NCBI GenBank assembly: GCA_017402995.1
Contig: JAFQOV010000015.1
Coordinates: forward strand, 62,001 to 126,000
Origin: Candidatus Gastranaerophilales bacterium
Lineage (GTDB): Bacteria > Cyanobacteriota > Vampirovibrionia > Gastranaerophilales > Gastranaerophilaceae
Direction of reading: 5' to 3'
DNA length: 64,000 nucleotides
Shown here one piece after another: positions 1 through 64,000 of this stretch. Below the pieces are notes generated by a model. That model was given only the letters and a program-made list of their open reading frames with translations, was not told the origin of the DNA and made no database searches. Position 1 is the stretch's first letter, and each line of letters begins with the position of its first letter. A program made the position numbers and the translations under genes.

Positions 1-36
1 GAAACTTCTTTTGGCATTAGAAAAAAACAGCTTTAA
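1..36 (+). CDS. possible 3' end of an upstream gene
   Basis: Frame 1 reads ETSFGIRKKQL and then a TAA stop, ten bases before folE2 begins. It could be the tail of a gene cotranscribed with folE2. Eleven residues are too few to assign a family, and the open frame could be chance. Confidence 0.25.
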   Translation, partial: ETSFGIRKKQL

Positions 37-45
37 CGATTAATT

Positions 46-843
46 ATGATAAAAGATGTTCAAAATCAAAAAGATTTAAGAAACGTGCCAATTCAAAAAG
101 TTGGTGTTAAAGATGTTGAAATCCCTTTAAAAATCGAACGCAAAAACCCAGACGATACTGTTGGGCTTGAAGTTGTCTATACAAAAGCTAAAATGTCTGT
201 GAGTTTGCCTTCGCATTTTAAAGGCACCCATATGTCGCGTTTTATCGAGATTTTAAATGAATATAAAAAAGAAAACCTTTTATCAACAGATATTGAAACT
301 ATACTTTTTGATATGAAAAAAAAGCTTGATGCACAAAGTGCATATTTAAAATTTAGCTTTAAATATTTCATTGAAAAAATTGCACCTGTGAGCAAAAACA
401 AGTCTTTAATGTGTTATGATTGCGCTTTTGAAGGCGAAGTAGATGAACAAGACGATTATAACTTTTTCTTGATTGTTAAAGTTCCAATCACAACACTTTG
501 CCCTTGTTCAAAAGAAATTTCAAAATATGGCGCGCACAATCAAAGAGCGCTTTTAAGAATTAAAATTAGCTATGACAAAGATAAACATGTTTGGCTTGAA
601 GATTTAATTAAAATGGCGGAAGAGTGTGCTTCTTCTGAAATTTATCCACTTTTAAAAAGAGAAGATGAAAAATTTGTCACAGAACGAGCATATGAAAACC
701 CAAAATTTGTAGAAGATATTATCAGAGATATTGTTGTTAAATTAAGAGAAAATGAAATCATCAACTTCTATGAAGTTGAAATGGAAGCAATGGAATCAAT
801 CCATAATCATAACGCATGGGCATATCAAAAGTGTTATAAATAA
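46..843 (+). CDS. folE2: GTP cyclohydrolase FolE2 (type IB)
   Basis: This cytoplasmic enzyme converts GTP to 7,8-dihydroneopterin triphosphate, the first step of folate (and queuosine-type) pterin synthesis. The N-terminus DVQNQKDLRNVPIQKVG is the family opening. The active-site segment TTLCPCSKEISKYGAHNQR lies at about residues 149-167 and includes the metal-binding Cys region. The 265-residue length is normal for FolE2, which is a family separate from zinc-dependent FolE. The start is the first ATG and has no clear Shine-Dalgarno sequence. No other folate gene is visible in the window. Confidence 0.93.
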   Translation: MIKDVQNQKDLRNVPIQKVGVKDVEIPLKIERKNPDDTVGLEVVYTKAKMSVSLPSHFKGTHMSRFIEILNEYKKENLLSTDIETILFDMKKKLDAQSAYLKFSFKYFIEKIAPVSKNKSLMCYDCAFEGEVDEQDDYNFFLIVKVPITTLCPCSKEISKYGAHNQRALLRIKISYDKDKHVWLEDLIKMAEECASSEIYPLLKREDEKFVTERAYENPKFVEDIIRDIVVKLRENEIINFYEVEMEAMESIHNHNAWAYQKCYK

Positions 844-857
844 AGTTATAATGGTGT

Positions 858-1754
858 ATGATAGAAATTAAAAACGTAATTTTTACAAATTCCAAAGCCA
901 ATTTTTTAAATTGGTTATTGTGTTTTGTTAATCATCTTTTGCCATTAAGAATAAAATTTTCAAGCGAAAGTTTTGTAGCACTTGTTAACAAGAAAAAAGA
1001 AGCTTTAATTACTCTTGAAAAAGATTCAAAAAGCAAAAAGCGTTTTAAAATTACAAAATTGATTTTGGAAGAAAATTCAACATCAACCGCAATTGAACTA
1101 ATAAACTACGCTATCACTCGCTATCGCGCTATGGGGGCACAATCTTTTTATGTTGTCGTAGATGAATTACAAGCCGATTTATTAAATATTTTTAAAAATG
1201 AATTAAATTTCAGAAATTGTGGGATTGAATATCTCTATAAAATTAATCAAACAAATACAAACTATTCATTATTTTTAAAACCATTTAAAAAAGAGTTTTT
1301 AAAGGCTGTTTGCGACTTTTTTAATGAAAATATTAATTCATTTAATCGTTTTTTGTTTTCTCGCGAACAATATCAGTTTTTAAATAATTGCTTAAAATAT
1401 GTCTTTATTGATGAAGAAACAAATAAATTTTTGGGCTATTTTGAAGTTGCAACAAAAAATAAGATTGATTTTTATATCAATTTTTCAATCGATTTTACCT
1501 ACAACATCTATATTATTGACGCAATTAAAATGATTAATTCAAAATTAAAAAGAAAATATAAAAAATTTAATTTATATATAAAAATCAAAGATTATTTTAT
1601 GAATTCAAAAGAACTTTTGGCAATTTTAAACGAAAATAATTTTGAATTTGTGTCTAAAAGTCAAATTTTAGCAAAAGATTATTATAAACTTCAAAAAAAT
1701 GAAAATTTATTTAAAAATGCAAAAATAATCTTTAACGATCCAACAACTGCTTAA
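858..1754 (+). CDS. GNAT-like N-acyltransferase fold protein, function unknown
   Basis: I do not recognise a named family for this 298-residue protein. Residues about 75-135 (INYAITRYRAMGAQSFYVVV ... NELNFRNCGIEYLYKI) look like the second half of a GNAT domain, with an acyl-CoA helix followed by the typical late-strand pattern. The C-terminal half (IDAIKMINSK ... ILNENNFEFVSKSQ) could be a second, diverged GNAT copy. A TATAAT box at 847-852 sits only five bases before the ATG, so the transcript may be leaderless. The gene converges on metW and overlaps it by four bases. The substrate is unknown. Confidence 0.55.
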   Translation: MIEIKNVIFTNSKANFLNWLLCFVNHLLPLRIKFSSESFVALVNKKKEALITLEKDSKSKKRFKITKLILEENSTSTAIELINYAITRYRAMGAQSFYVVVDELQADLLNIFKNELNFRNCGIEYLYKINQTNTNYSLFLKPFKKEFLKAVCDFFNENINSFNRFLFSREQYQFLNNCLKYVFIDEETNKFLGYFEVATKNKIDFYINFSIDFTYNIYIIDAIKMINSKLKRKYKKFNLYIKIKDYFMNSKELLAILNENNFEFVSKSQILAKDYYKLQKNENLFKNAKIIFNDPTTA

Positions 1755-2377
1755 TCTTTTTTTAAGATAAATATTGCTTCTTGGGCAAAAAAGTTTGAAA
1801 AAATATTGTATTGGATTGCTTTTCTAACTTTTGCTTTTGTTGTATAGAGCCCATTTTCAATTGTAATATTTCTCTTTTTAGCAAATTCAAAAAAGTCTTT
1901 AATTGTTAAAAGGTGAATATTTGGTGTGTCATACCATTCAAATGGTAAAACTTTTGATTTTGGCATTTTGCCCAAGAAAAACAAATAAAATCTTATTTTC
2001 CAATATGCAAAATTTGGAAAACTGACAATACATTTTTTGCCAACTCTGAGCATTTCTTCAAGCACAAAATCAGGTGTGCGAGTGGATTGAAGGGTTTGAT
2101 TTAAAATTACATAATCATATGATTTATCGCTAAATTGTTTTAAACCTTCATCAATATCCCCTTGAATAACAGATAAACCCTTTTCAAGACACTCAATTAC
2201 TTTATTTTGAGAAATTTCTATTCCGTTTCCTTTAATTTTTTTTGTTTTTCTCAAAAGTTCAAGTAAATATCCATTTCCGCAACCTAAATCTAAAACTTTA
2301 GAATTTTCATCTATTAAATCAGAAATTATTGAATAATTAAGGTGTAAACCTTTAGATGAATTATAGTGATTATTCAT
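1751..2377 (-). CDS. metW: MetW-like methionine biosynthesis methyltransferase-fold protein
   Basis: This is a class I SAM-dependent methyltransferase fold of the MetW family, which usually accompanies MetX and is thought to support homoserine O-acetyltransferase activity. The SAM-binding motif I is VLDLGCGNGYLLELL near residues 33-47. The family-typical stretches VILNQTLQSTRTPDFVLEEMLRVG and SFPNFAYWKIRFYL follow. The length of 208 is typical. The ATG lies inside the end of metX (eight-base overlap) behind a good AAAGGAGAG site, so the two are probably translationally coupled. It is the last gene of the metY-metX-metW run. Confidence 0.88.
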   Translation of the reverse strand: MNNHYNSSKGLHLNYSIISDLIDENSKVLDLGCGNGYLLELLRKTKKIKGNGIEISQNKVIECLEKGLSVIQGDIDEGLKQFSDKSYDYVILNQTLQSTRTPDFVLEEMLRVGKKCIVSFPNFAYWKIRFYLFFLGKMPKSKVLPFEWYDTPNIHLLTIKDFFEFAKKRNITIENGLYTTKAKVRKAIQYNIFSNFFAQEAIFILKKD

Positions 2378-3506
2378 TAATCTCTCCTTTAATGTGGTTA
2401 TCTAAAAAACTTTTAATTATTTTTTCTTGAACTTCATATTCCAATAAAAACGCGTCATGACCGCATGGGGATTGAATTTCACAGAAAGAAACGTCTTTGT
2501 CTAGTTTCATTAATGTGTTGACAATTTCTTTCGCTTGGCTGGTTGGGAAAAGCCAATCAGAATCAAAAGAAATGATTAAATATTTTGATTTAGATTTTGA
2601 AAAGGCATTTTCTAAAGAGCCATATTTATCTTCTAAATCAAAGTAATCGACCGCTTTTGTAATATATAAATAGCTATTTGCATCAAACCTATCTATAAAA
2701 ATTTGACCTTGGTGTTGAAGATAGCTTTCCACTTGAAAATCTATATCAAAATTAAAATCATAATGGTCTTTATCTTGTAATTTTCTGCCAAATTTATTAT
2801 ACATAGCTTCTTCACAAAGATAAGTGATGTGACCAATCATGCGAGCATTTGAAAGACCCCTATCTGGTTTTGTTTCTTGATTATAATAGTTTCCATTATT
2901 CCAAGCAGGGTCTGAAATTATTGAATTTCGACCGACAGCATTAAATGCGATTGCTTGTGGAGATAAACGAGAAGTTGTCGCAATTAAAATCGTAGATTTT
3001 ACAAAATCAGGATATGATATTGCAAACTGCATTGCTTCCATGCCGCCCATTGAACCACCAGCAACACAATAAAGCTCTTTTATTCCAAAATAATCTAGTA
3101 ATTTTTTTTGAACTAAAACAGTATCTTCGATTGTGAAAACAGGAAAAGTTATTCCGTATGGCTCCCCTGTTTTTGGATTTATGCTTGAAGGGCCGGTTGT
3201 GCCAGAGCAACCACCAAAAATATTTGTACAAATAACAAAATATTTGTTTGTATCAAAAGCTTTGTTTGGACCAATTAAAACGTCCCACCACCCTGGTTTT
3301 TTATCATTTTCATTTCGATATCCTGCCGCATGAGCATCTCCTGTTAGAGCGTGGATAACTAAAATTGCATTATTTTTATCTTCGTTTAATTTGCCATAAG
3401 TCTCATATGCAACTGTTGTTGGTGCAAATTCAACTCCGCTTTCAAGCTTAATATTTTCTTCAATTGTATAATATTTTGTTTTTACAATTCCGACACTATT
3501 TTCCAA
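2370..3506 (-). CDS. metX: homoserine O-acyltransferase
   Basis: This alpha/beta-hydrolase acylates homoserine (usually with acetyl-CoA) for direct sulfhydrylation to homocysteine. Visible family motifs are NAILVIHALTGDAHAAG, GGCSGTTGPSS, the nucleophile elbow VAGGSMGGMEAMQ with its catalytic Ser, the late Asp region YLIISFDSDWLFP, and the His in PCGHDAFLLE. At 378 residues it is full length. The start is a TTG six bases after AGGAG. It follows metY by nine bases and overlaps metW, forming a compact methionine operon. Confidence 0.94.
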   Translation of the reverse strand: MENSVGIVKTKYYTIEENIKLESGVEFAPTTVAYETYGKLNEDKNNAILVIHALTGDAHAAGYRNENDKKPGWWDVLIGPNKAFDTNKYFVICTNIFGGCSGTTGPSSINPKTGEPYGITFPVFTIEDTVLVQKKLLDYFGIKELYCVAGGSMGGMEAMQFAISYPDFVKSTILIATTSRLSPQAIAFNAVGRNSIISDPAWNNGNYYNQETKPDRGLSNARMIGHITYLCEEAMYNKFGRKLQDKDHYDFNFDIDFQVESYLQHQGQIFIDRFDANSYLYITKAVDYFDLEDKYGSLENAFSKSKSKYLIISFDSDWLFPTSQAKEIVNTLMKLDKDVSFCEIQSPCGHDAFLLEYEVQEKIIKSFLDNHIKGEINE

Positions 3507-3515
3507 TTTTAACTC

Positions 3516-4781
3516 CTATGAACGAGAAATTTTAATTGCGTTATCAATATCTTCAATAATATCGTCAATATTTTCTAAACCAACCGAAGCTCTCATAAAG
3601 TCGTTTGTAATTCCTGCTTCAATTTTTTGTTGTTCAGATAGTTGTCTGTGTGTTGTTCCAGCAGGATATGTAATTACAGAATGAACATCTCCAAGATTTG
3701 TCGCATGAACAAATAGTTTTAATGCTTCAATAAATTTAGTTCCATCTCCATCGACCCCAAAACCAATTAAAGATGATGCACCTTTTGATAAATATTTTTG
3801 GGCTAATTCGTAATCTGGGCTTGATTTAATCAATGGATATTTAACATAATTTACATGTGGGTGATTTTCAAGATATTGTGCTAATTTAAGAGCATTTTCA
3901 CTGTGTCTTTCCATTCTAATATGTAATGTTTCAAGACCTAAAAGTGTCAAATAAGCATTAAATGGGCTTTGACAACAACCTAAATCGCGCATTAAATGTG
4001 TTCTTGATTTTGCAATAAATGCTGCTTCTTTAAATGTTTCAGTATAAATTACCCCATGATAGCTTTCATCTGGTGTTGTAAACCAAGAAAATTTGTCATT
4101 TTGACTCCAATCAAATTTACCAGAATCAACAATCACACCACCCATTGCGTTACCATGTCCTGATAAATATTTTGTTGTTGAATGAACAACAATATCTGCC
4201 CCATATTCAATTGGTCTGCAAAGATATGGGCTTGGAACAGTATTATCTACAACTAATGGGATTCCGTATTTATGTGCTAATTTTGCTAATTCTTCAATAT
4301 CTGCAACTTTAATTTGTGGGTTTGTCACAGTTTCACAATAAATACATTTTGTTTTATCAGTAATTAGTTTTTCCCAATCTTCTAAATTATCAGTATTAAC
4401 AAATTTAAAATCTATTCCCATTTGTCTAAATGTTTTATTAAACAAATTATATGTTCCACCATAGATTTTTGAAGATGTCACAACTTCATCTCCAGCTTGA
4501 GCAAGATTTAAAATTGTAATTAAAACAGCAGCTTGTCCAGATGAAGTAACCAAAGCACCAACACCACCCTCAAGCGCTGCAATTCTTTTTTCAACAATAT
4601 CCCAAGATGGATTTGAAATTCTTGTATAAATATCTCCGCCAACTTTTAAATCAAATAAATCAACAGCATGTTGAACACTATCAAAACTATAAGCAGAGTT
4701 TGCATATATCGGTGTTGAAACACAGTTATTTTGTTTTTTTAAATCAATAAAACCGTGTGTTGCAATGGTTTCAAATTTCAT
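3516..4781 (-). CDS. metY: O-acetylhomoserine sulfhydrylase, PLP-dependent
   Basis: This Cys/Met-metabolism PLP enzyme joins O-acetylhomoserine and sulfide to make homocysteine. The hallmark motifs are TRISNPSWDIVEKRIAALEG, SSGQAAVLITILNLAQAGDE, VVDNTVPSPYLCRPIEYGAD and the PLP-lysine segment VVHSTTKYLSGHGN. The C-terminus contains SVITYPAGTTHRQLSEQQ and RASVGLENIDDIIEDI. At 421 residues it is the normal MetY size. It is the first gene of the metY-metX-metW operon. The 61-base gap from mnmG is very AT-rich and holds TATAAT-like elements on the minus strand. Confidence 0.94.
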   Translation of the reverse strand: MKFETIATHGFIDLKKQNNCVSTPIYANSAYSFDSVQHAVDLFDLKVGGDIYTRISNPSWDIVEKRIAALEGGVGALVTSSGQAAVLITILNLAQAGDEVVTSSKIYGGTYNLFNKTFRQMGIDFKFVNTDNLEDWEKLITDKTKCIYCETVTNPQIKVADIEELAKLAHKYGIPLVVDNTVPSPYLCRPIEYGADIVVHSTTKYLSGHGNAMGGVIVDSGKFDWSQNDKFSWFTTPDESYHGVIYTETFKEAAFIAKSRTHLMRDLGCCQSPFNAYLTLLGLETLHIRMERHSENALKLAQYLENHPHVNYVKYPLIKSSPDYELAQKYLSKGASSLIGFGVDGDGTKFIEALKLFVHATNLGDVHSVITYPAGTTHRQLSEQQKIEAGITNDFMRASVGLENIDDIIEDIDNAIKISRS

Positions 4782-4842
4782 ATTTTTCCCTTTATTAAAT
4801 TGATAATTAATTATAAAAATTATATTTTAAAAATACAAGTTT

Positions 4843-6741
4843 TTATTGTTTTTTAATTCTATGTTGCTCAATTAAAACCATTAAAACAGAAACATCTGCT
4901 GGTTTTACTCCGCCAATTCTTAGTGCTTGACCAATGGTTTTTGGACGAATTTTTTTCAATTTATCTTTTGATTCTGTTGAAATTTGTTTGATTTCATCAT
5001 AATTAATATCGTCAGGGATTTTTATATTATCTGTTTTTGATTGATTTTCAATTTGAGTAATTTGGCGTTTAATATAGCCATCATATTTAATCAAAATTTC
5101 CGCTTGTTCTTCAATATCGCGAATTAAATATTTATCGTTTGTTTTATTTGTTTGTTTATAACCCAATTCTTTGATTATTTTAAAATCAATATTTGGTCTT
5201 TTTAAAAGATTAAATGCGTTTGTTCCAAGTTCTAAATTTTCTTGATATTTTGCTAAAATTTCTTTATTTTTATCATTTAAAGCAATTTTAAAACTTTGTA
5301 ATTTTTCAATTTCTTCTTCAATTATGTTTTCTTTTAATCTTTTTCTTAAAATATCTTCTTCTTTTGTTAAACCATTTTTATAGCCAATTTCTGATAATCT
5401 TAAATCGGCATTATCTTGTCTTAAAATTAGGCGATATTCACTTCTTGAAGTTAACATTCTATATGGTTCATCAATATCTTTTGTAATTAAATCATCAATC
5501 AATGTACCGATATATGAATTTGAACGAGTTAATTCAATATAATCTTTTTTATCTAAATAATTTTTAGCATTAATCCCAGCCACAAGTCCTTGTGCTGCTG
5601 CTTCTTCATAACCTGATGTACCGTTAATTTGACCTGCTAAAAATAAGCCTTTTATTTTTTTAGTCATTAAGCCATAATCAAGTTCTAGCGCACACACGCT
5701 ATCATATTCAACAGCATAAGCAGGTTTTATTATTGACGCATTTTCAAGCCCAGGAAGTGAGTGTATCATTTCAAATTGAGCTTTAATTGGCAAACTTGTT
5801 GAAAAACCTTGAATATAAACTTCGTATGTATCACGACCTTCTGGTTCAATAAAAATATGATGAGAAGGATTATGCGCAAAACGCACAACTTTATCTTCAA
5901 TGCTTGGGCAATATCTTGGTCCAACGCCTGTAATCAAACCACGATAAAGTGGCGAATTACAAAGATTTGCGCGAATTATTTCATGAGTTTTTTCGGTTGT
6001 TTTTGTTAAATAACAAGGAAATTGTTCTCTTATTGGGCGATTTGGTTTATAAGAGAAAAATCTTGGCATTCCATCTATTATTTCATCTCCTGGGTGAAGT
6101 TCAAGTTTTGAATAGTCTATTGTTCTTGAATCTATTCTTGCTGGTGTCCCTGTTTTTAATTTACGAACATTAAACCCAAGGTTTTTTAAACAATTAGATA
6201 AACCACCATTTGCGCTTCTTTCGCCAAGTCTTCCTGCTGGGAAAGATTTTAAACCAATATAGATTTTGCCATCTAAACTTGTTCCTGTTGTTAAAATGAC
6301 TGTTGGTGCAAAATATTCAATTCCTAATTCATCTTTTACACCTTTAATCTCATTTTCTTCAACAATTAAATCAATAACTTCAATTTGTTTAATTGTTAAA
6401 TTTTGCTCTTGCTCACAAAATTTTCTTGCTAAATAACGATATTCTTTTTTATCTGATTGAGCTCGAAGTGCCCTAACCGCAGGTCCTTTAGATGAATTTA
6501 GGGTTTTTAATTGCATATATGTAGAATCGGCTAATTCTGCCATGACCCCACCTAATGCGTCAATTTCTCTAACTAAGTTTGATTTTGCAGGACCGCCAAT
6601 TGCAGGATTGCAAGGCATTAAACCAATATAATCTATGTTTAAGGTTGTTAAAAGAGTTTTTAAACCAAGTCTTGACGCCGAAATCGCCGCTTCAATTCCC
6701 GCATGACCTGCTCCAACTACTATGCAATCAAATTTATTCAT
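4843..6741 (-). CDS. mnmG: tRNA uridine-34 carboxymethylaminomethyl enzyme MnmG (GidA)
   Basis: MnmG is the FAD-dependent partner of MnmE in making (c)mnm5U34 in the wobble position of tRNAs. The dinucleotide-binding motif is VVGAGHAGIEAAISASRLG near the N-terminus. Diagnostic signatures follow: NPAIGGPAKSNLVREIDALGG, ILTTGTSLDGKIYIG, GVGPRYCPSIEDKVVRF and AGQINGTSGYEEAAAQG. The C-terminal helical domain ends in RPKTIGQALRIGGVKPADVSVL. The 632-residue length is complete. It starts six bases after thrB and probably belongs to the dnaN-thrB-mnmG run. Confidence 0.96.
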   Translation of the reverse strand: MNKFDCIVVGAGHAGIEAAISASRLGLKTLLTTLNIDYIGLMPCNPAIGGPAKSNLVREIDALGGVMAELADSTYMQLKTLNSSKGPAVRALRAQSDKKEYRYLARKFCEQEQNLTIKQIEVIDLIVEENEIKGVKDELGIEYFAPTVILTTGTSLDGKIYIGLKSFPAGRLGERSANGGLSNCLKNLGFNVRKLKTGTPARIDSRTIDYSKLELHPGDEIIDGMPRFFSYKPNRPIREQFPCYLTKTTEKTHEIIRANLCNSPLYRGLITGVGPRYCPSIEDKVVRFAHNPSHHIFIEPEGRDTYEVYIQGFSTSLPIKAQFEMIHSLPGLENASIIKPAYAVEYDSVCALELDYGLMTKKIKGLFLAGQINGTSGYEEAAAQGLVAGINAKNYLDKKDYIELTRSNSYIGTLIDDLITKDIDEPYRMLTSRSEYRLILRQDNADLRLSEIGYKNGLTKEEDILRKRLKENIIEEEIEKLQSFKIALNDKNKEILAKYQENLELGTNAFNLLKRPNIDFKIIKELGYKQTNKTNDKYLIRDIEEQAEILIKYDGYIKRQITQIENQSKTDNIKIPDDINYDEIKQISTESKDKLKKIRPKTIGQALRIGGVKPADVSVLMVLIEQHRIKKQ

Positions 6742-6747
6742 TTCAAC

Positions 6748-7680
6748 CTATAAAATCACAGCGCCTTCTTTTTCAATAGGCAAATTCAAGAAATTAACAT
6801 TAACGTTATAATAATTCCAAGTTTCTGAAACTTTTTCTTTTATTTCGCTCGCGCCAATTCCATTATAAACAACCATAATTGCAGGACCAGCACCGCACAA
6901 AACAGTTCCTATAACACCATTAATGTGTTTTAAGTTATTTATAATTTCAGCTAAACCTGGAACAAGTTTTTCTCTATATGGTTGATGAAGTTTATCTTTC
7001 AAAGATAGTTTTAAAAGTTCTTCATCTTTATTATAGAGCGCATCAACCAACATTGCGCTTTTTTTCAAATTAAAAATAGCGTCTTTCATTGGAACTTCTT
7101 TTGGTAAAACAGAACGAGAAATATCTGTATTAAGTTCATAATCAGGAACGCAAACCATTAATTTCCATTCATCATTCCAAGGAAGTTTTCTATAAACAAC
7201 AGAACCGTCTTCTTCCCAAGAAGCCATTGTCACTCCACCAACAAAAGCAGGAGCGATATTATCAGGGTGCCCTTCAATTTCTGTTGCAATAGACATTAAA
7301 ACTTTTTCATCTGCAGGTCGTCCAAGAAGCTCATTTGCTGCAAGTAAACCACCAACAATTACAGAGGCAGAAGAACCTAAACCTCTTGAGATTGGAATTT
7401 GTGTTTTGATTGTAATTTTTAATTCTGTTGGAACTTGACCAATAAAATTATATAAAAGCTCAATCGCTTTATAGACAATGTTGTTTTTATCTAATGGAAT
7501 ATCAACATTTGCATTTGCTTCGTTATTTTTTTCATCAATAATATTAATTTCAATACCAGAACCTGGTAAAACTGTTTCTTCAACAGAAATAATATTATAC
7601 AAAGGTAAAGCTAAACCAAAAGAATCAAAACCTGGTCCAAGGTTTGCTATTGTTGCCGGCGTTTTTACACTTACTTTCAT
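6748..7680 (-). CDS. thrB: homoserine kinase
   Basis: This GHMP-family kinase phosphorylates L-homoserine with ATP on the way to threonine. It starts with the family pattern VKTPATIANLGPGFDSFGLAL. The ATP-binding GHMP motif is PISRGLGSSASVIVGGLLAA near residues 94-113, and the C-terminal motif is IGTVLCGAGPAIMVVYNG. The 310-residue length is standard. It sits seven bases after dnaN and six before mnmG. It competes with MetX for homoserine, and the methionine genes lie just beyond mnmG. Confidence 0.95.
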   Translation of the reverse strand: MKVSVKTPATIANLGPGFDSFGLALPLYNIISVEETVLPGSGIEINIIDEKNNEANANVDIPLDKNNIVYKAIELLYNFIGQVPTELKITIKTQIPISRGLGSSASVIVGGLLAANELLGRPADEKVLMSIATEIEGHPDNIAPAFVGGVTMASWEEDGSVVYRKLPWNDEWKLMVCVPDYELNTDISRSVLPKEVPMKDAIFNLKKSAMLVDALYNKDEELLKLSLKDKLHQPYREKLVPGLAEIINNLKHINGVIGTVLCGAGPAIMVVYNGIGASEIKEKVSETWNYYNVNVNFLNLPIEKEGAVIL

Positions 7681-7687
7681 AATCTTC

Positions 7688-8809
7688 CTATTGTACTTTT
7701 ACAGGCATAATTAAACAAATATAGTTACCTGTTTCTTGTTGAGGTTTAAATATAGAAGCTGCTAAAACGTCTGAAATTTCAATTTCAACATTTTTTGAAT
7801 CCATATTTTTTAACGCATCTAATACATATTTGTAATTAAACGCTGTTAGCATGTTATCCCAACCATATTCAATGTCAACATAGTCTTTTGAACGACCAGC
7901 TTCTGGAGTATCTGCCATAATTTCCAATTGATCTTGAGAAAAATTAAATCTCATGACATTTGTTCTATCGTTAACCATTACAGAAACTCTTTCAATTGAA
8001 TTAATTAATTCAACTCTGTCTGCAACGATTTTTTTATCATTTTCTGCTGGAATTAATTGTTGATATTTTGGATAAATTCCATCAATTAATCTTGATTGGA
8101 AAGATAGGTTTTTAAATTCAAATAAGATTTTATTTTTTTGAACTTTGATTGTAATATTTTCATCTTCAATAATTGAAGAAATTCTTTGAACTTCTTGTAG
8201 TGTTTTTGCAGGAACAATAAAGTTTAAAGCTTCTTCTTTGTCAAATTCAACTTCGTTTTGAACTCTTGTTAAACGGTTACCGTCAGTTGCCGCAAGTTCT
8301 AAAATATTGTTTTGCAAAGTAAAACACACACCTGTTAAAACAGTTTGTGTTTCTTGAGTTGAAACTGCAAAAATTACTTGTTTAATTGCTTTTGAAAAAT
8401 CATGTTTATTTAAAACAATTGTTTTAAAATCGTCATTATTTTCTTCAATAACTTTAGGAAATTCATTTGCACCCATTGAAATCATATCAAATTCTGTTTT
8501 TCCACTTTTAATTTTGATATTTTCAGAATCTTCTTGTGTTTTTAAAGTTACTTGTGAAGAAGAAATTCTTGAAACGATTTCAGATATTTTTTTAGCGCCA
8601 ATTGTAATTGCGCCATCTGCAATTACTTCACCTTGAATTTTATAATTAATTGCAAGATTTAAATCTGTTGCACAAAATCTAACTCTGTCAGATGAAATTG
8701 TTTCAATTAAAATGTTTGATAAAATTGGTTGGATTGCTTTTTGAGCAGTAATTTTTTCAACAACCTTAATTCCATTTGAAAAATCTTCTTTATTTAAAAC
8801 AATTTCCAC
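7688..8809 (-). CDS. dnaN: DNA polymerase III beta sliding clamp
   Basis: The ring-shaped processivity clamp of the replicase. Three repeated clamp domains are recognisable, including KAIQPILSNILIET, VRFCATDLNLAI, ANEFPKV and LELAATDGNRLTRVQ. The C-terminus ends in ICLIMPVKVQ, matching the usual LIMPMR-type ending. The frame also offers a TTG at 8815, but the AGGAG there is only three bases away. The GTG at 8809 lies eight bases from AGGAG and gives MEIVLNKEDF, so I prefer it. It is the first gene of the dnaN-thrB-mnmG run and flanks the candidate origin. Confidence 0.95.
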   Translation of the reverse strand: MEIVLNKEDFSNGIKVVEKITAQKAIQPILSNILIETISSDRVRFCATDLNLAINYKIQGEVIADGAITIGAKKISEIVSRISSSQVTLKTQEDSENIKIKSGKTEFDMISMGANEFPKVIEENNDDFKTIVLNKHDFSKAIKQVIFAVSTQETQTVLTGVCFTLQNNILELAATDGNRLTRVQNEVEFDKEEALNFIVPAKTLQEVQRISSIIEDENITIKVQKNKILFEFKNLSFQSRLIDGIYPKYQQLIPAENDKKIVADRVELINSIERVSVMVNDRTNVMRFNFSQDQLEIMADTPEAGRSKDYVDIEYGWDNMLTAFNYKYVLDALKNMDSKNVEIEISDVLAASIFKPQQETGNYICLIMPVKVQ

Positions 8810-8840
8810 AGGCAATATCTCCTAAATTTTTACTACTTAA

Positions 8841-8870
8841 ATTATAGTATAAAAACCAGAACTTTAACAA
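8841..8870 (-). promoter_or_regulatory. dnaN promoter
   Basis: On the minus strand TTGTTA (8870-8865) and TATAAT (8846-8841) are separated by 18 bases. They lie about 30 bases before the dnaN ribosome site AGGAG. Confidence 0.6.
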
Positions 8871-8874
8871 CTTT

Positions 8875-9042
8875 CTATTTGTTTTTTAAAAAATCTATAT
8901 AAATAAAATAATATATATTTATATATAAATTTAATAATAATATATAAAGACAAAATATTTGTGCAAAACTATCTAAAACTATTGTAATTATTGGTTTTTA
9001 ACATGTGCAAAAGTTTAAAAATTTTTAAACAGGTTTTACACA
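8875..9042. other. candidate replication origin (oriC): AT-rich unwinding tract plus DnaA boxes
   Basis: Between dnaN and comF-dnaA, bases about 8880-8957 are almost pure A/T, as expected of a duplex-unwinding element. Next to it are three matches to the DnaA-box pattern TTWTNCACA: TTTTGCACA on the minus strand at 8960-8968 and 9004-9012, and TTTTACACA on the plus strand at 9034-9042. The adjacent comF gene adds three more. Position beside dnaA and dnaN fits common bacterial origins. Strand switching of genes does not occur here, so the call rests on the boxes and the AT tract. Confidence 0.6.
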
Positions 9043-9722
9043 CCCGCTTTTGAAATTGTTAAAACGAAAATTTTATTAATTCCAACATTATTTAATTCTT
9101 TTATAATTTCTTGAATTGTTGCACCGCTTGTAATAATGTCGTCAATCAAAAGTATTGGTTTTTTGCGCAATTGAGCCAATTCTTTTTCATTTTTATAATT
9201 AATTTTAAAACTATTTTCTATATTTTTAAATTTATTTGTTGCTTTGTGTTGTGGTTTTGTATATTTTATTTTTTTAATTAAATTTTTCTTTAATTCAAGC
9301 CCAGAGAGCTTTTTAAACTCGTTACAAATTAAATACATATGTTCATAACCACGATATGAAGATTTATATGTATTTGAAGAGGGATAAATTATAATCAAAT
9401 TTTTATTATTGGATAATTCAAGGTTTTTAAAATAGTTAAAAAGTAGCTCTGCAAGAGCAACTGAGGCTTGTTTTTTGTGTTGAAATTTTAATTTATGAAT
9501 TAATTTTTTAACTGTTTTATCATAAATTGTTGCAGAAAAAATTGGAATATTATTATGAATTTTATGTGCAAAAGAAGATAAATAATGAACATCTTTTAAA
9601 CAAGTTTTGCACAGGAATTTTTCAGTTTTTGCACAATTACAACAAACGCATTTTTGATTAAAAATTAACATCAAAAAAGCACTAAAAAAGTTTGAAAAAA
9701 TATTTCTTAATTCCAAAAACAT
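9036..9722 (-). CDS. comF: ComF-family phosphoribosyltransferase-like protein
   Basis: A ComF/GntX-type protein associated with DNA uptake or nucleotide salvage. The N-terminal zinc-finger-like CVCCNCAKTEKFLCKTC is followed by a PRTase domain. The PRPP-binding loop ILLIDDIITSGATIQEII lies near residues 193-210. The 228-residue length is typical. It is encoded 15 bases downstream of dnaA on the same strand. Three TTTTGCACA boxes fall inside the gene (9565-9573, 9605-9613, 9627-9635), partly because Cys-Lys and Ala-Lys codons generate the sequence. Confidence 0.85.
   Translation of the reverse strand: MFLELRNIFSNFFSAFLMLIFNQKCVCCNCAKTEKFLCKTCLKDVHYLSSFAHKIHNNIPIFSATIYDKTVKKLIHKLKFQHKKQASVALAELLFNYFKNLELSNNKNLIIIYPSSNTYKSSYRGYEHMYLICNEFKKLSGLELKKNLIKKIKYTKPQHKATNKFKNIENSFKINYKNEKELAQLRKKPILLIDDIITSGATIQEIIKELNNVGINKIFVLTISKAGV
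9565..9635. other. cluster of three DnaA-box-like sites inside comF
   Basis: TTTTGCACA occurs at 9565-9573 (minus strand), 9605-9613 and 9627-9635 (plus strand). With the sites at 8960, 9004 and 9034 this makes six boxes in 683 bases. I found only three other exact TTTTGCACA copies in the rest of the window (near 28450, 33797 and 48250). They may extend the origin or control dnaA-comF. Confidence 0.4.
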
Positions 9723-9737
9723 TAAAATAATTATATA

Positions 9738-11141
9738 TTATTTTTGAATTAACTGCGATAGTTCATCTGTTATAATTTTCATTGCTTTGTTTTGAGAAAT
9801 ATCTTTTTTTAGTTTTTCATGTTGATACATTATTGTTGTGTGGTTTTTTCTAAATTCTTGGGCTAATAAAGGATAGCTTAAATCAAGCAATTCTCTAGAT
9901 AAATAAATTGCATATTTCCTTGCATTTACTATTTCCTTAGCTCTTGCAGAAGATAAAATATCTTCTTTTTCAACACAGAAATATTTTGCGCAGGTTTCTA
10001 AAATATTTTCAATTGTGATTTTCTTTTTCTTTTCAAAAAATCCAAGATATTCTTTTGCAATATCAACTGTGAGTTCAACTCCTTCAATTGAAGCTCTGGC
10101 ACTAATTTTATTATATGCACCTTCTAATTCTCGAATATTTGAATTGTATTCTTGAGCTAAAAATAGAGCAACATCATCTGAGATTGGATAATTTGATAAA
10201 TTAGCGTGGTGTTTTACAATTTCAATTCTTGTTTCTAAATTTGGGATTTTAATATTTGCTTCAATTCCCCACTCAAAACGACTCCTTAATCTATCGGGAA
10301 TTAATTCAAAAGCAGATAAAGGTCTATCTGATGCGAAAACAATTTGTTTTCCTGCATGATATAGGGCATCAAAAGTATTAAAAATTTCTTCTTCTGTTCT
10401 TTTTTTGCCATCAATCCATTGAATATCATCAATTAATAAAACATCTACGTTTCTGTGCATATCTCTAAATTTGCGCATTTTTTCATTTAAATCAGATGTA
10501 TTTTTGCAAGAATTTAAAGATTCAATTAACTTATTTCCAAATTCTTCTGCTTTCGTATAGCGAATTTTTAAATTTGGAAAATTTTTCAAAATTTTGTGTC
10601 CAATTGCTTGCATTAAATGTGTTTTTCCAAGTCCAACAGAACCAGAAATAAACAAAGGATTATATTTTTGTCCTGGGGTTTCTGAAATCATTTTTGCAAT
10701 ATTGTATGCAAAGCGCGAATTTTCACCTTCAATGAAATTTTCAAAAGTATATTTTAAATTTAAACCGCAAAAAGAGTGCATTTGAGTCATATTTTCCATT
10801 TTTTTAGCAATCTCAAGATGTTCTTTTTGTTCTAAAGTTTGTTTTTGTTTTTTCTTTGGTTTAATTGTCTCATCTAAAATGAAACGAACACTTCTTTTTA
10901 AGTTTGTTGATTCAAATAAGGTTTCTTCAACTTCTTTTAAATGTTTTTGTTGAAGGACTTGAATACCAAAACTTTGAGAACTTTTGATTAAAAAAATATC
11001 GTTTTTGGAATTTTCAAATAAAGGTAATACGGGTTCTAAATCTTTAATCCAAGGGGAAACAAAGCCAGGAAGTTTATTTTCTAAAGAAAATAGAAAATTT
11101 TCCCATGCTTCTTTTTCTTTTTTGTTTTCTAAAGTCGCCAA
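9738..11141 (-). CDS. dnaA: chromosomal replication initiator DnaA
   Basis: The AAA+ initiator that binds DnaA boxes and opens the origin. Domain I is residues 1-85. The AAA+ core has Walker A GSVGLGKTHLMQAIG at 167-181, Walker B VDVLLIDDIQWIDG, and the Arg-finger region LIPDRLRSRFEWG. Domain IV is the C-terminal 95 residues. There the usual FGGRDHTTV signature reads FRKNHTTIM: one residue shorter, with Asp changed to Asn. The start is a TTG; AAGGA lies 13 bases upstream and no ATG is available in frame. The 467-residue length is normal. Confidence 0.95.
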   Translation of the reverse strand: MATLENKKEKEAWENFLFSLENKLPGFVSPWIKDLEPVLPLFENSKNDIFLIKSSQSFGIQVLQQKHLKEVEETLFESTNLKRSVRFILDETIKPKKKQKQTLEQKEHLEIAKKMENMTQMHSFCGLNLKYTFENFIEGENSRFAYNIAKMISETPGQKYNPLFISGSVGLGKTHLMQAIGHKILKNFPNLKIRYTKAEEFGNKLIESLNSCKNTSDLNEKMRKFRDMHRNVDVLLIDDIQWIDGKKRTEEEIFNTFDALYHAGKQIVFASDRPLSAFELIPDRLRSRFEWGIEANIKIPNLETRIEIVKHHANLSNYPISDDVALFLAQEYNSNIRELEGAYNKISARASIEGVELTVDIAKEYLGFFEKKKKITIENILETCAKYFCVEKEDILSSARAKEIVNARKYAIYLSRELLDLSYPLLAQEFRKNHTTIMYQHEKLKKDISQNKAMKIITDELSQLIQK

Positions 11142-11178
11142 AAAAGCCCGCCATTCCTTGTTTTTTTATCTAACCATT

Positions 11179-11199
11179 AAAGAAAGCCATGCCTTCTTT
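11179..11199 (-). promoter_or_regulatory. hairpin in the dnaA leader
   Basis: On the minus strand a 9-base stem (one G-U pair) with loop AUG lies between the dnaA promoter and start codon. No T-tract follows, so it is more likely a leader structure than a terminator. Confidence 0.4.
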
Positions 11200-11205
11200 T
11201 TTGTT

Positions 11206-11236
11206 ATTTTACTATAAACAATACATGTAGTAAAAT
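11206..11236. promoter_or_regulatory. overlapping divergent promoters of dnaA and the radical SAM gene
   Basis: Perfect 9-base inverted arms ATTTTACTA (11206-11214) and TAGTAAAAT (11228-11236) flank a 13-base centre. Each arm contains a -10-like TAAAAT for the gene on its side. Each also provides a TTTACT at -35 for the opposite gene with 17-base spacing. The rightward TAAAAT is only six bases from the ATG at 11243. Confidence 0.5.
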
Positions 11237-11242
11237 TTATTT

Positions 11243-12346
11243 ATGAAATTTTTTGAAAATAAATCAAATTTATTTGATATTGTAAGAAATTCATATTCAA
11301 AAATAAATAATTTAAAGTTTTTTGATGGAAGTGGCAATTGCCTTTTGCCATTGCGTTATTTTTTTGAATTAACTCACAGGTGCAATTTAGCTTGTCCATA
11401 TTGTTATGTCGATAAAAGTGAAATTAAAGAAGAATTATCTACATCTGATTGGTTTAATATAATTAATCAAATTCCAAGATATTCTTTTATTACGCTTGTT
11501 GGTGGAGAGCCTTTAATTAGACAAGATTTTAGTGAAATTTTATTTGAAGCAAGCAAAAGAGTATTTAAAAAAGTAAATGTTGTATCAAATGGAATTTTAT
11601 TAAATGATGAAATAATTAAAAATTTAATTAAATCCAAAATCCTTTTGTTGAGTGTTTCTCTTGATGGTTGGGAAAAAAACCACGACAAAAATAGAAACCA
11701 AAAAGGAATTTTTGAAAAAATTACAAACAACTTAGAAAATTTAAACGACCAGCGCAAAAAATCAAAATTAATGGTTGATATTAAAACCATTGTTTTAAAA
11801 GATAATTTAGAAGATATTTTAAAATTATATGAATATTCATCTAAAATGGGGTTTGAGTTTTTTTCAATTTCTTTTTTGAGAAACAATAACTTAAAACAAA
11901 ATTCAAAACTTTATGATAATTTTGATGAAATTTTTTATATTCCAAACTATAAAATTCAAAAATATTTTGATTTAGATGAATTTGAAAAAATTTATTTAGA
12001 AATGCAAAAAATTAAAAAACACTCTAAAACTCAAATCCGCTTTGCACCAAAATTTGATAATGAAAATTCAGAAATTGAATTAAACTTAATTAAAAAATTT
12101 TTTAATGAATATGAAAATGAAAAAATTGAAAATGTTTATCACCCTTGTTTATATCCATTTTCAAACACAATAATAAACCCATATGGAGATGTATATCCTT
12201 GTTTATCTTATAAAATGGGCAATTTAAAAGAACAATCTTTAAAAGAAATTATGAACAATCCAAAATATCGTTGTTTTAGAAAAAATCTAAACTATTCAAA
12301 AGTTTTTTCTTCTTGTCAGATGTGTTGCGAACTAAAAGTCAAATAA
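11243..12346 (+). CDS. radical SAM / SPASM-domain protein
   Basis: A radical SAM enzyme of the SPASM group, which usually modifies peptides or proteins with extra iron-sulfur clusters. The SAM cluster motif CNLACPYC is at residues 47-54, followed by the SAM-binding GGEPLIRQDF. The C-terminal SPASM Cys residues appear in YHPCLYP, GDVYPCLSY and SSCQMCCELK. At 367 residues it is complete. It is transcribed divergently from dnaA and overlaps the convergent nuclease gene by 15 bases. No precursor peptide or partner gene is visible nearby, so the substrate is unknown. Confidence 0.85.
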   Translation: MKFFENKSNLFDIVRNSYSKINNLKFFDGSGNCLLPLRYFFELTHRCNLACPYCYVDKSEIKEELSTSDWFNIINQIPRYSFITLVGGEPLIRQDFSEILFEASKRVFKKVNVVSNGILLNDEIIKNLIKSKILLLSVSLDGWEKNHDKNRNQKGIFEKITNNLENLNDQRKKSKLMVDIKTIVLKDNLEDILKLYEYSSKMGFEFFSISFLRNNNLKQNSKLYDNFDEIFYIPNYKIQKYFDLDEFEKIYLEMQKIKKHSKTQIRFAPKFDNENSEIELNLIKKFFNEYENEKIENVYHPCLYPFSNTIINPYGDVYPCLSYKMGNLKEQSLKEIMNNPKYRCFRKNLNYSKVFSSCQMCCELKVK

Positions 12347-12913
12347 AATTTTAGAAACAATTTCATCTATTTTATTTTTATATTTTTCAATATTCTCAAA
12401 ATTAATATCGATAAATTCATTTTTTTCTAATGAAAAATAGCGCATTTTAATTTTTTCAGTTTTATAAATTTGATTTAAACAATAAAAATATACAACTGTT
12501 TGAAGGTCATCTGCTGGGTTTTTTGGAAAGTTTAGGGTTTTCCAATCCCAAATAATAAACTCGTCATTTTCACGATAAATAGCGTCAAATCTACCTATTA
12601 GGTAATAAAATTTGTTTTTTAATTCGCATTTGATTAAAAAAGGAAATTCAAATTCTATAAAATTATTTTTAATTGGAGTTAATTTGTTTTCAATATTTTC
12701 CCAAATTTTTTGTTCTTTTTCATCTAAATTTGAAACCATTTTTGAAATATCAAAACCTTTTAAAAACATACAAATTAAAGCGTGAAAATTTTGTCCCAAA
12801 ATAGCTCTTTCGTCTTTTTTAAAAAGACTTAATTTATGGATATATTTATTTATAAATTCGTTTTTATCTTTCTCTAAAATTTTAAGAGAATTTGCGCTAA
12901 AAGTATCTATCAT
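12332..12913 (-). CDS. RecB-like PD-(D/E)XK nuclease, stand-alone
   Basis: A 193-residue nuclease of the RecB/AddA C-terminal type. The core is GRFDAI (D110), then IIWDWKT (D123, K125), then LQTVVYFYCL with Q138; an upstream GQNFHALI supplies the family His. It thus resembles a free-standing copy of the nuclease module that is normally fused to AddA, AddB or RecB. Its ATG overlaps the stop of the large helicase gene by four bases (ATGA), strongly suggesting that the two are coupled and form a helicase-nuclease complex. The pairing is inferred. Confidence 0.8.
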   Translation of the reverse strand: MIDTFSANSLKILEKDKNEFINKYIHKLSLFKKDERAILGQNFHALICMFLKGFDISKMVSNLDEKEQKIWENIENKLTPIKNNFIEFEFPFLIKCELKNKFYYLIGRFDAIYRENDEFIIWDWKTLNFPKNPADDLQTVVYFYCLNQIYKTEKIKMRYFSLEKNEFIDINFENIEKYKNKIDEIVSKILFDF

Positions 12914-15900
12914 AAAATATTCTCCAAAAATTCTGACGGTTTTTGTTCTTTTTCTCGGTTAAAAATCTTGTATTTTTGAGCAACAGATAAATATAATTTT
13001 TTCTTTGCTCTTGTAATGCCAACATAAATCAATCTTGCATTTTCTTCGATTATTTCTTTTTTTAATTCAATATCATTTTTTGGATATTTTTTAACTTTTT
13101 GAATGAATTTTGAATTTTCTTTTAAAACATATTCTGCTTCAGAAAAACACAAATTATTTTGAGTTAATTCAGGAATAAATACATAATCAAACTCATCTCC
13201 TTTAGACTTGTGCAGGGTCATGATTTGAACTTTTGCGCTTTTATCTTCATTATTTGAATTAGAGAAAAATTTGATATTTGCAAAATTATTTTTATATTGA
13301 ATTTCTCTCATTTTTGAAACGGAATTTTCAAAAGTTTTTTGAGATTGAAATATTTTTTGAGCAATTGTTGCAACAAGTTCGATATTATCTTTGTTTGTGG
13401 TTTTTGAAAAATAAAAACTTCCAATTTCAAAAACCAAATTGTAAATAGAATAATGATTTTTATATAAAAAATAGTTCATATCCCAATAAAATTGGTGTTC
13501 AAAATTATCAGGAGAATTATTTAAAAAGATTGGTTCTTGGAGGTTTTGGGCAAATTGGAAATCTTCAAACGAAATCAAATTTAATTCATATAATTCTCTT
13601 GAAAGTTCTTGAATTTTTTTGATATCATACGGATTTACAATAAACTCCAATATCAACAAACAAATGCGATATACCGGATTATTAATCAAATTATCAGAAT
13701 TTCGATATGTTTTAATTGCGACATCACTCAAAACCTTATCCCATTTATTAATTGCAAAATTACTCCTCAAAAGTATTCCTATTGTTGCTTTTGGGTCATT
13801 TTTTAAAATGTCTTTTAATGAATTTATAACAAAATTAACTTCGTCAATTTCTTTTTCAAAAATATGTGTTTGATATGCGTTTTTATCAACAATATTTTTG
13901 TTTTCAACAGGTTTCATAATTAAATCAGAAAAAGCGTCAATTTTTTGCCCTTTTGCCCACTCAACAGTGCTATTAGCACAATCTAAAACTCCTGTTGCGC
14001 AACGTTGGCACCTGTCCATTATAACGCTTTTTGATTTTTCAATAAATTTTTTGAAACCTTTTGGGTCAGAGTTTGTAAAAGTTGAAGTGATTGCTTGGTT
14101 AATATCTCCGCAACGTATGATATTATTGTTTTTTCCGCCTAAAAGCGTAATTAAACTCTGTTGAATTTCGCTTGAATCCTGAGCTTCATCTTCAATAATG
14201 ATTTTTGTTAAATCTTGATAATATTTTAAAATATCCTTATTTTCTTTTAAAAGCTTTAAACTGTAACACAATAAATCGTCATAATCTATCCAATATTGGC
14301 TTTTTAAACCTTGCTGGTAAAGCTCAAAAACAGATAAAAACAATTTGTTATCTGTTTTATAATTATAATTTGCAATTTCAGATTTATAAGCGCTTATTGC
14401 GCTGGAATATAATTCTAATTTGTCTTGTGAAATGCCTAAAATGTTTAATATTTCAGACAAAAGCATGTTTCTTTTGATTTCATCAACAATTTCAAAATTA
14501 TAATCGAGCCCGAGTTTTGTATAATTATTATTTTCTTTAATAATTCTAAGAGCAAGCCCATGGATTGTTGAAATGTTTGGTAATTCCTTTAAAGAAGGAT
14601 ATTTTGCCTTAATTTTTTCTTTAAAATTTCTTGCCGCAGATTCCATAAATGTTAAAACAAAAATGTTTTTTGGTTCAATATTTCCTAAAATTTCACCTGA
14701 CAATAATTTTTCAACAAGCAAAAGCATAATCGTTGTTTTGCCAGAACCCGCAGTTGCTGAAACAGACATTAAACCACCACTATATTTTAAAACGTCTTCT
14801 TGGTCTTTTCTTGGTGTAATTGGTTTTTCATCTGTTGTTTCTTTTTTTTCTTCGAAAGTGAAAAATTTATCTATTCCAAAGAAATTTTCAAAACCTAAAT
14901 TGTCCCAAACGCTAGAATAGAGCGTGATTTTATTACCAAGTAAAAATAACTTATATAAAATTCTTGCAGTTCTATCTTTTGTTAATTCAATGTTATCTTC
15001 AAGGTCAAAACTTTCCTTGTCCCATTTTTTTTGCATTACCCACGCATTATATAATGGGCCAATATCTTGTTTGAGCCAATTTTCATTTTTTGTATCAAGC
15101 CAAAATTGATATTTTGTTTTGTGTGAATAATCAATGATTTTTTGAGCAGTTGAAACAATAATCGAATTTGGGTTAATTTCGTCGTCTGATAAGGGATTTT
15201 CCGAAATAATAGTATTTTCAAGCTGATTGATTAAATCGAGATTTTCAACAGTATTTGAAAAAATTTCTTCAAAGTCATAGATTTGTTTTAAAAGTTGATT
15301 GATTTTGATAATGTCTTTTGAAATTTTTTTGTCGATTTTTACAAAATTTTCAATGATTGCAATTAATTGAACAGATAATTTTTCAAATCTTGTTTGTTCA
15401 AAAATTTCAATTAATTTTTGAAAAACAGGGATATTTTTTTCTTTAATGATATCTAAAATGCTTTTGTTTTGCAGTTCTTGAGTAATTATATATTCTTGAA
15501 TAATTTTAATTGTTTCAATTTTATCAAAATTTAAAAGTTCAATAAAAATACCTTTTAAAACATATGGCGAAACGAAAATATTTTTTCCATCATTAAAAAT
15601 TTTTAAAAGCTCTAAAATATAACCAATTAGTTTGTTTTGGTTTAATTTTTCATTTTTTGTCAAAAAATTAAATTCAAAACCCGCCTTTTCAAGTGAAGTT
15701 TTTAAAAAATCATCACAAACAGGGGTAATAATTGAAATATCAGAAGGTTTTGCCCCGTTTTTGATTAAATTTTTAATATCCTCTAAAACGCAATCTAACA
15801 TCTCGCTTCTTTTTAAAAATGGCTTGAAATCAACGTTTTCTTGTTTTATTGGAATATCATTTTTGACATTTTCCAAAATTTCTTTTGCAAGTTTTGTTTT

Positions 15901-16692
15901 TTCATTTTCTTCAGATATCGTTTTTGCTTTTTCGTTTAAAAATTCTTCAAAATTTATGTTAATTGCACCCAGATAACCCAAACGAGACGACCCCAAAATG
16001 TCGTAACCAATGAAAAACTCTTTCACTGTTGGTTTAATGTGTTTTAAATATTCAAAAACGCAAGGGGTAATTTCATCTCCGTCATCTAAAAAAACATATT
16101 CGAATTCATTTTTTAATTTTTTATATAAAAATTCAAACAAATTAATTTGGCGAATATAGTCAAAAGCCCTTAAATCAATTGTTTTCATTTTATATTTATT
16201 AATTGCTAGATTTGCTTCTTTTGAATATGTTTCTTGCAAAATTTTTGTTCTTTTTTCAATTTCATCTTCTTTTAATGAATTAAGATTGATTAAAGAATTT
16301 CGCCTTAAAAGCTGGTGCAACAAGCTTGTTTTAGAATTATAGCCAAGAAAATTCACCTCTTGAATACATTCTTTAAAAATATATTGAGAAACTTCCAATC
16401 CGCACATGTTTGGAATTATTTTAGATTTTTTGTCTTTAATCGTGTTTTCAATTATTGCCCAATTATCTAAAATGTAATTATAAACAAGTCCAAAAAAGCT
16501 ATATATCTTTAAATTTCCTATGTTTCCAACAGGTAATTTTTCTTTTATTTCATCAATAAATTCTTTTTTCTTTTTCGGATTTTGAACCAACACAAGAATT
16601 TTTCGCGCGTCAATACCACTAGATAAAAGTTTTAAATATTCATCTATTAAAATTTTTGTTCTATTTGTAGTTGAATTTGCGTTAATTAACAT
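12910..16692 (-). CDS. double UvrD-type helicase protein (degenerate plus active core), AddAB-like
   Basis: A 1260-residue SF1 protein that appears to contain two helicase cores. In the N-terminal half, INANSTTNRT stands where a Walker A would be, KILVLVQNPKKKKEFIDEI matches motif Ia, and YVFLDDGDE (about 197-205) replaces the DEAQD box, so this core cannot be a normal ATPase. The C-terminal half is intact: ATAGSGKTT near 645, VLTFMESAARNFKEKI, IIIEDEAQD near 830, CGDINQAI, IMTLHKSKGDEFDYV near 1158 and IYVGITRAKKKLYL near 1222. It sits between priA and a stand-alone nuclease in the polA operon. A role in double-strand-break processing with RecA is inferred. Confidence 0.85.
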   Translation of the reverse strand: MLINANSTTNRTKILIDEYLKLLSSGIDARKILVLVQNPKKKKEFIDEIKEKLPVGNIGNLKIYSFFGLVYNYILDNWAIIENTIKDKKSKIIPNMCGLEVSQYIFKECIQEVNFLGYNSKTSLLHQLLRRNSLINLNSLKEDEIEKRTKILQETYSKEANLAINKYKMKTIDLRAFDYIRQINLFEFLYKKLKNEFEYVFLDDGDEITPCVFEYLKHIKPTVKEFFIGYDILGSSRLGYLGAININFEEFLNEKAKTISEENEKTKLAKEILENVKNDIPIKQENVDFKPFLKRSEMLDCVLEDIKNLIKNGAKPSDISIITPVCDDFLKTSLEKAGFEFNFLTKNEKLNQNKLIGYILELLKIFNDGKNIFVSPYVLKGIFIELLNFDKIETIKIIQEYIITQELQNKSILDIIKEKNIPVFQKLIEIFEQTRFEKLSVQLIAIIENFVKIDKKISKDIIKINQLLKQIYDFEEIFSNTVENLDLINQLENTIISENPLSDDEINPNSIIVSTAQKIIDYSHKTKYQFWLDTKNENWLKQDIGPLYNAWVMQKKWDKESFDLEDNIELTKDRTARILYKLFLLGNKITLYSSVWDNLGFENFFGIDKFFTFEEKKETTDEKPITPRKDQEDVLKYSGGLMSVSATAGSGKTTIMLLLVEKLLSGEILGNIEPKNIFVLTFMESAARNFKEKIKAKYPSLKELPNISTIHGLALRIIKENNNYTKLGLDYNFEIVDEIKRNMLLSEILNILGISQDKLELYSSAISAYKSEIANYNYKTDNKLFLSVFELYQQGLKSQYWIDYDDLLCYSLKLLKENKDILKYYQDLTKIIIEDEAQDSSEIQQSLITLLGGKNNNIIRCGDINQAITSTFTNSDPKGFKKFIEKSKSVIMDRCQRCATGVLDCANSTVEWAKGQKIDAFSDLIMKPVENKNIVDKNAYQTHIFEKEIDEVNFVINSLKDILKNDPKATIGILLRSNFAINKWDKVLSDVAIKTYRNSDNLINNPVYRICLLILEFIVNPYDIKKIQELSRELYELNLISFEDFQFAQNLQEPIFLNNSPDNFEHQFYWDMNYFLYKNHYSIYNLVFEIGSFYFSKTTNKDNIELVATIAQKIFQSQKTFENSVSKMREIQYKNNFANIKFFSNSNNEDKSAKVQIMTLHKSKGDEFDYVFIPELTQNNLCFSEAEYVLKENSKFIQKVKKYPKNDIELKKEIIEENARLIYVGITRAKKKLYLSVAQKYKIFNREKEQKPSEFLENIL

Positions 16693-16694
16693 AA

Positions 16695-18737
16695 TTATAA
16701 AATATCACTTGGGTCAATATCGACAACCATTATCACGTCTTGTGGCAGTTTGATTGATTTTAAAAATCTCAAAATTGTTTTGTGTCCTTGTTCTTGGAGT
16801 TTGTTTTTAATCAAAATATTATATCTATATTCTTCTCTAATTTTTTTAAGCACGCACTCAACTGGTCCTAAGACAAGCAGAGTCTCATCTAGAGATAATT
16901 TTTTAATATATTCAGTTAAATGAAATTCTATTTCAAGAGCTGATTTTTGAGCCCGATATTCATTTTTTGAAGATAAAATTACCCTTATCATTTTTGAATA
17001 TGGCGGATAATCAAGAAGTTCGCGCATTGCAATTTCATTTTCCCAAAAGCCTTCAAAATCTTGTTCTTGAGCGTTTTTTAAAAATTCATTATCCGAATTA
17101 TATGTTTGAAAAATTACTTTTCCTTTTTTATCACCACGCCCAGAGCGCCCAGCAACCTGTGTTAAAAGAGAAAAACCGCGCTCAGAGCTTTTATAATCTG
17201 GTAAATTGAAGCTTAAATCAGCATTAATCACCCCAACTAAAGTAACGTTTTTGTTATCTAATCCTTTGGCAATCATTTGAGTGCCGATTAAAATATCAAT
17301 TTCGCCATCTTGAAAGCGTTTTAAAATTTCAATATGTTCATTTTTTTTAGATAAATTATCTGAGTCTAATCTTTCAATTCTTAAGTCTGGAAATGTTGCG
17401 CGAGCAGAGATTTCGACCTTTTGACTTCCAATTCCAAAATTTTCAAAATTGTCACCACCACATTTTTTGCATTTCGTATCAAAAGGCAATTCATATCCGC
17501 AATAATGACACTTATAGCTATTTGTTTGAGAGTGATAAATCAACGGGATTGCACATTTTTCACACGCTAAAATTTCTCCGCAATCCATACATTGAGTGTA
17601 TGATGAAAAACCGCGCCTATTAATCAAAAAGATAACTTGTTCGCCTTTTGAGACAGTTTCTTCAACGTTTTTTTTCAAAGTTTTTGAAAAAAGCGAATAA
17701 TTTTTTTCTGCGCGCTCTGTTTTCATGTCAATTATGACAACTTTTGGCAAAGTTGCGTCATTGTAGCGATTTTTTAATTTGAACAATGAATTTGTATTGA
17801 TTGCTTCATAATAACTTTCTATTGATGGTGTCGCAGAACCCAAAATTAACTTTGCGTCATATAATTCACAAAGTTTTTTTGCAACGTCTTTCGCGTTATA
17901 TCTTGGGTTTGGCATTGTTTGTTTAAAGCTTGAATCGTGCTCTTCGTCGATAATAATCAAACCAACATTTTTAATCGGTGCAAAAATTGCACTTCTTGCG
18001 CCAAAAAGAATTTTGATTTCATTATTTCTTAGTTTTTTCCAAGTTTCATATTTTTCTGCTTCTGTGATTGAACTATGCCAAATTGCGACAGTTTCAGAGC
18101 CAAAACGCTCTATTGTGCGCATTGTCAGCTGTGAGACAAGAGCAATTTCTGGCGCTAAAAAGATGACATTTTTTCCTTCTTTAATCGTATCTTCGATTAA
18201 TTTAAAATAGATTTCAGTTTTACCAGAGCCAGTAATACCATATAAAAGAGAGGTTTTTGAGTTAATTTTTTTAATTTCTTGATAAACTTTCTCTTGTTCA
18301 GGCGATAAAACAATATTATTTTCGATTTTTTGTGTTTTTAAAACAAGATTTTCTTTTTTTGGTTTTCTATAATTTTTTACATTTTTTTCAAAAAACTTTT
18401 GAGGTAATGCTGTTTTTAAAACGGTTTGAACGTCGCAAAAATAATAGTTTGCAACCCAAGAGAGTAATTTTAAATATTCTAAATTAAATAATGGGTCAGA
18501 TTCTAAAATTTCAATAATTTCTTTTGCTTTAATTCCTTCTTCAAGATAGTCGCTAAAGCCGACAACATAGGCTTTTAAGCCCTCTTTTCTTCTTCCAAAA
18601 GGCACCAAAACACTCTGTCCTACTTGAATTTCATCTTTTAAATTTTCAGGAATTAAGTAGCTAAAAGTTTTTGTATCTAATTTGTTAATATCTACAAGTA
18701 CTTGAGCATATTTAAAATTGTTTTTTTCTTTATTCAC
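16695..18737 (-). CDS. priA: primosomal protein N' (replication restart helicase)
   Basis: PriA recognises stalled forks and reloads the replicative helicase. Walker A is LLYGITGSGKTEIYF, the DEAH box is IIIDEEHDSSFKQ, and motif VI is QVAGRSGRGDKKG. The zinc-binding insertion has paired Cys motifs (CMDCGEILACEKCAIPL and CHYCGYELPFDTKCKKCGG). The N-terminal DNA-binding domain begins KYAQVLVDI. At 680 residues it is near the short end of the family. The start is GTG, sharing one base with the stop of the secreted-protein gene, and the helicase gene follows after two bases. Confidence 0.95.
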   Translation of the reverse strand: MNKEKNNFKYAQVLVDINKLDTKTFSYLIPENLKDEIQVGQSVLVPFGRRKEGLKAYVVGFSDYLEEGIKAKEIIEILESDPLFNLEYLKLLSWVANYYFCDVQTVLKTALPQKFFEKNVKNYRKPKKENLVLKTQKIENNIVLSPEQEKVYQEIKKINSKTSLLYGITGSGKTEIYFKLIEDTIKEGKNVIFLAPEIALVSQLTMRTIERFGSETVAIWHSSITEAEKYETWKKLRNNEIKILFGARSAIFAPIKNVGLIIIDEEHDSSFKQTMPNPRYNAKDVAKKLCELYDAKLILGSATPSIESYYEAINTNSLFKLKNRYNDATLPKVVIIDMKTERAEKNYSLFSKTLKKNVEETVSKGEQVIFLINRRGFSSYTQCMDCGEILACEKCAIPLIYHSQTNSYKCHYCGYELPFDTKCKKCGGDNFENFGIGSQKVEISARATFPDLRIERLDSDNLSKKNEHIEILKRFQDGEIDILIGTQMIAKGLDNKNVTLVGVINADLSFNLPDYKSSERGFSLLTQVAGRSGRGDKKGKVIFQTYNSDNEFLKNAQEQDFEGFWENEIAMRELLDYPPYSKMIRVILSSKNEYRAQKSALEIEFHLTEYIKKLSLDETLLVLGPVECVLKKIREEYRYNILIKNKLQEQGHKTILRFLKSIKLPQDVIMVVDIDPSDIL

Positions 18738-19105
18738 TATTTCACCAATTTCAAGGGTCTTGTTTTAATTTTTGCTTCAATTAAAGAAAAAACTTGTTTT
18801 GCGACTTCTTCGCTGATTGAAAAATCGCTGTTTTGAGGCAATATTTTAATTTCTGTTTGATTTTGATATTTTTTAGTTACAGTTAAAAGATAAAATTTTG
18901 AACCCGCACTAAATAAAATATAACCATTTTGAGATTGTATTTCTGAGATTTCAAATCTTGATTGATTAAGCGCGCTAATTGCTTCTAAAAATAATTCATC
19001 TGGATTTTTAGGAAAAATTTTATAATGTTGTGCTAATTTTCCTTCTTCGGCAAATGCAAAAAAGGAAAAAAACAAAACAAAAACTGTTAAAATTATCTTT
19101 TTCAT
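18737..19105 (-). CDS. small exported protein, function unknown
   Basis: The preferred ATG at 19105 overlaps the polA stop (TAATG) and gives a signal peptide, MKKIILTVFVLFFSFFAFA, with a probable signal peptidase I cut before EEGK. A start at 19132 is possible but adds charged residues before the signal. The mature part is about 100 residues with no recognised domain; FLLTVTKKYQNQTEIKILPQ suggests a small beta-rich domain. It is sandwiched between polA and priA with overlapping codons, which is odd for an exported protein. Confidence 0.7.
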   Translation of the reverse strand: MKKIILTVFVLFFSFFAFAEEGKLAQHYKIFPKNPDELFLEAISALNQSRFEISEIQSQNGYILFSAGSKFYLLTVTKKYQNQTEIKILPQNSDFSISEEVAKQVFSLIEAKIKTRPLKLVK

Positions 19106-21738
19106 TATTTTTCTTTCCAATTTTCGCCCCAACCAATATCAACCTTTAAAGGTACCAAAAGTGGCTGATTTAATTCCATTGATTTAACAACAAGCTTTTT
19201 AATGTCCTCTAATTCATCCTTTTTAACTTGCAGGACAAGCTCGTCATGGATTTGCAAAATCATTTTAGATTGGTAATTTTTCAATTTTTTGTGTAAATCA
19301 ATCATTGCCATTTTAATAATATCAGCGCTTGTTCCTTGTAATGGCGCATTGATTGCTGCACGAGTTGCAAATTCGCGAATGTTTGCATTTCTTGAATTTA
19401 ACTCTGCTCCTAAATATCTTCTTCTTCCAAACAACGTTTCAACATATCCATTTTCTTGAACAGTTTGTAGAGTTGAATTGATATATTGAGAAATTTTTGG
19501 ATAAGTAGCAAAATATTTATTAATTAAGTCTTGAGCTTCAAATGGCGTTATATTGAGCGTTTGAGACAAACCATAGCGAGTTTGTCCATATACAATGCCA
19601 AAGTTAACCGTTTTTGCTTTTCTTCTTTGTTCTTTTGTCACCATTTCCATTGGAACGTTAAAGATTTTTGAAGCTGTGATTTTATGAACGTCAATATCCT
19701 GACAAAAAGCGTCAATTAAAACCTCGTCTTTTGAATAATGGGCCAATAATCTTAATTCAACTTGAGAATAATCAGCGCTTAAAATTACATAATCATCATT
19801 TTGAGCAACAAAAGCCCCTCTGATTCTGTTTGAAAAATCTGTTCTGATTGGAATGTTTTGCAAATTTGGATCAGATGAGGATAATCTTCCTGTTGCTGTG
19901 ACTGTTTGATTAAAATGAGTATGAATTTTGTTATCTTCTTTTAAAAGCTTAGGTAAAACATCAACATAGGTTGTTTTAAGTTTCATTAATTGCCTATGTT
20001 CTAGGATATTTTTTGCAATTTCATATTCTAGCGCAAGTTCATCTAGTATTTTTGCATTTGTTGAATAATTGCCAGATTTCCCTTTCTTTTTTGGTTTTAT
20101 CTGCATTTTATCAAACAAAATTTCAGCCACTTGTTTTGGAGAATTAATATTAAAAATGCAACCCGCTTCGTCGTAAATTAAATTTTCAAGCTCGCTAACT
20201 TTTAAATTAATTTCGTCCCCAATTTCTTTTAAAACGTTGCAATCAATATTGACGCCTGTTTTTTCCATGTCTTTTAAAACAAAAGTCAACGGCAATTCAA
20301 CTTCGTTTAACAATTTTAATTCTTTTTCAGACATTTTTTCGTTATAGAATTTGTCTAAATCAAACATCAAATTACACAAAAGAAAATAATCGTTTTCATC
20401 TGGAACAATGCAAAGATATTCATTAATTTGCGTGATTAGGTCATGTTTTCTTGAGGCGTCTTTAATATAGCTTGAAAGCTCGATATCAGAAACAATATTT
20501 TTAATTTCAAAATCAAGATTTTTTGCTTGATATGTTATTTTTTCAATATTTTCATTTTCAAAAATTTCTTTTAGTTCATTTGTTGGCAGTTTTAAAACAG
20601 TATCATTTTGCGAAATGAAACAAAATTCATTGTCCATAAAATCAACTAAGACGGCAATTTTTCCGTTTTTAATTGTTTTTAAATGTTCTCTTGCTTCGTC
20701 ATTAATTAATTTTTTAATTTCTTTTTCTTCGACTTTTGGTTTTTGTTCAAAAGAAAAAAGGTTCATTTGTGAAGTTTCTTCTTGAATTTCTTTAAACTCA
20801 ACAATGTTTTCGCAACTTTTGCAAGAATTTTCAGAAGAAAATGGCGCCAAAAGGGTGTCTATATTTTTTAAGAAAGTATAGAATTGTAATTCTTGGAAAA
20901 AGGCCTTAACTCTATCTTTGTTTGGAATTGTCAAACAAGCCCCATCAAAATCAAATTCAATATCTAAATCCTTTTGAATTGTTGCTAAAAATTGAGATAA
21001 ATATGCGCTTTCTTTTCCGTCAATTAACTTTTGTTTAAGTGCTTTTTTGGTGATATTTTCAATATTTTCATAAACGCCATCAAGTGTTTTATAATCTGCC
21101 AATAATGAACTTGCAGATTTTGGACCAATTCCTCTAATTCCTGGAATATTATCTGAAGTATCACCGCAAAGAGCCTTGTAATCAACTACTTGGTTTGGAT
21201 AAACTTCCAAGTTTTCAAAAACTTTTTGTTTGTTATATTTATTAATTTCGCCTTTTTGAGGAATTAAAACAGTGATAAATTCTTCATCATCAACAAGCTG
21301 GAAGCTATCTTTATCGCCTGTTAAAATATAGGTTTTATGCCCTTTTTCTTTTGCTTGAGTAGCGATTGTTCCAATAACATCATCACCTTCAAAGCCTTCT
21401 TTTGTATAAATTGGAATATCAAGAGCTCCTAAACCAGCCTTGATTAGCTCTAATTGGCTTCTTAAGCTATCAGGCATTGACAGGCGGTTTGCTTTGTAAT
21501 CTTCATATTTTTCAAGGCGGAAGGTTGCTTTTGAAATATCAAACGCAACAGCAATGGAATTTGGCTTAATGCCAAGCTTTTTGTCTGCAAGCAAATCAAA
21601 AATTGCTTTAAAAAAGCCCCAAACAGCCCAAGTTGGAACATGGCTTGTTGTTTGCATGTTAGTTCGCTCTAGTGCAAAAAACATGCGAAAAGCGAGCGCA
21701 TGACCATCAATTAAAATAAGTGTTTTTTTATTTTCCAT
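19105..21738 (-). CDS. polA: DNA polymerase I
   Basis: The repair and Okazaki-processing polymerase. The N-terminal 5'-3' exonuclease has LILIDGHALAFRMFFAL, FEGDDVIGTIA and DNIPGIRGIGPKSA. The middle 3'-5' exonuclease domain seems inactive: AVLVDFMDNEF replaces the catalytic DxE motif. The C-terminal polymerase shows ATGRLSSSDPNLQNIPIRT, ILSADYSQVELRLLAHYS, RRKAKTVNFGIVYGQ and QIHDELVLQV. It is complete at 877 residues. It is the first gene of a five-gene minus-strand run and lies downstream of the SRP RNA gene. Confidence 0.97.
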   Translation of the reverse strand: MENKKTLILIDGHALAFRMFFALERTNMQTTSHVPTWAVWGFFKAIFDLLADKKLGIKPNSIAVAFDISKATFRLEKYEDYKANRLSMPDSLRSQLELIKAGLGALDIPIYTKEGFEGDDVIGTIATQAKEKGHKTYILTGDKDSFQLVDDEEFITVLIPQKGEINKYNKQKVFENLEVYPNQVVDYKALCGDTSDNIPGIRGIGPKSASSLLADYKTLDGVYENIENITKKALKQKLIDGKESAYLSQFLATIQKDLDIEFDFDGACLTIPNKDRVKAFFQELQFYTFLKNIDTLLAPFSSENSCKSCENIVEFKEIQEETSQMNLFSFEQKPKVEEKEIKKLINDEAREHLKTIKNGKIAVLVDFMDNEFCFISQNDTVLKLPTNELKEIFENENIEKITYQAKNLDFEIKNIVSDIELSSYIKDASRKHDLITQINEYLCIVPDENDYFLLCNLMFDLDKFYNEKMSEKELKLLNEVELPLTFVLKDMEKTGVNIDCNVLKEIGDEINLKVSELENLIYDEAGCIFNINSPKQVAEILFDKMQIKPKKKGKSGNYSTNAKILDELALEYEIAKNILEHRQLMKLKTTYVDVLPKLLKEDNKIHTHFNQTVTATGRLSSSDPNLQNIPIRTDFSNRIRGAFVAQNDDYVILSADYSQVELRLLAHYSKDEVLIDAFCQDIDVHKITASKIFNVPMEMVTKEQRRKAKTVNFGIVYGQTRYGLSQTLNITPFEAQDLINKYFATYPKISQYINSTLQTVQENGYVETLFGRRRYLGAELNSRNANIREFATRAAINAPLQGTSADIIKMAMIDLHKKLKNYQSKMILQIHDELVLQVKKDELEDIKKLVVKSMELNQPLLVPLKVDIGWGENWKEK

Positions 21739-21844
21739 ATGCTTCCCCTAAAAATATTTTACTATAATTTTGAAGAATGCACAAAATAAAAGCCACACTA
21801 TATCTATCGAAAAAATAATTATATATTTACGATTAAAAAATCTC

Positions 21845-22060
21845 CGAAAAATATTTCTATACCCGCAAAACCTGCCTTAGAGCTGCTATGTTTCCATCCT
21901 GACTCGGTTGGGGCGATTTGGCGCCATAAAAACCAATTTCATCAACAATTTTTTAATTTTCAATATACAACCATTTTGCCTCATGATATACTCTGCACCC
22001 GACATTAGCTTTCGGTCAAGAGGTTGCAACCCCCCGTGAAGTGTGGCATTGATATTTTAG
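21845..22060 (-). ncRNA. ffs: signal recognition particle RNA, large type with Alu domain
   Basis: On the minus strand the apical helix-8 signature is GTCAGGATGGAAACATAGCA followed by GCTCTAAGGCAGG: the symmetric-loop halves CAGG and AGCA around an ATG-GAAA-CAT hairpin. The 5' half, starting TGCCACACTTCACGGGG, resembles the Alu-domain start of Bacillus scRNA. A second element CCGAAAGCTAATGTCGGG follows. The ends AAAATAT and ATATTTT can pair to close the molecule, and a T run follows at about 21841-21836. The total of about 215 nt is twice the size of the small bacterial form. Exact ends are estimates. This fills most of the 400-base gap between polA and the next gene. Confidence 0.8.
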
Positions 22061-22139
22061 CATAAAAAAATTAATTGTTAAATTGTGGCATTAATTTGAA
22101 AAATATTATATAATGACTTTATCATTAAAGGAGTAAACA

Positions 22140-22490
22140 ATGACAAAACAACCTTCAGATACAGTACCTGTTGAAGTATGTATAATTACAAAAGACCATG
22201 AAATTAAAGGAACGGTTTATGTTTCTAAGTTTACAAAATCTAATCGTGAATTAACCGAGCTTTTGAATGATACAGAAAGAAGATTTTTAGCCGTGACTAA
22301 TGCCGAAATTATTGGACAAGGCACAAGCTCTACTCCTCGTAGATATGACTTTTTAGAAATTCATATTGATTCAATAATCATCATGCACCCTGCTTCTCAA
22401 GCTTTATTTAAAGAAACATCAAAAGCTCAAGAAGATATTGCAAAATTTAGAGAATTGAGAAACAGATTGTCTCAAACAAAACCCTTTTAG
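22140..22490 (+). CDS. conserved small protein, possible DUF6812-like fold
   Basis: A 116-residue cytoplasmic protein of unknown function. The pattern VEVCIITKDHEIKGTVYVS ... ELTELLNDTERRFLAVTNAE followed by a short strand resembles a small beta-barrel domain seen in uncharacterised bacterial proteins. That family assignment is tentative. A TATAAT at about 22110 and an AAAGGAG site close to the ATG give it a clear start. It is 13 bases upstream of the amidohydrolase-like gene and probably cotranscribed with it. Confidence 0.6.
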   Translation: MTKQPSDTVPVEVCIITKDHEIKGTVYVSKFTKSNRELTELLNDTERRFLAVTNAEIIGQGTSSTPRRYDFLEIHIDSIIIMHPASQALFKETSKAQEDIAKFRELRNRLSQTKPF

Positions 22491-22503
22491 AAATTAGGAA
22501 ATT

Positions 22504-23805
22504 ATGGCAAAAGCATATAAAGCAAAGTGGATTTTACCATCTGACGGAAATGTATATGAAAATTGTGCGTTGATTGTTGATGAGGGTAAAGTTCAAGAAA
22601 TTATTAAACAAGAAAACATAATCGAAGAACAATATGCTCACGTTCGTGATTTTGGCAATGCTATAATTACCCCTGGTTTTGTTAATTTGCACAATCATTT
22701 GCAATATAGCGATATGTCAATTGGCAAACAAAATTTAAAAAGAAAAATCAAAAAATTATACACTAATTTTAAAAAACATTATTTTCTTGCAGGCATTTCA
22801 AAAAATTCTTTTATTCACAAGCTTGCAAACCTCTTAAGCCAATATTTTTGCATGGCAAGAGATGAAAAACTTGCATCTTTCAAAAAAGGCATTGAAGAAA
22901 GCTTATTGTCTGGTACAACTGCTGTTGCCCAACTTTCGCAAGAAAGCAAATATTTTGATTTATTAAACGAAATGCCGCTAAAGACATATCTATTTTTTGA
23001 ATTATTTTCAGATTCTGCTGATTCAAGCAAAGATGAATTTAGAAAAATTCAAAAGAAAATTGAAAAACTATTAAAAAACAAATCAAGCAATACGTTTATT
23101 GGCGTTGCGCCACACAGTGTTTGCTGTGTTCATAAACGTTTGTTTAAAATTTTAGCAAAATACTGTAAAAAACATAATCTTTTAATGACAATTCGTTTAG
23201 GTGAATCGCAAGAAGAGATGGATTGGCTTAAACATGGTTTTTCAGACGCTGATTTGTTAAATGAATTTTCTGGAAACAAAAAATTTGAACCTGCGTTTGA
23301 AAACTTAACCCCTGTTCAATATTTAAAAGAGATGAATGTTTTATCTAAACAGTTAATTGTTTCATATGGTAATTATTTATCTGATAGCGATTTAAATCTT
23401 TTAAGAGAAAACAAGGTTGCTCTTGCGTATTGTCCTAGAATTAGTGACAAATTGCACAACAAAAAACTCTCTTTCGATACTGTTTTAAATTTCTTCCCTG
23501 AAAGATTTGGTTTTGGCACAAATTCTTTAGCTTTCAATGAAGATATTTCATTATTAAACGAGCTAAAATCTGTTAACCAAGGTCAATTAAATGCAATTGA
23601 AGCTTTGAGATATTTAACAATCATTCCAGCGAAAATTTTAAGATTAAATAATGTTATAGGTTCCCTAGAAACTGATAAAGACGCAGATTTTAACGTCTTT
23701 ACATTAGAAGAAAATGAAGATTATAACGCGCTTTTAAATAAATTCAAACCAGATACAGTTTATATCAAAGGCAAACGTGTTGTTAAACATGGGCAACTAG
23801 TTTAA
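22504..23805 (+). CDS. amidohydrolase-fold protein with most metal ligands lost
   Basis: The overall plan matches the TrzA/MtaD-type aminohydrolases: GNAIITPGFVNLHNHLQYS (H63, H65), APHSVCCVHK, a late barrel, and a C-terminal beta sandwich ending DADFNVFTLEEN. However, the His of the usual HLAE strand is Arg231 (TIRLGESQEE), the HG His is Tyr288 (VSYGNYLS), and the metal Asp of GTDS is Asn340 (FGTNSLAF). Only the first HxH remains. It may be a non-catalytic protein or use a different centre. It follows the 116-residue gene and overlaps the convergent HNH gene by four bases. Confidence 0.75.
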   Translation: MAKAYKAKWILPSDGNVYENCALIVDEGKVQEIIKQENIIEEQYAHVRDFGNAIITPGFVNLHNHLQYSDMSIGKQNLKRKIKKLYTNFKKHYFLAGISKNSFIHKLANLLSQYFCMARDEKLASFKKGIEESLLSGTTAVAQLSQESKYFDLLNEMPLKTYLFFELFSDSADSSKDEFRKIQKKIEKLLKNKSSNTFIGVAPHSVCCVHKRLFKILAKYCKKHNLLMTIRLGESQEEMDWLKHGFSDADLLNEFSGNKKFEPAFENLTPVQYLKEMNVLSKQLIVSYGNYLSDSDLNLLRENKVALAYCPRISDKLHNKKLSFDTVLNFFPERFGFGTNSLAFNEDISLLNELKSVNQGQLNAIEALRYLTIIPAKILRLNNVIGSLETDKDADFNVFTLEENEDYNALLNKFKPDTVYIKGKRVVKHGQLV

Positions 23806-26042
23806 GGTTTGTTTTTTAATTCAAGTTCTAATTCTTTAATTGTTTGAATTGCGTCTTTAATGCGCTCATCAATATCTAAGTATTTGATTTTTTCGCTTAA
23901 ATTAAAGTGTCTTGTTCTGATTAAATCTAATCTTTCGTTTAATTCTCTTTCGTCTTGGATAAGATTTAAACCATCAAGTTTGTTTGTTAATTCTTCGATT
24001 GTTTTTTCAACTTTTGCAATAGCTTTAATTCTTAAGTTGCACTCTTTTCTTTCTTTTTCAAGCTCAGCTGTCTCAAGATTATTTTCGTGAATTTTAATAA
24101 CATCATGTTTTCTCAATTCATCAAGTTGTTGATTAATTGAATTTTTCGCCTCTTGTAAAATAAAGCTATATTTAATTCCTTTTGGTTGTTTTAAGTTGGA
24201 ACAGAAAGCTTTTGGGTCAATTTCGTCAATAATTCTTAATTTTCTAACAAGTAAATCATATTTTCTCAAAAGGCTTGAATCTGGTTCTTTTGAGCTATTT
24301 TTTTCTAAAGTTTGAGACATGTAATCTTTTTTAGAAGATAAAATGTGTTCGAGTTGTTTTTTTCTTGCTAAAACTTTGTTTTTGTCTTCTATTTCTTTTG
24401 AAAGAGTGTAAATTCTTTGTCTTAATTTGTTTCTTTCTTCTAATTTTGCAATAAGTTCATCTTCTTTTTGTTTATATTCATCTTCTAATGTCAAACCAGA
24501 CGTGATTTCCGCCAATTTAATGCGCTTAGCTTCAATTTCTTGGGTAATTTCTTTATAATCTTCATCTAGTGCTTGAACTTTTGAAGCGGGGATTTCTTGC
24601 GGTTGGATTTTTGATTTTAAACTTTTAATTTTTCCTTTTAAATCACTTTGTTCTTTTGGTTTTAAAGTTTCATTTTTCAATTGCTCTTCCATATTATGAA
24701 GATTTTTAATTCTGTTGTCGTTGACCCTTTGTTCTTTTTTTGCAACTTCAAGCTCCCCTGAAACGCCGCGTTTTTTAGCGACAAGGGCGTCAATTTCATC
24801 TATAAGAGCATAATATTTTTGCAAAGTTAAAAATTCTTCGTCTTTTTTGAATTGAGCAGCAATTCTTTTCAATTCTTCAAGAGTTGCTTTTTTGCCTTCA
24901 ATTACTTTTGCAAGCTTTTCAAAATAAGATTTTTTAGGTTTTTTTGTTTTAATTTTTCCTAATTCAAGGCTGGCATTGCTAACCTCAATTGCTTCCATAT
25001 CGGGTTTTTCAAGCTTTAATTTGCCATCTGTTTCGCGCTCTATTGTATCTATTATTTCAAAAAGATATGAGTCATAGCCTCTTAATTCTTTGCTTTTAAT
25101 GCGTTCAGCAATGATATTTACGTAATTTTGCAAATTTTTTGGCATGTCAGGATGCGTTTTAAACCATTCAAGATATGGCATGCTTCCCCTATTAGAGTTA
25201 CATTCGGCACACATTGCAATATAGTTTGCGGTGTTGTTTTCGCCCTCTTTTGAGCGTGGGTGAACATGTTCTGTTGTTGTTAAAGATGGGTTTAGAAGCC
25301 TGCGCGCAATTTCTTCATCTCCCCTTCTTGAATATTTGATGAAAAATGCGTTTATAGAATTTGCAGAAGTTGGTAATTTACAAGCAATTTCATAAATTCT
25401 GTCAAAATTTTCTTGGTCTTTTAAATTTTTTCCAATTTCAGATAAGTTATCTAAAAACGTTTTTCTTTTGAAATATTTTTCATCTTCAAAATTTCTTGAA
25501 GCCTCCATGCTTTCGTTAATAAAAGCAAGATATTCCTCTTTTTCGCTTTCTTCAAGAGTTTCGCTTTCTTTTCTTAATTGGTCTAAAATTGCATTTTGTT
25601 CTTGAACAAGGTTTTCTTGGTGTTCTATACTCAAGGCTTTAACAATTTCTGAAATATTTAACTTAGGGTTTTCAACAGCGTAATTACAAATTTTGTCGGC
25701 TACTTCTTTTTCTGTATCGTGATAATATTTGTCATATCTTTTAATGATTTTGATTAGATTTTCGCCTGATTTATGGTCAACATTTTTGATAAAAGAGTTT
25801 AATTGGTTGCTTGTGACCATTGTTTTGTTACAACTTGGGCAATTGATATCATACAAAAATTTAACTTCAAAATTGCTTGTAGAGCAGTTTTTGCCTTCAA
25901 AAGAGATATTGTTTTTTTCAAAAGTATCTTTTTCAAGGCGTTCTTTTGGAACAAAACCAGCAAAAAATGGTGTTGCAAAAGGGTTTTGCACTTTGTTTTG
26001 TCTTTTTATATTAAAAATATTTTGTATGTTTTGTATTCTCAT
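23802..26042 (-). CDS. HNH-nuclease domain protein with long coiled coil
   Basis: This 746-residue protein starts with a lineage-type leader (MRIQNIQNIFN ... NNISFEGK). A CPSC pair (residues 68-71) is followed by helices. An HNH-like core sits at about 258-287: EHVHPRSKEGENN, then CAECNSNRG, with metal and catalytic His residues and a CxxC pair. Residues about 340-740 are rich in Glu, Lys and Leu heptads and predicted coiled coil, reminiscent of SMC-like arms without an ATPase. It starts one base after the Ski2-like helicase stop, so both are probably made together. Its target is unknown. Confidence 0.7.
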   Translation of the reverse strand: MRIQNIQNIFNIKRQNKVQNPFATPFFAGFVPKERLEKDTFEKNNISFEGKNCSTSNFEVKFLYDINCPSCNKTMVTSNQLNSFIKNVDHKSGENLIKIIKRYDKYYHDTEKEVADKICNYAVENPKLNISEIVKALSIEHQENLVQEQNAILDQLRKESETLEESEKEEYLAFINESMEASRNFEDEKYFKRKTFLDNLSEIGKNLKDQENFDRIYEIACKLPTSANSINAFFIKYSRRGDEEIARRLLNPSLTTTEHVHPRSKEGENNTANYIAMCAECNSNRGSMPYLEWFKTHPDMPKNLQNYVNIIAERIKSKELRGYDSYLFEIIDTIERETDGKLKLEKPDMEAIEVSNASLELGKIKTKKPKKSYFEKLAKVIEGKKATLEELKRIAAQFKKDEEFLTLQKYYALIDEIDALVAKKRGVSGELEVAKKEQRVNDNRIKNLHNMEEQLKNETLKPKEQSDLKGKIKSLKSKIQPQEIPASKVQALDEDYKEITQEIEAKRIKLAEITSGLTLEDEYKQKEDELIAKLEERNKLRQRIYTLSKEIEDKNKVLARKKQLEHILSSKKDYMSQTLEKNSSKEPDSSLLRKYDLLVRKLRIIDEIDPKAFCSNLKQPKGIKYSFILQEAKNSINQQLDELRKHDVIKIHENNLETAELEKERKECNLRIKAIAKVEKTIEELTNKLDGLNLIQDERELNERLDLIRTRHFNLSEKIKYLDIDERIKDAIQTIKELELELKNKP

Positions 26043-26043
26043 T

Positions 26044-28722
26044 TTAACCTATTGATAATGCGTCATGGACTGGCGGTTGTTTGATTAATTCAATTGCTTT
26101 CATGCTTTTTTCAAGAAGATTTTGGTAATATTCTTCGTTTTCGCAATATGTTTCTTCTAGTTTATATTCGCAAATGTTGATGATTTGTTTTAAAACATCA
26201 ATGCTTTGTGCCAAAATTCGATATAAATTGCCATCTTCAAATTTTTTCACGCTATATGGGCTTAAAGCTCTATATTTGCTTTTTTTGCCTAAAAGTTCAT
26301 CTCCTAATAAGCGGAAATTCTTAATGCTTGTATTGTTGTTTGCAAGGCTGTTTCTTTTCACCCAATCATATGTGATATAGCTTTCAAAAATGCCTGTTGC
26401 ATAGTCATCAATATCTTCAATCTTTGCTCTTTTTTGAATTGCAAACATCTCGTCGTCAAAATCCATAGCTTTATCTAGTGCTTCGATTAATGGCGCTTCG
26501 CCATCTTCTCTTAAACATTTATCAACCAAAGTTTGCGCATAGATTTTGTCGTCTTTTTTGTCGTCTTTGTTTTCAACACGTTCTGCTGTCATTGCGCCTG
26601 CAAAAGATGCAAGTTCAAGAGCGTCTAAGTCTTTTAATTCTTCGTTATTTATCATTTCACAAAGAGTTAAATTGTTATATCCGTGACATTTTGAAAGCAT
26701 TTTGCCTTTTTCCGTTGTGAAAATGCCGTCTTCTTTTTCTTCTAAAAATCCTTTTTGAATTAAAACATTTTTATATTTTTCAAATTCTTGGGCAAGCTCT
26801 TCTTTTGTTCTTCTTTTATTGCTTGATTGGAAGGTTTTAAAAGTGTTTGCTTGGAAATATTTTAAAATATCGTCGTTTTGATATTTTTGATAGTAAGAGG
26901 TTAAAAACGAATAGTTTGGATTATATTTACTTTCGATATTATCTGGAGGGGATAAAATCAAAGATTTTGCAATGTTTTCGTCGTCACTTCTCAAGTTATA
27001 TAAAACAACATTTCCAATAGTGTCAATTCCGCGTCTGCCTGCGCGACCAGACATTTGGTGAAATTCATTTGAAGTTAAAGGCATATATTCAATTTCGCCT
27101 GTTTCTGCTTTGTGTGGGTGTGTAATTGAAGTAATTACAACGGTTTTAGCTGGCATGTTGATACCTGCAGAAAGAGTTGAAGTTGCAAAAACGGCCTTAA
27201 TTAATTTTTTAGAAAACAATTCTTCAACAAGTTTTTTATATGAAGGCAACAAGCCAGCGTGGTGTGATGCTACGCCTTGGATTAATTCTTTTTCTGAAAA
27301 ATCGCTGCCTAAATAAATTCCTTGTTCTTTATAGTTTTTGATGATTTCTTGGATTTCTTCTTTTTCTTTTTGAGTTGTCAAATTTAAACCGCTGTCCGCA
27401 ACAAGCGCTGCTGTGTCATTACATTGCATACGTGAAAAAATAAACACAAGCGCTGGTAATTTGTTGTCATTTTTTAAGTTTCTAACAAGTTCTTTATAGT
27501 CATTTGTTCTTGATTTTCTGTCTTGTTTTTCTGCACTGCGTTCAGCTTGCGGGTTAATGCTTTTTGTATCTGAATCGATTAAAAGTTGAGTGATTTCTTG
27601 TGCTTTCAATTCTTTCAATTTAAATTTTGATTGAATAATTTTTGCAAATTGCACGTGTGGCATTTTTTGCTTATTTGTATAAGCTTTTAAATCGTTAATG
27701 ATTTCTTCTTTTTCGGCTTCTGACGTTGAATAATCGTCATCTTCATTGTGTTTTGCTTGATATAACATATCAAGAGCTCTGATTTGTCTTTGAGATAATT
27801 TTTCGTTTAATTGGTTAACGTCTACTTTTCCGCGAATTAATTCAACAAAAGGTTTGTCTTTTTGACCTGTATAGTTGTAGTAAACAAGCGGAACATGGCG
27901 GTTTTTAGGGCTTGCTTCAACTAAATTTGTCATTAGTGGAGAATATAAAAATTCGCCTTGTTGGTCTTTTGAAAAAACGTTTTGAACCCAAAGGCTAAAT
28001 TCTCTTGCGTTTCCAATGGTTGCACTTAAAGGCAAAATTTGGATATTTTTAGGAGTTAACAAAATGCTTTCTTCCCAAATTTTTCCTCTTTCTTCTTCGT
28101 TTAGATAGTGCGCTTCGTCAAAAATTACGGTTTTAACGTTGTTAAATCTATCTTCATCATTTGTATCAGCGTAAGCGCCAAGAGCCATATTGCGATAGAT
28201 TTCTGTTGTCATAATTACGACTGGCGCGTCTTTTTTAAGTTTAATATCTCCTGTTAAAAGACCAACGTTTTCTTCGCCATAGATTTTTGAAAATTCTCTA
28301 TATTTATCGTTTGATAAGGCTTTCAATGGAGTTGTATAGATTGTTCTTTTGCCTTCAGATAAATTTTTTGTGATTGCATAATTTGCAATTGCGGTTTTTC
28401 CAGTTCCTGTTGGTGCGATACAAACAGTGTTTGCACCTTCATATAAACTTTTTGCACAAGCAAGTTGAGTGTTGTCTGGTTTTGCTTGGATTGTTCTGCC
28501 ATTTTTGGTTTTAATCATTGGCAGTTTAAAATAGTTCTTATCAATTGTTTCTTGAAAATTGTTGTTGTTAATTTGTCCCTTAAAAAATAACGCATTTGAA
28601 TTTAGATAATCAAAATGCGCATTTAAAGACAAACTTTTAGACAAGTTTTGTGGTTTTGTCTGTGTTTTATTAAAATGTATCTTTCTGTTGTTAAATAAAT
28701 CTAAACTAACCGGCTTAATCAT
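26044..28722 (-). CDS. Ski2-like DExH superfamily 2 helicase
   Basis: An 892-residue SF2 helicase of the Ski2/Mtr4 type. Residues 1-50 form a leader ending in LFFKGQ. Motifs are CIAPTGTGKTAIANYA (I), TIYTTPLKALSNDKY (Ia), VIFDEAHYLNEEERG (II), LPLSATIGNA (III), VFATSTLSAGINMPAKTVVI (IV-V) and QMSGRAGRRGIDTIG (VI). The C-terminal helical part is that of Ski2-like enzymes. RNA is the usual substrate of the family. Immediate coupling to the HNH protein and the shared leader suggest a joint task, which I cannot identify. Confidence 0.85.
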   Translation of the reverse strand: MIKPVSLDLFNNRKIHFNKTQTKPQNLSKSLSLNAHFDYLNSNALFFKGQINNNNFQETIDKNYFKLPMIKTKNGRTIQAKPDNTQLACAKSLYEGANTVCIAPTGTGKTAIANYAITKNLSEGKRTIYTTPLKALSNDKYREFSKIYGEENVGLLTGDIKLKKDAPVVIMTTEIYRNMALGAYADTNDEDRFNNVKTVIFDEAHYLNEEERGKIWEESILLTPKNIQILPLSATIGNAREFSLWVQNVFSKDQQGEFLYSPLMTNLVEASPKNRHVPLVYYNYTGQKDKPFVELIRGKVDVNQLNEKLSQRQIRALDMLYQAKHNEDDDYSTSEAEKEEIINDLKAYTNKQKMPHVQFAKIIQSKFKLKELKAQEITQLLIDSDTKSINPQAERSAEKQDRKSRTNDYKELVRNLKNDNKLPALVFIFSRMQCNDTAALVADSGLNLTTQKEKEEIQEIIKNYKEQGIYLGSDFSEKELIQGVASHHAGLLPSYKKLVEELFSKKLIKAVFATSTLSAGINMPAKTVVITSITHPHKAETGEIEYMPLTSNEFHQMSGRAGRRGIDTIGNVVLYNLRSDDENIAKSLILSPPDNIESKYNPNYSFLTSYYQKYQNDDILKYFQANTFKTFQSSNKRRTKEELAQEFEKYKNVLIQKGFLEEKEDGIFTTEKGKMLSKCHGYNNLTLCEMINNEELKDLDALELASFAGAMTAERVENKDDKKDDKIYAQTLVDKCLREDGEAPLIEALDKAMDFDDEMFAIQKRAKIEDIDDYATGIFESYITYDWVKRNSLANNNTSIKNFRLLGDELLGKKSKYRALSPYSVKKFEDGNLYRILAQSIDVLKQIINICEYKLEETYCENEEYYQNLLEKSMKAIELIKQPPVHDALSIG

Positions 28723-28802
28723 TCTTATTCCTTTTTGAATATTTTACCTATTAAAAACTCTTGAAAAAGTTTTTTTGTTGAACAATATACAAAACTTTAC
28801 GT

Positions 28803-30155
28803 TTATTTTTTCCAATGGTGATAAATTGGAATTCCAAGCAAAGTAATTAGCAATCCTGGGATTGTATATTGAGGTTTAAAAATGGTTAAAATGATTAAAA
28901 TAAAGCTTGCTAAGATACAAAATGTTATTGGAACAAAATTTGGAACTCTATAAACATCTTTTACGTTTGGATAAAGTTTTCTCATTTTGAAAATTCCAAA
29001 AATTGTAATTGTATAGAAAAGAATTGATGAATAAATTACATAATCAAGCAACTGTGCGTAATTTCCCCATAAAATTAAAATGCAAATCCAAAAGCCTTGA
29101 AGCCAAAGGGAATTTTGAGGAACTTTTGTTTTTCTGTCGATTATGGCTAAACTTCTGAAGAAAATTCTATCTTTTGCCATTTTGTAATATACTCTTGAGC
29201 CTGTTAAAATCATGCCGTTTGCACAACCAAAAGCAGAAATTGCAATGATAATTGCAATAATATAAAGAGCTTTTTGTCCAAAAATTGATTGTGCTAATTG
29301 CGCAACAACAATGTTTTCGGGTGATGTTTTGATTAAATCAAGAGGCAAGTTGATTAAATAAATCATATTTAAAAGAAAATATAGCGAAATTACAAGTAAA
29401 GTGCCTACAAAAAGCGCGATTTTAATATTTTTCTTTGGGTTTTTAATTTCTGATGTGATAAAAGTTACATTGTTCCAAGTAATTGAGGCAAATAATGCGC
29501 CAACAATACTCATTCCAACAAGCCTTAAAGTATCAAAATTAAAGGTGATTTGGTTGTTTTCTAGTGAAAAATTTTGCGCCAAAACAGATAAATTTGGGGC
29601 AAAAAATATTCCGCAAAAAATAATTGCCAAAATTGAAAGAACTTTTGTGATTGTGAAAATATTTTGAACAATAACGCCCGCTTTAATTCCTCTTGAATTG
29701 ATAAATGTGATTATTAAAACAGTGATTATTGCAAAAAGTTGTTGAGCCGAAAAAGAGTATTGCCCTATTGAAAAAAGAACGTTTGATGAACTCAGGGTTG
29801 GGAAAATCAAGCCCATAAATTTTGCAAAAGCAATATTAACAGCAGCAAGCGTTCCTGTTTGGATAACTAAAAAAAGTGTCCAACCGTAGATAAACGCTAG
29901 TTTTTCAGAAAAAATATTTTTTAAATAGACGTATTGTCCACCTTCAGAAGATATTGTTGAAGACAACTCTCCATAACTCAGTGCGCCAAGCATTGTGATA
30001 AAGCCTGCTAACATCCAAATTAAAATTAAAAGAATTGCAGAATTTGTATCAAAAGCAATGTGAGATGAAACGATAAAAATACCGCTTCCAATCATTGAGC
30101 CTGCGACGACAGATATTGCGTCTTTTAGGGAAAGAGTTCTATTTAATCCTGACAT
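28803..30155 (-). CDS. APC-superfamily amino-acid permease
   Basis: A 450-residue inner-membrane transporter with about twelve hydrophobic segments. The first segment carries the APC signature DAISVVAGSMIGSGIFIVSS, with the GSGIF helix break that binds the substrate. LSYGELSSTISSEGGQYVYLK and NNVTFITSEIKNPKKNIKIA are further family stretches. It resembles the LAT-like branch of amino-acid exchangers. Substrate specificity cannot be read from sequence. It is flanked by unrelated genes on the same strand. Confidence 0.88.
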   Translation of the reverse strand: MSGLNRTLSLKDAISVVAGSMIGSGIFIVSSHIAFDTNSAILLILIWMLAGFITMLGALSYGELSSTISSEGGQYVYLKNIFSEKLAFIYGWTLFLVIQTGTLAAVNIAFAKFMGLIFPTLSSSNVLFSIGQYSFSAQQLFAIITVLIITFINSRGIKAGVIVQNIFTITKVLSILAIIFCGIFFAPNLSVLAQNFSLENNQITFNFDTLRLVGMSIVGALFASITWNNVTFITSEIKNPKKNIKIALFVGTLLVISLYFLLNMIYLINLPLDLIKTSPENIVVAQLAQSIFGQKALYIIAIIIAISAFGCANGMILTGSRVYYKMAKDRIFFRSLAIIDRKTKVPQNSLWLQGFWICILILWGNYAQLLDYVIYSSILFYTITIFGIFKMRKLYPNVKDVYRVPNFVPITFCILASFILIILTIFKPQYTIPGLLITLLGIPIYHHWKK

Positions 30156-30176
30156 AAAAGGATTATATCATAAACA

Positions 30177-31595
30177 TTATTTATATTCTTTTATCCCTGG
30201 GAAGTCGTTTTCTTTTGTTAATTTTTTGGTAATAAAATATTGCACTTTTGGGATTAAAATTCCAAGAGCAAAAATTGAAATTCCTGTTGCAAGGGTATAG
30301 AAAGCAAAGTTTTTACTAATGTTTTTCTTTGCAATGTTTTGAATATAATTTTTGTCTATTTCCTTACCTTCTTTTTGAGCAGTTTGTGAAATTTGTTCAA
30401 TAAAATCATCAATTTGTTTTCTTAAAGATTCAAGATGTTTTTTGGAAACAAATTTTAATTTGTCATCACTTGCCCCTTTTGTTGCAAGGTTCATTGTTTC
30501 TTTTAAAAATTTAGGGTCTGATGAAATTGAATTTGATAAGACATCTTTTGCTTGAGTTTTTGATAAAACAGGGTTTTGTTCAAAAAATGGTTGTAATTTT
30601 GTCATGTCATATGCTTTTTGGGTTTCATCAAATGTTTCAAAGAATTTTTCAAGCGAAATGACCTCTTTTTCTTTAAATAAACCTTCAAGTTTTTCAAGGT
30701 TTTCTTTCGTTATGTTTTCATTTAAAAGCTCTTTTAAACCTTGAGCAGAGATTGTTTTGTCGCCAAGCGCTTCTTCGAGCATTTTAGTTGTGTTTTTAAC
30801 AACTTCTGGGTTGATGTCTTTATTTTGCGCAAGTTTATTAAATAGATTTACGCAATGTTTTGTAGAGAAAAGGTAAAAATAAATTGATGAAATATCTCTG
30901 AATAATCCTTCGATTTTTTCATATTTATTTCTTCCGTTTTTAAACCTTCCGCCAACAACGCCTGTATCTGTGATTAAAAGTCTTGCGGTTGAATTGTTTT
31001 CTAAAGTATGCGCTAAAGAAATTCCTTTATCGATTAATGAAGTAAAGGAGATATTTTTATTTGTTTTTAAATTATTTTGAAACTCGCTCATAGATGGCGC
31101 TTTGAGGGTAGTTTGTTTAATATTTTTTTCTTTTTTTAGAGTTTTATTTGTGATGAAATGATTAATTTTTGGCAAAACAAAACCGATAAAAGCGGTTGCT
31201 AAAGTCGTTGCAGTTAAAATGTTTCCGACTTTAAAAGCTGCTGCTTTTTTTGAAATTTTATTATTTTTAATTGGATTTCTTAAAATGTCGCGTCCGACGT
31301 CAAAATTTAAATCTTCGATTTTTAAGATATTTTTCCCAACAAAATCCCCCATTTTTTTAAGGGTTTGAACACCATAAATCCAAACCAAAGCGCTAATTCC
31401 TTGCTCTACAAAGCGCTCTGTTGCTTCAATTTTGCCCCCTCTTTTGTTTGCTTCAAAGCTTCTTCCTAATGTAACTCCTGTTTCGATTGCAAGAGTTGGA
31501 ATTGTCGCGTTTGCATTATGAAAAGCACCTAAAGAGCTTGCAAAAGGCGACAATGCTTTGAAATTTGTTTGGTTGTTAATGGTATTTGCGCGCAT
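30177..31595 (-). CDS. lineage-type membrane protein with internal duplication
   Basis: I do not recognise a named family. The preferred start at 31595 gives MRANTINNQTNFKALSPF, the leader seen in other proteins of this window. The protein repeats itself: ETGVTLGRSFEANKRGGKIE ... GFVLPKINHFITNK in the first half corresponds to DTGVVGGRFKNGRNKYEKIE ... GILIPKVQYFITKK in the second. Each copy ends with one membrane helix and a basic tail. A helical, charged linker lies within the second copy. It is divergent from the four-winged-helix regulator. Confidence 0.6.
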   Translation of the reverse strand: MRANTINNQTNFKALSPFASSLGAFHNANATIPTLAIETGVTLGRSFEANKRGGKIEATERFVEQGISALVWIYGVQTLKKMGDFVGKNILKIEDLNFDVGRDILRNPIKNNKISKKAAAFKVGNILTATTLATAFIGFVLPKINHFITNKTLKKEKNIKQTTLKAPSMSEFQNNLKTNKNISFTSLIDKGISLAHTLENNSTARLLITDTGVVGGRFKNGRNKYEKIEGLFRDISSIYFYLFSTKHCVNLFNKLAQNKDINPEVVKNTTKMLEEALGDKTISAQGLKELLNENITKENLEKLEGLFKEKEVISLEKFFETFDETQKAYDMTKLQPFFEQNPVLSKTQAKDVLSNSISSDPKFLKETMNLATKGASDDKLKFVSKKHLESLRKQIDDFIEQISQTAQKEGKEIDKNYIQNIAKKNISKNFAFYTLATGISIFALGILIPKVQYFITKKLTKENDFPGIKEYK

Positions 31596-31660
31596 AACTT
31601 TTATTTTAAAACACAAAAAGCGGATTTTTTGTTAAAAATATTAAATTTGTAAAGCAAAAA

Positions 31661-31700
31661 GTGCAATAATAATGCACCTTAGAAAAAAATTGTCTATAAT
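31661..31700 (+). promoter_or_regulatory. promoter and candidate operator of the multi-winged-helix regulator
   Basis: GTGCAATAATAATGCAC (31661-31677) has perfect GTGCA/TGCAC arms and occupies the -35 position of TATAAT at 31695-31700 (17 bases apart). GntR proteins often bind GT-N-AC palindromes, so autoregulation is plausible. The TATAAT ends eight bases before the ATG, so the message would be leaderless or nearly so. Confidence 0.45.
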
Positions 31701-31708
31701 AAAAGTGT

Positions 31709-32839
31709 ATGAAACAGATTACTATTGAAGATATTAAAATTCCAAAGCCGGATTTTGCTGCTTCAAAAACACCAAAAGGACAGCTGATATCTTCATGGCT
31801 AATTGATTTAATTAAACATTTGTTAGAGTGTGGTTTGGCAGATGTTGGTGACTTTTTGCCGACAAAAGAAGATTTTGCAAAATATCTTGATGTTTCAACT
31901 GCAACAATGCAAATTTCAATTCGTCAGGTAAAAAACCTTGGCTACTTAAATTCAAAACAATCAATTGGTACATATATTGCAGATTTTTATTCAAATGACA
32001 TCAAACAAGACGATTGTTTATGTCATAGCTCTGTCGCTTCTTGCAAAATTAAAAAAATAATTATTGATGAAAAAATAAGACTAAATTTTCCAATTCTCTC
32101 TATTTCAGAATTAGCAAAAAGAACAAATATTTCTCAAAATACAATTCGTTTTGCGCTCGAAGATTTGGCACAAAAAGGATATTTGCAAAAGAAACATTTG
32201 AGAGGAAATAAATATTCTTGGATATATAAAAAAGAATTCTTTTTGACAAAAGATGAGTTAATCAACGGCGTGACAGATGAAGATTGTACTTTGACCCATC
32301 AACTTGTTGAAAAAATTAGAAAATATATTGAAAGAACGTATAAAATTGGCGATAAAATAATGCCAAATTTGGCTTTTTCAAATATGTTTGATGTTAGTGT
32401 CAAAACCGTAAATGACGCTATGAAAATCTTAAATTCAAGAAAAATAATTTTATCTCGTAGGGGAAAATACGGAACGATTTATTTGGGCGGCGAAAAAACT
32501 GACAAATTGAGTTTTATTAGTTCAGAAAAAAAGAAAATGAACTTGCCTCAAAATTATAGTTATTCTTGGCAAAAAGCACTTCATCATTTGAAAAAATATA
32601 TTATTGAAAACTACGAAGTTGGAGATAAAATCCCGCCAATTCGTGAACTTGCTTCTATTTTAAATGTTAGTCCAAATACGATTAGGCGTGCGCTTGAAAG
32701 TCTGTTTCAAGGTGGCTTTTTGGTTTCGCAACGTGGCAAATTGGGCGGTATCTTTTTAATTGATATGCCTCAAAGTGACGAAGAGGCTTATCGTTGGCTT
32801 GCATTGAACCCAGATGCGATTAAATTTAATGAAAATTAA
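31709..32839 (+). CDS. GntR-type regulator built of four winged-helix domains
   Basis: Four tandem GntR-like DNA-binding units fill the 376 residues: about 22-92 (LPTKEDFAKYLDVSTATMQI), 110-175 (SISELAKRTNISQNTIRFAL), 195-260 (MPNLAFSNMFDVSVKTVNDA) and 285-355 (IPPIRELASILNVSPNTIRR). Each ends in the wing pattern G.YL..K or RGK.G. No ligand-binding domain is present. The fourth unit is the closest to a classical GntR head. The protein may bind an extended operator as a monomer. It overlaps the convergent kdsA by four bases. Confidence 0.8.
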   Translation: MKQITIEDIKIPKPDFAASKTPKGQLISSWLIDLIKHLLECGLADVGDFLPTKEDFAKYLDVSTATMQISIRQVKNLGYLNSKQSIGTYIADFYSNDIKQDDCLCHSSVASCKIKKIIIDEKIRLNFPILSISELAKRTNISQNTIRFALEDLAQKGYLQKKHLRGNKYSWIYKKEFFLTKDELINGVTDEDCTLTHQLVEKIRKYIERTYKIGDKIMPNLAFSNMFDVSVKTVNDAMKILNSRKIILSRRGKYGTIYLGGEKTDKLSFISSEKKKMNLPQNYSYSWQKALHHLKKYIIENYEVGDKIPPIRELASILNVSPNTIRRALESLFQGGFLVSQRGKLGGIFLIDMPQSDEEAYRWLALNPDAIKFNEN

Positions 32840-33651
32840 TTAACCAATTTAAATATGTCGTTGCAAATTTTTAGCGTTTTTTCGCATTCGTCCAATGGAA
32901 GCATATTATCGCCATCGCAAAGTGCATTATTTGGGTCAGGGTGAATTTCAAAAAATAATACTTTAGCGCCTGCAGCAACTGCTGATTTTGCTAAAAGTGG
33001 AACAAATTTTCGCTCACCCGCTGAGCTTTCCCCGTGTCCCCCTGGGATTTGCACACTGTGTGTTGCATCAAAAACATATGGGAAACCAAGCTCTTCTTGA
33101 GTAATTTGAACACCTCTGAAATCAACTACAAGGTTATTATAGCCAAAGCTTGTGCCTCTATCTGTGATTAAGATTTTGTCGTTTCCTGAGTCAATTACTT
33201 TTTTGGCAATTGATTTCATTTGATATGGTGATAAAAATTGCCCTTTTTTGATGTTCACAATTTTTCCAGTTTTTGCAGCTGCAACCAATAAATCTGTTTG
33301 TCTGCACAAAAAAGCTGGGATTTGGATAATATCTGCAACTTTTGCTGTTGGTTCCGCTTGAGCTGGTTCGTGGATATCTGTTACGATTGGAACGTTTAAT
33401 TCTTTTTTGATTTCTGATAAAATTTTTAATCCTTCTTCCATGCCTAAACCGCGATATGAGCTTAAAGAAGAACGGTTTGCTTTATCAAAAGATGTTTTAA
33501 AAACAAAATTTATATCAAGTTTTTCGCAAATTTCTTTTAATTTTTTAGCTGTTTTTAAAGAAATTTCTTTTGATTCCATTGCACATGGACCAGCTAAAAT
33601 TGTTAATTTATCTTTTCCGATTTCAAAATTGTTAAGTGTTAAAGTTTTCAT
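32836..33651 (-). CDS. kdsA: 3-deoxy-8-phosphooctulonate (KDO-8-P) synthase
   Basis: Condenses arabinose-5-phosphate with phosphoenolpyruvate for the KDO core of lipopolysaccharide. Family motifs are LTILAGPCAMESKEISL, FKTSFDKANRSSLSSYRGLG, VPIVTDIHEPAQAEP, DIIQIPAFLCRQTDLL and NIKKGQFLSPYQM. The length of 271 is typical. It implies that the organism has an LPS-type outer membrane. It stands alone, convergent with the winged-helix regulator; no other KDO gene lies in the window. Confidence 0.95.
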   Translation of the reverse strand: MKTLTLNNFEIGKDKLTILAGPCAMESKEISLKTAKKLKEICEKLDINFVFKTSFDKANRSSLSSYRGLGMEEGLKILSEIKKELNVPIVTDIHEPAQAEPTAKVADIIQIPAFLCRQTDLLVAAAKTGKIVNIKKGQFLSPYQMKSIAKKVIDSGNDKILITDRGTSFGYNNLVVDFRGVQITQEELGFPYVFDATHSVQIPGGHGESSAGERKFVPLLAKSAVAAGAKVLFFEIHPDPNNALCDGDNMLPLDECEKTLKICNDIFKLVN

Positions 33652-33761
33652 ATTTTATCCTTATTAATTATCAAAATTATAATAAAAATCTTTATTTTGC
33701 GCAATTTTTAGTTAATTTTTTAATATTTTGTGGCATTTAAGCAAAAGAAAGAGTGGTTATT

Positions 33762-35144
33762 ATGATTGACGTAATGAAAATCTTTAAAGATATTAGTGTG
33801 CAAAATGTGGAAAATACGTCTTTAGGTGGCAAAGCACAAGGTTTTGGAAGCTCTCAAAATTCAACGATTGAAAAAGAAGACGAAAACAACCTTGTTGAAA
33901 TAAAATCTGTTGAAAAAAAAGAAGAAAAAAAGGGATTTTTCCAGCCTATTAAAGAGTTTTTTTCTAATATAGGCAAGGCAATAGGCTCTTTTATAGGAAG
34001 TATATTTTCAAAAGATAAAAGTGAAAAATCAGAAAATTCTGAAGAAGTTGAAAAACCAACAAAGATTTCTCAAAAAATCAAAGATTACCAAGAGCTTTCA
34101 AAAGAAGACCCTAAATATACGGTTAATGGCAAAATTGACCAAGATTTTCATCAAGGCTCTGTTGCTGATTGTATGTTGCTTTCAAGCATGTATTCTCTTT
34201 CAAGAACCGAAGGTGGCAGCAAAATAATTCAAGATGCAATTAAAACAAATTATGATGAAAATGGCAATACAAAATCTTATGATGTTTATTTCAAAGGTCT
34301 AGATAAAACCTACAATATTCCGGTAGAAGAATATATGGAAGCAGAAAGATTGCGACCTCAATATCAAAGAGGAGAAGTGGAATATTATCTTTCTTCTGGT
34401 GATGATGACATGCTTTTAATGGAGCTTGCATATAAAAAAGCGTTTGATGATATTTCTGAAGCTAAATCCAGCTCTAGTTTGTTTGGTGGAAAAAAACAAG
34501 CCTTGGAATCTGTTGAATATGAACAATTTTTATATGCTTTTGTTGGAACAGAAGATATAAACGAAGAATTTTGGGTAGAAAAAAAATATTCAGATAAACA
34601 AATTCAACAATATAAATCAGAGATAATGAATATTTTTGAAACACAGAAAGAATTTAAACTAGAAGATGTTTACAAAAGCGATATGAATATAGCGGCTACT
34701 AGCATTAATGGTTTTGAATTTGATTTCGAAGGAACATATGTGATTGAGCAAAAACCTTCTCAAACTGAAGATGGTAAAATAACAGTTAAAAATAAAGAAA
34801 CAGGTGAAACAGTTACCCTATCCGCAGATAGTCTTATAGGGGTCTTTGCTGGTAACCTCACAACAGAAAATGAAAGAAATGTTGCGTCAGAGATGTATGA
34901 CGCTGCTGTGAAGTCAAAATTTGTTGTTTTTGGTAATGAAACATATGAACCAGTAGAAATCACAGACATAAATGGCAAAACTTGTTCAATATGTCAAAAA
35001 CATGCGTATGGCGTGAAAGAAATAACGCAAGAGTATTTAACTTTGGTTAATCCACATAATTCGCAAGAAATTACAATGACAAAAGAAGAATATCTTAAAC
35101 ATCACGAAGCTTTCGATATTTTCTCTGCGGATTTTGAAGAATAA
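33762..35144 (+). CDS. calpain-like (C2 family) cysteine protease
   Basis: From the ATG at 33762 (GTG at 33753 is less likely) the protein has 460 residues. After a charged N-terminus and a Gly/Phe-rich helix (GFFQPIKEFFSNIGKAIGSF), the catalytic Cys appears in DFHQGSVADCMLLSSM (C137), with the oxyanion-type Gln six residues earlier, exactly as in the calpain QG..GDCWLL box. His414 in KHAYGVKEI and Asn430 in LVNPHNSQE fit the calpain HAYSV and NPWG elements. No Ca-binding C2 or EF-hand domain is seen. It lies upstream of recA with its own leader. Target proteins are unknown. Confidence 0.75.
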   Translation: MIDVMKIFKDISVQNVENTSLGGKAQGFGSSQNSTIEKEDENNLVEIKSVEKKEEKKGFFQPIKEFFSNIGKAIGSFIGSIFSKDKSEKSENSEEVEKPTKISQKIKDYQELSKEDPKYTVNGKIDQDFHQGSVADCMLLSSMYSLSRTEGGSKIIQDAIKTNYDENGNTKSYDVYFKGLDKTYNIPVEEYMEAERLRPQYQRGEVEYYLSSGDDDMLLMELAYKKAFDDISEAKSSSSLFGGKKQALESVEYEQFLYAFVGTEDINEEFWVEKKYSDKQIQQYKSEIMNIFETQKEFKLEDVYKSDMNIAATSINGFEFDFEGTYVIEQKPSQTEDGKITVKNKETGETVTLSADSLIGVFAGNLTTENERNVASEMYDAAVKSKFVVFGNETYEPVEITDINGKTCSICQKHAYGVKEITQEYLTLVNPHNSQEITMTKEEYLKHHEAFDIFSADFEE

Positions 35145-35209
35145 TTTTGCCCTTTTAAAAAATTTAGTGTAGAATTATATTAATTTCACTAGGTTTAAAG
35201 GGGATAAGT

Positions 35210-36262
35210 ATGGCTGTTGCTACTGAAGTTAATGAAAAAGAATTGCAAGCTATTCAAGAGGGCAAAAACAAAGCTCTTAAAATGGCATTAGATAAAATTG
35301 AAAAAGATTTTGGCAAAGGTTCAATTATGCGCCTTGGTGACAAAGTCAGTGTTCAATGTGAATGTATCCCAACAGGAGCTTTGGCTCTAGATTTGGCGCT
35401 TGGTATAGGCGGCGTTCCAAGAGGAAGAATCATTGAAATTTATGGTCCAGAATCTTCTGGTAAAACAACATTAGCGCAACACATTGTCGCAAACGCACAG
35501 AAAAAAGGCGGAATTGCAGCATATATTGACGCAGAACATGCACTAGATCCAGAGTATGCTAGAAATGTTGGGGTTGATGTTGACCAGCTTTTAATTTCTC
35601 AACCAGATACAGGTGAACAAGCACTTGAAATTGCCGAAGAATTAGTTCGCTCTGGTGCGATTGATATTGTTGTTATTGACTCTGTTGCAGCATTGGTTCC
35701 AAAAGCAGAAATTGAACATGCAATGGACGAGCAACAAATGGGCTTGCAAGCGCGATTGATGTCAAAAGCATTGAGAAAATTGACAGGTGTTGTTGCAAAA
35801 ACAAATACAACAATAATTTTCATCAACCAATTAAGACAAAAAATTGGCATTATGTTTGGAAACCCTGAAACAACAACTGGTGGAAACGCTTTGAAATATT
35901 ATTCATCTGTTCGTTTGGACATTCGCCGTTGCGATAGCGTTAAAAACAAAGAAAATGAAGATATCGGAAACAGAGTACGTGTTAAAGTTGTTAAAAATAA
36001 AGTTGCTCCACCGTTTAAAGTTGCTGAGTTTGATATTATTTATGGCAAGGGTATTTGCGCGCTTGGAAACGTAATTGACGTTGCAGTTAATTTTGATATT
36101 ATCAAAAAAGCAGGTGCATGGTTTAGCTATAACGACGAAAAACTTGGACAAGGTAGAGAAAAAGCAAAAGAATTTTTGGAACAAAATGCTGATATTTTAG
36201 CTGAAATTGAAGCAAAAGTCCGCGAAAAAATTGCAAACAAAAATAAACCCGAAGAAGAATAA
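35210..36262 (+). CDS. recA: recombinase RecA
   Basis: The strand-exchange and SOS coprotease filament protein. Walker A is [15 protein letters not shown], Walker B region [12 protein letters not shown], followed by [28 protein letters not shown] and [20 protein letters not shown]. The 350-residue length is standard. AAAGGGG lies seven bases before the ATG. I see no recognisable LexA box upstream. It would load onto DNA resected by the helicase-nuclease pair at 12332-16692. Confidence 0.97.
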
Positions 36263-36290
36263 TTTTTAAGGTTAAATTTAATATTCAGAT

Positions 36291-36318
36291 GAAAAGTTGT
36301 AAGGTTTTACAACTTTTC
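36291..36318 (+). terminator. probable recA terminator
   Basis: A perfect 12-base stem (GAAAAGTTGTAA and its complement) with loop GGTT begins 29 bases after the recA stop. The T-run behind it is short (GCTGTTTTT), so it could also be an operator. Confidence 0.5.
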
Positions 36319-36405
36319 GCTGTTTTTGGAGTGTTTTTCAAAACAACATGTTTTTTGCAATTTGTTGCAACTTTTTTGATTTTCAAACCTTTTATATTTA
36401 CCATC

Positions 36406-37482
36406 ATGAAAATAACGTTTAATCCATATATAAAAAATAATTATAAATATCCAATTTTTCGCTCGCAAACTCCGCAAAAGCCAACTTTGCAAGAAAAAGA
36501 TATTTTCATTTCTAGCGCTAAAACACTAGAGCAAGCAAAAAACGAGGAAAAATATCTTGCGCTTTTTGATGATGTTTATGATGAAGTTGTTGAGCAAAAT
36601 ACGGACGAATATTGCCCTGATATGCAAAAGGTGAAATTGAATAAACCAACAATGAAATTTGTTGAAAAAGCGCCTGTTGAAAACGCAGAAGGTGCCTATT
36701 CTCCTTTGGATAATTCAATTGAAATTCCAAGATATGTAATAGACGAGGACTATTATTCTTATTTTGTTAAAAGCGAAACTGATGACGATTCATTTTATGC
36801 TGATGCTTTAAGAAAAGGAAGATTTGACGAAAAAATAAAATATTACCAAGAAAATCACCCAAATGGACAAATAATTGAATTTACAGACAAAGAAAAAGAG
36901 CTCTATCTTTCTGGGCTAATGGCGCATGAAATAAGGCATTTTTTGCAAAAACATTTGATTGCTTCAACAAAAGGAATAGGAAAAAAGGCAAAGAAAATTT
37001 GGGTTAAAAAAAGTGATAAAATTATCACAAATTTAAAAAATCTTGAACTGATGAAGGCTTGGCGCGCACAGTTAAAAGGGGAAGAATATGAAATTCAAAG
37101 ATATGGTGAACCGTATTTTAAAACGTATGAACCAGATGAACCATTAAAAAAAGACGCAAAAATAAGATTTTCTTTATACGCAGATGATGAAAGATATATC
37201 AGCGCAAAAGAATTTTTAAAATCTGAAATTTATACACAAAAAAATAAACAAAAAATGCAAGAAAATGGCGTAAATTACGCATATTTTGCAAATCTTCAAG
37301 AAATAGATGCGTACAATTACGGATTTGAATATTTGTTATCTAAAATGTTGACCGAAGCAAAAAATGTCCGAATTGATATGCTCCCAACGGCTTCATATTG
37401 GCAAAAACAACAATCAGACATGGGGTTAGAATATTTGCAAAAGAGGGGATATGACCCTTTTGTTAGAGAAAAAAATCGTTAA
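36406..37482 (+). CDS. predicted zinc metallopeptidase (HEIRH)
   Basis: The upstream frame opening at 36289 runs through the recA terminator, so I place the start at 36406, giving MKITFNPYIKNNYKYPIFRS, a leader of the lineage type. LSGLMAHEIRHFLQKHLIA carries an HExxH zinc motif, and QEIDAYNYGFEYLL about 110 residues later could give the third ligand (Glu), as in gluzincins. No signal peptide is seen. The 358-residue protein is otherwise unknown. It sits between recA and rmlA without clear coupling to either. Confidence 0.65.
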   Translation: MKITFNPYIKNNYKYPIFRSQTPQKPTLQEKDIFISSAKTLEQAKNEEKYLALFDDVYDEVVEQNTDEYCPDMQKVKLNKPTMKFVEKAPVENAEGAYSPLDNSIEIPRYVIDEDYYSYFVKSETDDDSFYADALRKGRFDEKIKYYQENHPNGQIIEFTDKEKELYLSGLMAHEIRHFLQKHLIASTKGIGKKAKKIWVKKSDKIITNLKNLELMKAWRAQLKGEEYEIQRYGEPYFKTYEPDEPLKKDAKIRFSLYADDERYISAKEFLKSEIYTQKNKQKMQENGVNYAYFANLQEIDAYNYGFEYLLSKMLTEAKNVRIDMLPTASYWQKQQSDMGLEYLQKRGYDPFVREKNR

Positions 37483-37539
37483 AATTTGCCCGAAAGAGCG
37501 ATTTTTAATATAATAAAATAAGATTTAAAGAGGATTTTT

Positions 37540-38409
37540 ATGAAGGGCATTATTCTTGCGGCGGGCGCAGGTTCAAGGTTATATCCTGCAAGTTTACCAA
37601 TTTCAAAGATTTTATTACCAGTTTATGATAAACCAATGATTTACTATCCAATCACAACTTTGCTTTTGGCTGGAATTAAGGATATTTTAATCATTACAAG
37701 CCCAAATGACCTAGAAAATTTCAAAAGAGTTTTGGGTGATGGCTCTGAAATTGGGGTCAAATTTTCATATGCTGTTCAAGAAGTGCCAAGAGGCATTGCA
37801 GAAAGCTTTTTAATTGCCGAAGATTTTATTCAAAACGAGCCTGTGGCTTTAATTTTGGGTGATAATATTTTCCATGGGTTTGGGTTTTCATCTATGCTTC
37901 AAGAAGTTGGCAAAAGAACTTTTGGCGCAACAGTTTTTGGATATTTGGTTCAAGATCCTCAAAGGTTTGGCGTTGTTGAATTTGATAAAAATAATAAAGC
38001 TGTTTCTATCGAAGAAAAACCTCAAAATCCAAAATCAAATTATGCTGTAACAGGTTTATATTTTTACGATAATAACGTTGTTGAATATGCCAAAACGCTT
38101 AAGCCATCAGCTAGAGGCGAGTTAGAAATTACAGATTTAAATAAAATTTATTTAGAAAAAAATAAATTAAATGTTGAAATTTTGGGTCGTGGGTTTGCAT
38201 GGCTTGATACGGGAACTTTTGAAAGCTTATTACAAGCGGCTAATTTTGTTCAATCAATGGAAATTAATACTGGCATGAAAATAGCTTCAATTGAAGAAGT
38301 AGCTTGCCGTATGGGCTACATTTCAAAAGAAAAGTTGATTGAACTTTCAAAAAAATACAAACAAAACGGCTATGGAACATATTTAGAAAAAGTTGTGCAA
38401 ATTATTTAA
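37540..38409 (+). CDS. rmlA: glucose-1-phosphate thymidylyltransferase
   Basis: Makes dTDP-glucose from glucose-1-phosphate and dTTP, the entry to dTDP-rhamnose. The nucleotide-binding signature is [20 protein letters not shown] followed by [64 protein letters not shown] and the C-terminal [15 protein letters not shown] are all RmlA elements. The length of 289 is typical. AAAGAGGA precedes the ATG. The usual rmlBCD genes are not in the window. It overlaps the convergent unknown gene by eight bases. Confidence 0.95.
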
Positions 38410-40111
38410 AATATTTCAATAAGTCCGGCAATTTTCCATCGAGATGTTTTTGATATGCAAAATCAAGATTTTTGTTCATGTATTCTGCTAGTTCAAGATG
38501 GTTTAATTGGAGCGCAAACATCATGATTTGTGAGAAATATAAATCAAGTTCTTTTGTGTCCATGCCTTGTCGTGGCATTTTTGGGTAATTTTGGAATGGT
38601 TCATACAAAGGACAAATTCCATGCAATGTATCAAGATAAGTTAAATACATTTTTCTTGTATGGTCATTTTGCAGAGCTTTTGGCAACTTTTCAGGGTTGT
38701 GTTCAAGGTCATACATAAAAATCATTATTGCGTTATGTTTTGCACCAGTTAAATCGTCTAAAAGCCCAGGGTGCTGAGTTTTATAGTAATTGTCTGCAAT
38801 TTGTGCGGTTCTTTTTCCGAAATCTATTGCCCATTTTGATTTTGCTTGAAACTCGTTTTTGAAAATTACCGCTCTGCCATAATTGTGCATTTCGATTTTA
38901 TATTTTTTATCTTTTGCAAATTTTTCGATTTCTTCGCTTATTTTTTTCGGTAATAATCTAAAAGTTATTTTTTCGCCTTCAATAGATTTTCCATCAAAAA
39001 GCGTGAAAATGTCTTCTTTGGCATATTCCCAACCTTGTTTTACAGCAGAAGACATTTTTGGTTTTGCCCAAGCATTTTTCTTCCAAAATTCTTCTAAAAG
39101 AGTTTTATCTGCTTGTGATAAATCTTCTCTTAAGATTAATTTTTCATCAGAAATCGCTCCATGTTTTTTCATGAATTTTGTTAAATATTTTTTAATGCTT
39201 CTGCCTTCTTGAGTTTTATTCCAAGCGTAATCCATTACCCAAGACATTCTTTCTCTGTATTGTGGATTTTTTTCGTAAAATTCTTTTTGTCTTTTTGTTT
39301 GGCGATAGATTGCTTCTGGGTTTGTTTCCCAATATTTTTTCAAACCTTCAGAAATTCGTTTTTTATGAGCTTCTGTTAATTCGCGAGATGGAATTGTGAC
39401 AGGTTCGCCCTCGAGCTTTTGTTGGCGAGCTTCTTTTGCCTCAATTCTTTTCATGGACATTTCTTGCGTGAATTTTTCGTTATATTCTTTGTTTGAAAGC
39501 TTTAAAACCCTTGCATAGTGCCTATCCATGACAGGAATGTTTAATTTTTTAGTCATTGTATAGTAAAAATTAACACCAGCTTCTGTATCTGAGGTTTCAG
39601 ATGAATATTTTGATAAATCGGTCAAAGAAAAGCCTTGTCCCCAATAGAGCTTGATTAATTGCAGGGTTAAATCTTCGTCTGGTGAAAAAGTTTTTGATTT
39701 GCCATTTAAAAACTCATCTACTGTGCTGCCTTTTTTATATTCTTCAATATCATATACAGAAACTGTGTCTTTAAATTCTGGATATTTTTCTTTTAATTCA
39801 TCTAGTGAATAGCAATCTAAAATTCCTTTGTAGTGTTGTGAATGCACATCATAAAGAGTTTTTTTGGTTTGCTCGTTTTTTGAAAGTTCGGCTTCAATTA
39901 GATTTTTAATATTTGGTGGATATTCTTTTTCTTCTAAACTTGAATTAACATGTTTTAAATCTAAGCTTAAGCCACCGCAAAAAGCAAGATATTGGCTTGT
40001 TGAAGGCAAAAATGAATTTGTTTTTTCATTTTGCGCAAATTTTTTATTTTCGTGTTTTATATTATTGTAATTATTTTTAATTGCGTTTGGCAGTATTTTT
40101 TGAATTTTCAT
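38402..40111 (-). CDS. unknown lineage-type protein with NUMOD3-like segment
   Basis: A 569-residue protein with the lineage leader ([17 protein letters not shown] ... [10 protein letters not shown]). The segment [19 protein letters not shown] near residue 260 resembles the NUMOD3 DNA-binding motif of homing endonucleases. Nearby [21 protein letters not shown] and other helix-turn-helix-like stretches could also contact DNA. I see no nuclease core. The C-terminal third ([18 protein letters not shown] onward) is helical. It is a single gene, convergent with rmlA. Confidence 0.5.
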
Positions 40112-40252
40112 AAATGTCCTTTCAATAAATATTTAAAAACTGCAAAATTAAAATAATTGCCAATGTAAACTTTCTTAATATTTACTACATCTGTAAAATT
40201 ACGAGTAGTCTATATTTCTTAATACACCTATTCAATTTTTGAAATTCCCTAC

Positions 40253-40280
40253 TTACATTTTTTCAGATACATGGTATAAT
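40253..40280 (+). promoter_or_regulatory. promoter of the 53-residue protein gene
   Basis: TTACAT (40253-40258) and TATAAT (40275-40280) are 16 bases apart and lie about 48 bases before the ATG at 40328. Confidence 0.65.
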
Positions 40281-40327
40281 AAGACAAAGGTTCAGTTGTT
40301 AGTTGTAAAATTCGCTAGGAGGTTCTT

Positions 40328-40489
40328 ATGTCACTTTCTACTCAAATGCCAAAGCCACAGGCAAAAATCAAATCAAAATTCAATGATGAATTTCAACATT
40401 ATTTGAAAAAACAATGTTTGAAAACAACTTTTAATGGCTTAGAATTAGAAACATTCAGTTGGTACAAAAAAGTTTTAGGGTTAGTTTAA
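40328..40489 (+). CDS. 53-residue small basic protein, unknown
   Basis: A short gene with all expression signals: a near-consensus promoter, TAGGAGG ribosome site seven bases before the ATG, and its own terminator. The product starts MSLSTQMPKPQAKIKSKFND and ends SWYKKVLGLV. It is basic, has no signal peptide or membrane helix, and matches no family that I know. It fills part of the gap between two minus-strand genes (40112-40555); the rest of that gap is AT-rich leader sequence. Confidence 0.7.
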   Translation: MSLSTQMPKPQAKIKSKFNDEFQHYLKKQCLKTTFNGLELETFSWYKKVLGLV

Positions 40490-40506
40490 ATTGGTAAATC
40501 AAAATT

Positions 40507-40538
40507 AAAAAGCGGGTGTTTTCTAGTCCCGCTTTTTT
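40507..40538 (+). terminator. rho-independent terminator after the small protein gene
   Basis: AAAAAGCGGG pairs with CCCGCTTTTT across an 11-base loop and runs into six T residues. Confidence 0.85.
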
Positions 40539-40555
40539 GTATGCAAATTTTAAAA

Positions 40556-41194
40556 TTAACAATATCTTTCCCCAAAATATGGATTATTAATCTTTTCTTC
40601 TTTAATTGTCGTAAAATCTCCATGACCTGGGTAAACAATAATATCCTCATCAAGTGTGAATAATTTTTTTGTAATGCTTTCTTTTAATTCAGCCTCTGAG
40701 CCACCCCAAAGATCGTATCTTCCGATTGAGTTTTGAAACAATGTGTCTCCAGAAAATAAAATTTTGCCAATTAAATAGCAAACCCCGCCCTTTGAGTGTC
40801 CTTTTGTTGTAATGACCTCAATTTCTTGGTCGCCAAGTTTTAAGTTTTTGCTGTTTTCATCTACAAGTCCATCAACGCAAGGGATTTTTGTGTTTTCAAC
40901 ACCTGCAATTGAGCATTGAACTTCAAGATTTTCTAAAAGTTCAAGGTCATCTTTGTGCATTAAAATTAGTGCATTTGGGAATGTTTTTTTCATTTCATGT
41001 GTGCAATAAACATGGTCAAAATGTCCATGGGTAATTAAAATATATTTAACGTTTAAATTTTGTTCTTGTGCAATTTTTTTAATTTCATTGATTGAAGAAG
41101 TGCAATCAACAATTGCAGCATCTTTAGATTTTTCGTCATAAATTAAATACGTAATTGCGCCATATATTCCATTTGGGAAGATTTCAAGTTTCAT
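40556..41194 (-). CDS. metallo-beta-lactamase-fold hydrolase (glyoxalase II type)
   Basis: A 212-residue MBL-fold enzyme with the metal motif ITHGHFDHVY (HxHxDH), then TKGHSKGGVCYLI, ILFSGDTLFQNSIGRYDLWGG and the final His in VYPGHGDFTTI. This set is typical of the YcbL/GloB-like thioesterases. Substrate is not determined. The start overlaps the upstream 95-residue gene by eleven bases, implying coupling. Confidence 0.88.
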   Translation of the reverse strand: MKLEIFPNGIYGAITYLIYDEKSKDAAIVDCTSSINEIKKIAQEQNLNVKYILITHGHFDHVYCTHEMKKTFPNALILMHKDDLELLENLEVQCSIAGVENTKIPCVDGLVDENSKNLKLGDQEIEVITTKGHSKGGVCYLIGKILFSGDTLFQNSIGRYDLWGGSEAELKESITKKLFTLDEDIIVYPGHGDFTTIKEEKINNPYFGERYC

Positions 41195-41468
41195 TTTGTT
41201 CCTTTTTGTTTTTTAAATTATTACAAAAGGATTTTAGCATATAAATCCATTTTTTGATAAAATTTATGGGCGCCAATTCCTTATATACGCGATATAAAAT
41301 CACTCTGATTTTATTGTCGGACATATCAAAGTGCCTTTGAAGCTCTTGAACATATTTTTTTATATATTCTTGAACTTTTAATTCTTCAAAATTTTCTTGT
41401 TTTTGAATAAAGTTTTTCATAATTGCCCACTTTTTATACATTTTATTGAATTTAAATTTGTTTTTCAT
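41184..41468 (-). CDS. small helical protein, unknown
   Basis: The start is uncertain: TTG at 41483, ATG at 41468 or ATG at 41420. The shared part MKNFIQKQENFEELKVQEYI ... HFDMSDNKIRVILYRVYKEL is basic and helical. A hydrophobic patch INFIKKWIYMLKSF lies near the end. No domain is recognised. It overlaps the MBL hydrolase gene by eleven bases, and the real-gene case rests mainly on that coupling. Confidence 0.5.
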   Translation of the reverse strand: MKNKFKFNKMYKKWAIMKNFIQKQENFEELKVQEYIKKYVQELQRHFDMSDNKIRVILYRVYKELAPINFIKKWIYMLKSFCNNLKNKKEQNET

Positions 41469-41576
41469 TAGAAAAACGCACAATAAGAGCTAATATACAC
41501 AAGTTTACAAAAAGGTGTTAATCTCTTGATTATAGAGGGTTTTTTTACTATTCTTTAGATAAATAAAGAGCTTTTT

Positions 41577-42452
41577 ATGGATAAATTTTTTATAAAATTA
41601 AATATTATCTTTTTATTTTTGATAATTTTTACTCAAAGCGTTTTTGCTATTCGTATTGGGCTTGATGAGGGTGTTAAAAAAACCTATGTCGGTTCAACTT
41701 TAAATGCAGATTTTATGGACGCTAGAACAGGCAAATTTCTCTTTACTTCGCGCTCTTTTTTCCCTTATCAAATAAAAGCATATGACAATTCAATTGCAAT
41801 TAAAATCAAAGGTCGTTATTACGACTGTGCAACAAATGCAATTTATATCCAAAACCCCGAAAGCAAAGGTTTTTTAACAACTAAAAAGCGTTGGTATCGC
41901 GGGGATTTGATTATTTATAACATAGATAATAAATTAACCGTTGTAAATTCCCTGCCATTAGAAGAATATTTAATGGGGGTTGTGCCATCAGAAATGCCTT
42001 CAAAATGGAATATGGAAGCCCATAAAGCTCAAGCAATTGCTGCAAGAAGTTATGCTCTTGCAAACTTAAACAAGCGCGGTTCAAAAGGATATGATTTAAA
42101 AGACACCCCGCTAGATCAAGCCTATGGCGGTGCAACAGCTGAAACTCCGCAAACAACAAGAGCGGTTTTATCAACTCGCGGAGAAGTTTTAACATATGAT
42201 AACAAAATAATTCCTGCATATTACCATGCGTCATCTGGCGGGAAAACAATGTCTGCGGGAAAAGTTTGGAACCATGACTTACCATATATTAAATCTGTTG
42301 ATGGGTACGATTGGGGAACAAGAAAAAATGGACATGGCGTCGGAATGAGCCAACATGGAGCGAATAACCTTGCAAATAAAGGGTATAGCGCCCGTCAAAT
42401 TTTAAATTATTTCTATAAAGACATCACATTTTCACGTTTAAAACAGAGATAA
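41577..42452 (+). CDS. SpoIID/LytB-domain protein, exported
   Basis: An N-terminal signal sequence (FIKLNIIFLFLIIFTQSVFA) precedes a SpoIID domain, which in Bacillus cleaves denuded peptidoglycan glycan. Motifs are LPLEEYLMGVVPSEMPSKWN (catalytic Glu region), EAHKAQAIAARSYALAN, ILSTRGEVLTYDNKIIPAYYH-type segment SSGGKTMSAGKVW, and GHGVGMSQHGANNLA. The stretch between LPYIKSV and NGHGVGMS is shorter than in SpoIID. The organism shows no other sporulation gene here; a cell-wall remodelling role is inferred. Confidence 0.88.
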   Translation: MDKFFIKLNIIFLFLIIFTQSVFAIRIGLDEGVKKTYVGSTLNADFMDARTGKFLFTSRSFFPYQIKAYDNSIAIKIKGRYYDCATNAIYIQNPESKGFLTTKKRWYRGDLIIYNIDNKLTVVNSLPLEEYLMGVVPSEMPSKWNMEAHKAQAIAARSYALANLNKRGSKGYDLKDTPLDQAYGGATAETPQTTRAVLSTRGEVLTYDNKIIPAYYHASSGGKTMSAGKVWNHDLPYIKSVDGYDWGTRKNGHGVGMSQHGANNLANKGYSARQILNYFYKDITFSRLKQR

Positions 42453-42565
42453 AAATCATTAATTTAGCTGAAATGTTTAATATTTCTTGTTTTTTTGGCT
42501 TTACATACTTGCCAAACCTTTATAAATGTGTATAATAAAGGGGTGTTATTAAAAAGGAGTTAGAT

Positions 42566-42838
42566 ATGAACAAAGAAGAATTAGTAAAAGCAGTTGCAGC
42601 AACAGCTAAACTTTCTCAAAAAGATACAGCTGAAATTATCGGCGCAGTTATTGAAACAATCGAAAAAACTGTTGCTAAAAAACAAAAAGTTACTTTAGTT
42701 GGTTTCGGTACTTTCGAAGCCAGAAAAAGAGCTGCTCGTGTAGGTCGCAACCCACAAACTGGCAAAGAAATTAAAATTGCTGCTAAAACTGTTCCAGCAT
42801 TCTCAGCTGGTAAAAAATTCAAAGAATTAGTAAAATAG
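42566..42838 (+). CDS. hup: HU-family histone-like DNA-binding protein
   Basis: A 90-residue nucleoid protein. It has the HU pattern MNKEELVKAVAATAKLSQKD, VTLVGFGTFEARKRAARVGR and NPQTGKEIKIAAKTVPAFSA, including the Pro-tipped arm region that bends DNA. TATAAT at about 42532, AAAAGGAG before the ATG and a strong terminator after the stop indicate an independent and highly expressed gene. Its codon use is less AT-biased than neighbours. Confidence 0.97.
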   Translation: MNKEELVKAVAATAKLSQKDTAEIIGAVIETIEKTVAKKQKVTLVGFGTFEARKRAARVGRNPQTGKEIKIAAKTVPAFSAGKKFKELVK

Positions 42839-42854
42839 TTCTTTAAAAAGTTTT

Positions 42855-42884
42855 AATCGCCTCGCAAAAGCGGGGCGATTTTTT
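42855..42884 (+). terminator. HU gene terminator
   Basis: An 11-base stem (AATCGCCTCGC with GCGGGGCGATT, one T-G pair) with loop AAAA is followed by a T run. Confidence 0.9.
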
Positions 42885-42885
42885 G

Positions 42886-42992
42886 TTGACTTAAAAAGGT
42901 TTTGTGTTTAAAATATATAAATATAATTTATATATTTATAATAATAAACCAAAAACATGACTTTTGAGGGCATTATGCCCTCTTATTTTTTT
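42886..42992 (+). ncRNA. candidate small RNA with its own promoter and terminator
   Basis: TTGACT (42886-42891) and TAAAAT (42909-42914) are exactly 17 bases apart, so transcription would begin near 42921. A second terminator, GAGGGCATTATGCCCTC plus TTATTTTTTT, ends at 42992. The predicted transcript of about 70 nt is AU-rich and has no credible reading frame with a ribosome site. The remaining bases up to the SNF2 gene contain only that gene's promoter. Confidence 0.45.
42966..42992 (+). terminator. terminator hairpin of the candidate small RNA
   Basis: GAGGGCA-TTA-TGCCCTC stem followed by TTATTTTTTT, lying 82 bases past the HU terminator and not needed by any neighbouring gene. Confidence 0.75.
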
Positions 42993-43062
42993 ATCCATCT
43001 TTTAAATTAATTTAAGCCTTAGATATCTTTTAAAATCATCTGCTTTATAATAAAATATTCAA

Positions 43063-45948
43063 ATGGATAAAAAATATAATTTAAGTTTTAAAAAGAATGA
43101 TATTGAAAAGCTTTTGTTGAATTTGGACCAAAATCCATATTCGCAAAAAAATAAAGATTTCAGATATACTCTATCTTTGATTTATGAATTAATTGAAGAA
43201 GAATTTGCAGACACATTTGATACGAAAAATCCGATTTTAAGACAAACAAAAATTTCTCTTAAAGAGGAAGCAAATGCTGTTAATATCTTTATTACACCAC
43301 CTTATAATTTTGATTATTATTTAAAACAAAAAGGTTCTTTATATCGTTTGCGTCCGCAATATCAAGGACAAGATTATGGTTATTCAATCAGCCTTGATAT
43401 GTTTTTTGAATATTTTACAGGGGTTGATGAAAGTTTAGATTTATCAGATTGTAGCGAAGATTATCAATTTTATTTTAATCTTTTTCAATTTGTTAAAAAA
43501 ACTGTTGAAAAGTTGCAGTTCATTCCAGCAGTTAACTTTAAAAAAGATACATTTAGCATATATTACGAACCATATTTTCAAAATAAAGACTACATTAGAG
43601 CTTATTGCGAAATTGTGGAAAACGACGTTTTAAGCAAAGAAGTTACTCAAAAATTAATTGAAAAATATCTAAATTATTTAATTTTTACGTTCTTAAATGT
43701 TAAACATTATCGCTTTAAAGATTTAAAAGCTGCGCCATATTTGGTTAAAAATGCTCTTCAAAAAAGAATTTTCAAAGGAAATGACCTTGCATCTGACATT
43801 CAAACTTGGTTTGATGAAATGAGCCTAGGAAGTTATGAACTTGTCCCTGTATTTAACATTGAAAAATTAGATGATGAAAAATTCTTGCTCAAGATTTTGG
43901 CGAAAAACAAAGCCGAAAACAAAATTATTCAGCTTGAAGATTTAACAGACGAAGAAAAAGTCATTATTGAAAAACAAATAAATTGGGCAACAAAATATAT
44001 CGAAGATCTTGAAGATGTTGAAATGGAGCTTGATTTATCTGGCGTATATAAATTAATTACTCAAATTTCATATTACCTATCTCAAGCAGGCATGGAGGTT
44101 AATCTTCCAGAAGGATTAAATGACGTTATTATTCCAAGAGCTTCAATTAATGCGACAATTAAAGAAAAACGTCTGTCAGAGTTAAAAGAATTATTGGCAA
44201 ACCCAACCGGTTCAACAATTTCGCTTGATGAAATCATGAACTTTAAAATTGAAATTGCACTAGGAAATAACGAAAAAATTTCAGCCGAAGAATTTAGAGA
44301 ACTTGCAAAAAATTCTCAAGGCTTGATTAAATACAAAGAAAAATATATCTTAATCGACAAAGAAGAAACAGATAAACTTTTACAAAAGCTCGAAAAAACC
44401 CCAAACTTTGCAGTTAATAAAATGCAATTGTTGCATAATGCACTATCTGGCAAAATTGACGATTACGATTTTGATTATGACGAAGCGTTTGCAAGAGTTA
44501 TTTCAGATTTCACTAAAGTCGAAGATATTACTTTACCAAAAGATTTATGTGGCACGTTGCGCGCATATCAAGAAATTGGTTTCAGATGGTTATATACTAA
44601 TATCAACAAGGGTTTTGGCTGTTGTATTGCAGACGATATGGGTCTTGGTAAAACAATACAAGTTATCAGTTTAATTTTAAAATTAAAAGAAGAAAATAAA
44701 CTTAAAAAACCTGTTTTGGTTGTTTGCCCAACAACATTAATGGGCAACTGGAAAAGAGAGTTAAATACATTTGCTCCAAGTTTAAATGTTTTAACTTATC
44801 ATGGTTTTAATCGTGAATTTTCTTTAGATTGTGATGTAATTTTAACTACATATGCAATTTTAAGAATTGACCTTGAAAAATTTGAAAAAACTCAATGGGA
44901 TTTATTAATTATTGACGAAGCTCAAAACATTAAAAACCCATCAACAAGCCAAACGCAAGCAATTAAAGCGATTAAAGCAGGCATGAAAGTTGCCATGACA
45001 GGTACTCCTGTTGAAAACAGATTATCTGAGTTGTGGTCAATTTTTGACTTTATAAACAAAGGCTATCTTGGTTCATTGACCGATTTTTCAAAAAATTATT
45101 CAATTCCAATTGAGCGCTTTAAAGAGTTAAATCGAGCGCAAAAATTGAAAAAAGCCATAAGTCCATTTATGCTAAGACGTCTTAAAACGGACAAAACAAT
45201 TATTTCCGATTTGCCAGAAAAAGTAGTCTTAGACGATTTTTGTTATCTTACAAAATCTCAAGTTGCGCTATACGAGCGTATTTTGAAGCAATCAATGGAA
45301 GATATTACAAAATCAGAAAGCAAAATGAACCGTCGCGGCGCAATTTTCAAACTTATTACAAATTTAAAACAAGTTTGTAATCACCCATATCACTATTTAA
45401 AACACGGCGATATGTCAGCAAATGCTTCTGGTAAAACGCAAAAATTAATTGATATTTTGCACAATATCGTTGAAAATGACGAGAAAGTTCTTGTTTTCAC
45501 GCAATATAAAGAAATGGGAACAATTCTGGAAAATATTATTGCGCAAGAATTTAACCAATCGCCACTATTTTTCCATGGTAGTTTGAACGTTAAACAAAGA
45601 GAAGATATTATCCATAAATTCCAAGAAGATTTAGCAGAAAAAATAATGATTTTATCATTAAAAGCTGGTGGCTTAGGGCTTAACTTGACTTCTGCGTCAA
45701 ATGTAATTCACTATGACTTGTGGTGGAATCCTGCGGTTGAAGACCAAGCAACAGACAGAACTTATCGTATTGGACAAGATAAAAACGTCATGATACATAG
45801 GTTCATCACTCTATCTACGTTTGAAGAAAAAATTGATAAAATAATTAAAGATAAACGCGAGCTTGCAAATGCTGCTGTTTTTGAAGGCGAGCGCACAATC
45901 ACAGAACTATCTGATGATGAATTATATGAAATATTCTCATTAGCTTAA
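43063..45948 (+). CDS. SNF2-family ATPase (RapA/HepA-like helicase)
   Basis: A 961-residue double-stranded-DNA translocase. The C-terminal half carries CIADDMGLGKTIQVISLILK near residue 523, VVCPTTLMGNWKRELN, LLIIDEAQNIKNPSTSQ, AMTGTPVENRLSELWSIFDF, and, in lobe 2, SLKAGGLGLNLTSASNVIH and ATDRTYRIGQDKNVMIHRF. The N-terminal 500 residues have no recognised domain. A TATAAT at 43046-43051 is 11 bases before the ATG, leaving a very short leader. It may remodel protein-DNA or RNA polymerase complexes. Confidence 0.9.
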   Translation: MDKKYNLSFKKNDIEKLLLNLDQNPYSQKNKDFRYTLSLIYELIEEEFADTFDTKNPILRQTKISLKEEANAVNIFITPPYNFDYYLKQKGSLYRLRPQYQGQDYGYSISLDMFFEYFTGVDESLDLSDCSEDYQFYFNLFQFVKKTVEKLQFIPAVNFKKDTFSIYYEPYFQNKDYIRAYCEIVENDVLSKEVTQKLIEKYLNYLIFTFLNVKHYRFKDLKAAPYLVKNALQKRIFKGNDLASDIQTWFDEMSLGSYELVPVFNIEKLDDEKFLLKILAKNKAENKIIQLEDLTDEEKVIIEKQINWATKYIEDLEDVEMELDLSGVYKLITQISYYLSQAGMEVNLPEGLNDVIIPRASINATIKEKRLSELKELLANPTGSTISLDEIMNFKIEIALGNNEKISAEEFRELAKNSQGLIKYKEKYILIDKEETDKLLQKLEKTPNFAVNKMQLLHNALSGKIDDYDFDYDEAFARVISDFTKVEDITLPKDLCGTLRAYQEIGFRWLYTNINKGFGCCIADDMGLGKTIQVISLILKLKEENKLKKPVLVVCPTTLMGNWKRELNTFAPSLNVLTYHGFNREFSLDCDVILTTYAILRIDLEKFEKTQWDLLIIDEAQNIKNPSTSQTQAIKAIKAGMKVAMTGTPVENRLSELWSIFDFINKGYLGSLTDFSKNYSIPIERFKELNRAQKLKKAISPFMLRRLKTDKTIISDLPEKVVLDDFCYLTKSQVALYERILKQSMEDITKSESKMNRRGAIFKLITNLKQVCNHPYHYLKHGDMSANASGKTQKLIDILHNIVENDEKVLVFTQYKEMGTILENIIAQEFNQSPLFFHGSLNVKQREDIIHKFQEDLAEKIMILSLKAGGLGLNLTSASNVIHYDLWWNPAVEDQATDRTYRIGQDKNVMIHRFITLSTFEEKIDKIIKDKRELANAAVFEGERTITELSDDELYEIFSLA

Positions 45949-45955
45949 AAAGAAA

Positions 45956-45983
45956 ACCCCTCAAATTTGAGGGGTAAATTTTT
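45956..45983. terminator. bidirectional terminator between convergent genes
   Basis: A perfect 20-base palindrome, ACCCCTCAAATTTGAGGGGT, with A-rich and T-rich flanks separates the SNF2 gene from the annexin-cluster gene at 46013. Confidence 0.9.
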
Positions 45984-46012
45984 TAGATAGTTTGGTGTGC
46001 ATAAATTTTTTA

Positions 46013-46429
46013 TTAGTCCCAATATTCAAGAATTTCGACTAAATTTTCGCCATATTCTTCTTGATATTGATTTATTACGTTTGCCTTTTGCGTTTCGTCA
46101 AGTCCACTCAGAGCTTCGGAGATAATCTGTTTTCCTTGCCAGCTGTCTTGAATGGAATTTAATTGAGTGTTGATATTTTTTGTTGTTGCTTTAGTTTTTT
46201 CATCTATATTAGGTGAATTTTGCGCTGTTTCAACAAACTTGAAATATTCTTCATCTGTTATATTCAAATCGTTTAAGGTGTTTTGAAAAGTTTGCAAATC
46301 TGCTTCTGTTTTTTTAACGGAAGGTTCTTTGAAATTTGCATCTTCAGATGGATTTTCTTTATTTGTCGGTTTGTTGAGTTGCCCTTGCAACCACAAATTT
46401 GTATTAATTGACGATATATTTTCGCTCAT
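46013..46429 (-). CDS. short paralogue of the annexin-repeat proteins
   Basis: A 138-residue protein related to the next two genes. It shares the N-terminal element (INTNLWLQGQ; compare GVNQNWLEKK and GVSKAWLEQK), the middle element NITDEEYFKFVETA and, at the C-terminus, VINQYQEEYGENLVEILEYW, which matches the second half of an annexin repeat. The GxGT calcium loop is absent, so it seems a reduced or decayed copy, or an accessory subunit. Its start lies six bases after the stop of the 604-residue paralogue, so both are cotranscribed. Confidence 0.65.
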   Translation of the reverse strand: MSENISSINTNLWLQGQLNKPTNKENPSEDANFKEPSVKKTEADLQTFQNTLNDLNITDEEYFKFVETAQNSPNIDEKTKATTKNINTQLNSIQDSWQGKQIISEALSGLDETQKANVINQYQEEYGENLVEILEYWD

Positions 46430-46435
46430 TTGTTA

Positions 46436-48250
46436 TTATGCTTCTTCGGTTTCTTCTTTTTCAGCTTCTTCTAGTTCTTCTGCGCCTTCGCGAGCTCTTT
46501 CAAGTTTTGTTAATAATACGTCTTCTTCATCACCAGAGAAGTCGCCTTTAATTGCTTCTTCTAATGATTCGCCATATTTTTCTTCGTATGCGTCAGCTAC
46601 TGCAACCATATCTTTATCATTTAAGGCGCCAATAACTGTTGCAACTTTTTCTTCATTGGTTCCCCAGCCGCCAATTGCGTCATGTATTTTATCCGCATAT
46701 AATTCGGCTTCTTTTTCGTTTAATTCTGGTTGTCCTTCGTTTGCTGCTTGCTCTTGAGCACCTTTGATTAAACCTACGTATGTATTTTCATCAGCGCCAG
46801 AGAAGTCACCTTTGATTGCTTCTTCTAATGATTCACCGTATTCTTGTTCATAGATTTGTGCAACTTTAACCAAGTCGGCACCTTCTAATCTGCCCATTAC
46901 TTTTTCAACGGCTTCTTCGTCAGTTCCCCAGCCATCTATTGCGTCATGTAATTTTTCAGCATATAGTTTAGCTGTTCTATCAGAAATTGGTCCTTCGTTT
47001 TCTTCTTTGATTGCACCTTCTGGGATTTCAGCCTTTTGCGCGTCAGATAGCTTATCAAGTAATACGTCTTCTTCATCACCAGAGAAGTCACCTTTAATTG
47101 CTTCTTCTAATGATTCACCGTATTCTTCTTCATATACCATAGATACAACTTGTAAATCTTCAGGTCTTAATGAATTGATTAATTCAGAAACTTTTTCTTC
47201 GTCTGTGCCCCAACCATCAATTGCTTCATGAATTTGATCAGCATATAGCGCAGCATCTTCTTTTGTGATTAATGGTTGACCTTCGCTCTTCGCTTGTTCT
47301 TGAGCACCTTTTAATTGACCTAAATATGTATTTTCATCAGCGCCAGAGAAGTCGTCTTTAATTGCTTCTTCTAATGATTCGCCAAATTCTTTTTCATAGA
47401 TTTGTGCAACTTTTAACAAGTTTGCGCCATCAAGGTCTTGCATTACTTCTTTGAACGCTTGTTCGTCAGTTCCCCAGCCGTCAACTGCGTCATGTAGTTT
47501 TTCAGCATATAATTTAGCTTCTCTATCAGAGATTACTTCTTGTTTTTCAGGTATAAATTCTTTTTCTTCTGTGGTTTCTTCTTCTTTTACTTCATCTTTG
47601 CTTGTAGTTTCTTCTGTTGGAGTTTCAGTTGGAGTTTTTTCTGTTGTTGGAGTGTCTGTTGCAGGGGTATCAGTTGCAGGGGTATCAGTTGCAGGGGTGT
47701 CTGTTGCAGGGGTGTCTGTTGCAGGGGTGTCTGTTGTTGGTTTAGAGCCATCTTGTGGTGTTGCCTCAGGAACAGGTTGTTTATTGTCTGTTTTTTCTGT
47801 GCTTGAGAAAATTTCTTTTCCGTTATAGTCAAATTTTCTATGGCTTTGCAAAGTTCCATCTTCGTTAAAGACAATGTGCTCTTTAACGTTGCCATTACCC
47901 CAATATTTTGTATATTCGTTATCTGGTTTATCTGCGTTTTTAGACGTTTCTTCCATGTCAGCTGTTTGTTGAGCTTCTGTTTCAGATTCAACATTTCCTA
48001 CAAATTCAAAATATTCTTCATCTGACATTTCAAACTCATTTAAAAAGTCACTGATTAATTGAGCATTTGCTTTTTTTGCTTCATCTGTTTCAGCTTTTTC
48101 AGGAGAAAAATACTCTTTGATCTCGTCAGCTGTCAATTCGCCGTCGTCTAACAAGCCTTCTTGTTCGACAACATCTTTAATTTTGCTGTAATAATCTTTT
48201 TTTTCTAACCAGTTTTGGTTAACGCCATTTAATGAAAAGTTTTCGCCCAT
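46436..48250 (-). CDS. annexin-like protein with four repeats
   Basis: From the ATG at 48250 (seven bases after AAGGTG) the protein has 604 residues. It begins with the shared NGVNQNWLEKK element and an EF-hand-like LLDDGELTADEI, then a MORN-variant stretch (YWGNGNVKEHIVFNEDGTL), a TDTPA repeat linker, and four annexin-type repeats at about 240-320, 328-405, 422-501 and 510-589. Each has AxxLHxAIDGWGTDE and, 38 residues after the Thr, an Asp in KGDFSG, exactly the annexin type II calcium site spacing. Repeats 1/3 and 2/4 are most alike, so a pair was duplicated. No signal peptide is seen. Calcium-dependent membrane binding is inferred. Confidence 0.75.
   Translation of the reverse strand: MGENFSLNGVNQNWLEKKDYYSKIKDVVEQEGLLDDGELTADEIKEYFSPEKAETDEAKKANAQLISDFLNEFEMSDEEYFEFVGNVESETEAQQTADMEETSKNADKPDNEYTKYWGNGNVKEHIVFNEDGTLQSHRKFDYNGKEIFSSTEKTDNKQPVPEATPQDGSKPTTDTPATDTPATDTPATDTPATDTPATDTPTTEKTPTETPTEETTSKDEVKEEETTEEKEFIPEKQEVISDREAKLYAEKLHDAVDGWGTDEQAFKEVMQDLDGANLLKVAQIYEKEFGESLEEAIKDDFSGADENTYLGQLKGAQEQAKSEGQPLITKEDAALYADQIHEAIDGWGTDEEKVSELINSLRPEDLQVVSMVYEEEYGESLEEAIKGDFSGDEEDVLLDKLSDAQKAEIPEGAIKEENEGPISDRTAKLYAEKLHDAIDGWGTDEEAVEKVMGRLEGADLVKVAQIYEQEYGESLEEAIKGDFSGADENTYVGLIKGAQEQAANEGQPELNEKEAELYADKIHDAIGGWGTNEEKVATVIGALNDKDMVAVADAYEEKYGESLEEAIKGDFSGDEEDVLLTKLERAREGAEELEEAEKEETEEA
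47643..47747 (-). repeat. 15-base tandem repeat coding for TDTPA units
   Basis: Five near-identical copies of GTTGCAGGGGTRTCW (47658-47732) plus a diverged copy on each side encode the Thr/Pro linker of the annexin-like protein. The 15-base period keeps the frame, so copy number can change without breaking the gene. Confidence 0.9.
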
Positions 48251-48287
48251 TTTGCACACCTTTATTTCTTTTTAATTACTTTCTTTA

Positions 48288-49508
48288 TTATTCTGTATAT
48301 GCCATTGCTTCATCAATTTTGTCTAATAAGACATCTTGATCGTTGCCAGAGAAATCGCCATCAATTGCATCACGCAATGATTCGCCATAATTTTGTTCAT
48401 ATATTGCTGCAATGATTTTTAAATCACGATGGTTATATCCATTAATTACTGATGAAACTGCACTTTCGTCAGTTCCCCAGCCATCAACTGCGTTATAGAT
48501 TTGTTCAGCTGCAGAGTATGCTTCTTGTTCGCTGATTACTTGAGAAGTATCTTTTTGAGATAATGCCATTGCAGCTTCAATTTTTGCGACATATGTTTTT
48601 TCTGTGCCGAATGAGAAGTCGCCTTTAATTGCGTCAACCAAGCTTTCGCCATAGTTTGCTTCATATACTGCTGCAACTTTTGCTAAATCTGCGCCGTCTA
48701 ACTCGCTTAATACTTCTTTGACTTCGCCGTCGTCAGTTCCCCAGCCGTCCATTGCGTCATGCAGACGTTCAGCATATCTTTCAGCATTATTATCATCAAT
48801 AACTGCTTCATCACCTGATGAATTTGGTTTTGATTGTGGCGAAGGTGGCGTTGTTTTAATAACATTACCATTCGCATCTGTTTCTTCGCCATATTGGTTA
48901 TAGTATCTGATATTATATTCGCCAGAGCCATCATCTTTTGGAGTTTTATAGATATAGCTTCCGTCTTCATTATATTCATATGTATATTTTTCTTTTCCAT
49001 TGTCATACCAAGTTTTTCCTGTGATATTACCTTTGGAATCGTATGTTAATGTTTCTTGAGGATCACCTGTTCCATAAGCAAAAGTTTCTTTTGAAGCAAC
49101 AGAACCGTCTTCATTATAGGTTATTGTTTCTTTTGGTTTTCCATCAGACCAATATGATGTGCTTGTTGTTGTAGTTGGTTCTTCTGCTGTTTCTTCTGTA
49201 TTTTCTGTATCATCAGCAATTTGTGCTTCATCTACTACTTCAACGTTTTCCATTTCGCTTTCATAGTTTGCAGTTTCTTCTTCAATTGCGCTTGTAAATT
49301 GGTTATATTCTTCTTCGCTCATTCCAAGCTCACTAAGAAAATCGCTGATGAGTTGTTTTTTCTCATCACCTTCAAGACCGCACGATTCAAGCTCGTTCAA
49401 GGTTAAAATGCCGTCATCAACCGCGCCAGAGTCTTTGACCTTGTCGCCGTAGGTTTTTTGTTCTAACCAAGCTTTGCTTACGCCTATTGAAGAGTAATCT
49501 TTGCTCAT
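48288..49508 (-). CDS. annexin-like protein with two repeats
   Basis: A 406-residue paralogue of the preceding gene. It has SSIGVSKAWLEQK, the EF-hand-like VDDGILTLNEL, and GMSEEEYNQFTSAIE. MORN-variant repeats follow at about 117-220 (YWSDGKPKETITYNEDGS, QETLTYDSKGNITGKTWYD, YTYEYNEDGSYIYK). Two annexin-type repeats lie at 237-316 and 325-404, each with LHDAMDGWGTDD or YNAVDGWGTDES and a DGDFSG/KGDFS calcium-site acid. AAAGGTGTG precedes the ATG as in the four-repeat gene. No signal peptide is visible, and the protein is very acidic. Confidence 0.75.
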   Translation of the reverse strand: MSKDYSSIGVSKAWLEQKTYGDKVKDSGAVDDGILTLNELESCGLEGDEKKQLISDFLSELGMSEEEYNQFTSAIEEETANYESEMENVEVVDEAQIADDTENTEETAEEPTTTTSTSYWSDGKPKETITYNEDGSVASKETFAYGTGDPQETLTYDSKGNITGKTWYDNGKEKYTYEYNEDGSYIYKTPKDDGSGEYNIRYYNQYGEETDANGNVIKTTPPSPQSKPNSSGDEAVIDDNNAERYAERLHDAMDGWGTDDGEVKEVLSELDGADLAKVAAVYEANYGESLVDAIKGDFSFGTEKTYVAKIEAAMALSQKDTSQVISEQEAYSAAEQIYNAVDGWGTDESAVSSVINGYNHRDLKIIAAIYEQNYGESLRDAIDGDFSGNDQDVLLDKIDEAMAYTE

Positions 49509-49589
49509 AAATACACACCTTTTTCTACGTAGTCATGTATTCGGCGGTATTTAACCAAAACTTTATAGTTTGTAAACAAATTGTTACAT

Positions 49590-50756
49590 TTATTTTAAGT
49601 ATTTAGATTTATAAGAATAAATGCCTGTTAAAAGAGCAAGTGAACTCATTAATATTAAAATTTTATCGATTCCGAATTGTTGTCCTAAAAAACCAAGGGG
49701 CGATAAAAATAATGCGCCAATTCCCCAGCTAAATCCTTGCATTACACCGCTTATGACCCCTGTATATTTTGGCATTGCGTTTTGTCCTTGGACAAGCAAA
49801 ATGCCAACAGAGAGCATTATGAAAAACCCTGTTAAAATAAATGCACTAATTGCAATGATTTTGTTTGTGTTTATGAAATATAAAAATAATAAAATCAAAG
49901 GTAAAATTGTGACAAAAGATAGCGTGATTACACCTTTTGAGCCAATTTTATTTTCAAATTTTGAACTGTAAATTGTTGCAAAACCGCCCATAACAAAATA
50001 TCCAGTAACAATTAAACCAATTGTTGGCAAAGAAAAACCATGGGATTTTAATAAAAATGGGATATATGTTCCAAAGCTAATGCTAACAGCGGATTTGATG
50101 ATTGAAACAAACGTTAAAAACATGCAGCATTTGTTTTTTAAAATTTCTTTGATGATGAAAAAGAAATTGTCTTGGTTTTGAAGTTGTGTTTTTGGTTTTT
50201 TTGGTACAAAAAAGTACATAAAAACCGCCGAAAATAAGCCAATAGCACTCAAAAACAAAAGTGCATTTTGCCCAAAATGGTTAACTGTAAATGATGAAAC
50301 ATATGGACCTATGGCATAGCCTAATGTGCCAATGCCAAGAAAAACTCCCATAATAAAGGTGATTTTTGGGTTGTTTTTGTTAAATTCTTTTATAAGCGCG
50401 CTTACTTGTGGGTGGAAAAACGCATTTCCAACCATACCTAGTAATAAACACATTGTGAAAAATAATAAAGAGTTTGCTTTGATTGAAAAGGGAATGAAAA
50501 TTGATGATAAAATCAAGCCCCAAACCATAAAAAAGCGGTGTTTTAATTTATCGGCAACAAATCCAAAAATTGGTTGCATCATAGAGGAAACCAAGTGTCC
50601 TAGAGCAATGGTTGAAGATATTGTTGCAAGGTTAATATCTAATTTTGAAACAATAAAAGGATATAAAGGCACCAAAAGCGAAGCGTATAAATCTACGCTG
50701 AAATGCCCAAGGCTGAGCCCAAAAAGAGCCCTATTTTCTTTATTAAATATTTTCAT
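49590..50756 (-). CDS. MFS transporter, fosmidomycin-resistance (Fsr) type
   Basis: A 388-residue inner-membrane transporter with about twelve hydrophobic segments. The opening LFGLSLGHFSVDLYASLLVPL and the loop GNAFFHPQVSALIKE match the Fsr branch of the major facilitator superfamily, as does QPIFGFVADKLKHRF. Such proteins export small compounds. It begins 13 bases after purH on the same strand, so cotranscription is likely. Substrate unknown. Confidence 0.85.
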   Translation of the reverse strand: MKIFNKENRALFGLSLGHFSVDLYASLLVPLYPFIVSKLDINLATISSTIALGHLVSSMMQPIFGFVADKLKHRFFMVWGLILSSIFIPFSIKANSLLFFTMCLLLGMVGNAFFHPQVSALIKEFNKNNPKITFIMGVFLGIGTLGYAIGPYVSSFTVNHFGQNALLFLSAIGLFSAVFMYFFVPKKPKTQLQNQDNFFFIIKEILKNKCCMFLTFVSIIKSAVSISFGTYIPFLLKSHGFSLPTIGLIVTGYFVMGGFATIYSSKFENKIGSKGVITLSFVTILPLILLFLYFINTNKIIAISAFILTGFFIMLSVGILLVQGQNAMPKYTGVISGVMQGFSWGIGALFLSPLGFLGQQFGIDKILILMSSLALLTGIYSYKSKYLK

Positions 50757-50769
50757 AATTTACCTGTTG

Positions 50770-52254
50770 TTAATGTTTAAAATGTCTTATGCCTGTTGAA
50801 ATCATTGCGATTTCGTATTTATCAGCTTCTTTGATGACATCTTCATCTTTAATAGAACCAGCAGGTTGAATTATTGCGCCAATTCTATTTTGCGCTGCAA
50901 TTTGAATATTATCGATTGCTGGGAAAAAGCCATCAGAAGCTAAAACAGCGTCTTTTGGTGAATCGCAAACGCGGTTTAGGGCGATTTCAACAGCACCAAC
51001 TCTGTTTGTTTGTCCGCCGCAAATGCCCAAAGTTCTTAAATCTTTGGCAATTACAATTGCATTAGATTTAACATGTTTTACAACTTTAAACGCAAAAATC
51101 ATGTCTTCAACTTGTTGTTGGTCTGGTTTTTTCTTTGTTACAACTTTAAATGTTTGCACATCTAAATCTTTAGTGTCTTTTTCTTGAACTAACGCACCAA
51201 AAGGAGTCAGTTTAATTTCTTCTTTGTTAAATTTTGAAATTTCTTGATATGGTGTGTTAATTTGAATTATTCTTAAATTTTTCTTTTTCTTTAATTCTTC
51301 TAGCGCGTCAGCTTCAAAACTTGGAGCAACAACGACTTCTAAAAACATTGAGCTCAATTTTTTAGCTAAATCTAAAGTCAAAGTTTTTGTTAGTGCAACA
51401 ATTCCGCCAAAAGGGCTGATAGGGTCTGAATCTATCGCTTTGTCCCAAGCTTCATTTAATGTTGGCGCAAGAGCCACAGCGCAAGGGTTTTGGTGCTTTA
51501 CAATGACCACAGCGGATACATCAAAAAATTCTGCTGCAATTTCAAGAGCACAAGTTGTGTCTAAAATGTTATTATAAGACATTTCTTTGCCGTTTAATAA
51601 GACCCAATCAAGCTCTTTATCGTATGAATATAGATTTGCTTTTTGGTGCGGATTTTCGCCATAGCGCAAGGTTTTTAATTTATTTAAATAAAAAGTTTTT
51701 TGATTTTGTTCAGATTTAAATTGATGAGCTAATTTTTTATTGATTAAATAATCATATTTTGAAGTTTTAGCAAATGCCTTAAGTGCAAGCTCTTGGCGTT
51801 TTTGTTCGTCAATTTCATCTAAATCGATTGAATAGTCATCAGATGATGAAATTATAATCACGTTTTGATAATTTTTAGCGCCAGCTCTTAAAAGCGCAAC
51901 TCCGCCAATATCAATATTTTGAATTAATGTATCTATATCAACATCAATATCCATATATTTTTCAAAAGGATATAAATCAATTGCTACTAAATCAAAATAT
52001 TTAATATTTTCGTCACATCTTTCTTCTTCGTTTGCTAAAATGCCTGCGAAAATTTTTGAATCAAGAGATTTTACTTTTCCGCCTAAAAGCTCGTTAAATC
52101 CAGTGATTGTAGAACTTTCCAAAACAGGAATTCCTTTTTCTTTTAAATATTTAAAAGTGTTACCTGTTGATATGATTTCATATTTTTTATCAATTAAATT
52201 TTTTGCTAAAATTTCGATATTTTCTTTGTTTGAAACGCTTAAGTATGCTCTCAT
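50770..52254 (-). CDS. purH: bifunctional AICAR formyltransferase / IMP cyclohydrolase
   Basis: Catalyses the last two steps of IMP synthesis. The formyltransferase half has VVIVKHQNPCAVALAPTL (catalytic Lys-His), PISPFGGIVA, GQTNRVGAVEIAL, ASDGFFPAIDNIQIAA and the end TGIRHFKH. The N-terminal cyclohydrolase half has NIDIGGVALLRAGAKNY, but its LLGGKVKSLDSKIFAGIL differs from the near-invariant GGRVKTLHPKIHGGIL: Arg to Lys, Thr to Ser and His to Asp. At 494 residues it is slightly short. purB is located 3 kb away on the other strand. Confidence 0.93.
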   Translation of the reverse strand: MRAYLSVSNKENIEILAKNLIDKKYEIISTGNTFKYLKEKGIPVLESSTITGFNELLGGKVKSLDSKIFAGILANEEERCDENIKYFDLVAIDLYPFEKYMDIDVDIDTLIQNIDIGGVALLRAGAKNYQNVIIISSSDDYSIDLDEIDEQKRQELALKAFAKTSKYDYLINKKLAHQFKSEQNQKTFYLNKLKTLRYGENPHQKANLYSYDKELDWVLLNGKEMSYNNILDTTCALEIAAEFFDVSAVVIVKHQNPCAVALAPTLNEAWDKAIDSDPISPFGGIVALTKTLTLDLAKKLSSMFLEVVVAPSFEADALEELKKKKNLRIIQINTPYQEISKFNKEEIKLTPFGALVQEKDTKDLDVQTFKVVTKKKPDQQQVEDMIFAFKVVKHVKSNAIVIAKDLRTLGICGGQTNRVGAVEIALNRVCDSPKDAVLASDGFFPAIDNIQIAAQNRIGAIIQPAGSIKDEDVIKEADKYEIAMISTGIRHFKH

Positions 52255-52293
52255 TTTTCCTCGTCTTTTTTCTTTATTTTATAACAAAAATAA

Positions 52294-53094
52294 TTATTTA
52301 ATATTTTCAATAATTTTTTTATATCCTAAAAACCCTGCGACAATTGTTAATGGAATTAAAACAAAAGTTATAATTAAAGAAATCAAAAACATCATAACTT
52401 CTCCGATTGAAAAAATCATTGGTATAAAAGAAATTAAAGTTAAACAAATAAAAATTCCAAATGTATACCAAAAATGTCCTTTTGTTAATTCATAACAACG
52501 TTTGACAATGTTTTTTGGGTTTAAATCTTCTTCAAGTGCGAAGATTTGAAAAATATAAAATGTTTTAATTGCAAAATGGATTAAAACAAAAAATAAAACC
52601 GAATAAATCGCAATTCCAATAGGCAAAAGATAAAAAGAAAGAAGTGGCTGACCAATTAAAGCAAAAATTACCCCGAAAACAATCATTAAGACGTAGGGAA
52701 TTAAAAAGCTTAAATAATATTTTCCTAAGGTTTTTAGTGCGATTTTAAACTCTTTTTTGCGTGAGTTAAATTTTGCCTGATAAGCGCTATATTCAACAGG
52801 GTCTTGCTCTTCTTTTAGAGAATAAATCAAAACCACGCAAGAGCAAAGAATTCTCCAAGTGCCATAAATGACTAGACATGCGCCACATGCTAAATATAAA
52901 CAAGCTCCAAAAGGATTCATTAAAGAATCTGCAAAACTGCTTAAAACGCTTAATTTTAATGGTTGAAAAAGCAGATATGTTCCTAAAAGTAAAAACAAAA
53001 TAGAAACTAAAAACTCTTTTGCAAGTTGATTATAATTTTTATATAAATACGAAAAACCCGCATTTAATACCCCTAGAACAGAATAATTTTTCAT
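52294..53094 (-). CDS. integral membrane protein, unknown
   Basis: A 266-residue protein with about six hydrophobic segments (for example FLVSILFLLLGTYLLF, YVLMIVFGVIFALIG and IFICLTLISFIPMIF). A cytoplasmic-like loop with charged SRKKEFKIALKTLGKYYL lies between the second and third. The pattern resembles DUF975/glycerophosphodiester-phosphodiesterase-type membrane domains, but no diagnostic motif is visible. It is 39 bases upstream of purH on the same strand. Confidence 0.65.
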   Translation of the reverse strand: MKNYSVLGVLNAGFSYLYKNYNQLAKEFLVSILFLLLGTYLLFQPLKLSVLSSFADSLMNPFGACLYLACGACLVIYGTWRILCSCVVLIYSLKEEQDPVEYSAYQAKFNSRKKEFKIALKTLGKYYLSFLIPYVLMIVFGVIFALIGQPLLSFYLLPIGIAIYSVLFFVLIHFAIKTFYIFQIFALEEDLNPKNIVKRCYELTKGHFWYTFGIFICLTLISFIPMIFSIGEVMMFLISLIITFVLIPLTIVAGFLGYKKIIENIK

Positions 53095-53137
53095 TTTAAC
53101 CTCGCTTTTTTAAAATGATAACATTTTTAGCCGAGCT

Positions 53138-53689
53138 TTAAAATAGGTTTTGGGTTTTTTGAAATGCGCTTCCAACATATTCAAAGCCTTTTAGCTTTTC
53201 TGTTCTTGAATATTTTGGCTTAAAAAAGACGTTTAAAAATACTGTATCGCCATCTTTGTCTCTAACTTTTTTGCAGTTTTTTAAAAATTTATGAAGGTCT
53301 TGATAATATTGTTTTTGTGCAGCTTTTTCTTCGTAGCTTCCTCTTTTGCCTGTTTTATCAAAAGCGTCAGCTTTTGCCATGCCTAAGGTTTTGCCGATTT
53401 CTTCAAGATAATCTGTATCGCTTCCTGTGATTAAATGTGGAAGTTTGTCATCTTCTTCATAAACTGTTCTTGCGCAATTGTTGCGTGCATAATCTCTATC
53501 CATTTGTTTGTAAAAGTTGATAAATTCTTGGTTTTTTTCTTTTGCTGTTCCGTTAAGATTTTGAATGACAAATCTTTGACATTTTCTAATGTTTTCTTTT
53601 TTCAAAACAGGCACATAGATGTTTCTTTTTGGGTGTTGCGCGTAGAATTGAATACGGGTGTGACCCGTAAAAGAAATATTTTTAATCAT
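53138..53689 (-). CDS. unknown protein with lineage-type leader
   Basis: The ATG at 53689 gives MIKNISFTGHTRIQFYA, of the leader type seen elsewhere here. The remaining sequence is hydrophilic and basic, with CARTVYEEDDKLPHLITGSD and DGDTVFLNVFFKPKYSR. The latter ends in strands and may be a small alpha/beta domain. No family is recognised. It is divergent from the ROK-like gene and followed by the membrane-protein gene. Confidence 0.55.
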   Translation of the reverse strand: MIKNISFTGHTRIQFYAQHPKRNIYVPVLKKENIRKCQRFVIQNLNGTAKEKNQEFINFYKQMDRDYARNNCARTVYEEDDKLPHLITGSDTDYLEEIGKTLGMAKADAFDKTGKRGSYEEKAAQKQYYQDLHKFLKNCKKVRDKDGDTVFLNVFFKPKYSRTEKLKGFEYVGSAFQKTQNLF

Positions 53690-53780
53690 ACCTAACAACC
53701 TTTGCGATTTTACTTAAATCTATAAACATTATAAATAATTTTTTTTGCGTTTGTTAAAAAGTTTTACTTTTGTTAAGTAA

Positions 53781-53798
53781 TTTGCTAAAATTAGCAAA
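53781..53798. promoter_or_regulatory. palindrome upstream of the ROK-like gene
   Basis: TTTGCTAAAATTAGCAAA has 8-base perfect arms and lies in the 157-base divergent gap between the genes starting at 53689 and 53847. It is a candidate operator. A T run lies six bases on, so a weak terminator is the alternative. Confidence 0.3.
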
Positions 53799-53846
53799 AA
53801 ATTTTTTCTTTAAGATTTATATGAGAAAGCTTACTGGAGAGATGGC

Positions 53847-55412
53847 ATGAAAATTAACAACATTGGTACAAATTTAAATTTTGGTCATAAAATTATTGTT
53901 GATATTGGGGCAAGTAACCCAAAGGGAACCTGCAAGGTTTCTGTTTTGTCAGAAGATGGCAGATGTCTGCATAAAACAAATGGATATCTTAACGATACGT
54001 CGAAGGGGTTCGCTGTTCAAGACCCTAGAACAGGTGAAATTGACGGTGGTCAAACTGATTTTATTTGCAAATTAGATGACGTTATTTTTCAAGCGCACAA
54101 AGACGTTTTAAAATTGGCAAAAGAAGGCAAAATTAAATTTGCAAGAGATATGTTTGGATTAGACAGAAGAGATAAACAACTTACAGGAGTTGCTGTTTTT
54201 GTTCCTGGTACAACGTTTACAAACTGTAAAGACGATAGAATTGCCTTTATTCCAAACCTTAGAAATGTAAATGGTGAATCTTTAGTTGATATTGATTTTA
54301 AAAGATATGAAAAAGAAATTAAATCTGGTGGCAGAAGGTCTTTTGGGCTTCATGCCTCAGATGATTTTGAACTTATCGTGACAAAAGACCTTGGTGGTAC
54401 AGGGCTTGCAATTGCTAAGATTTTGGCAAAAAGAGGCGAGTTGAACTGTGGCGATTATATCATGGGCGTTATGACTGGTGGTGGCTTTGGTAGTGTTGAT
54501 ATTAAAGTTAAAGGAACTGAAAAAAATCCAATTGTTGAGTTTGAAACTTCTGAAAGCAGCAGTTATTTAACTGGTAATACTTTAATGCACAGCAAAATTG
54601 ATGATACATTTAATGAACTTTTAAATTCGGAAAATGCAAAAGAAGAATTTAACAAAATTAAAAATGAAATTGGTTTGTCAGATTTCTTCCCTGTTTTAGA
54701 AAAGCTTGGCAGACAAGGCGTTAGCGTTAAATCACATTTAAAATGTTTCTTAAAAGCGCTTGATTTGCCACTTAGCCAAGAAGAATATGATAAATTAATT
54801 GCTCTAGCACACAAAACAGGTGACGCAAGATTAGTAACGTCAGATAAAATGTATATTTCAAAGAAAGATACAGAACTACATGACGAATTAATGAATTGTA
54901 AATATTTCAAAAAAATTCCATCTGATGTTGAAGATAAATATGCTTTTTCAATGAATCATGATGTATTAGATGACGAAACTATTGCAAAAGCTAGAAAAAC
55001 TGCAGTAAATGATTATGCAAACTCTGTTTCTTTGATTTCAATTAATAAAATTAACGATTGTATCAATAAAGTTTATCTTGTTGGTCCATTTGCTCAAGGT
55101 TTAAATAAACATATTAAAGAAAACTCTGCTGAATATGGCGCAGAGGATTTGCCTTCTTTAATTATGCAAAAAATTAATAGAAACACAGATAAAAAACACG
55201 TTGACTTGCCTTCAACACAAAGATTAATGAAATTATATAATTTCCAAGTGATTTGCGACCCTCAAATTAACTTCCCAGACAACACTTTTGCTGGTGATAT
55301 GTTATTAGATAAAAAACTTGAATTTACACCAAATCGCGGTTCTTGGTTTTCAATTCCATTAGAAACTTTAAAAGAAGCTAAAAGGTCAGAAGAAAATAAG
55401 TGTTCTTTTTAA
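53847..55412 (+). CDS. ROK-like sugar kinase fold protein
   Basis: A 521-residue protein with leader MKINNIGTNLNFGHK running straight into an ASKHA fold. The phosphate-1 motif is IIVDIGASNPKGTCKVSVLS. The ROK-like GVAVFVPGTT ... FIPNLRNVNGESL is followed by VTKDLGGTGLAIAKIL, where the Asp corresponds to the catalytic END position. MGVMTGGGFGSVDIK is the GTG.GGG loop. A helical insertion at about 240-400 makes it much longer than usual ROK kinases (about 300). The CxCGxC zinc site of ROK proteins is not evident. Substrate unknown; TGGAGAG precedes the ATG. Confidence 0.65.
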   Translation: MKINNIGTNLNFGHKIIVDIGASNPKGTCKVSVLSEDGRCLHKTNGYLNDTSKGFAVQDPRTGEIDGGQTDFICKLDDVIFQAHKDVLKLAKEGKIKFARDMFGLDRRDKQLTGVAVFVPGTTFTNCKDDRIAFIPNLRNVNGESLVDIDFKRYEKEIKSGGRRSFGLHASDDFELIVTKDLGGTGLAIAKILAKRGELNCGDYIMGVMTGGGFGSVDIKVKGTEKNPIVEFETSESSSYLTGNTLMHSKIDDTFNELLNSENAKEEFNKIKNEIGLSDFFPVLEKLGRQGVSVKSHLKCFLKALDLPLSQEEYDKLIALAHKTGDARLVTSDKMYISKKDTELHDELMNCKYFKKIPSDVEDKYAFSMNHDVLDDETIAKARKTAVNDYANSVSLISINKINDCINKVYLVGPFAQGLNKHIKENSAEYGAEDLPSLIMQKINRNTDKKHVDLPSTQRLMKLYNFQVICDPQINFPDNTFAGDMLLDKKLEFTPNRGSWFSIPLETLKEAKRSEENKCSF

Positions 55413-55438
55413 TTATAAATTTGTAGTATAATAAAGTT

Positions 55439-56716
55439 ATGATTAAAAGATATTCAAGACCTGAAATGGCTAATATTTGGGAGCTTCAAAAGAAGTTTTC
55501 CTATTATTTAGATGTTGAGCTTGCTGTTATTGAAGCACAAGTTAATTTGGGCAATTTTTCGCCTGAAGTTTATGAAAATATTAAAGAATCTGCGACATTT
55601 GATGTCGATAGAATTGATGAAATTGAGCGTGTTGTCCGTCATGACGTTATTGCATTTTTAGAAAATGTGAACGAAAATGTCGGTCGTGAATATTCACCAT
55701 ATATTCACAAAGGTTTAACTTCATCAGACGTTATAGATACTGCATTTGCTCTGCAAATTAAAGCAGCGTCTGAAATTATTGAACAAGATTTAAATAAATT
55801 AATTAAAATTGTTAAACAAAGAGCGGTTGAACATAAATACACTGTTTGTTTAGGAAGAAGCCATGGAATTGGCGCAGAAGTTGTTACCTTTGGGTTTAAG
55901 CTTTTAAATTTGCTAGATATGCTTTTGCGTGCTCGCGAGCGCTTTATTCAAGCGAAAGATGAAATTTTAGTTGGGCAAATTTCTGGTCCTTGTGGCACAT
56001 ATTCAAATATTTCTCCAGAAGTTGAACTTGAAACTTGTAAAATTTTAAATTTAAAACCTGCAAAAATTTCAACACAAGTCATTGCACGAGATAGACATGC
56101 AAACTTTATCAGCGCGATTGCTTTAATTGGCGCTGTGATTGAAAGTTTTTCTGTTGAAATTAGACATCTTCAAAGATTTGAAGTGGCAGAAGTTGAAGAA
56201 GGTTTTGCAAAAGGACAAAAAGGTTCTAGCGCAATGCCACATAAGAAAAATCCAATCGCAAGTGAAAATTTATCTGGTTTAGCAAGAGTTTTAAGAAGCA
56301 ATGTTCTTTCTGCAATGGAAAATATTGCTCTTTGGCACGAGCGCGACATTTCGCATTCATCAGTTGAGCGCATAATTTTCCCAGATTCAACAATATTAAT
56401 TGATTACATGTTAAATCGTTTTACATCAGTCATTGAAAATCTTGTAGTTAAACCAGAAAACATGCTTAAAAATGCTGATAAATATGGTGGAATTATTTAT
56501 TCTCAAAGCTGTTTATTAAAATTATTAGAACATGACTTAACGCGCGAAGAGGCGTATAAAATTGTTCAACAAGAAGCGCTTGACGCGTTTAATAACGGTG
56601 GCGATTTTAGAGAAAACATGAAGAAACATCTTTCAAAAGATGAAATTCAAGACTGTTTTAACCAAGAAAAATATCTTGAAAATATAGATATAATTTTTGA
56701 CAGGTTTTTTGACTAA
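55439..56716 (+). CDS. purB: adenylosuccinate lyase
   Basis: Cleaves SAICAR and adenylosuccinate in purine synthesis. The fumarase/aspartase signature is GSSAMPHKKNPIASENLSG near residues 262-280; other motifs are VVRHDVIAFLENVNE, HKGLTSSDVIDTAFALQ and LGRSHGIGAEVVTFGF. The length of 425 is typical of the Bacillus-type enzyme. TATAAT at 55427-55432 ends six bases before the ATG and no ribosome site exists, so the message is probably leaderless. mtaB follows two bases after the stop. Confidence 0.96.
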   Translation: MIKRYSRPEMANIWELQKKFSYYLDVELAVIEAQVNLGNFSPEVYENIKESATFDVDRIDEIERVVRHDVIAFLENVNENVGREYSPYIHKGLTSSDVIDTAFALQIKAASEIIEQDLNKLIKIVKQRAVEHKYTVCLGRSHGIGAEVVTFGFKLLNLLDMLLRARERFIQAKDEILVGQISGPCGTYSNISPEVELETCKILNLKPAKISTQVIARDRHANFISAIALIGAVIESFSVEIRHLQRFEVAEVEEGFAKGQKGSSAMPHKKNPIASENLSGLARVLRSNVLSAMENIALWHERDISHSSVERIIFPDSTILIDYMLNRFTSVIENLVVKPENMLKNADKYGGIIYSQSCLLKLLEHDLTREEAYKIVQQEALDAFNNGGDFRENMKKHLSKDEIQDCFNQEKYLENIDIIFDRFFD

Positions 56717-56718
56717 TC

Positions 56719-57990
56719 ATGAAAAAGTTTTTCCTAAAGTCGTTGGGTTGCAAGCAAAATCAGCTTGAGGGGCAAATAATTGAACAAGAACTTTTGCTTT
56801 TGGGATATAAAAAAGCAAAAAATCTTCAAGACGCTGATTTTTACGTTTTAAATTCTTGTTCTGTAACTTCGCATTCTGATTCGCAAGCAAATTATCTTTT
56901 GAATTTGGCAAAAAGAAAAAATCCAAGAATAAAAACCCTTTTGACTGGTTGTTGCGCACAAACCTATCTTCAACATGAAAATTTTGATTATTCAAATATA
57001 GACCTTGTTTTAGGTAACATTGAAAAAATGAATATTGAACAATATATTGAAAAGCTTTTTGATAATGAACAAAGCTTTTTTGTTCAAAACATAATGGATA
57101 TTAAAAATTTTGAAAATAAAATTTTAAACAATCCTCAAACAACAAGAGTTAACATAAAAATTCAAGATGGGTGTAATAATCGTTGCGCATATTGTATTAT
57201 TCCATATGCGAGAGGTAATTCGCGCTCTAATTCAATAGAAAATATTTTAAAACAAATTGAAATTGTTATTTCAAAAGATATTAAAGAAATTGTCCTCACA
57301 GGTATCCATATTGGTCAGTGGGGTTTTGAATGGGGTTTAAATTTAATTGATTTATTAAAAGAAATTGAAAAAACGGCAATTCCAAGATATCGCCTTGGTT
57401 CATTGTATGTTAATGAATTAGATGATGAAATTATTGAATTTTTGTCTAAATCCAAGAAATTTTGCCCGCATTTTCACTTGTCTTTGCAATCTTTGTGCGA
57501 TAAAACATTGAAAAATATGAATAGAAAATATAGCGTTTTTGAAGCGAAAAACGTCATAAAAAAACTTAAAAAAGCCTTTAATTTAGCGTTTTTAGGGTGT
57601 GATATTATTGTTGGGTTTCCAAATGAAACAGATGAAGATTTTTTAGAAACCTATGAAAATTTAAAAGAGCTAGAATTGTCTTATATTCACTGTTTTCCAT
57701 ATTCAAAACGTGAAAAAACTCCAGCTTTTAATATGCCACAAGTGCAAGAAAAAGTTAAAACAGAGCGTGCTAAAAAAGTCACAGAGCTTTGCGAGAAGCT
57801 ATATAACAAATTTGTTGAGCAAAATATTGGGGTTGAACATGAAATTTTAGTGGAGAAAAAATCCTCTAAAACCGGCTTATATAGCGCTGTTACAAAAAAT
57901 TATTTAAAAACATATATTAAATCAGATGACCCAAATTTAAGACATAAATTATTAAATATTAAGTATTGTAACAATATTATATACTTTTGA
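56719..57990 (+). CDS. mtaB: tRNA t6A37 methylthiotransferase MtaB
   Basis: A radical SAM methylthiotransferase that converts t6A to ms2t6A in tRNA. The N-terminal UPF0004 domain has LGCKQNQLEGQIIEQEL, ADFYVLNSCSVTSHSDSQAN and LLTGCCAQ, giving the first cluster's Cys residues. The radical SAM motif is IQDGCNNRCAYCIIPYARG, and a TRAM-like C-terminal part follows. The SVTSHSDSQ and SRS motifs favour MtaB over MiaB or RimO. At 423 residues it is complete. It is coupled to purB. Confidence 0.9.
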   Translation: MKKFFLKSLGCKQNQLEGQIIEQELLLLGYKKAKNLQDADFYVLNSCSVTSHSDSQANYLLNLAKRKNPRIKTLLTGCCAQTYLQHENFDYSNIDLVLGNIEKMNIEQYIEKLFDNEQSFFVQNIMDIKNFENKILNNPQTTRVNIKIQDGCNNRCAYCIIPYARGNSRSNSIENILKQIEIVISKDIKEIVLTGIHIGQWGFEWGLNLIDLLKEIEKTAIPRYRLGSLYVNELDDEIIEFLSKSKKFCPHFHLSLQSLCDKTLKNMNRKYSVFEAKNVIKKLKKAFNLAFLGCDIIVGFPNETDEDFLETYENLKELELSYIHCFPYSKREKTPAFNMPQVQEKVKTERAKKVTELCEKLYNKFVEQNIGVEHEILVEKKSSKTGLYSAVTKNYLKTYIKSDDPNLRHKLLNIKYCNNIIYF

Positions 57991-58051
57991 TATATCGAAT
58001 TAAAATTTGTTTTTATTTATATGTAAGACAATTAAACATAAGGATAACAAA

Positions 58052-58258
58052 ATGGACAGTAGAGTGATGTCGATTTTGCTAAACCTCGATTTGAACTTGG
58101 ACACGAGTCAGGTAGCAAATCAATATGCCGCTTCGAAAAAGGGCATAGATGAATCTCAACAAGGATACAAGAAAAAAGTTTACCGCACATTAACTGCGAC
58201 TTTTAAAGAGTGCTATTTAACGGGCTCTTTGAAGTATGGTAACAATTTCATTATGTAA
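58052..58258 (+). CDS. 68-residue small protein, unknown
   Basis: An ATG at 58052 with AAGGA about eight bases before it gives MDSRVMSILLNLDLNLDTSQ ... YRTLTATFKECYLTGS. An earlier start at 58007 has no ribosome site. The product is mixed polar, with no signal peptide and no known domain. Its stop is four bases from the stop of the convergent zinc-ribbon gene. The region is otherwise plain AT-rich sequence. Confidence 0.5.
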   Translation: MDSRVMSILLNLDLNLDTSQVANQYAASKKGIDESQQGYKKKVYRTLTATFKECYLTGSLKYGNNFIM

Positions 58259-58261
58259 CGG

Positions 58262-58744
58262 TTACAGGTCATAATTTTGAATGAAACCGTAACGTGAATC
58301 GTTGCCTATGCTATTAATGTTGCCCCTAAGCCTTCTTTGAGGGTTTCTTGATTCCTCCTCATACTTGCGTACTGCAAGCCCCTTCTTTTCAAGCTCGTTG
58401 ACTTTTGGTGAAAATCTCAAAAGGCATTTTTTGCATGTGAAGCCTGTTTTTTCATCATCTGCAAGTTCAACCCCGCAAAAACGACACTTAACAGACAACT
58501 TAGGCAAAACCGAGAAAAGTCGCCCTCTTGCGATTAAATCTTCAATGTCATTTTTTGTGATATTGACATTTCTTTCGACTTCTTCAAGGGAAACTTTGGT
58601 TTTTCCTGTTTTGATGATGTAATTTCTTATATCATCAATGGTTTCCAATTCTTTTTTAAAACATTCTTCGCAAATTTCGCGTTCAGAAGTTTGGAAAAAC
58701 AGTGTTCCACATTTTTTGCAGTTAATCAATCCATCTTTAGCCAT
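58262..58744 (-). CDS. zinc-ribbon protein, YvyF (flagellar operon protein)-like
   Basis: A 160-residue protein with two zinc-binding pairs. The first, LINCKKCGTLFFQTSEREICEEC, is close to the start of YvyF/TIGR03826 proteins. A small helix-turn-helix-like segment (VSLEEVERNVNITKNDIEDL) follows. The second is VKCRFCGVELADDEKTGFTCKKC. In Firmicutes this family sits next to flgM, but no flagellar gene is seen here. A regulatory nucleic-acid-binding role is possible. Confidence 0.65.
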   Translation of the reverse strand: MAKDGLINCKKCGTLFFQTSEREICEECFKKELETIDDIRNYIIKTGKTKVSLEEVERNVNITKNDIEDLIARGRLFSVLPKLSVKCRFCGVELADDEKTGFTCKKCLLRFSPKVNELEKKGLAVRKYEEESRNPQRRLRGNINSIGNDSRYGFIQNYDL

Positions 58745-58935
58745 ATAAAAATTTTAACAACTATTTGCAAAAAAGCAAATTTAAATTAAAATAAAAAAGG
58801 CTTGTATTAATTCTTATTTTTTTATAAAATATAATCAAAAGTTATATTTATTTTATTAGAGAGTGTATTTAAGAAGTAATTGCCTGTTATTAAAATTAGA
58901 TTTTGATGGGAACAATAATAGAAAGATTATCCTGA

Positions 58936-59685
58936 ATGTATACGAACAAGTGCATTAAATGCGGCAAAGAGTTTGAAACTAAAAATCCAAAAAGAGTAAT
59001 ATGCCCCGATTGTTTATATCCTGAAAGAACAACAACAGCGCCTGCTCCTGTTGATGAAAATGGTGTTGCGCAAGATTATTCACGTGGATATTCAGCAGGT
59101 AGCGAAAACCCTGAAAGATATAAAAGATTTAATAATAATCGCCCACAAAATCAACAAGGCGGTTTTAGACGCCCACAAGGCAATTTCCAAAGAAGAGATA
59201 ACAACTTCAATGGTGGAAATAGACGTCCTCAACGCAACGGTGGCTTCAAAAAACCAGCGCGCGGTGGAAACAAAGCAAAACCATTGTTAATTAATAAAGA
59301 ACAATTAGCTCAAATTGAAGAAATGTACAAAAAAATGTTGCCACTACCAAACCATGACGCACATGAAGTCATTGCAGAGGCAATTAATCTTGAGCCAAAA
59401 AAAGTTTTCTTTGGCATTAATTTAATCAGACAAAAAATGATGTTGCCAAAAATTCAATTCCCAAAAAGAAAATTGGCAATCACTCCTGATCAAATGATGG
59501 CAATTAAAAATCTATATGAACCATTGCTTCCATTACCTCCTATCGGTTGTCATAAAATCTTGGCAGCTCAATTAAAAATGGACGAATGGAGAGTTCACGT
59601 TGGTATTGGTCTTGTTAGAAAACAACTTGGACTTGACAGATGGAACGAAGATAGAGAAGATAGACCTGAAGAATTTAAAAAATAA
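58936..59685 (+). CDS. zinc-ribbon, Gly/Arg/Asn-rich protein with duplicated C-terminal domain
   Basis: A 249-residue, strongly basic protein. An N-terminal zinc ribbon (CIKCGKEFETKNPKRVICPDC) is followed by a low-complexity RGG/QN-rich linker at about 50-115. The last 130 residues are two similar copies: INKEQLAQIEEMYKKMLPLP ... VFFGINLIRQKMMLPK and ITPDQMMAIKNLYEPLLPLP ... VHVGIGLVRKQLGLDR. The plan resembles RNA-binding proteins. It may be abundant, since it has its own terminator. The upstream 190 bases are AT-rich with TATAAT at 58830-58835. Confidence 0.6.
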   Translation: MYTNKCIKCGKEFETKNPKRVICPDCLYPERTTTAPAPVDENGVAQDYSRGYSAGSENPERYKRFNNNRPQNQQGGFRRPQGNFQRRDNNFNGGNRRPQRNGGFKKPARGGNKAKPLLINKEQLAQIEEMYKKMLPLPNHDAHEVIAEAINLEPKKVFFGINLIRQKMMLPKIQFPKRKLAITPDQMMAIKNLYEPLLPLPPIGCHKILAAQLKMDEWRVHVGIGLVRKQLGLDRWNEDREDRPEEFKK

Positions 59686-59686
59686 T

Positions 59687-59710
59687 AAAACCGCTTTAAA
59701 GCGGTTTTTT
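59687..59710 (+). terminator. terminator after the zinc-ribbon/RGG gene
   Basis: The 22-base palindrome from AAAACCGCTTT to its complement, with a T-rich end, lies immediately after the stop codon. Confidence 0.9.
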
Positions 59711-59783
59711 AAATATTAGAACACTTTACTATTAAAATGTTTTTTAGTTGTTGTATAATAAAACATATCTTTTGTGGGGTTTT

Positions 59784-61826
59784 ATGAAGAAAAAAATCAT
59801 TGTCATATTTGCTATTTTCCTGTTTTTCGCTTCTGTCGCTAAAGAATATACTCAACAAGACGCGCAAAGATATAGCGCCTATTATTCAAATGGCATGCAA
59901 TATCTTCAAAACCAACAGTTTAATAGTGCAATAAACGAATTCCGCAAAGTTTTAAGATTTTCTCCTTATGACGCTACTGTCCAAGACGCTTTGATTAATT
60001 CTTATTATGCAAGAGCGCAATATTATAAAAATACTACAAAAGAGTGGAAAAAAGCGCTCTATGACTATAAAAGCGCGTATTTTTACGCAAAATATTGGAA
60101 GAAAAATCCCCAAGGAAATATTTTATCTTTAGCAAATTCTTCCTTAAATGAAATTAAAGAAATTGAAAAACGCTTAAATATCGCGCAAACTCCGCAAGCA
60201 CGCTTGCAAAATGCGAAATCTTCAAAAGCACAAGGCGAACTTGCAAGCGCTGGTTATGATTTTGAGCAGTTAAAAAATGGTCAATATTCTGAAATTGCAC
60301 TTGAAAATCTTGGAAACATATATAAAAACTTGAACAATCTTGCAATTGCAATGGAATATTTTAGACTTGCAATTGAAAAAAATCCGACAAATCCAAAATT
60401 GCACTTTTTATATGGCGTTATGTTAGATGAGGCGCAAAACTACGAAGCAAGTATGGAGGAATATAATCTTGCTTTGAAATATGGAGACAAGAGCCATGAA
60501 TTACTAGAAATTTTAGAAAATAAATGGACTCAAAATTTGGCAAATAACCCATCTGATGCGCAAAGTTATAATAACCTTGGTGCGATTTATCAAAAACAAG
60601 GTGATTTCGAAGCTGCGCGTGCGCAATATCAAAAAGCATATGCACTAGATAACAAAGATGAAGTTTCTCTTTATAACCTAGCTTCTTTATATGTTCAACA
60701 AAAAAATTTCCAAAACGCAATAGCGATATATGACAAACTGTTAATTAATAATCCTCAAAACATTGAAGTAATGAACTATCGCGCAAATGCTTTGTTGGAA
60801 TTAATGCGCTATGATGAAGCAATTAGCCAATACGAAAAAATGTTGGCGTTAAATCCAAATAATCAAGAAATTAAAACAAAAATAGATAATATCATTTTTA
60901 ACAATTTCAAAGGTGAAAAATTGAATTCATATCTTTTGAAAAAGGCAAATGCTAATCAAAACAGCTATGAAGCTCAATTTAATTATGCTTTTGAAATGCA
61001 CAAAAATAAAAACTATCTTCAAGCAGTTGAATATTACAATCGCGCTTTAAATATTAACCCTTCAAAAGAAGAAACTTATTTAAACCTTGCGCAAATTTAT
61101 CTTGAGCAAAAAAAATATGATGAACTAAATAAAATTGTTCAAAAAGCATTGCTTGTAATGCCAAATAATTCACAAATTTTGCAATATCAAAAGGATTTGT
61201 CTAATATCCAACTTGCGCAAAAATATGAAATAGCGAATAAATATTTTAATGCTAAAGATTATCAAAAAGCTTTGGAAAATTATTTAAAAATTAACGACAA
61301 AACCCCAGAATTATATTCTGCAATTGCAAGTTGTTATTGGGAAATGAACGATTTTTCAAATGCAGATAAATATTATTCAATGATTTTAGCGCTTGAGCCA
61401 AATAATTCTGACGCGCTTTTAAATAGAGCATATGCAAATTATAAAATTCAAAATTATGACCTTGCGCAAAAATTTGCAAATCAAATGTTGGCGCTGCAAC
61501 CCCAAAACCAAACGGCGCTTGGAATAATCAATGATATTAATCAAATGAATTATCAAAAAGAATTAAATTCGGCAATTGAAAAATATGAAAATAACGATTT
61601 TTCAAATGCTTTGGTTGTTTTAAACAAAATTTTATCTAAAAATTCAAACGACCCATACGCTCTTTATTACAAGGCTTTGATTTTAGATAATCAAGAAAAA
61701 TATAAAGAAGCAGTTAACTTGTACGAAAAATATTTGCAAAATGTTTCGCAAAATGATGAAACGACGGCTTTTGCGACTTCAAGAGTTAAGGAATTAAAGG
61801 ATTATTTGGCAAAAGTTGGAAAATAA
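59784..61826 (+). CDS. exported tetratricopeptide repeat protein
   Basis: From the ATG at 59784 a signal sequence, MKKKIIVIFAIFLFFASVA, precedes about 660 residues of TPR helices. Repeats are evident at many points (NSAINEFRKVLRFSPYDATV, AIAMEYFRLAIEKNPTNPKL, AVEYYNRALNINPSKEETYL, ALVVLNKILSKNSNDPYALY), each with the W/L-G-A-P type pattern. It probably acts as a periplasmic or envelope scaffold. TATAAT at 59754-59759 gives a short leader. The stop overlaps the dus start by eleven bases. Confidence 0.85.
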   Translation: MKKKIIVIFAIFLFFASVAKEYTQQDAQRYSAYYSNGMQYLQNQQFNSAINEFRKVLRFSPYDATVQDALINSYYARAQYYKNTTKEWKKALYDYKSAYFYAKYWKKNPQGNILSLANSSLNEIKEIEKRLNIAQTPQARLQNAKSSKAQGELASAGYDFEQLKNGQYSEIALENLGNIYKNLNNLAIAMEYFRLAIEKNPTNPKLHFLYGVMLDEAQNYEASMEEYNLALKYGDKSHELLEILENKWTQNLANNPSDAQSYNNLGAIYQKQGDFEAARAQYQKAYALDNKDEVSLYNLASLYVQQKNFQNAIAIYDKLLINNPQNIEVMNYRANALLELMRYDEAISQYEKMLALNPNNQEIKTKIDNIIFNNFKGEKLNSYLLKKANANQNSYEAQFNYAFEMHKNKNYLQAVEYYNRALNINPSKEETYLNLAQIYLEQKKYDELNKIVQKALLVMPNNSQILQYQKDLSNIQLAQKYEIANKYFNAKDYQKALENYLKINDKTPELYSAIASCYWEMNDFSNADKYYSMILALEPNNSDALLNRAYANYKIQNYDLAQKFANQMLALQPQNQTALGIINDINQMNYQKELNSAIEKYENNDFSNALVVLNKILSKNSNDPYALYYKALILDNQEKYKEAVNLYEKYLQNVSQNDETTAFATSRVKELKDYLAKVGK

Positions 61827-62787
61827 AGAAATAAAAATTGAAAATATTAAAGTAATTCAGGCGCCATTGGCTGGGATTTCTGATGTTGTTTTTCGCGGAT
61901 TAATAAGAAAACATAAATCAAAATGCCTGATGACAACAGAGATGATTTCATCTGAAATGCTTTGTAATAACCCAAATCCAAGGATTATTAAATTTGAAGA
62001 TTTTGAATATCCTTTAGCGTTTCAACTTGTTGGACATAAAATCGATAAAATGACTCAAGCGGCAAAAATTGTTGCGCCATTTGCGAGCATGATTGATATC
62101 AACTGTGGTTGTCCGGTTAAAAAAGTTGTTGTGTCGGGTGACGGTTCTGCAATGATGAAAACACCAGATTTAGCCTATGATATTGTACAATCAATAAAAC
62201 AAGCGACAAATTTGCCTGTCAGTGTTAAATGTCGCCTTGGCTGGACAAAAGATGAAGAAAATTATATCGAATTTGCCAAAAAAATGGAATCCGCAGGAGT
62301 TTCGTTTATAACGCTTCATGCTAGAACGCGCTCACAAATGTATCAAGGCAGAGCCGATTGGGAAAAAATTAAAATTTTAAAACAAGAGTTGAATATTCCG
62401 GTTTTTGCAAATGGTGATATTAAAACAATTGAAGATGCGCTTGAATGTATTAATTTAACAAAATGCGACGGTGTTTCAATTGGCAGAGGCATTATGGGCG
62501 ATTTTACTTTGCCATATCGAATTGAAAAATATCTAAATGATGGAGAAATTATTGCTCAACCAACTTTTGAAGAAAAAATTTCAATGTTAAAGGAACATTT
62601 AAACCTTGAAATTGAACATATGGGCGAAATTAACGGCATAAAATTTATGCGTAAATTTTATAATTACTATATCCAAGGCGAAAAAAATGCGTCAAAATAT
62701 CGTAGCGCATTAGTTACTTTAGATAATCAAAAAGAAATAAACAAAATTTTAGATGAAATATTATCTCTACATTATCAAAACGCTTGA
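61816..62787 (+). CDS. dus: tRNA-dihydrouridine synthase (DusB-like)
   Basis: An FMN-dependent reductase that makes dihydrouridine in tRNA. Motifs are VIQAPLAGISDVVFRGLIRK, MIDINCGCPVKKVVVSGDGSAMM with the catalytic Cys in CGCP, VSVKCRLGWTKDEENY, ITLHARTRSQMYQGRADW, VFANGDIKTIEDAL and CDGVSIGRGIMGDF. The length of 323 is typical. The start is TTG at 61816 within the TPR gene end, which is plausible by coupling. The GIY-YIG gene overlaps its end by 35 bases. Confidence 0.92.
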   Translation: MENKEIKIENIKVIQAPLAGISDVVFRGLIRKHKSKCLMTTEMISSEMLCNNPNPRIIKFEDFEYPLAFQLVGHKIDKMTQAAKIVAPFASMIDINCGCPVKKVVVSGDGSAMMKTPDLAYDIVQSIKQATNLPVSVKCRLGWTKDEENYIEFAKKMESAGVSFITLHARTRSQMYQGRADWEKIKILKQELNIPVFANGDIKTIEDALECINLTKCDGVSIGRGIMGDFTLPYRIEKYLNDGEIIAQPTFEEKISMLKEHLNLEIEHMGEINGIKFMRKFYNYYIQGEKNASKYRSALVTLDNQKEINKILDEILSLHYQNA

Positions 62788-63037
62788 TGACAAGCTTTAT
62801 TGCGGAATTACCACTGACGTTTTAAGAAGGTTTAATGAGCATTTAAATTTAAAAACAGGGGCAAAATATCTGCGTGCTCATAAACCAAAAGAAATTGTTT
62901 TGGTCATGGAGTTTGACGACAAATCAAGCGCATTGAAAGAAGAATATCGCATTAAAAAAACACTTTCAAGAGAAGAAAAACTCGCTCTAATTGCGCAATT
63001 TGAGCCTTTTACAAAAAAATTTTTAAAAAACGCTTGA
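62753..63037 (+). CDS. GIY-YIG domain protein, UPF0213 (YhbQ-like)
   Basis: A 94-residue single-domain GIY-YIG protein. YYLYIIKTLDDKLYCGITTD is the signature, followed by VLRRFNEHLNLKTGAKYLRA, then EYRIKKTLSREEKLALI. This is the compact UPF0213 type rather than UvrC. The C-terminus FEPFTKKFLKNA is short. It overlaps dus by 35 bases and is probably in one transcript with it. The -35 element of the next promoter overlaps its stop codon. Confidence 0.88.
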   Translation: MKYYLYIIKTLDDKLYCGITTDVLRRFNEHLNLKTGAKYLRAHKPKEIVLVMEFDDKSSALKEEYRIKKTLSREEKLALIAQFEPFTKKFLKNA

Positions 63038-63062
63038 CACAAGTAGTTTGACATGGTACAAT
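63034..63062 (+). promoter_or_regulatory. strong sigma-70-type promoter
   Basis: TTGACA (63034-63039) and TACAAT (63057-63062) are exactly 17 bases apart, with an extended -10 TGG just before. Transcription would start near 63069, about 137 bases before the downstream start codon. Confidence 0.85.
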
Positions 63063-63068
63063 AGAAAA

Positions 63069-63205
63069 AATTTGAGAAATCGAAAAAGTTCGCAAATTTT
63101 TAAAGACTAGGTGATTTGATTTTTTTTTGACCAAATCAAGACGAGTAAAGTAAAACTAATGTCATAAAATTGGCATGATTATCTTGTGTAGAAAGTGTGA
63201 ACGAA
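63069..63205 (+). promoter_or_regulatory. long 5' leader of the small membrane protein gene
   Basis: The leader includes a TGATTTG...CAAATCA stem near 63114-63146 around a T-rich loop and another partial inverted repeat near 63160-63183. It has no match to a riboswitch that I recognise. Confidence 0.3.
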
Positions 63206-63577
63206 ATGGAAATTAAAGCAATTCAAGCAACACAACCAAAAAGAAGCAACGCTGCTTTAAGTCTTGCTACGGCTACTGGTGCTGGTTTAGGTGCAGTTTC
63301 ACGCTATGTTGTGCCTACAAAAAAAGAATTAGGCTCAATTGTGAACAAAGACGCAGTTGATACTTTTGTATCTAATACGGCTTGTGCTGCACGAGGTGCT
63401 AATCGTTCAATTCTGAAATATTCTGGTATTGGCGCGCTTGCTGGTGCTGCTTTAGTTTTGCTTTCAAAATTATTCCCAAAACATGAAGAACATAATGCTG
63501 AATATTCAAAACTTGGCGCGTTAATTGACGCTCCAGACTATGCTTGTGAAATTATGTGGTATGGAGATGCTGAATAA
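63206..63577 (+). CDS. small glycine/alanine-rich membrane protein, lineage type
   Basis: The ATG at 63206 gives MEIKAIQATQPKRSNAALSL; a GTG at 63197 is possible. Two Gly/Ala-rich hydrophobic segments (LATATGAGLGAVSRYVV and YSGIGALAGAALVLLSKLF) could span the membrane, separated by a polar stretch. The tail is acidic. It resembles other short proteins of this lineage but has no named family. It is driven by the strong promoter at 63034 and ended by a terminator. Confidence 0.65.
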   Translation: MEIKAIQATQPKRSNAALSLATATGAGLGAVSRYVVPTKKELGSIVNKDAVDTFVSNTACAARGANRSILKYSGIGALAGAALVLLSKLFPKHEEHNAEYSKLGALIDAPDYACEIMWYGDAE

Positions 63578-63595
63578 TTTTACAAAATATATATA

Positions 63596-63627
63596 AAAAA
63601 AGAGCTATCTAATTGATAGCTCTTTTT
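63596..63627. terminator. bidirectional terminator between convergent genes
   Basis: GAGCTATC-TAATT-GATAGCTC with flanking A and T runs separates the small membrane protein gene from leuA. Confidence 0.92.
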
Positions 63628-63630
63628 ATT

Positions 63631-63999
63631 TTAATAAAGTTGATTTAGCGCATTGAAGATTGCTTTGACGTTAGCCTGTGCAGTTGATGTATCAATTGCT
63701 CTGCCTATAATTTCATTATTATTTTTATCTAAAACTGAAATCATGGTCATTGCTCTTGCACCAGAACCTTTTGTGTCGCCATCAAGTGAATATTGTTTGT
63801 AATGTGATAAATTAACTTCAAACCCAAGTTTTTTAAGCCCATTTAAGCAAGCGTCCATTGGGCCGTTTCCCTTTCCAATGACTTCTTTTCTTTCTCCTTT
63901 GAAATTGAAAAACAAGTCAAAAACTCCTTTTTCAATTGGTTTAAAGGAAATAAGTTCGAATGTGCCTTTGATATCACAAATTTTATCAAAATATAGTTG
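63631..63999 (-). CDS. leuA: 2-isopropylmalate synthase, C-terminal part (5' end outside window)
   Basis: The frame is open to the window edge, so only the last 122 residues are seen. They are the leucine-binding regulatory domain: FELISFKPIEKG, then GKGNGPMDACLNGLKKLG, then LSHYKQYSLDGDTKGSGARA, and the end NVKAIFNALNQLY. LeuA condenses acetyl-CoA with 2-oxoisovalerate in leucine synthesis. An apparent start at 63915 is internal. The HYKQ and GNGPMDA details suggest the Leu4-like branch, but the catalytic domain lies outside. Confidence 0.88.
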   Translation of the reverse strand, partial: QLYFDKICDIKGTFELISFKPIEKGVFDLFFNFKGERKEVIGKGNGPMDACLNGLKKLGFEVNLSHYKQYSLDGDTKGSGARAMTMISVLDKNNNEIIGRAIDTSTAQANVKAIFNALNQLY

Positions 64000-64000
64000 T

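Follow-up and report, generated by a model that had tools for sequence, protein, structure and literature searches.

A predicted calpain-family cysteine peptidase encoded between kdsA and recA in a Gastranaerophilales bacterium

Does an uncultured gut bacterium related to the cyanobacteria (Gastranaerophilales) encode a working calpain and, if so, where would the enzyme act? The question is raised by a 460-codon open reading frame, closed by a stop codon, at 33762-35144 on the plus strand of the 64,000-nucleotide stretch of DNA analysed here (the window), which an initial annotation had assigned to a calpain-like cysteine protease. In surveys of bacterial calpains, only a minority of species had any, and copies were few (Rawlings 2015, PMC4631099; Veselenyiova 2022, PMC9380684). 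The surveys describe these proteins as rare and of unknown function, and hold that eukaryotic calpains came from a bacterial donor whose identity is unknown. The features of the locus are collected in Table 1. ATG 33762 is a likelier start than GTG 33753, because the latter overlaps the ribosome-site-like stretch AGAAAGAG; promoter and terminator scans around the gene gave hits at chance level only.

Table 1. Coordinates of the peptidase gene, its predicted functional elements and its neighbours, as positions in the window.
Feature	Position	Strand	Remarks
kdsA	32836-33651	-	flanks the calpain gene, divergent
Extra segment between kdsA and recA	33652..35209	+	contains the calpain gene; calpain-free junction in congeners
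Ribosome-site-like AGAAAGAG	33746..33753	+	8 nt 5' of the ATG; putative, from reading of the sequence
Calpain-family (C2) peptidase CDS	33762..35144	+	460 aa; assigned from ORF, PF00648 and calpain fold
Gly/Phe-rich amphipathic stretch, residues 58-86	33933..34019	+	in disordered, charged leader; AlphaFold2 helix 64-81, low confidence
V121, G123, D128	34122..34145	+	putative equivalents of calpain-2 Ile89, Gly91, Asp96; same spacing to catalytic Cys
Gln131	34152..34154	+	predicted oxyanion-hole residue; invariant in A1 and A3
Cys137	34170..34172	+	predicted nucleophile; invariant in A1 and A3
GDDD, residues 213-216	34398..34409	+	invariant in A3; Asp214 a putative equivalent of the calpain Glu175 of calcium site 1
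Clade-specific insert, residues ~271-364	34572..34853	+	between Cys and His halves; helix and beta-rich part; from A3 alignment
His414	35001..35003	+	predicted general base; invariant in A1 and A3
Asn430	35049..35051	+	predicted third triad residue; invariant in A1, nearly so in A3
recA	35210-36262	+	flanks the calpain gene

Family membership and predicted fold

The search against Peptidase_C2 (PF00648) that the initial annotation had suggested gave 28.9 bits (hmmscan, E 7.5e-7; best stretch, residues 86-194), above the curated Pfam cut-off of 23.8 bits and, by its score, far in excess of chance. Nothing in NCBIfam matched the protein. Searched singly against PDB sequences, it retrieved only calpain-5, and that weakly (E 0.2); a profile built from the protein and 15 relatives (16 sequences, alignment A3) retrieved calpain-9 first (9.3e-7), then calpain-3, -1, -5 and -8.

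An AlphaFold2 model computed with the 16-row A3 alignment has a mean pLDDT of 64 and a pTM of 0.56. pLDDT is mostly 80-93 in the catalytic stretches and falls under 50 at residues 1-116 and in parts of the insert. The model contains a two-lobed calpain protease core at residues 112-460. VIA-align, used as a second look restricted to the candidates of Foldseek, placed calpain structures at all of ranks 1 to 18 (Z 14.6 to 8.7), with superpositions of 189-219 residues covering model residues 112-460 at an rmsd of 3.1-4.0; the best fold other than calpain was papain-like, at Z 6.7. It is this gap in Z between the calpains and all other folds that makes the predicted calpain fold convincing. Foldseek itself returned no PDB match at E<=0.001, and the rows that it nominally ranked highest (relaxase, NlpC/P60, KOW and Tudor barrels), none of which reached that threshold, were disbelieved. 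What supports the calpain match is VIA-align together with the profiles and the alignment, not Foldseek. By every feature tested, in sequence and in predicted structure, the protein is a member of the C2 family (MEROPS, clan CA), and the family model, the profile search and the fold together back the description as a calpain-like cysteine protease.

The protein shares with the cores of human calpain-1, -3 and -9 the predicted fold and the order and spacing of Gln, Cys, His and Asn. Identity to these cores is 14-18%, however, and the N-terminal part of the core is shorter. Unlike the human cores, the bacterial protein also has an insert of about 95 residues, Met and His in place of two tryptophans, and neither domain III nor an EF-hand domain.

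Catalytic residues, calcium and the N-terminal leader

The three motif strings on which the initial annotation was built, DFHQGSVADCMLLSS, KHAYGVKE and LVNPHNSQE, are all found in the translated reading frame, and both its numbering (Cys137, His414, Asn430) and its spacing of six from Gln131 to Cys137 are correct. As judged by alignment, a Cys-His-Asn triad in calpain order is present, as is the oxyanion Gln six residues ahead of the Cys. In an alignment of 20 sequences (A1), comprising the protein and 19 diverged relatives with 21-30% identity to it, invariance is limited to Q131, C137, a Gly and one Ala of the GDDD helix, H414, N430 and P431. The pattern in A3 is the same, except that one relative (L037) has Asp for Asn430. 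Mean column identity among the relatives is only about 24%, and the catalytic residues are nonetheless invariant. Because these residues are kept while the remainder diverges, catalysis has probably been retained, and we infer that peptidase activity is under selection in this protein and its relatives.

Three positions are unusual for a calpain: Met instead of Trp after Cys137, Ala instead of Gly before the AspCys pair, and NPH for NPW. Inactive calpain homologues exist in eukaryotes (PMC4631099), and the loss of both tryptophans, next to Cys137 and Asn430, would suit a catalytically dead homologue serving as a binding domain; the retention of Gln, Cys, His and Asn, here and in diverged relatives, makes such a role improbable. 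We consider it likely that the accessory gene at 33762-35144 encodes a catalytically competent calpain-family cysteine endopeptidase performing limited proteolysis. Cys137 would attack the peptide bond, with Gln131 providing the oxyanion hole and His414, held by Asn430, acting as the base. The enzyme would cut a narrow range of protein targets, and the insert at residues ~271-364 may help to select them.

The insert, which measures about 95 residues in this protein, marks a subclade. A tree groups the protein with four relatives (L006, L024, L035 and L071) at moderate support (SH-aLRT 89). The distance from Cys to His is 249-319 residues in this subclade, owing to the insert, versus 150-206 in all others except L017, which has a long distance too, yet is placed outside. 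All five members have NPH for NPW, and all have lost the Trp after the catalytic Cys, where they carry Met, Met, Gln, Ala and Ala (the protein itself, L006, L024, L035 and L071, respectively). L035, from a Gastranaerophilales MAG of rabbit gut, is the closest in identity (35% over the tree columns) and shares the insert and the loss of both tryptophans. Unlike the calpain studied here, it starts only some 45 residues ahead of its peptidase domain and lacks the amphipathic leader. Folded alone, the insert reached pLDDT 54, and an SH3-like fold, as hinted at by the weak KOW, Tudor and SH3 rows, was dropped.

The initial annotation held that an N-terminal helix stands in the protein instead of calcium-binding domains. 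This is right as regards EF-hands and domain III (Calpain_III), neither of which gave a Pfam match at E<=10; a classical calcium-activated calpain has both. It may not hold for the peptidase domain, in which the residues of calcium site 1 appear to be kept. With Cys105, which we take to be the catalytic cysteine of calpain-2, as reference, the first three residues of the putative site have the expected spacing to Cys137. Calcium site 1 of calpain-2 is formed by Ile89, Gly91, Asp96 and Glu175 (Rawlings, PMC4631099). In a profile alignment with other bacterial calpains, Asp214 of the GDDD stretch occupies the Glu position of the NE(L/F)W motif, a change from Glu to Asp. Asp128 is lost in most relatives; GDDD is invariant in A3. 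The peptidase domain may carry a calcium site 1, and since the residues of that site appear to be kept, calcium independence does not follow from the missing domains. The Trp of NPW blocks the active site of mammalian calpain in the calcium-free state. An enzyme with no tryptophan beside Cys137 and Asn430 may be active free of calcium, and the apparently kept site 1 would still allow tuning by calcium.

The Gly/Phe-rich N-terminal helix of the initial annotation is plausible, as AlphaFold2 draws a helix at residues 64-81, but at a pLDDT of about 40 it is not established. The amphipathic stretch has a hydrophobic moment of 0.61 over 18 residues. The disordered, charged leader of about 110 residues might use such a helix to dock the calpain on a membrane or a partner. 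Sequence search of the bacterium's own genome found no second copy of the helix. Some ten relatives have amphipathic stretches, of different sequence and at either end of the protein; because they differ in both respects, a common export signal is a mere idea.

N- and C-terminal additions differ widely among the relatives: one calpain is fused to two FHA domains (L020, 718-2217), another has RTX repeats C-terminal to the peptidase (L021, 1-2016), and stretches under the Pfam cut-offs resemble EF-hands in two (L016 and L030, weakly) and MORN_2 in one (L002). A pair of tandem calpains (L036, 4320-8142; also G010:C35) is 98-100% identical over its first 600 nt or so and mostly 40-60% identical thereafter, with about 50% over the calpain domain, although the pair comes from one MAG contig, where an assembly effect is possible. 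This pattern suggests that exchange or conversion can affect a leader independently of the enzyme part.

An accessory gene within a large calpain repertoire

Of 25 congeners, 20 have an adjacent, divergent kdsA-recA pair with a gap of about 50-160 bp and no calpain in it; the remaining five have other genes upstream of recA, with no calpain match there. The gene studied here lies between kdsA and recA with an upstream region of its own, and it is an accessory gene. A single-gene gain at this junction in this species is the probable history, preferred over the alternative, loss in the others, because it is simpler. No mobile-element gene was seen beside the calpain, and phage and plasmid records gave no match to it. 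The 397-aa reading frame 36289-37482 (plus strand), which is unrelated to the calpain and has no clear family match, separates recA from rfbA; these are adjacent in most congeners, and the frame represents a second accessory insertion there.

The genome encodes three calpains, the other two on contigs C15 and C3 (about 146-149 bits with the family profile). When the protein was searched singly, 19 of 58 relatives (counting its own genome) gave matches, with 25-49% identity across the aligned stretches. No close orthologue turned up, the best reaching about 31-38% identity. For this reason a single-protein scan of GTDB contigs returned no relative, and an alignment-based search was needed. The A3 profile matched 224 of 286 Gastranaerophilales genomes at E<=1e-3, about 154 of them at E<1e-20 (counted from the profile table); some of the weaker matches, in roughly 70 genomes (E 1e-3 to 1e-20), may be to other peptidases of clan CA. 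Across the order, the profile gave up to at least seven calpains per genome, some of them in tandem or twice in one frame (e.g. G227:C9). Under the more stringent Pfam model, the class had 55 genomes out of 146 above the cut-off, and one genome had nine matches. Among the closest loci, the named records are mostly MAGs of Gastranaerophilales or Melainabacteria. One more classical calpain, with NELW and NPWG motifs, lies on a 136-kb viral contig from IMG/VR (L050, 4602-5834); a PHROG search with it found no match. To judge from these genome sequences, Gastranaerophilales and related orders carry a large, fast-diverging calpain repertoire. The rarity of bacterial calpains asserted in the initial annotation is true of bacteria overall (PMC4631099), but not of Gastranaerophilales, given three copies in this genome and matches in 224 of 286.

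The calpains in the bacterial and cyanobacterial surveys (PMC4631099, PMC9380684) resemble the present one in standing alone or having a variable N-terminal region, a C-terminal peptidase domain and an intact triad. The present one differs in having no PPC domain and in its amphipathic-helix leader and peptidase-domain insert. Tpr of Porphyromonas gingivalis, also of family C2, is likewise a bacterial calpain of patchy occurrence, in its case between strains (PMC4631099). Melainabacteria are mentioned in neither survey. Among open-licence PMC papers, we found none joining calpain with Melainabacteria or Gastranaerophilales, and the two combining calpain with Vampirovibrio were unrelated; the expansion in Gastranaerophilales may be unreported so far. 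In the 2015 survey no bacterial calpain had an EF-hand (PMC4631099), and the Gastranaerophilales calpains include designs absent from that survey, among them an FHA-calpain and an EF-hand-like calpain. Taken alone, the gene at 33762-35144 is of modest interest. An order with small genomes in which most species have calpains, some at least seven, with many different leaders, is a place to test what bacterial calpains do, and trees of calpain origin need new branches from it.

Where the peptidase may act

Two readings of the site of action, both of them sub-cases of a competent endopeptidase, have about equal odds, and we hold each tentatively. In one, the calpain is an effector, exported or displayed, that cleaves target proteins in nearby microbes or in the gut host, and the leaders are reshuffled delivery or targeting modules. 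The patchy, accessory distribution and strong divergence agree with this, and the tandem pair with a shared leader and diverged calpain domains resembles reshuffled effector families. Relatives with RTX repeats and with MORN_2-like and EF-hand-like segments point the same way, but only a single relative, which belongs to a different family of the order, has the RTX repeats. Nor is a signal peptide apparent in the protein; Pfam finds no known trafficking domain in it, and an exchangeable leader is seen only in the tandem pair. The genome encodes TolC-like outer-membrane proteins; neither a T6SS sheath gene nor a type I HlyD over the cut-off was found there. With kdsA and recA as its neighbours, the gene has no immunity-like gene adjoining it.

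That no secretion signal was seen is as expected for the other reading, in which the calpain is a cytoplasmic regulatory peptidase, possibly anchored to the inner membrane through its helix, and processes proteins of its own cell in response to, for instance, calcium or stress. The leader helix and the possible calcium site 1 residues are consistent with such a role, as is the FHA-calpain relative, which suggests phospho-signalling inside cells. Cyanobacterial calpains, which have no predicted transmembrane regions, have been taken as cytosolic (PMC9380684). A conserved regulator, however, should be inherited vertically, as an orthologue at a fixed position, and recA has no adjoining calpain in any of the 25 congeners, nor was a close orthologue found.

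It is doubtful that the calpains, annexins and EF-hand-like or MORN-like modules of Gastranaerophilales and sister orders make up a shuffled, calcium-linked repertoire of exported effectors, into which the 33762-35144 calpain was recently inserted with its helix as an address tag. If they did, the lineage would be a candidate source or reservoir of eukaryote-type calcium-protease modules. A part in anti-phage defence, or a phage-borne origin, is highly improbable despite the accessory position at a housekeeping junction and the one calpain on a viral contig, as the protein matches neither PADLOC (E<=0.01) nor PHROG nor any phage or plasmid record, and no defence genes adjoin it.

The window also contains two tandem annexin genes on the minus strand, 46439-48259 (Pfam Annexin, E 5e-64, four repeats) and 48291-49508 (E 2.5e-27, two repeats). 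Inspection by eye shows, in each product, an N-terminal stretch that resembles an EF-hand, together with YxxDG repeats of MORN_2-like type. Bacterial annexins are already known (PMC3894181); the Gastranaerophilales lineage is not mentioned in that paper. Contig C1 of the same genome encodes a further protein (L116, 1498-2973) with the annexin-type N-terminal module (GVNQxWL, LLDDxxLTLEEL) followed by YWSDG repeats, whose C-terminus differs from the annexins in being Asp/Gly-rich and calcium-site-like. Finally, many hypothetical proteins have an MKI..I....NF.G-like motif within their first 60 residues or so, among them those of the window reading frames 23805, 26047, 30180 and 38405 (minus strand) and 53847 (plus strand) and of reading frames at the loci L032, L044, L047, L048 and L049; the motif is possibly a lineage-specific N-terminal signal.
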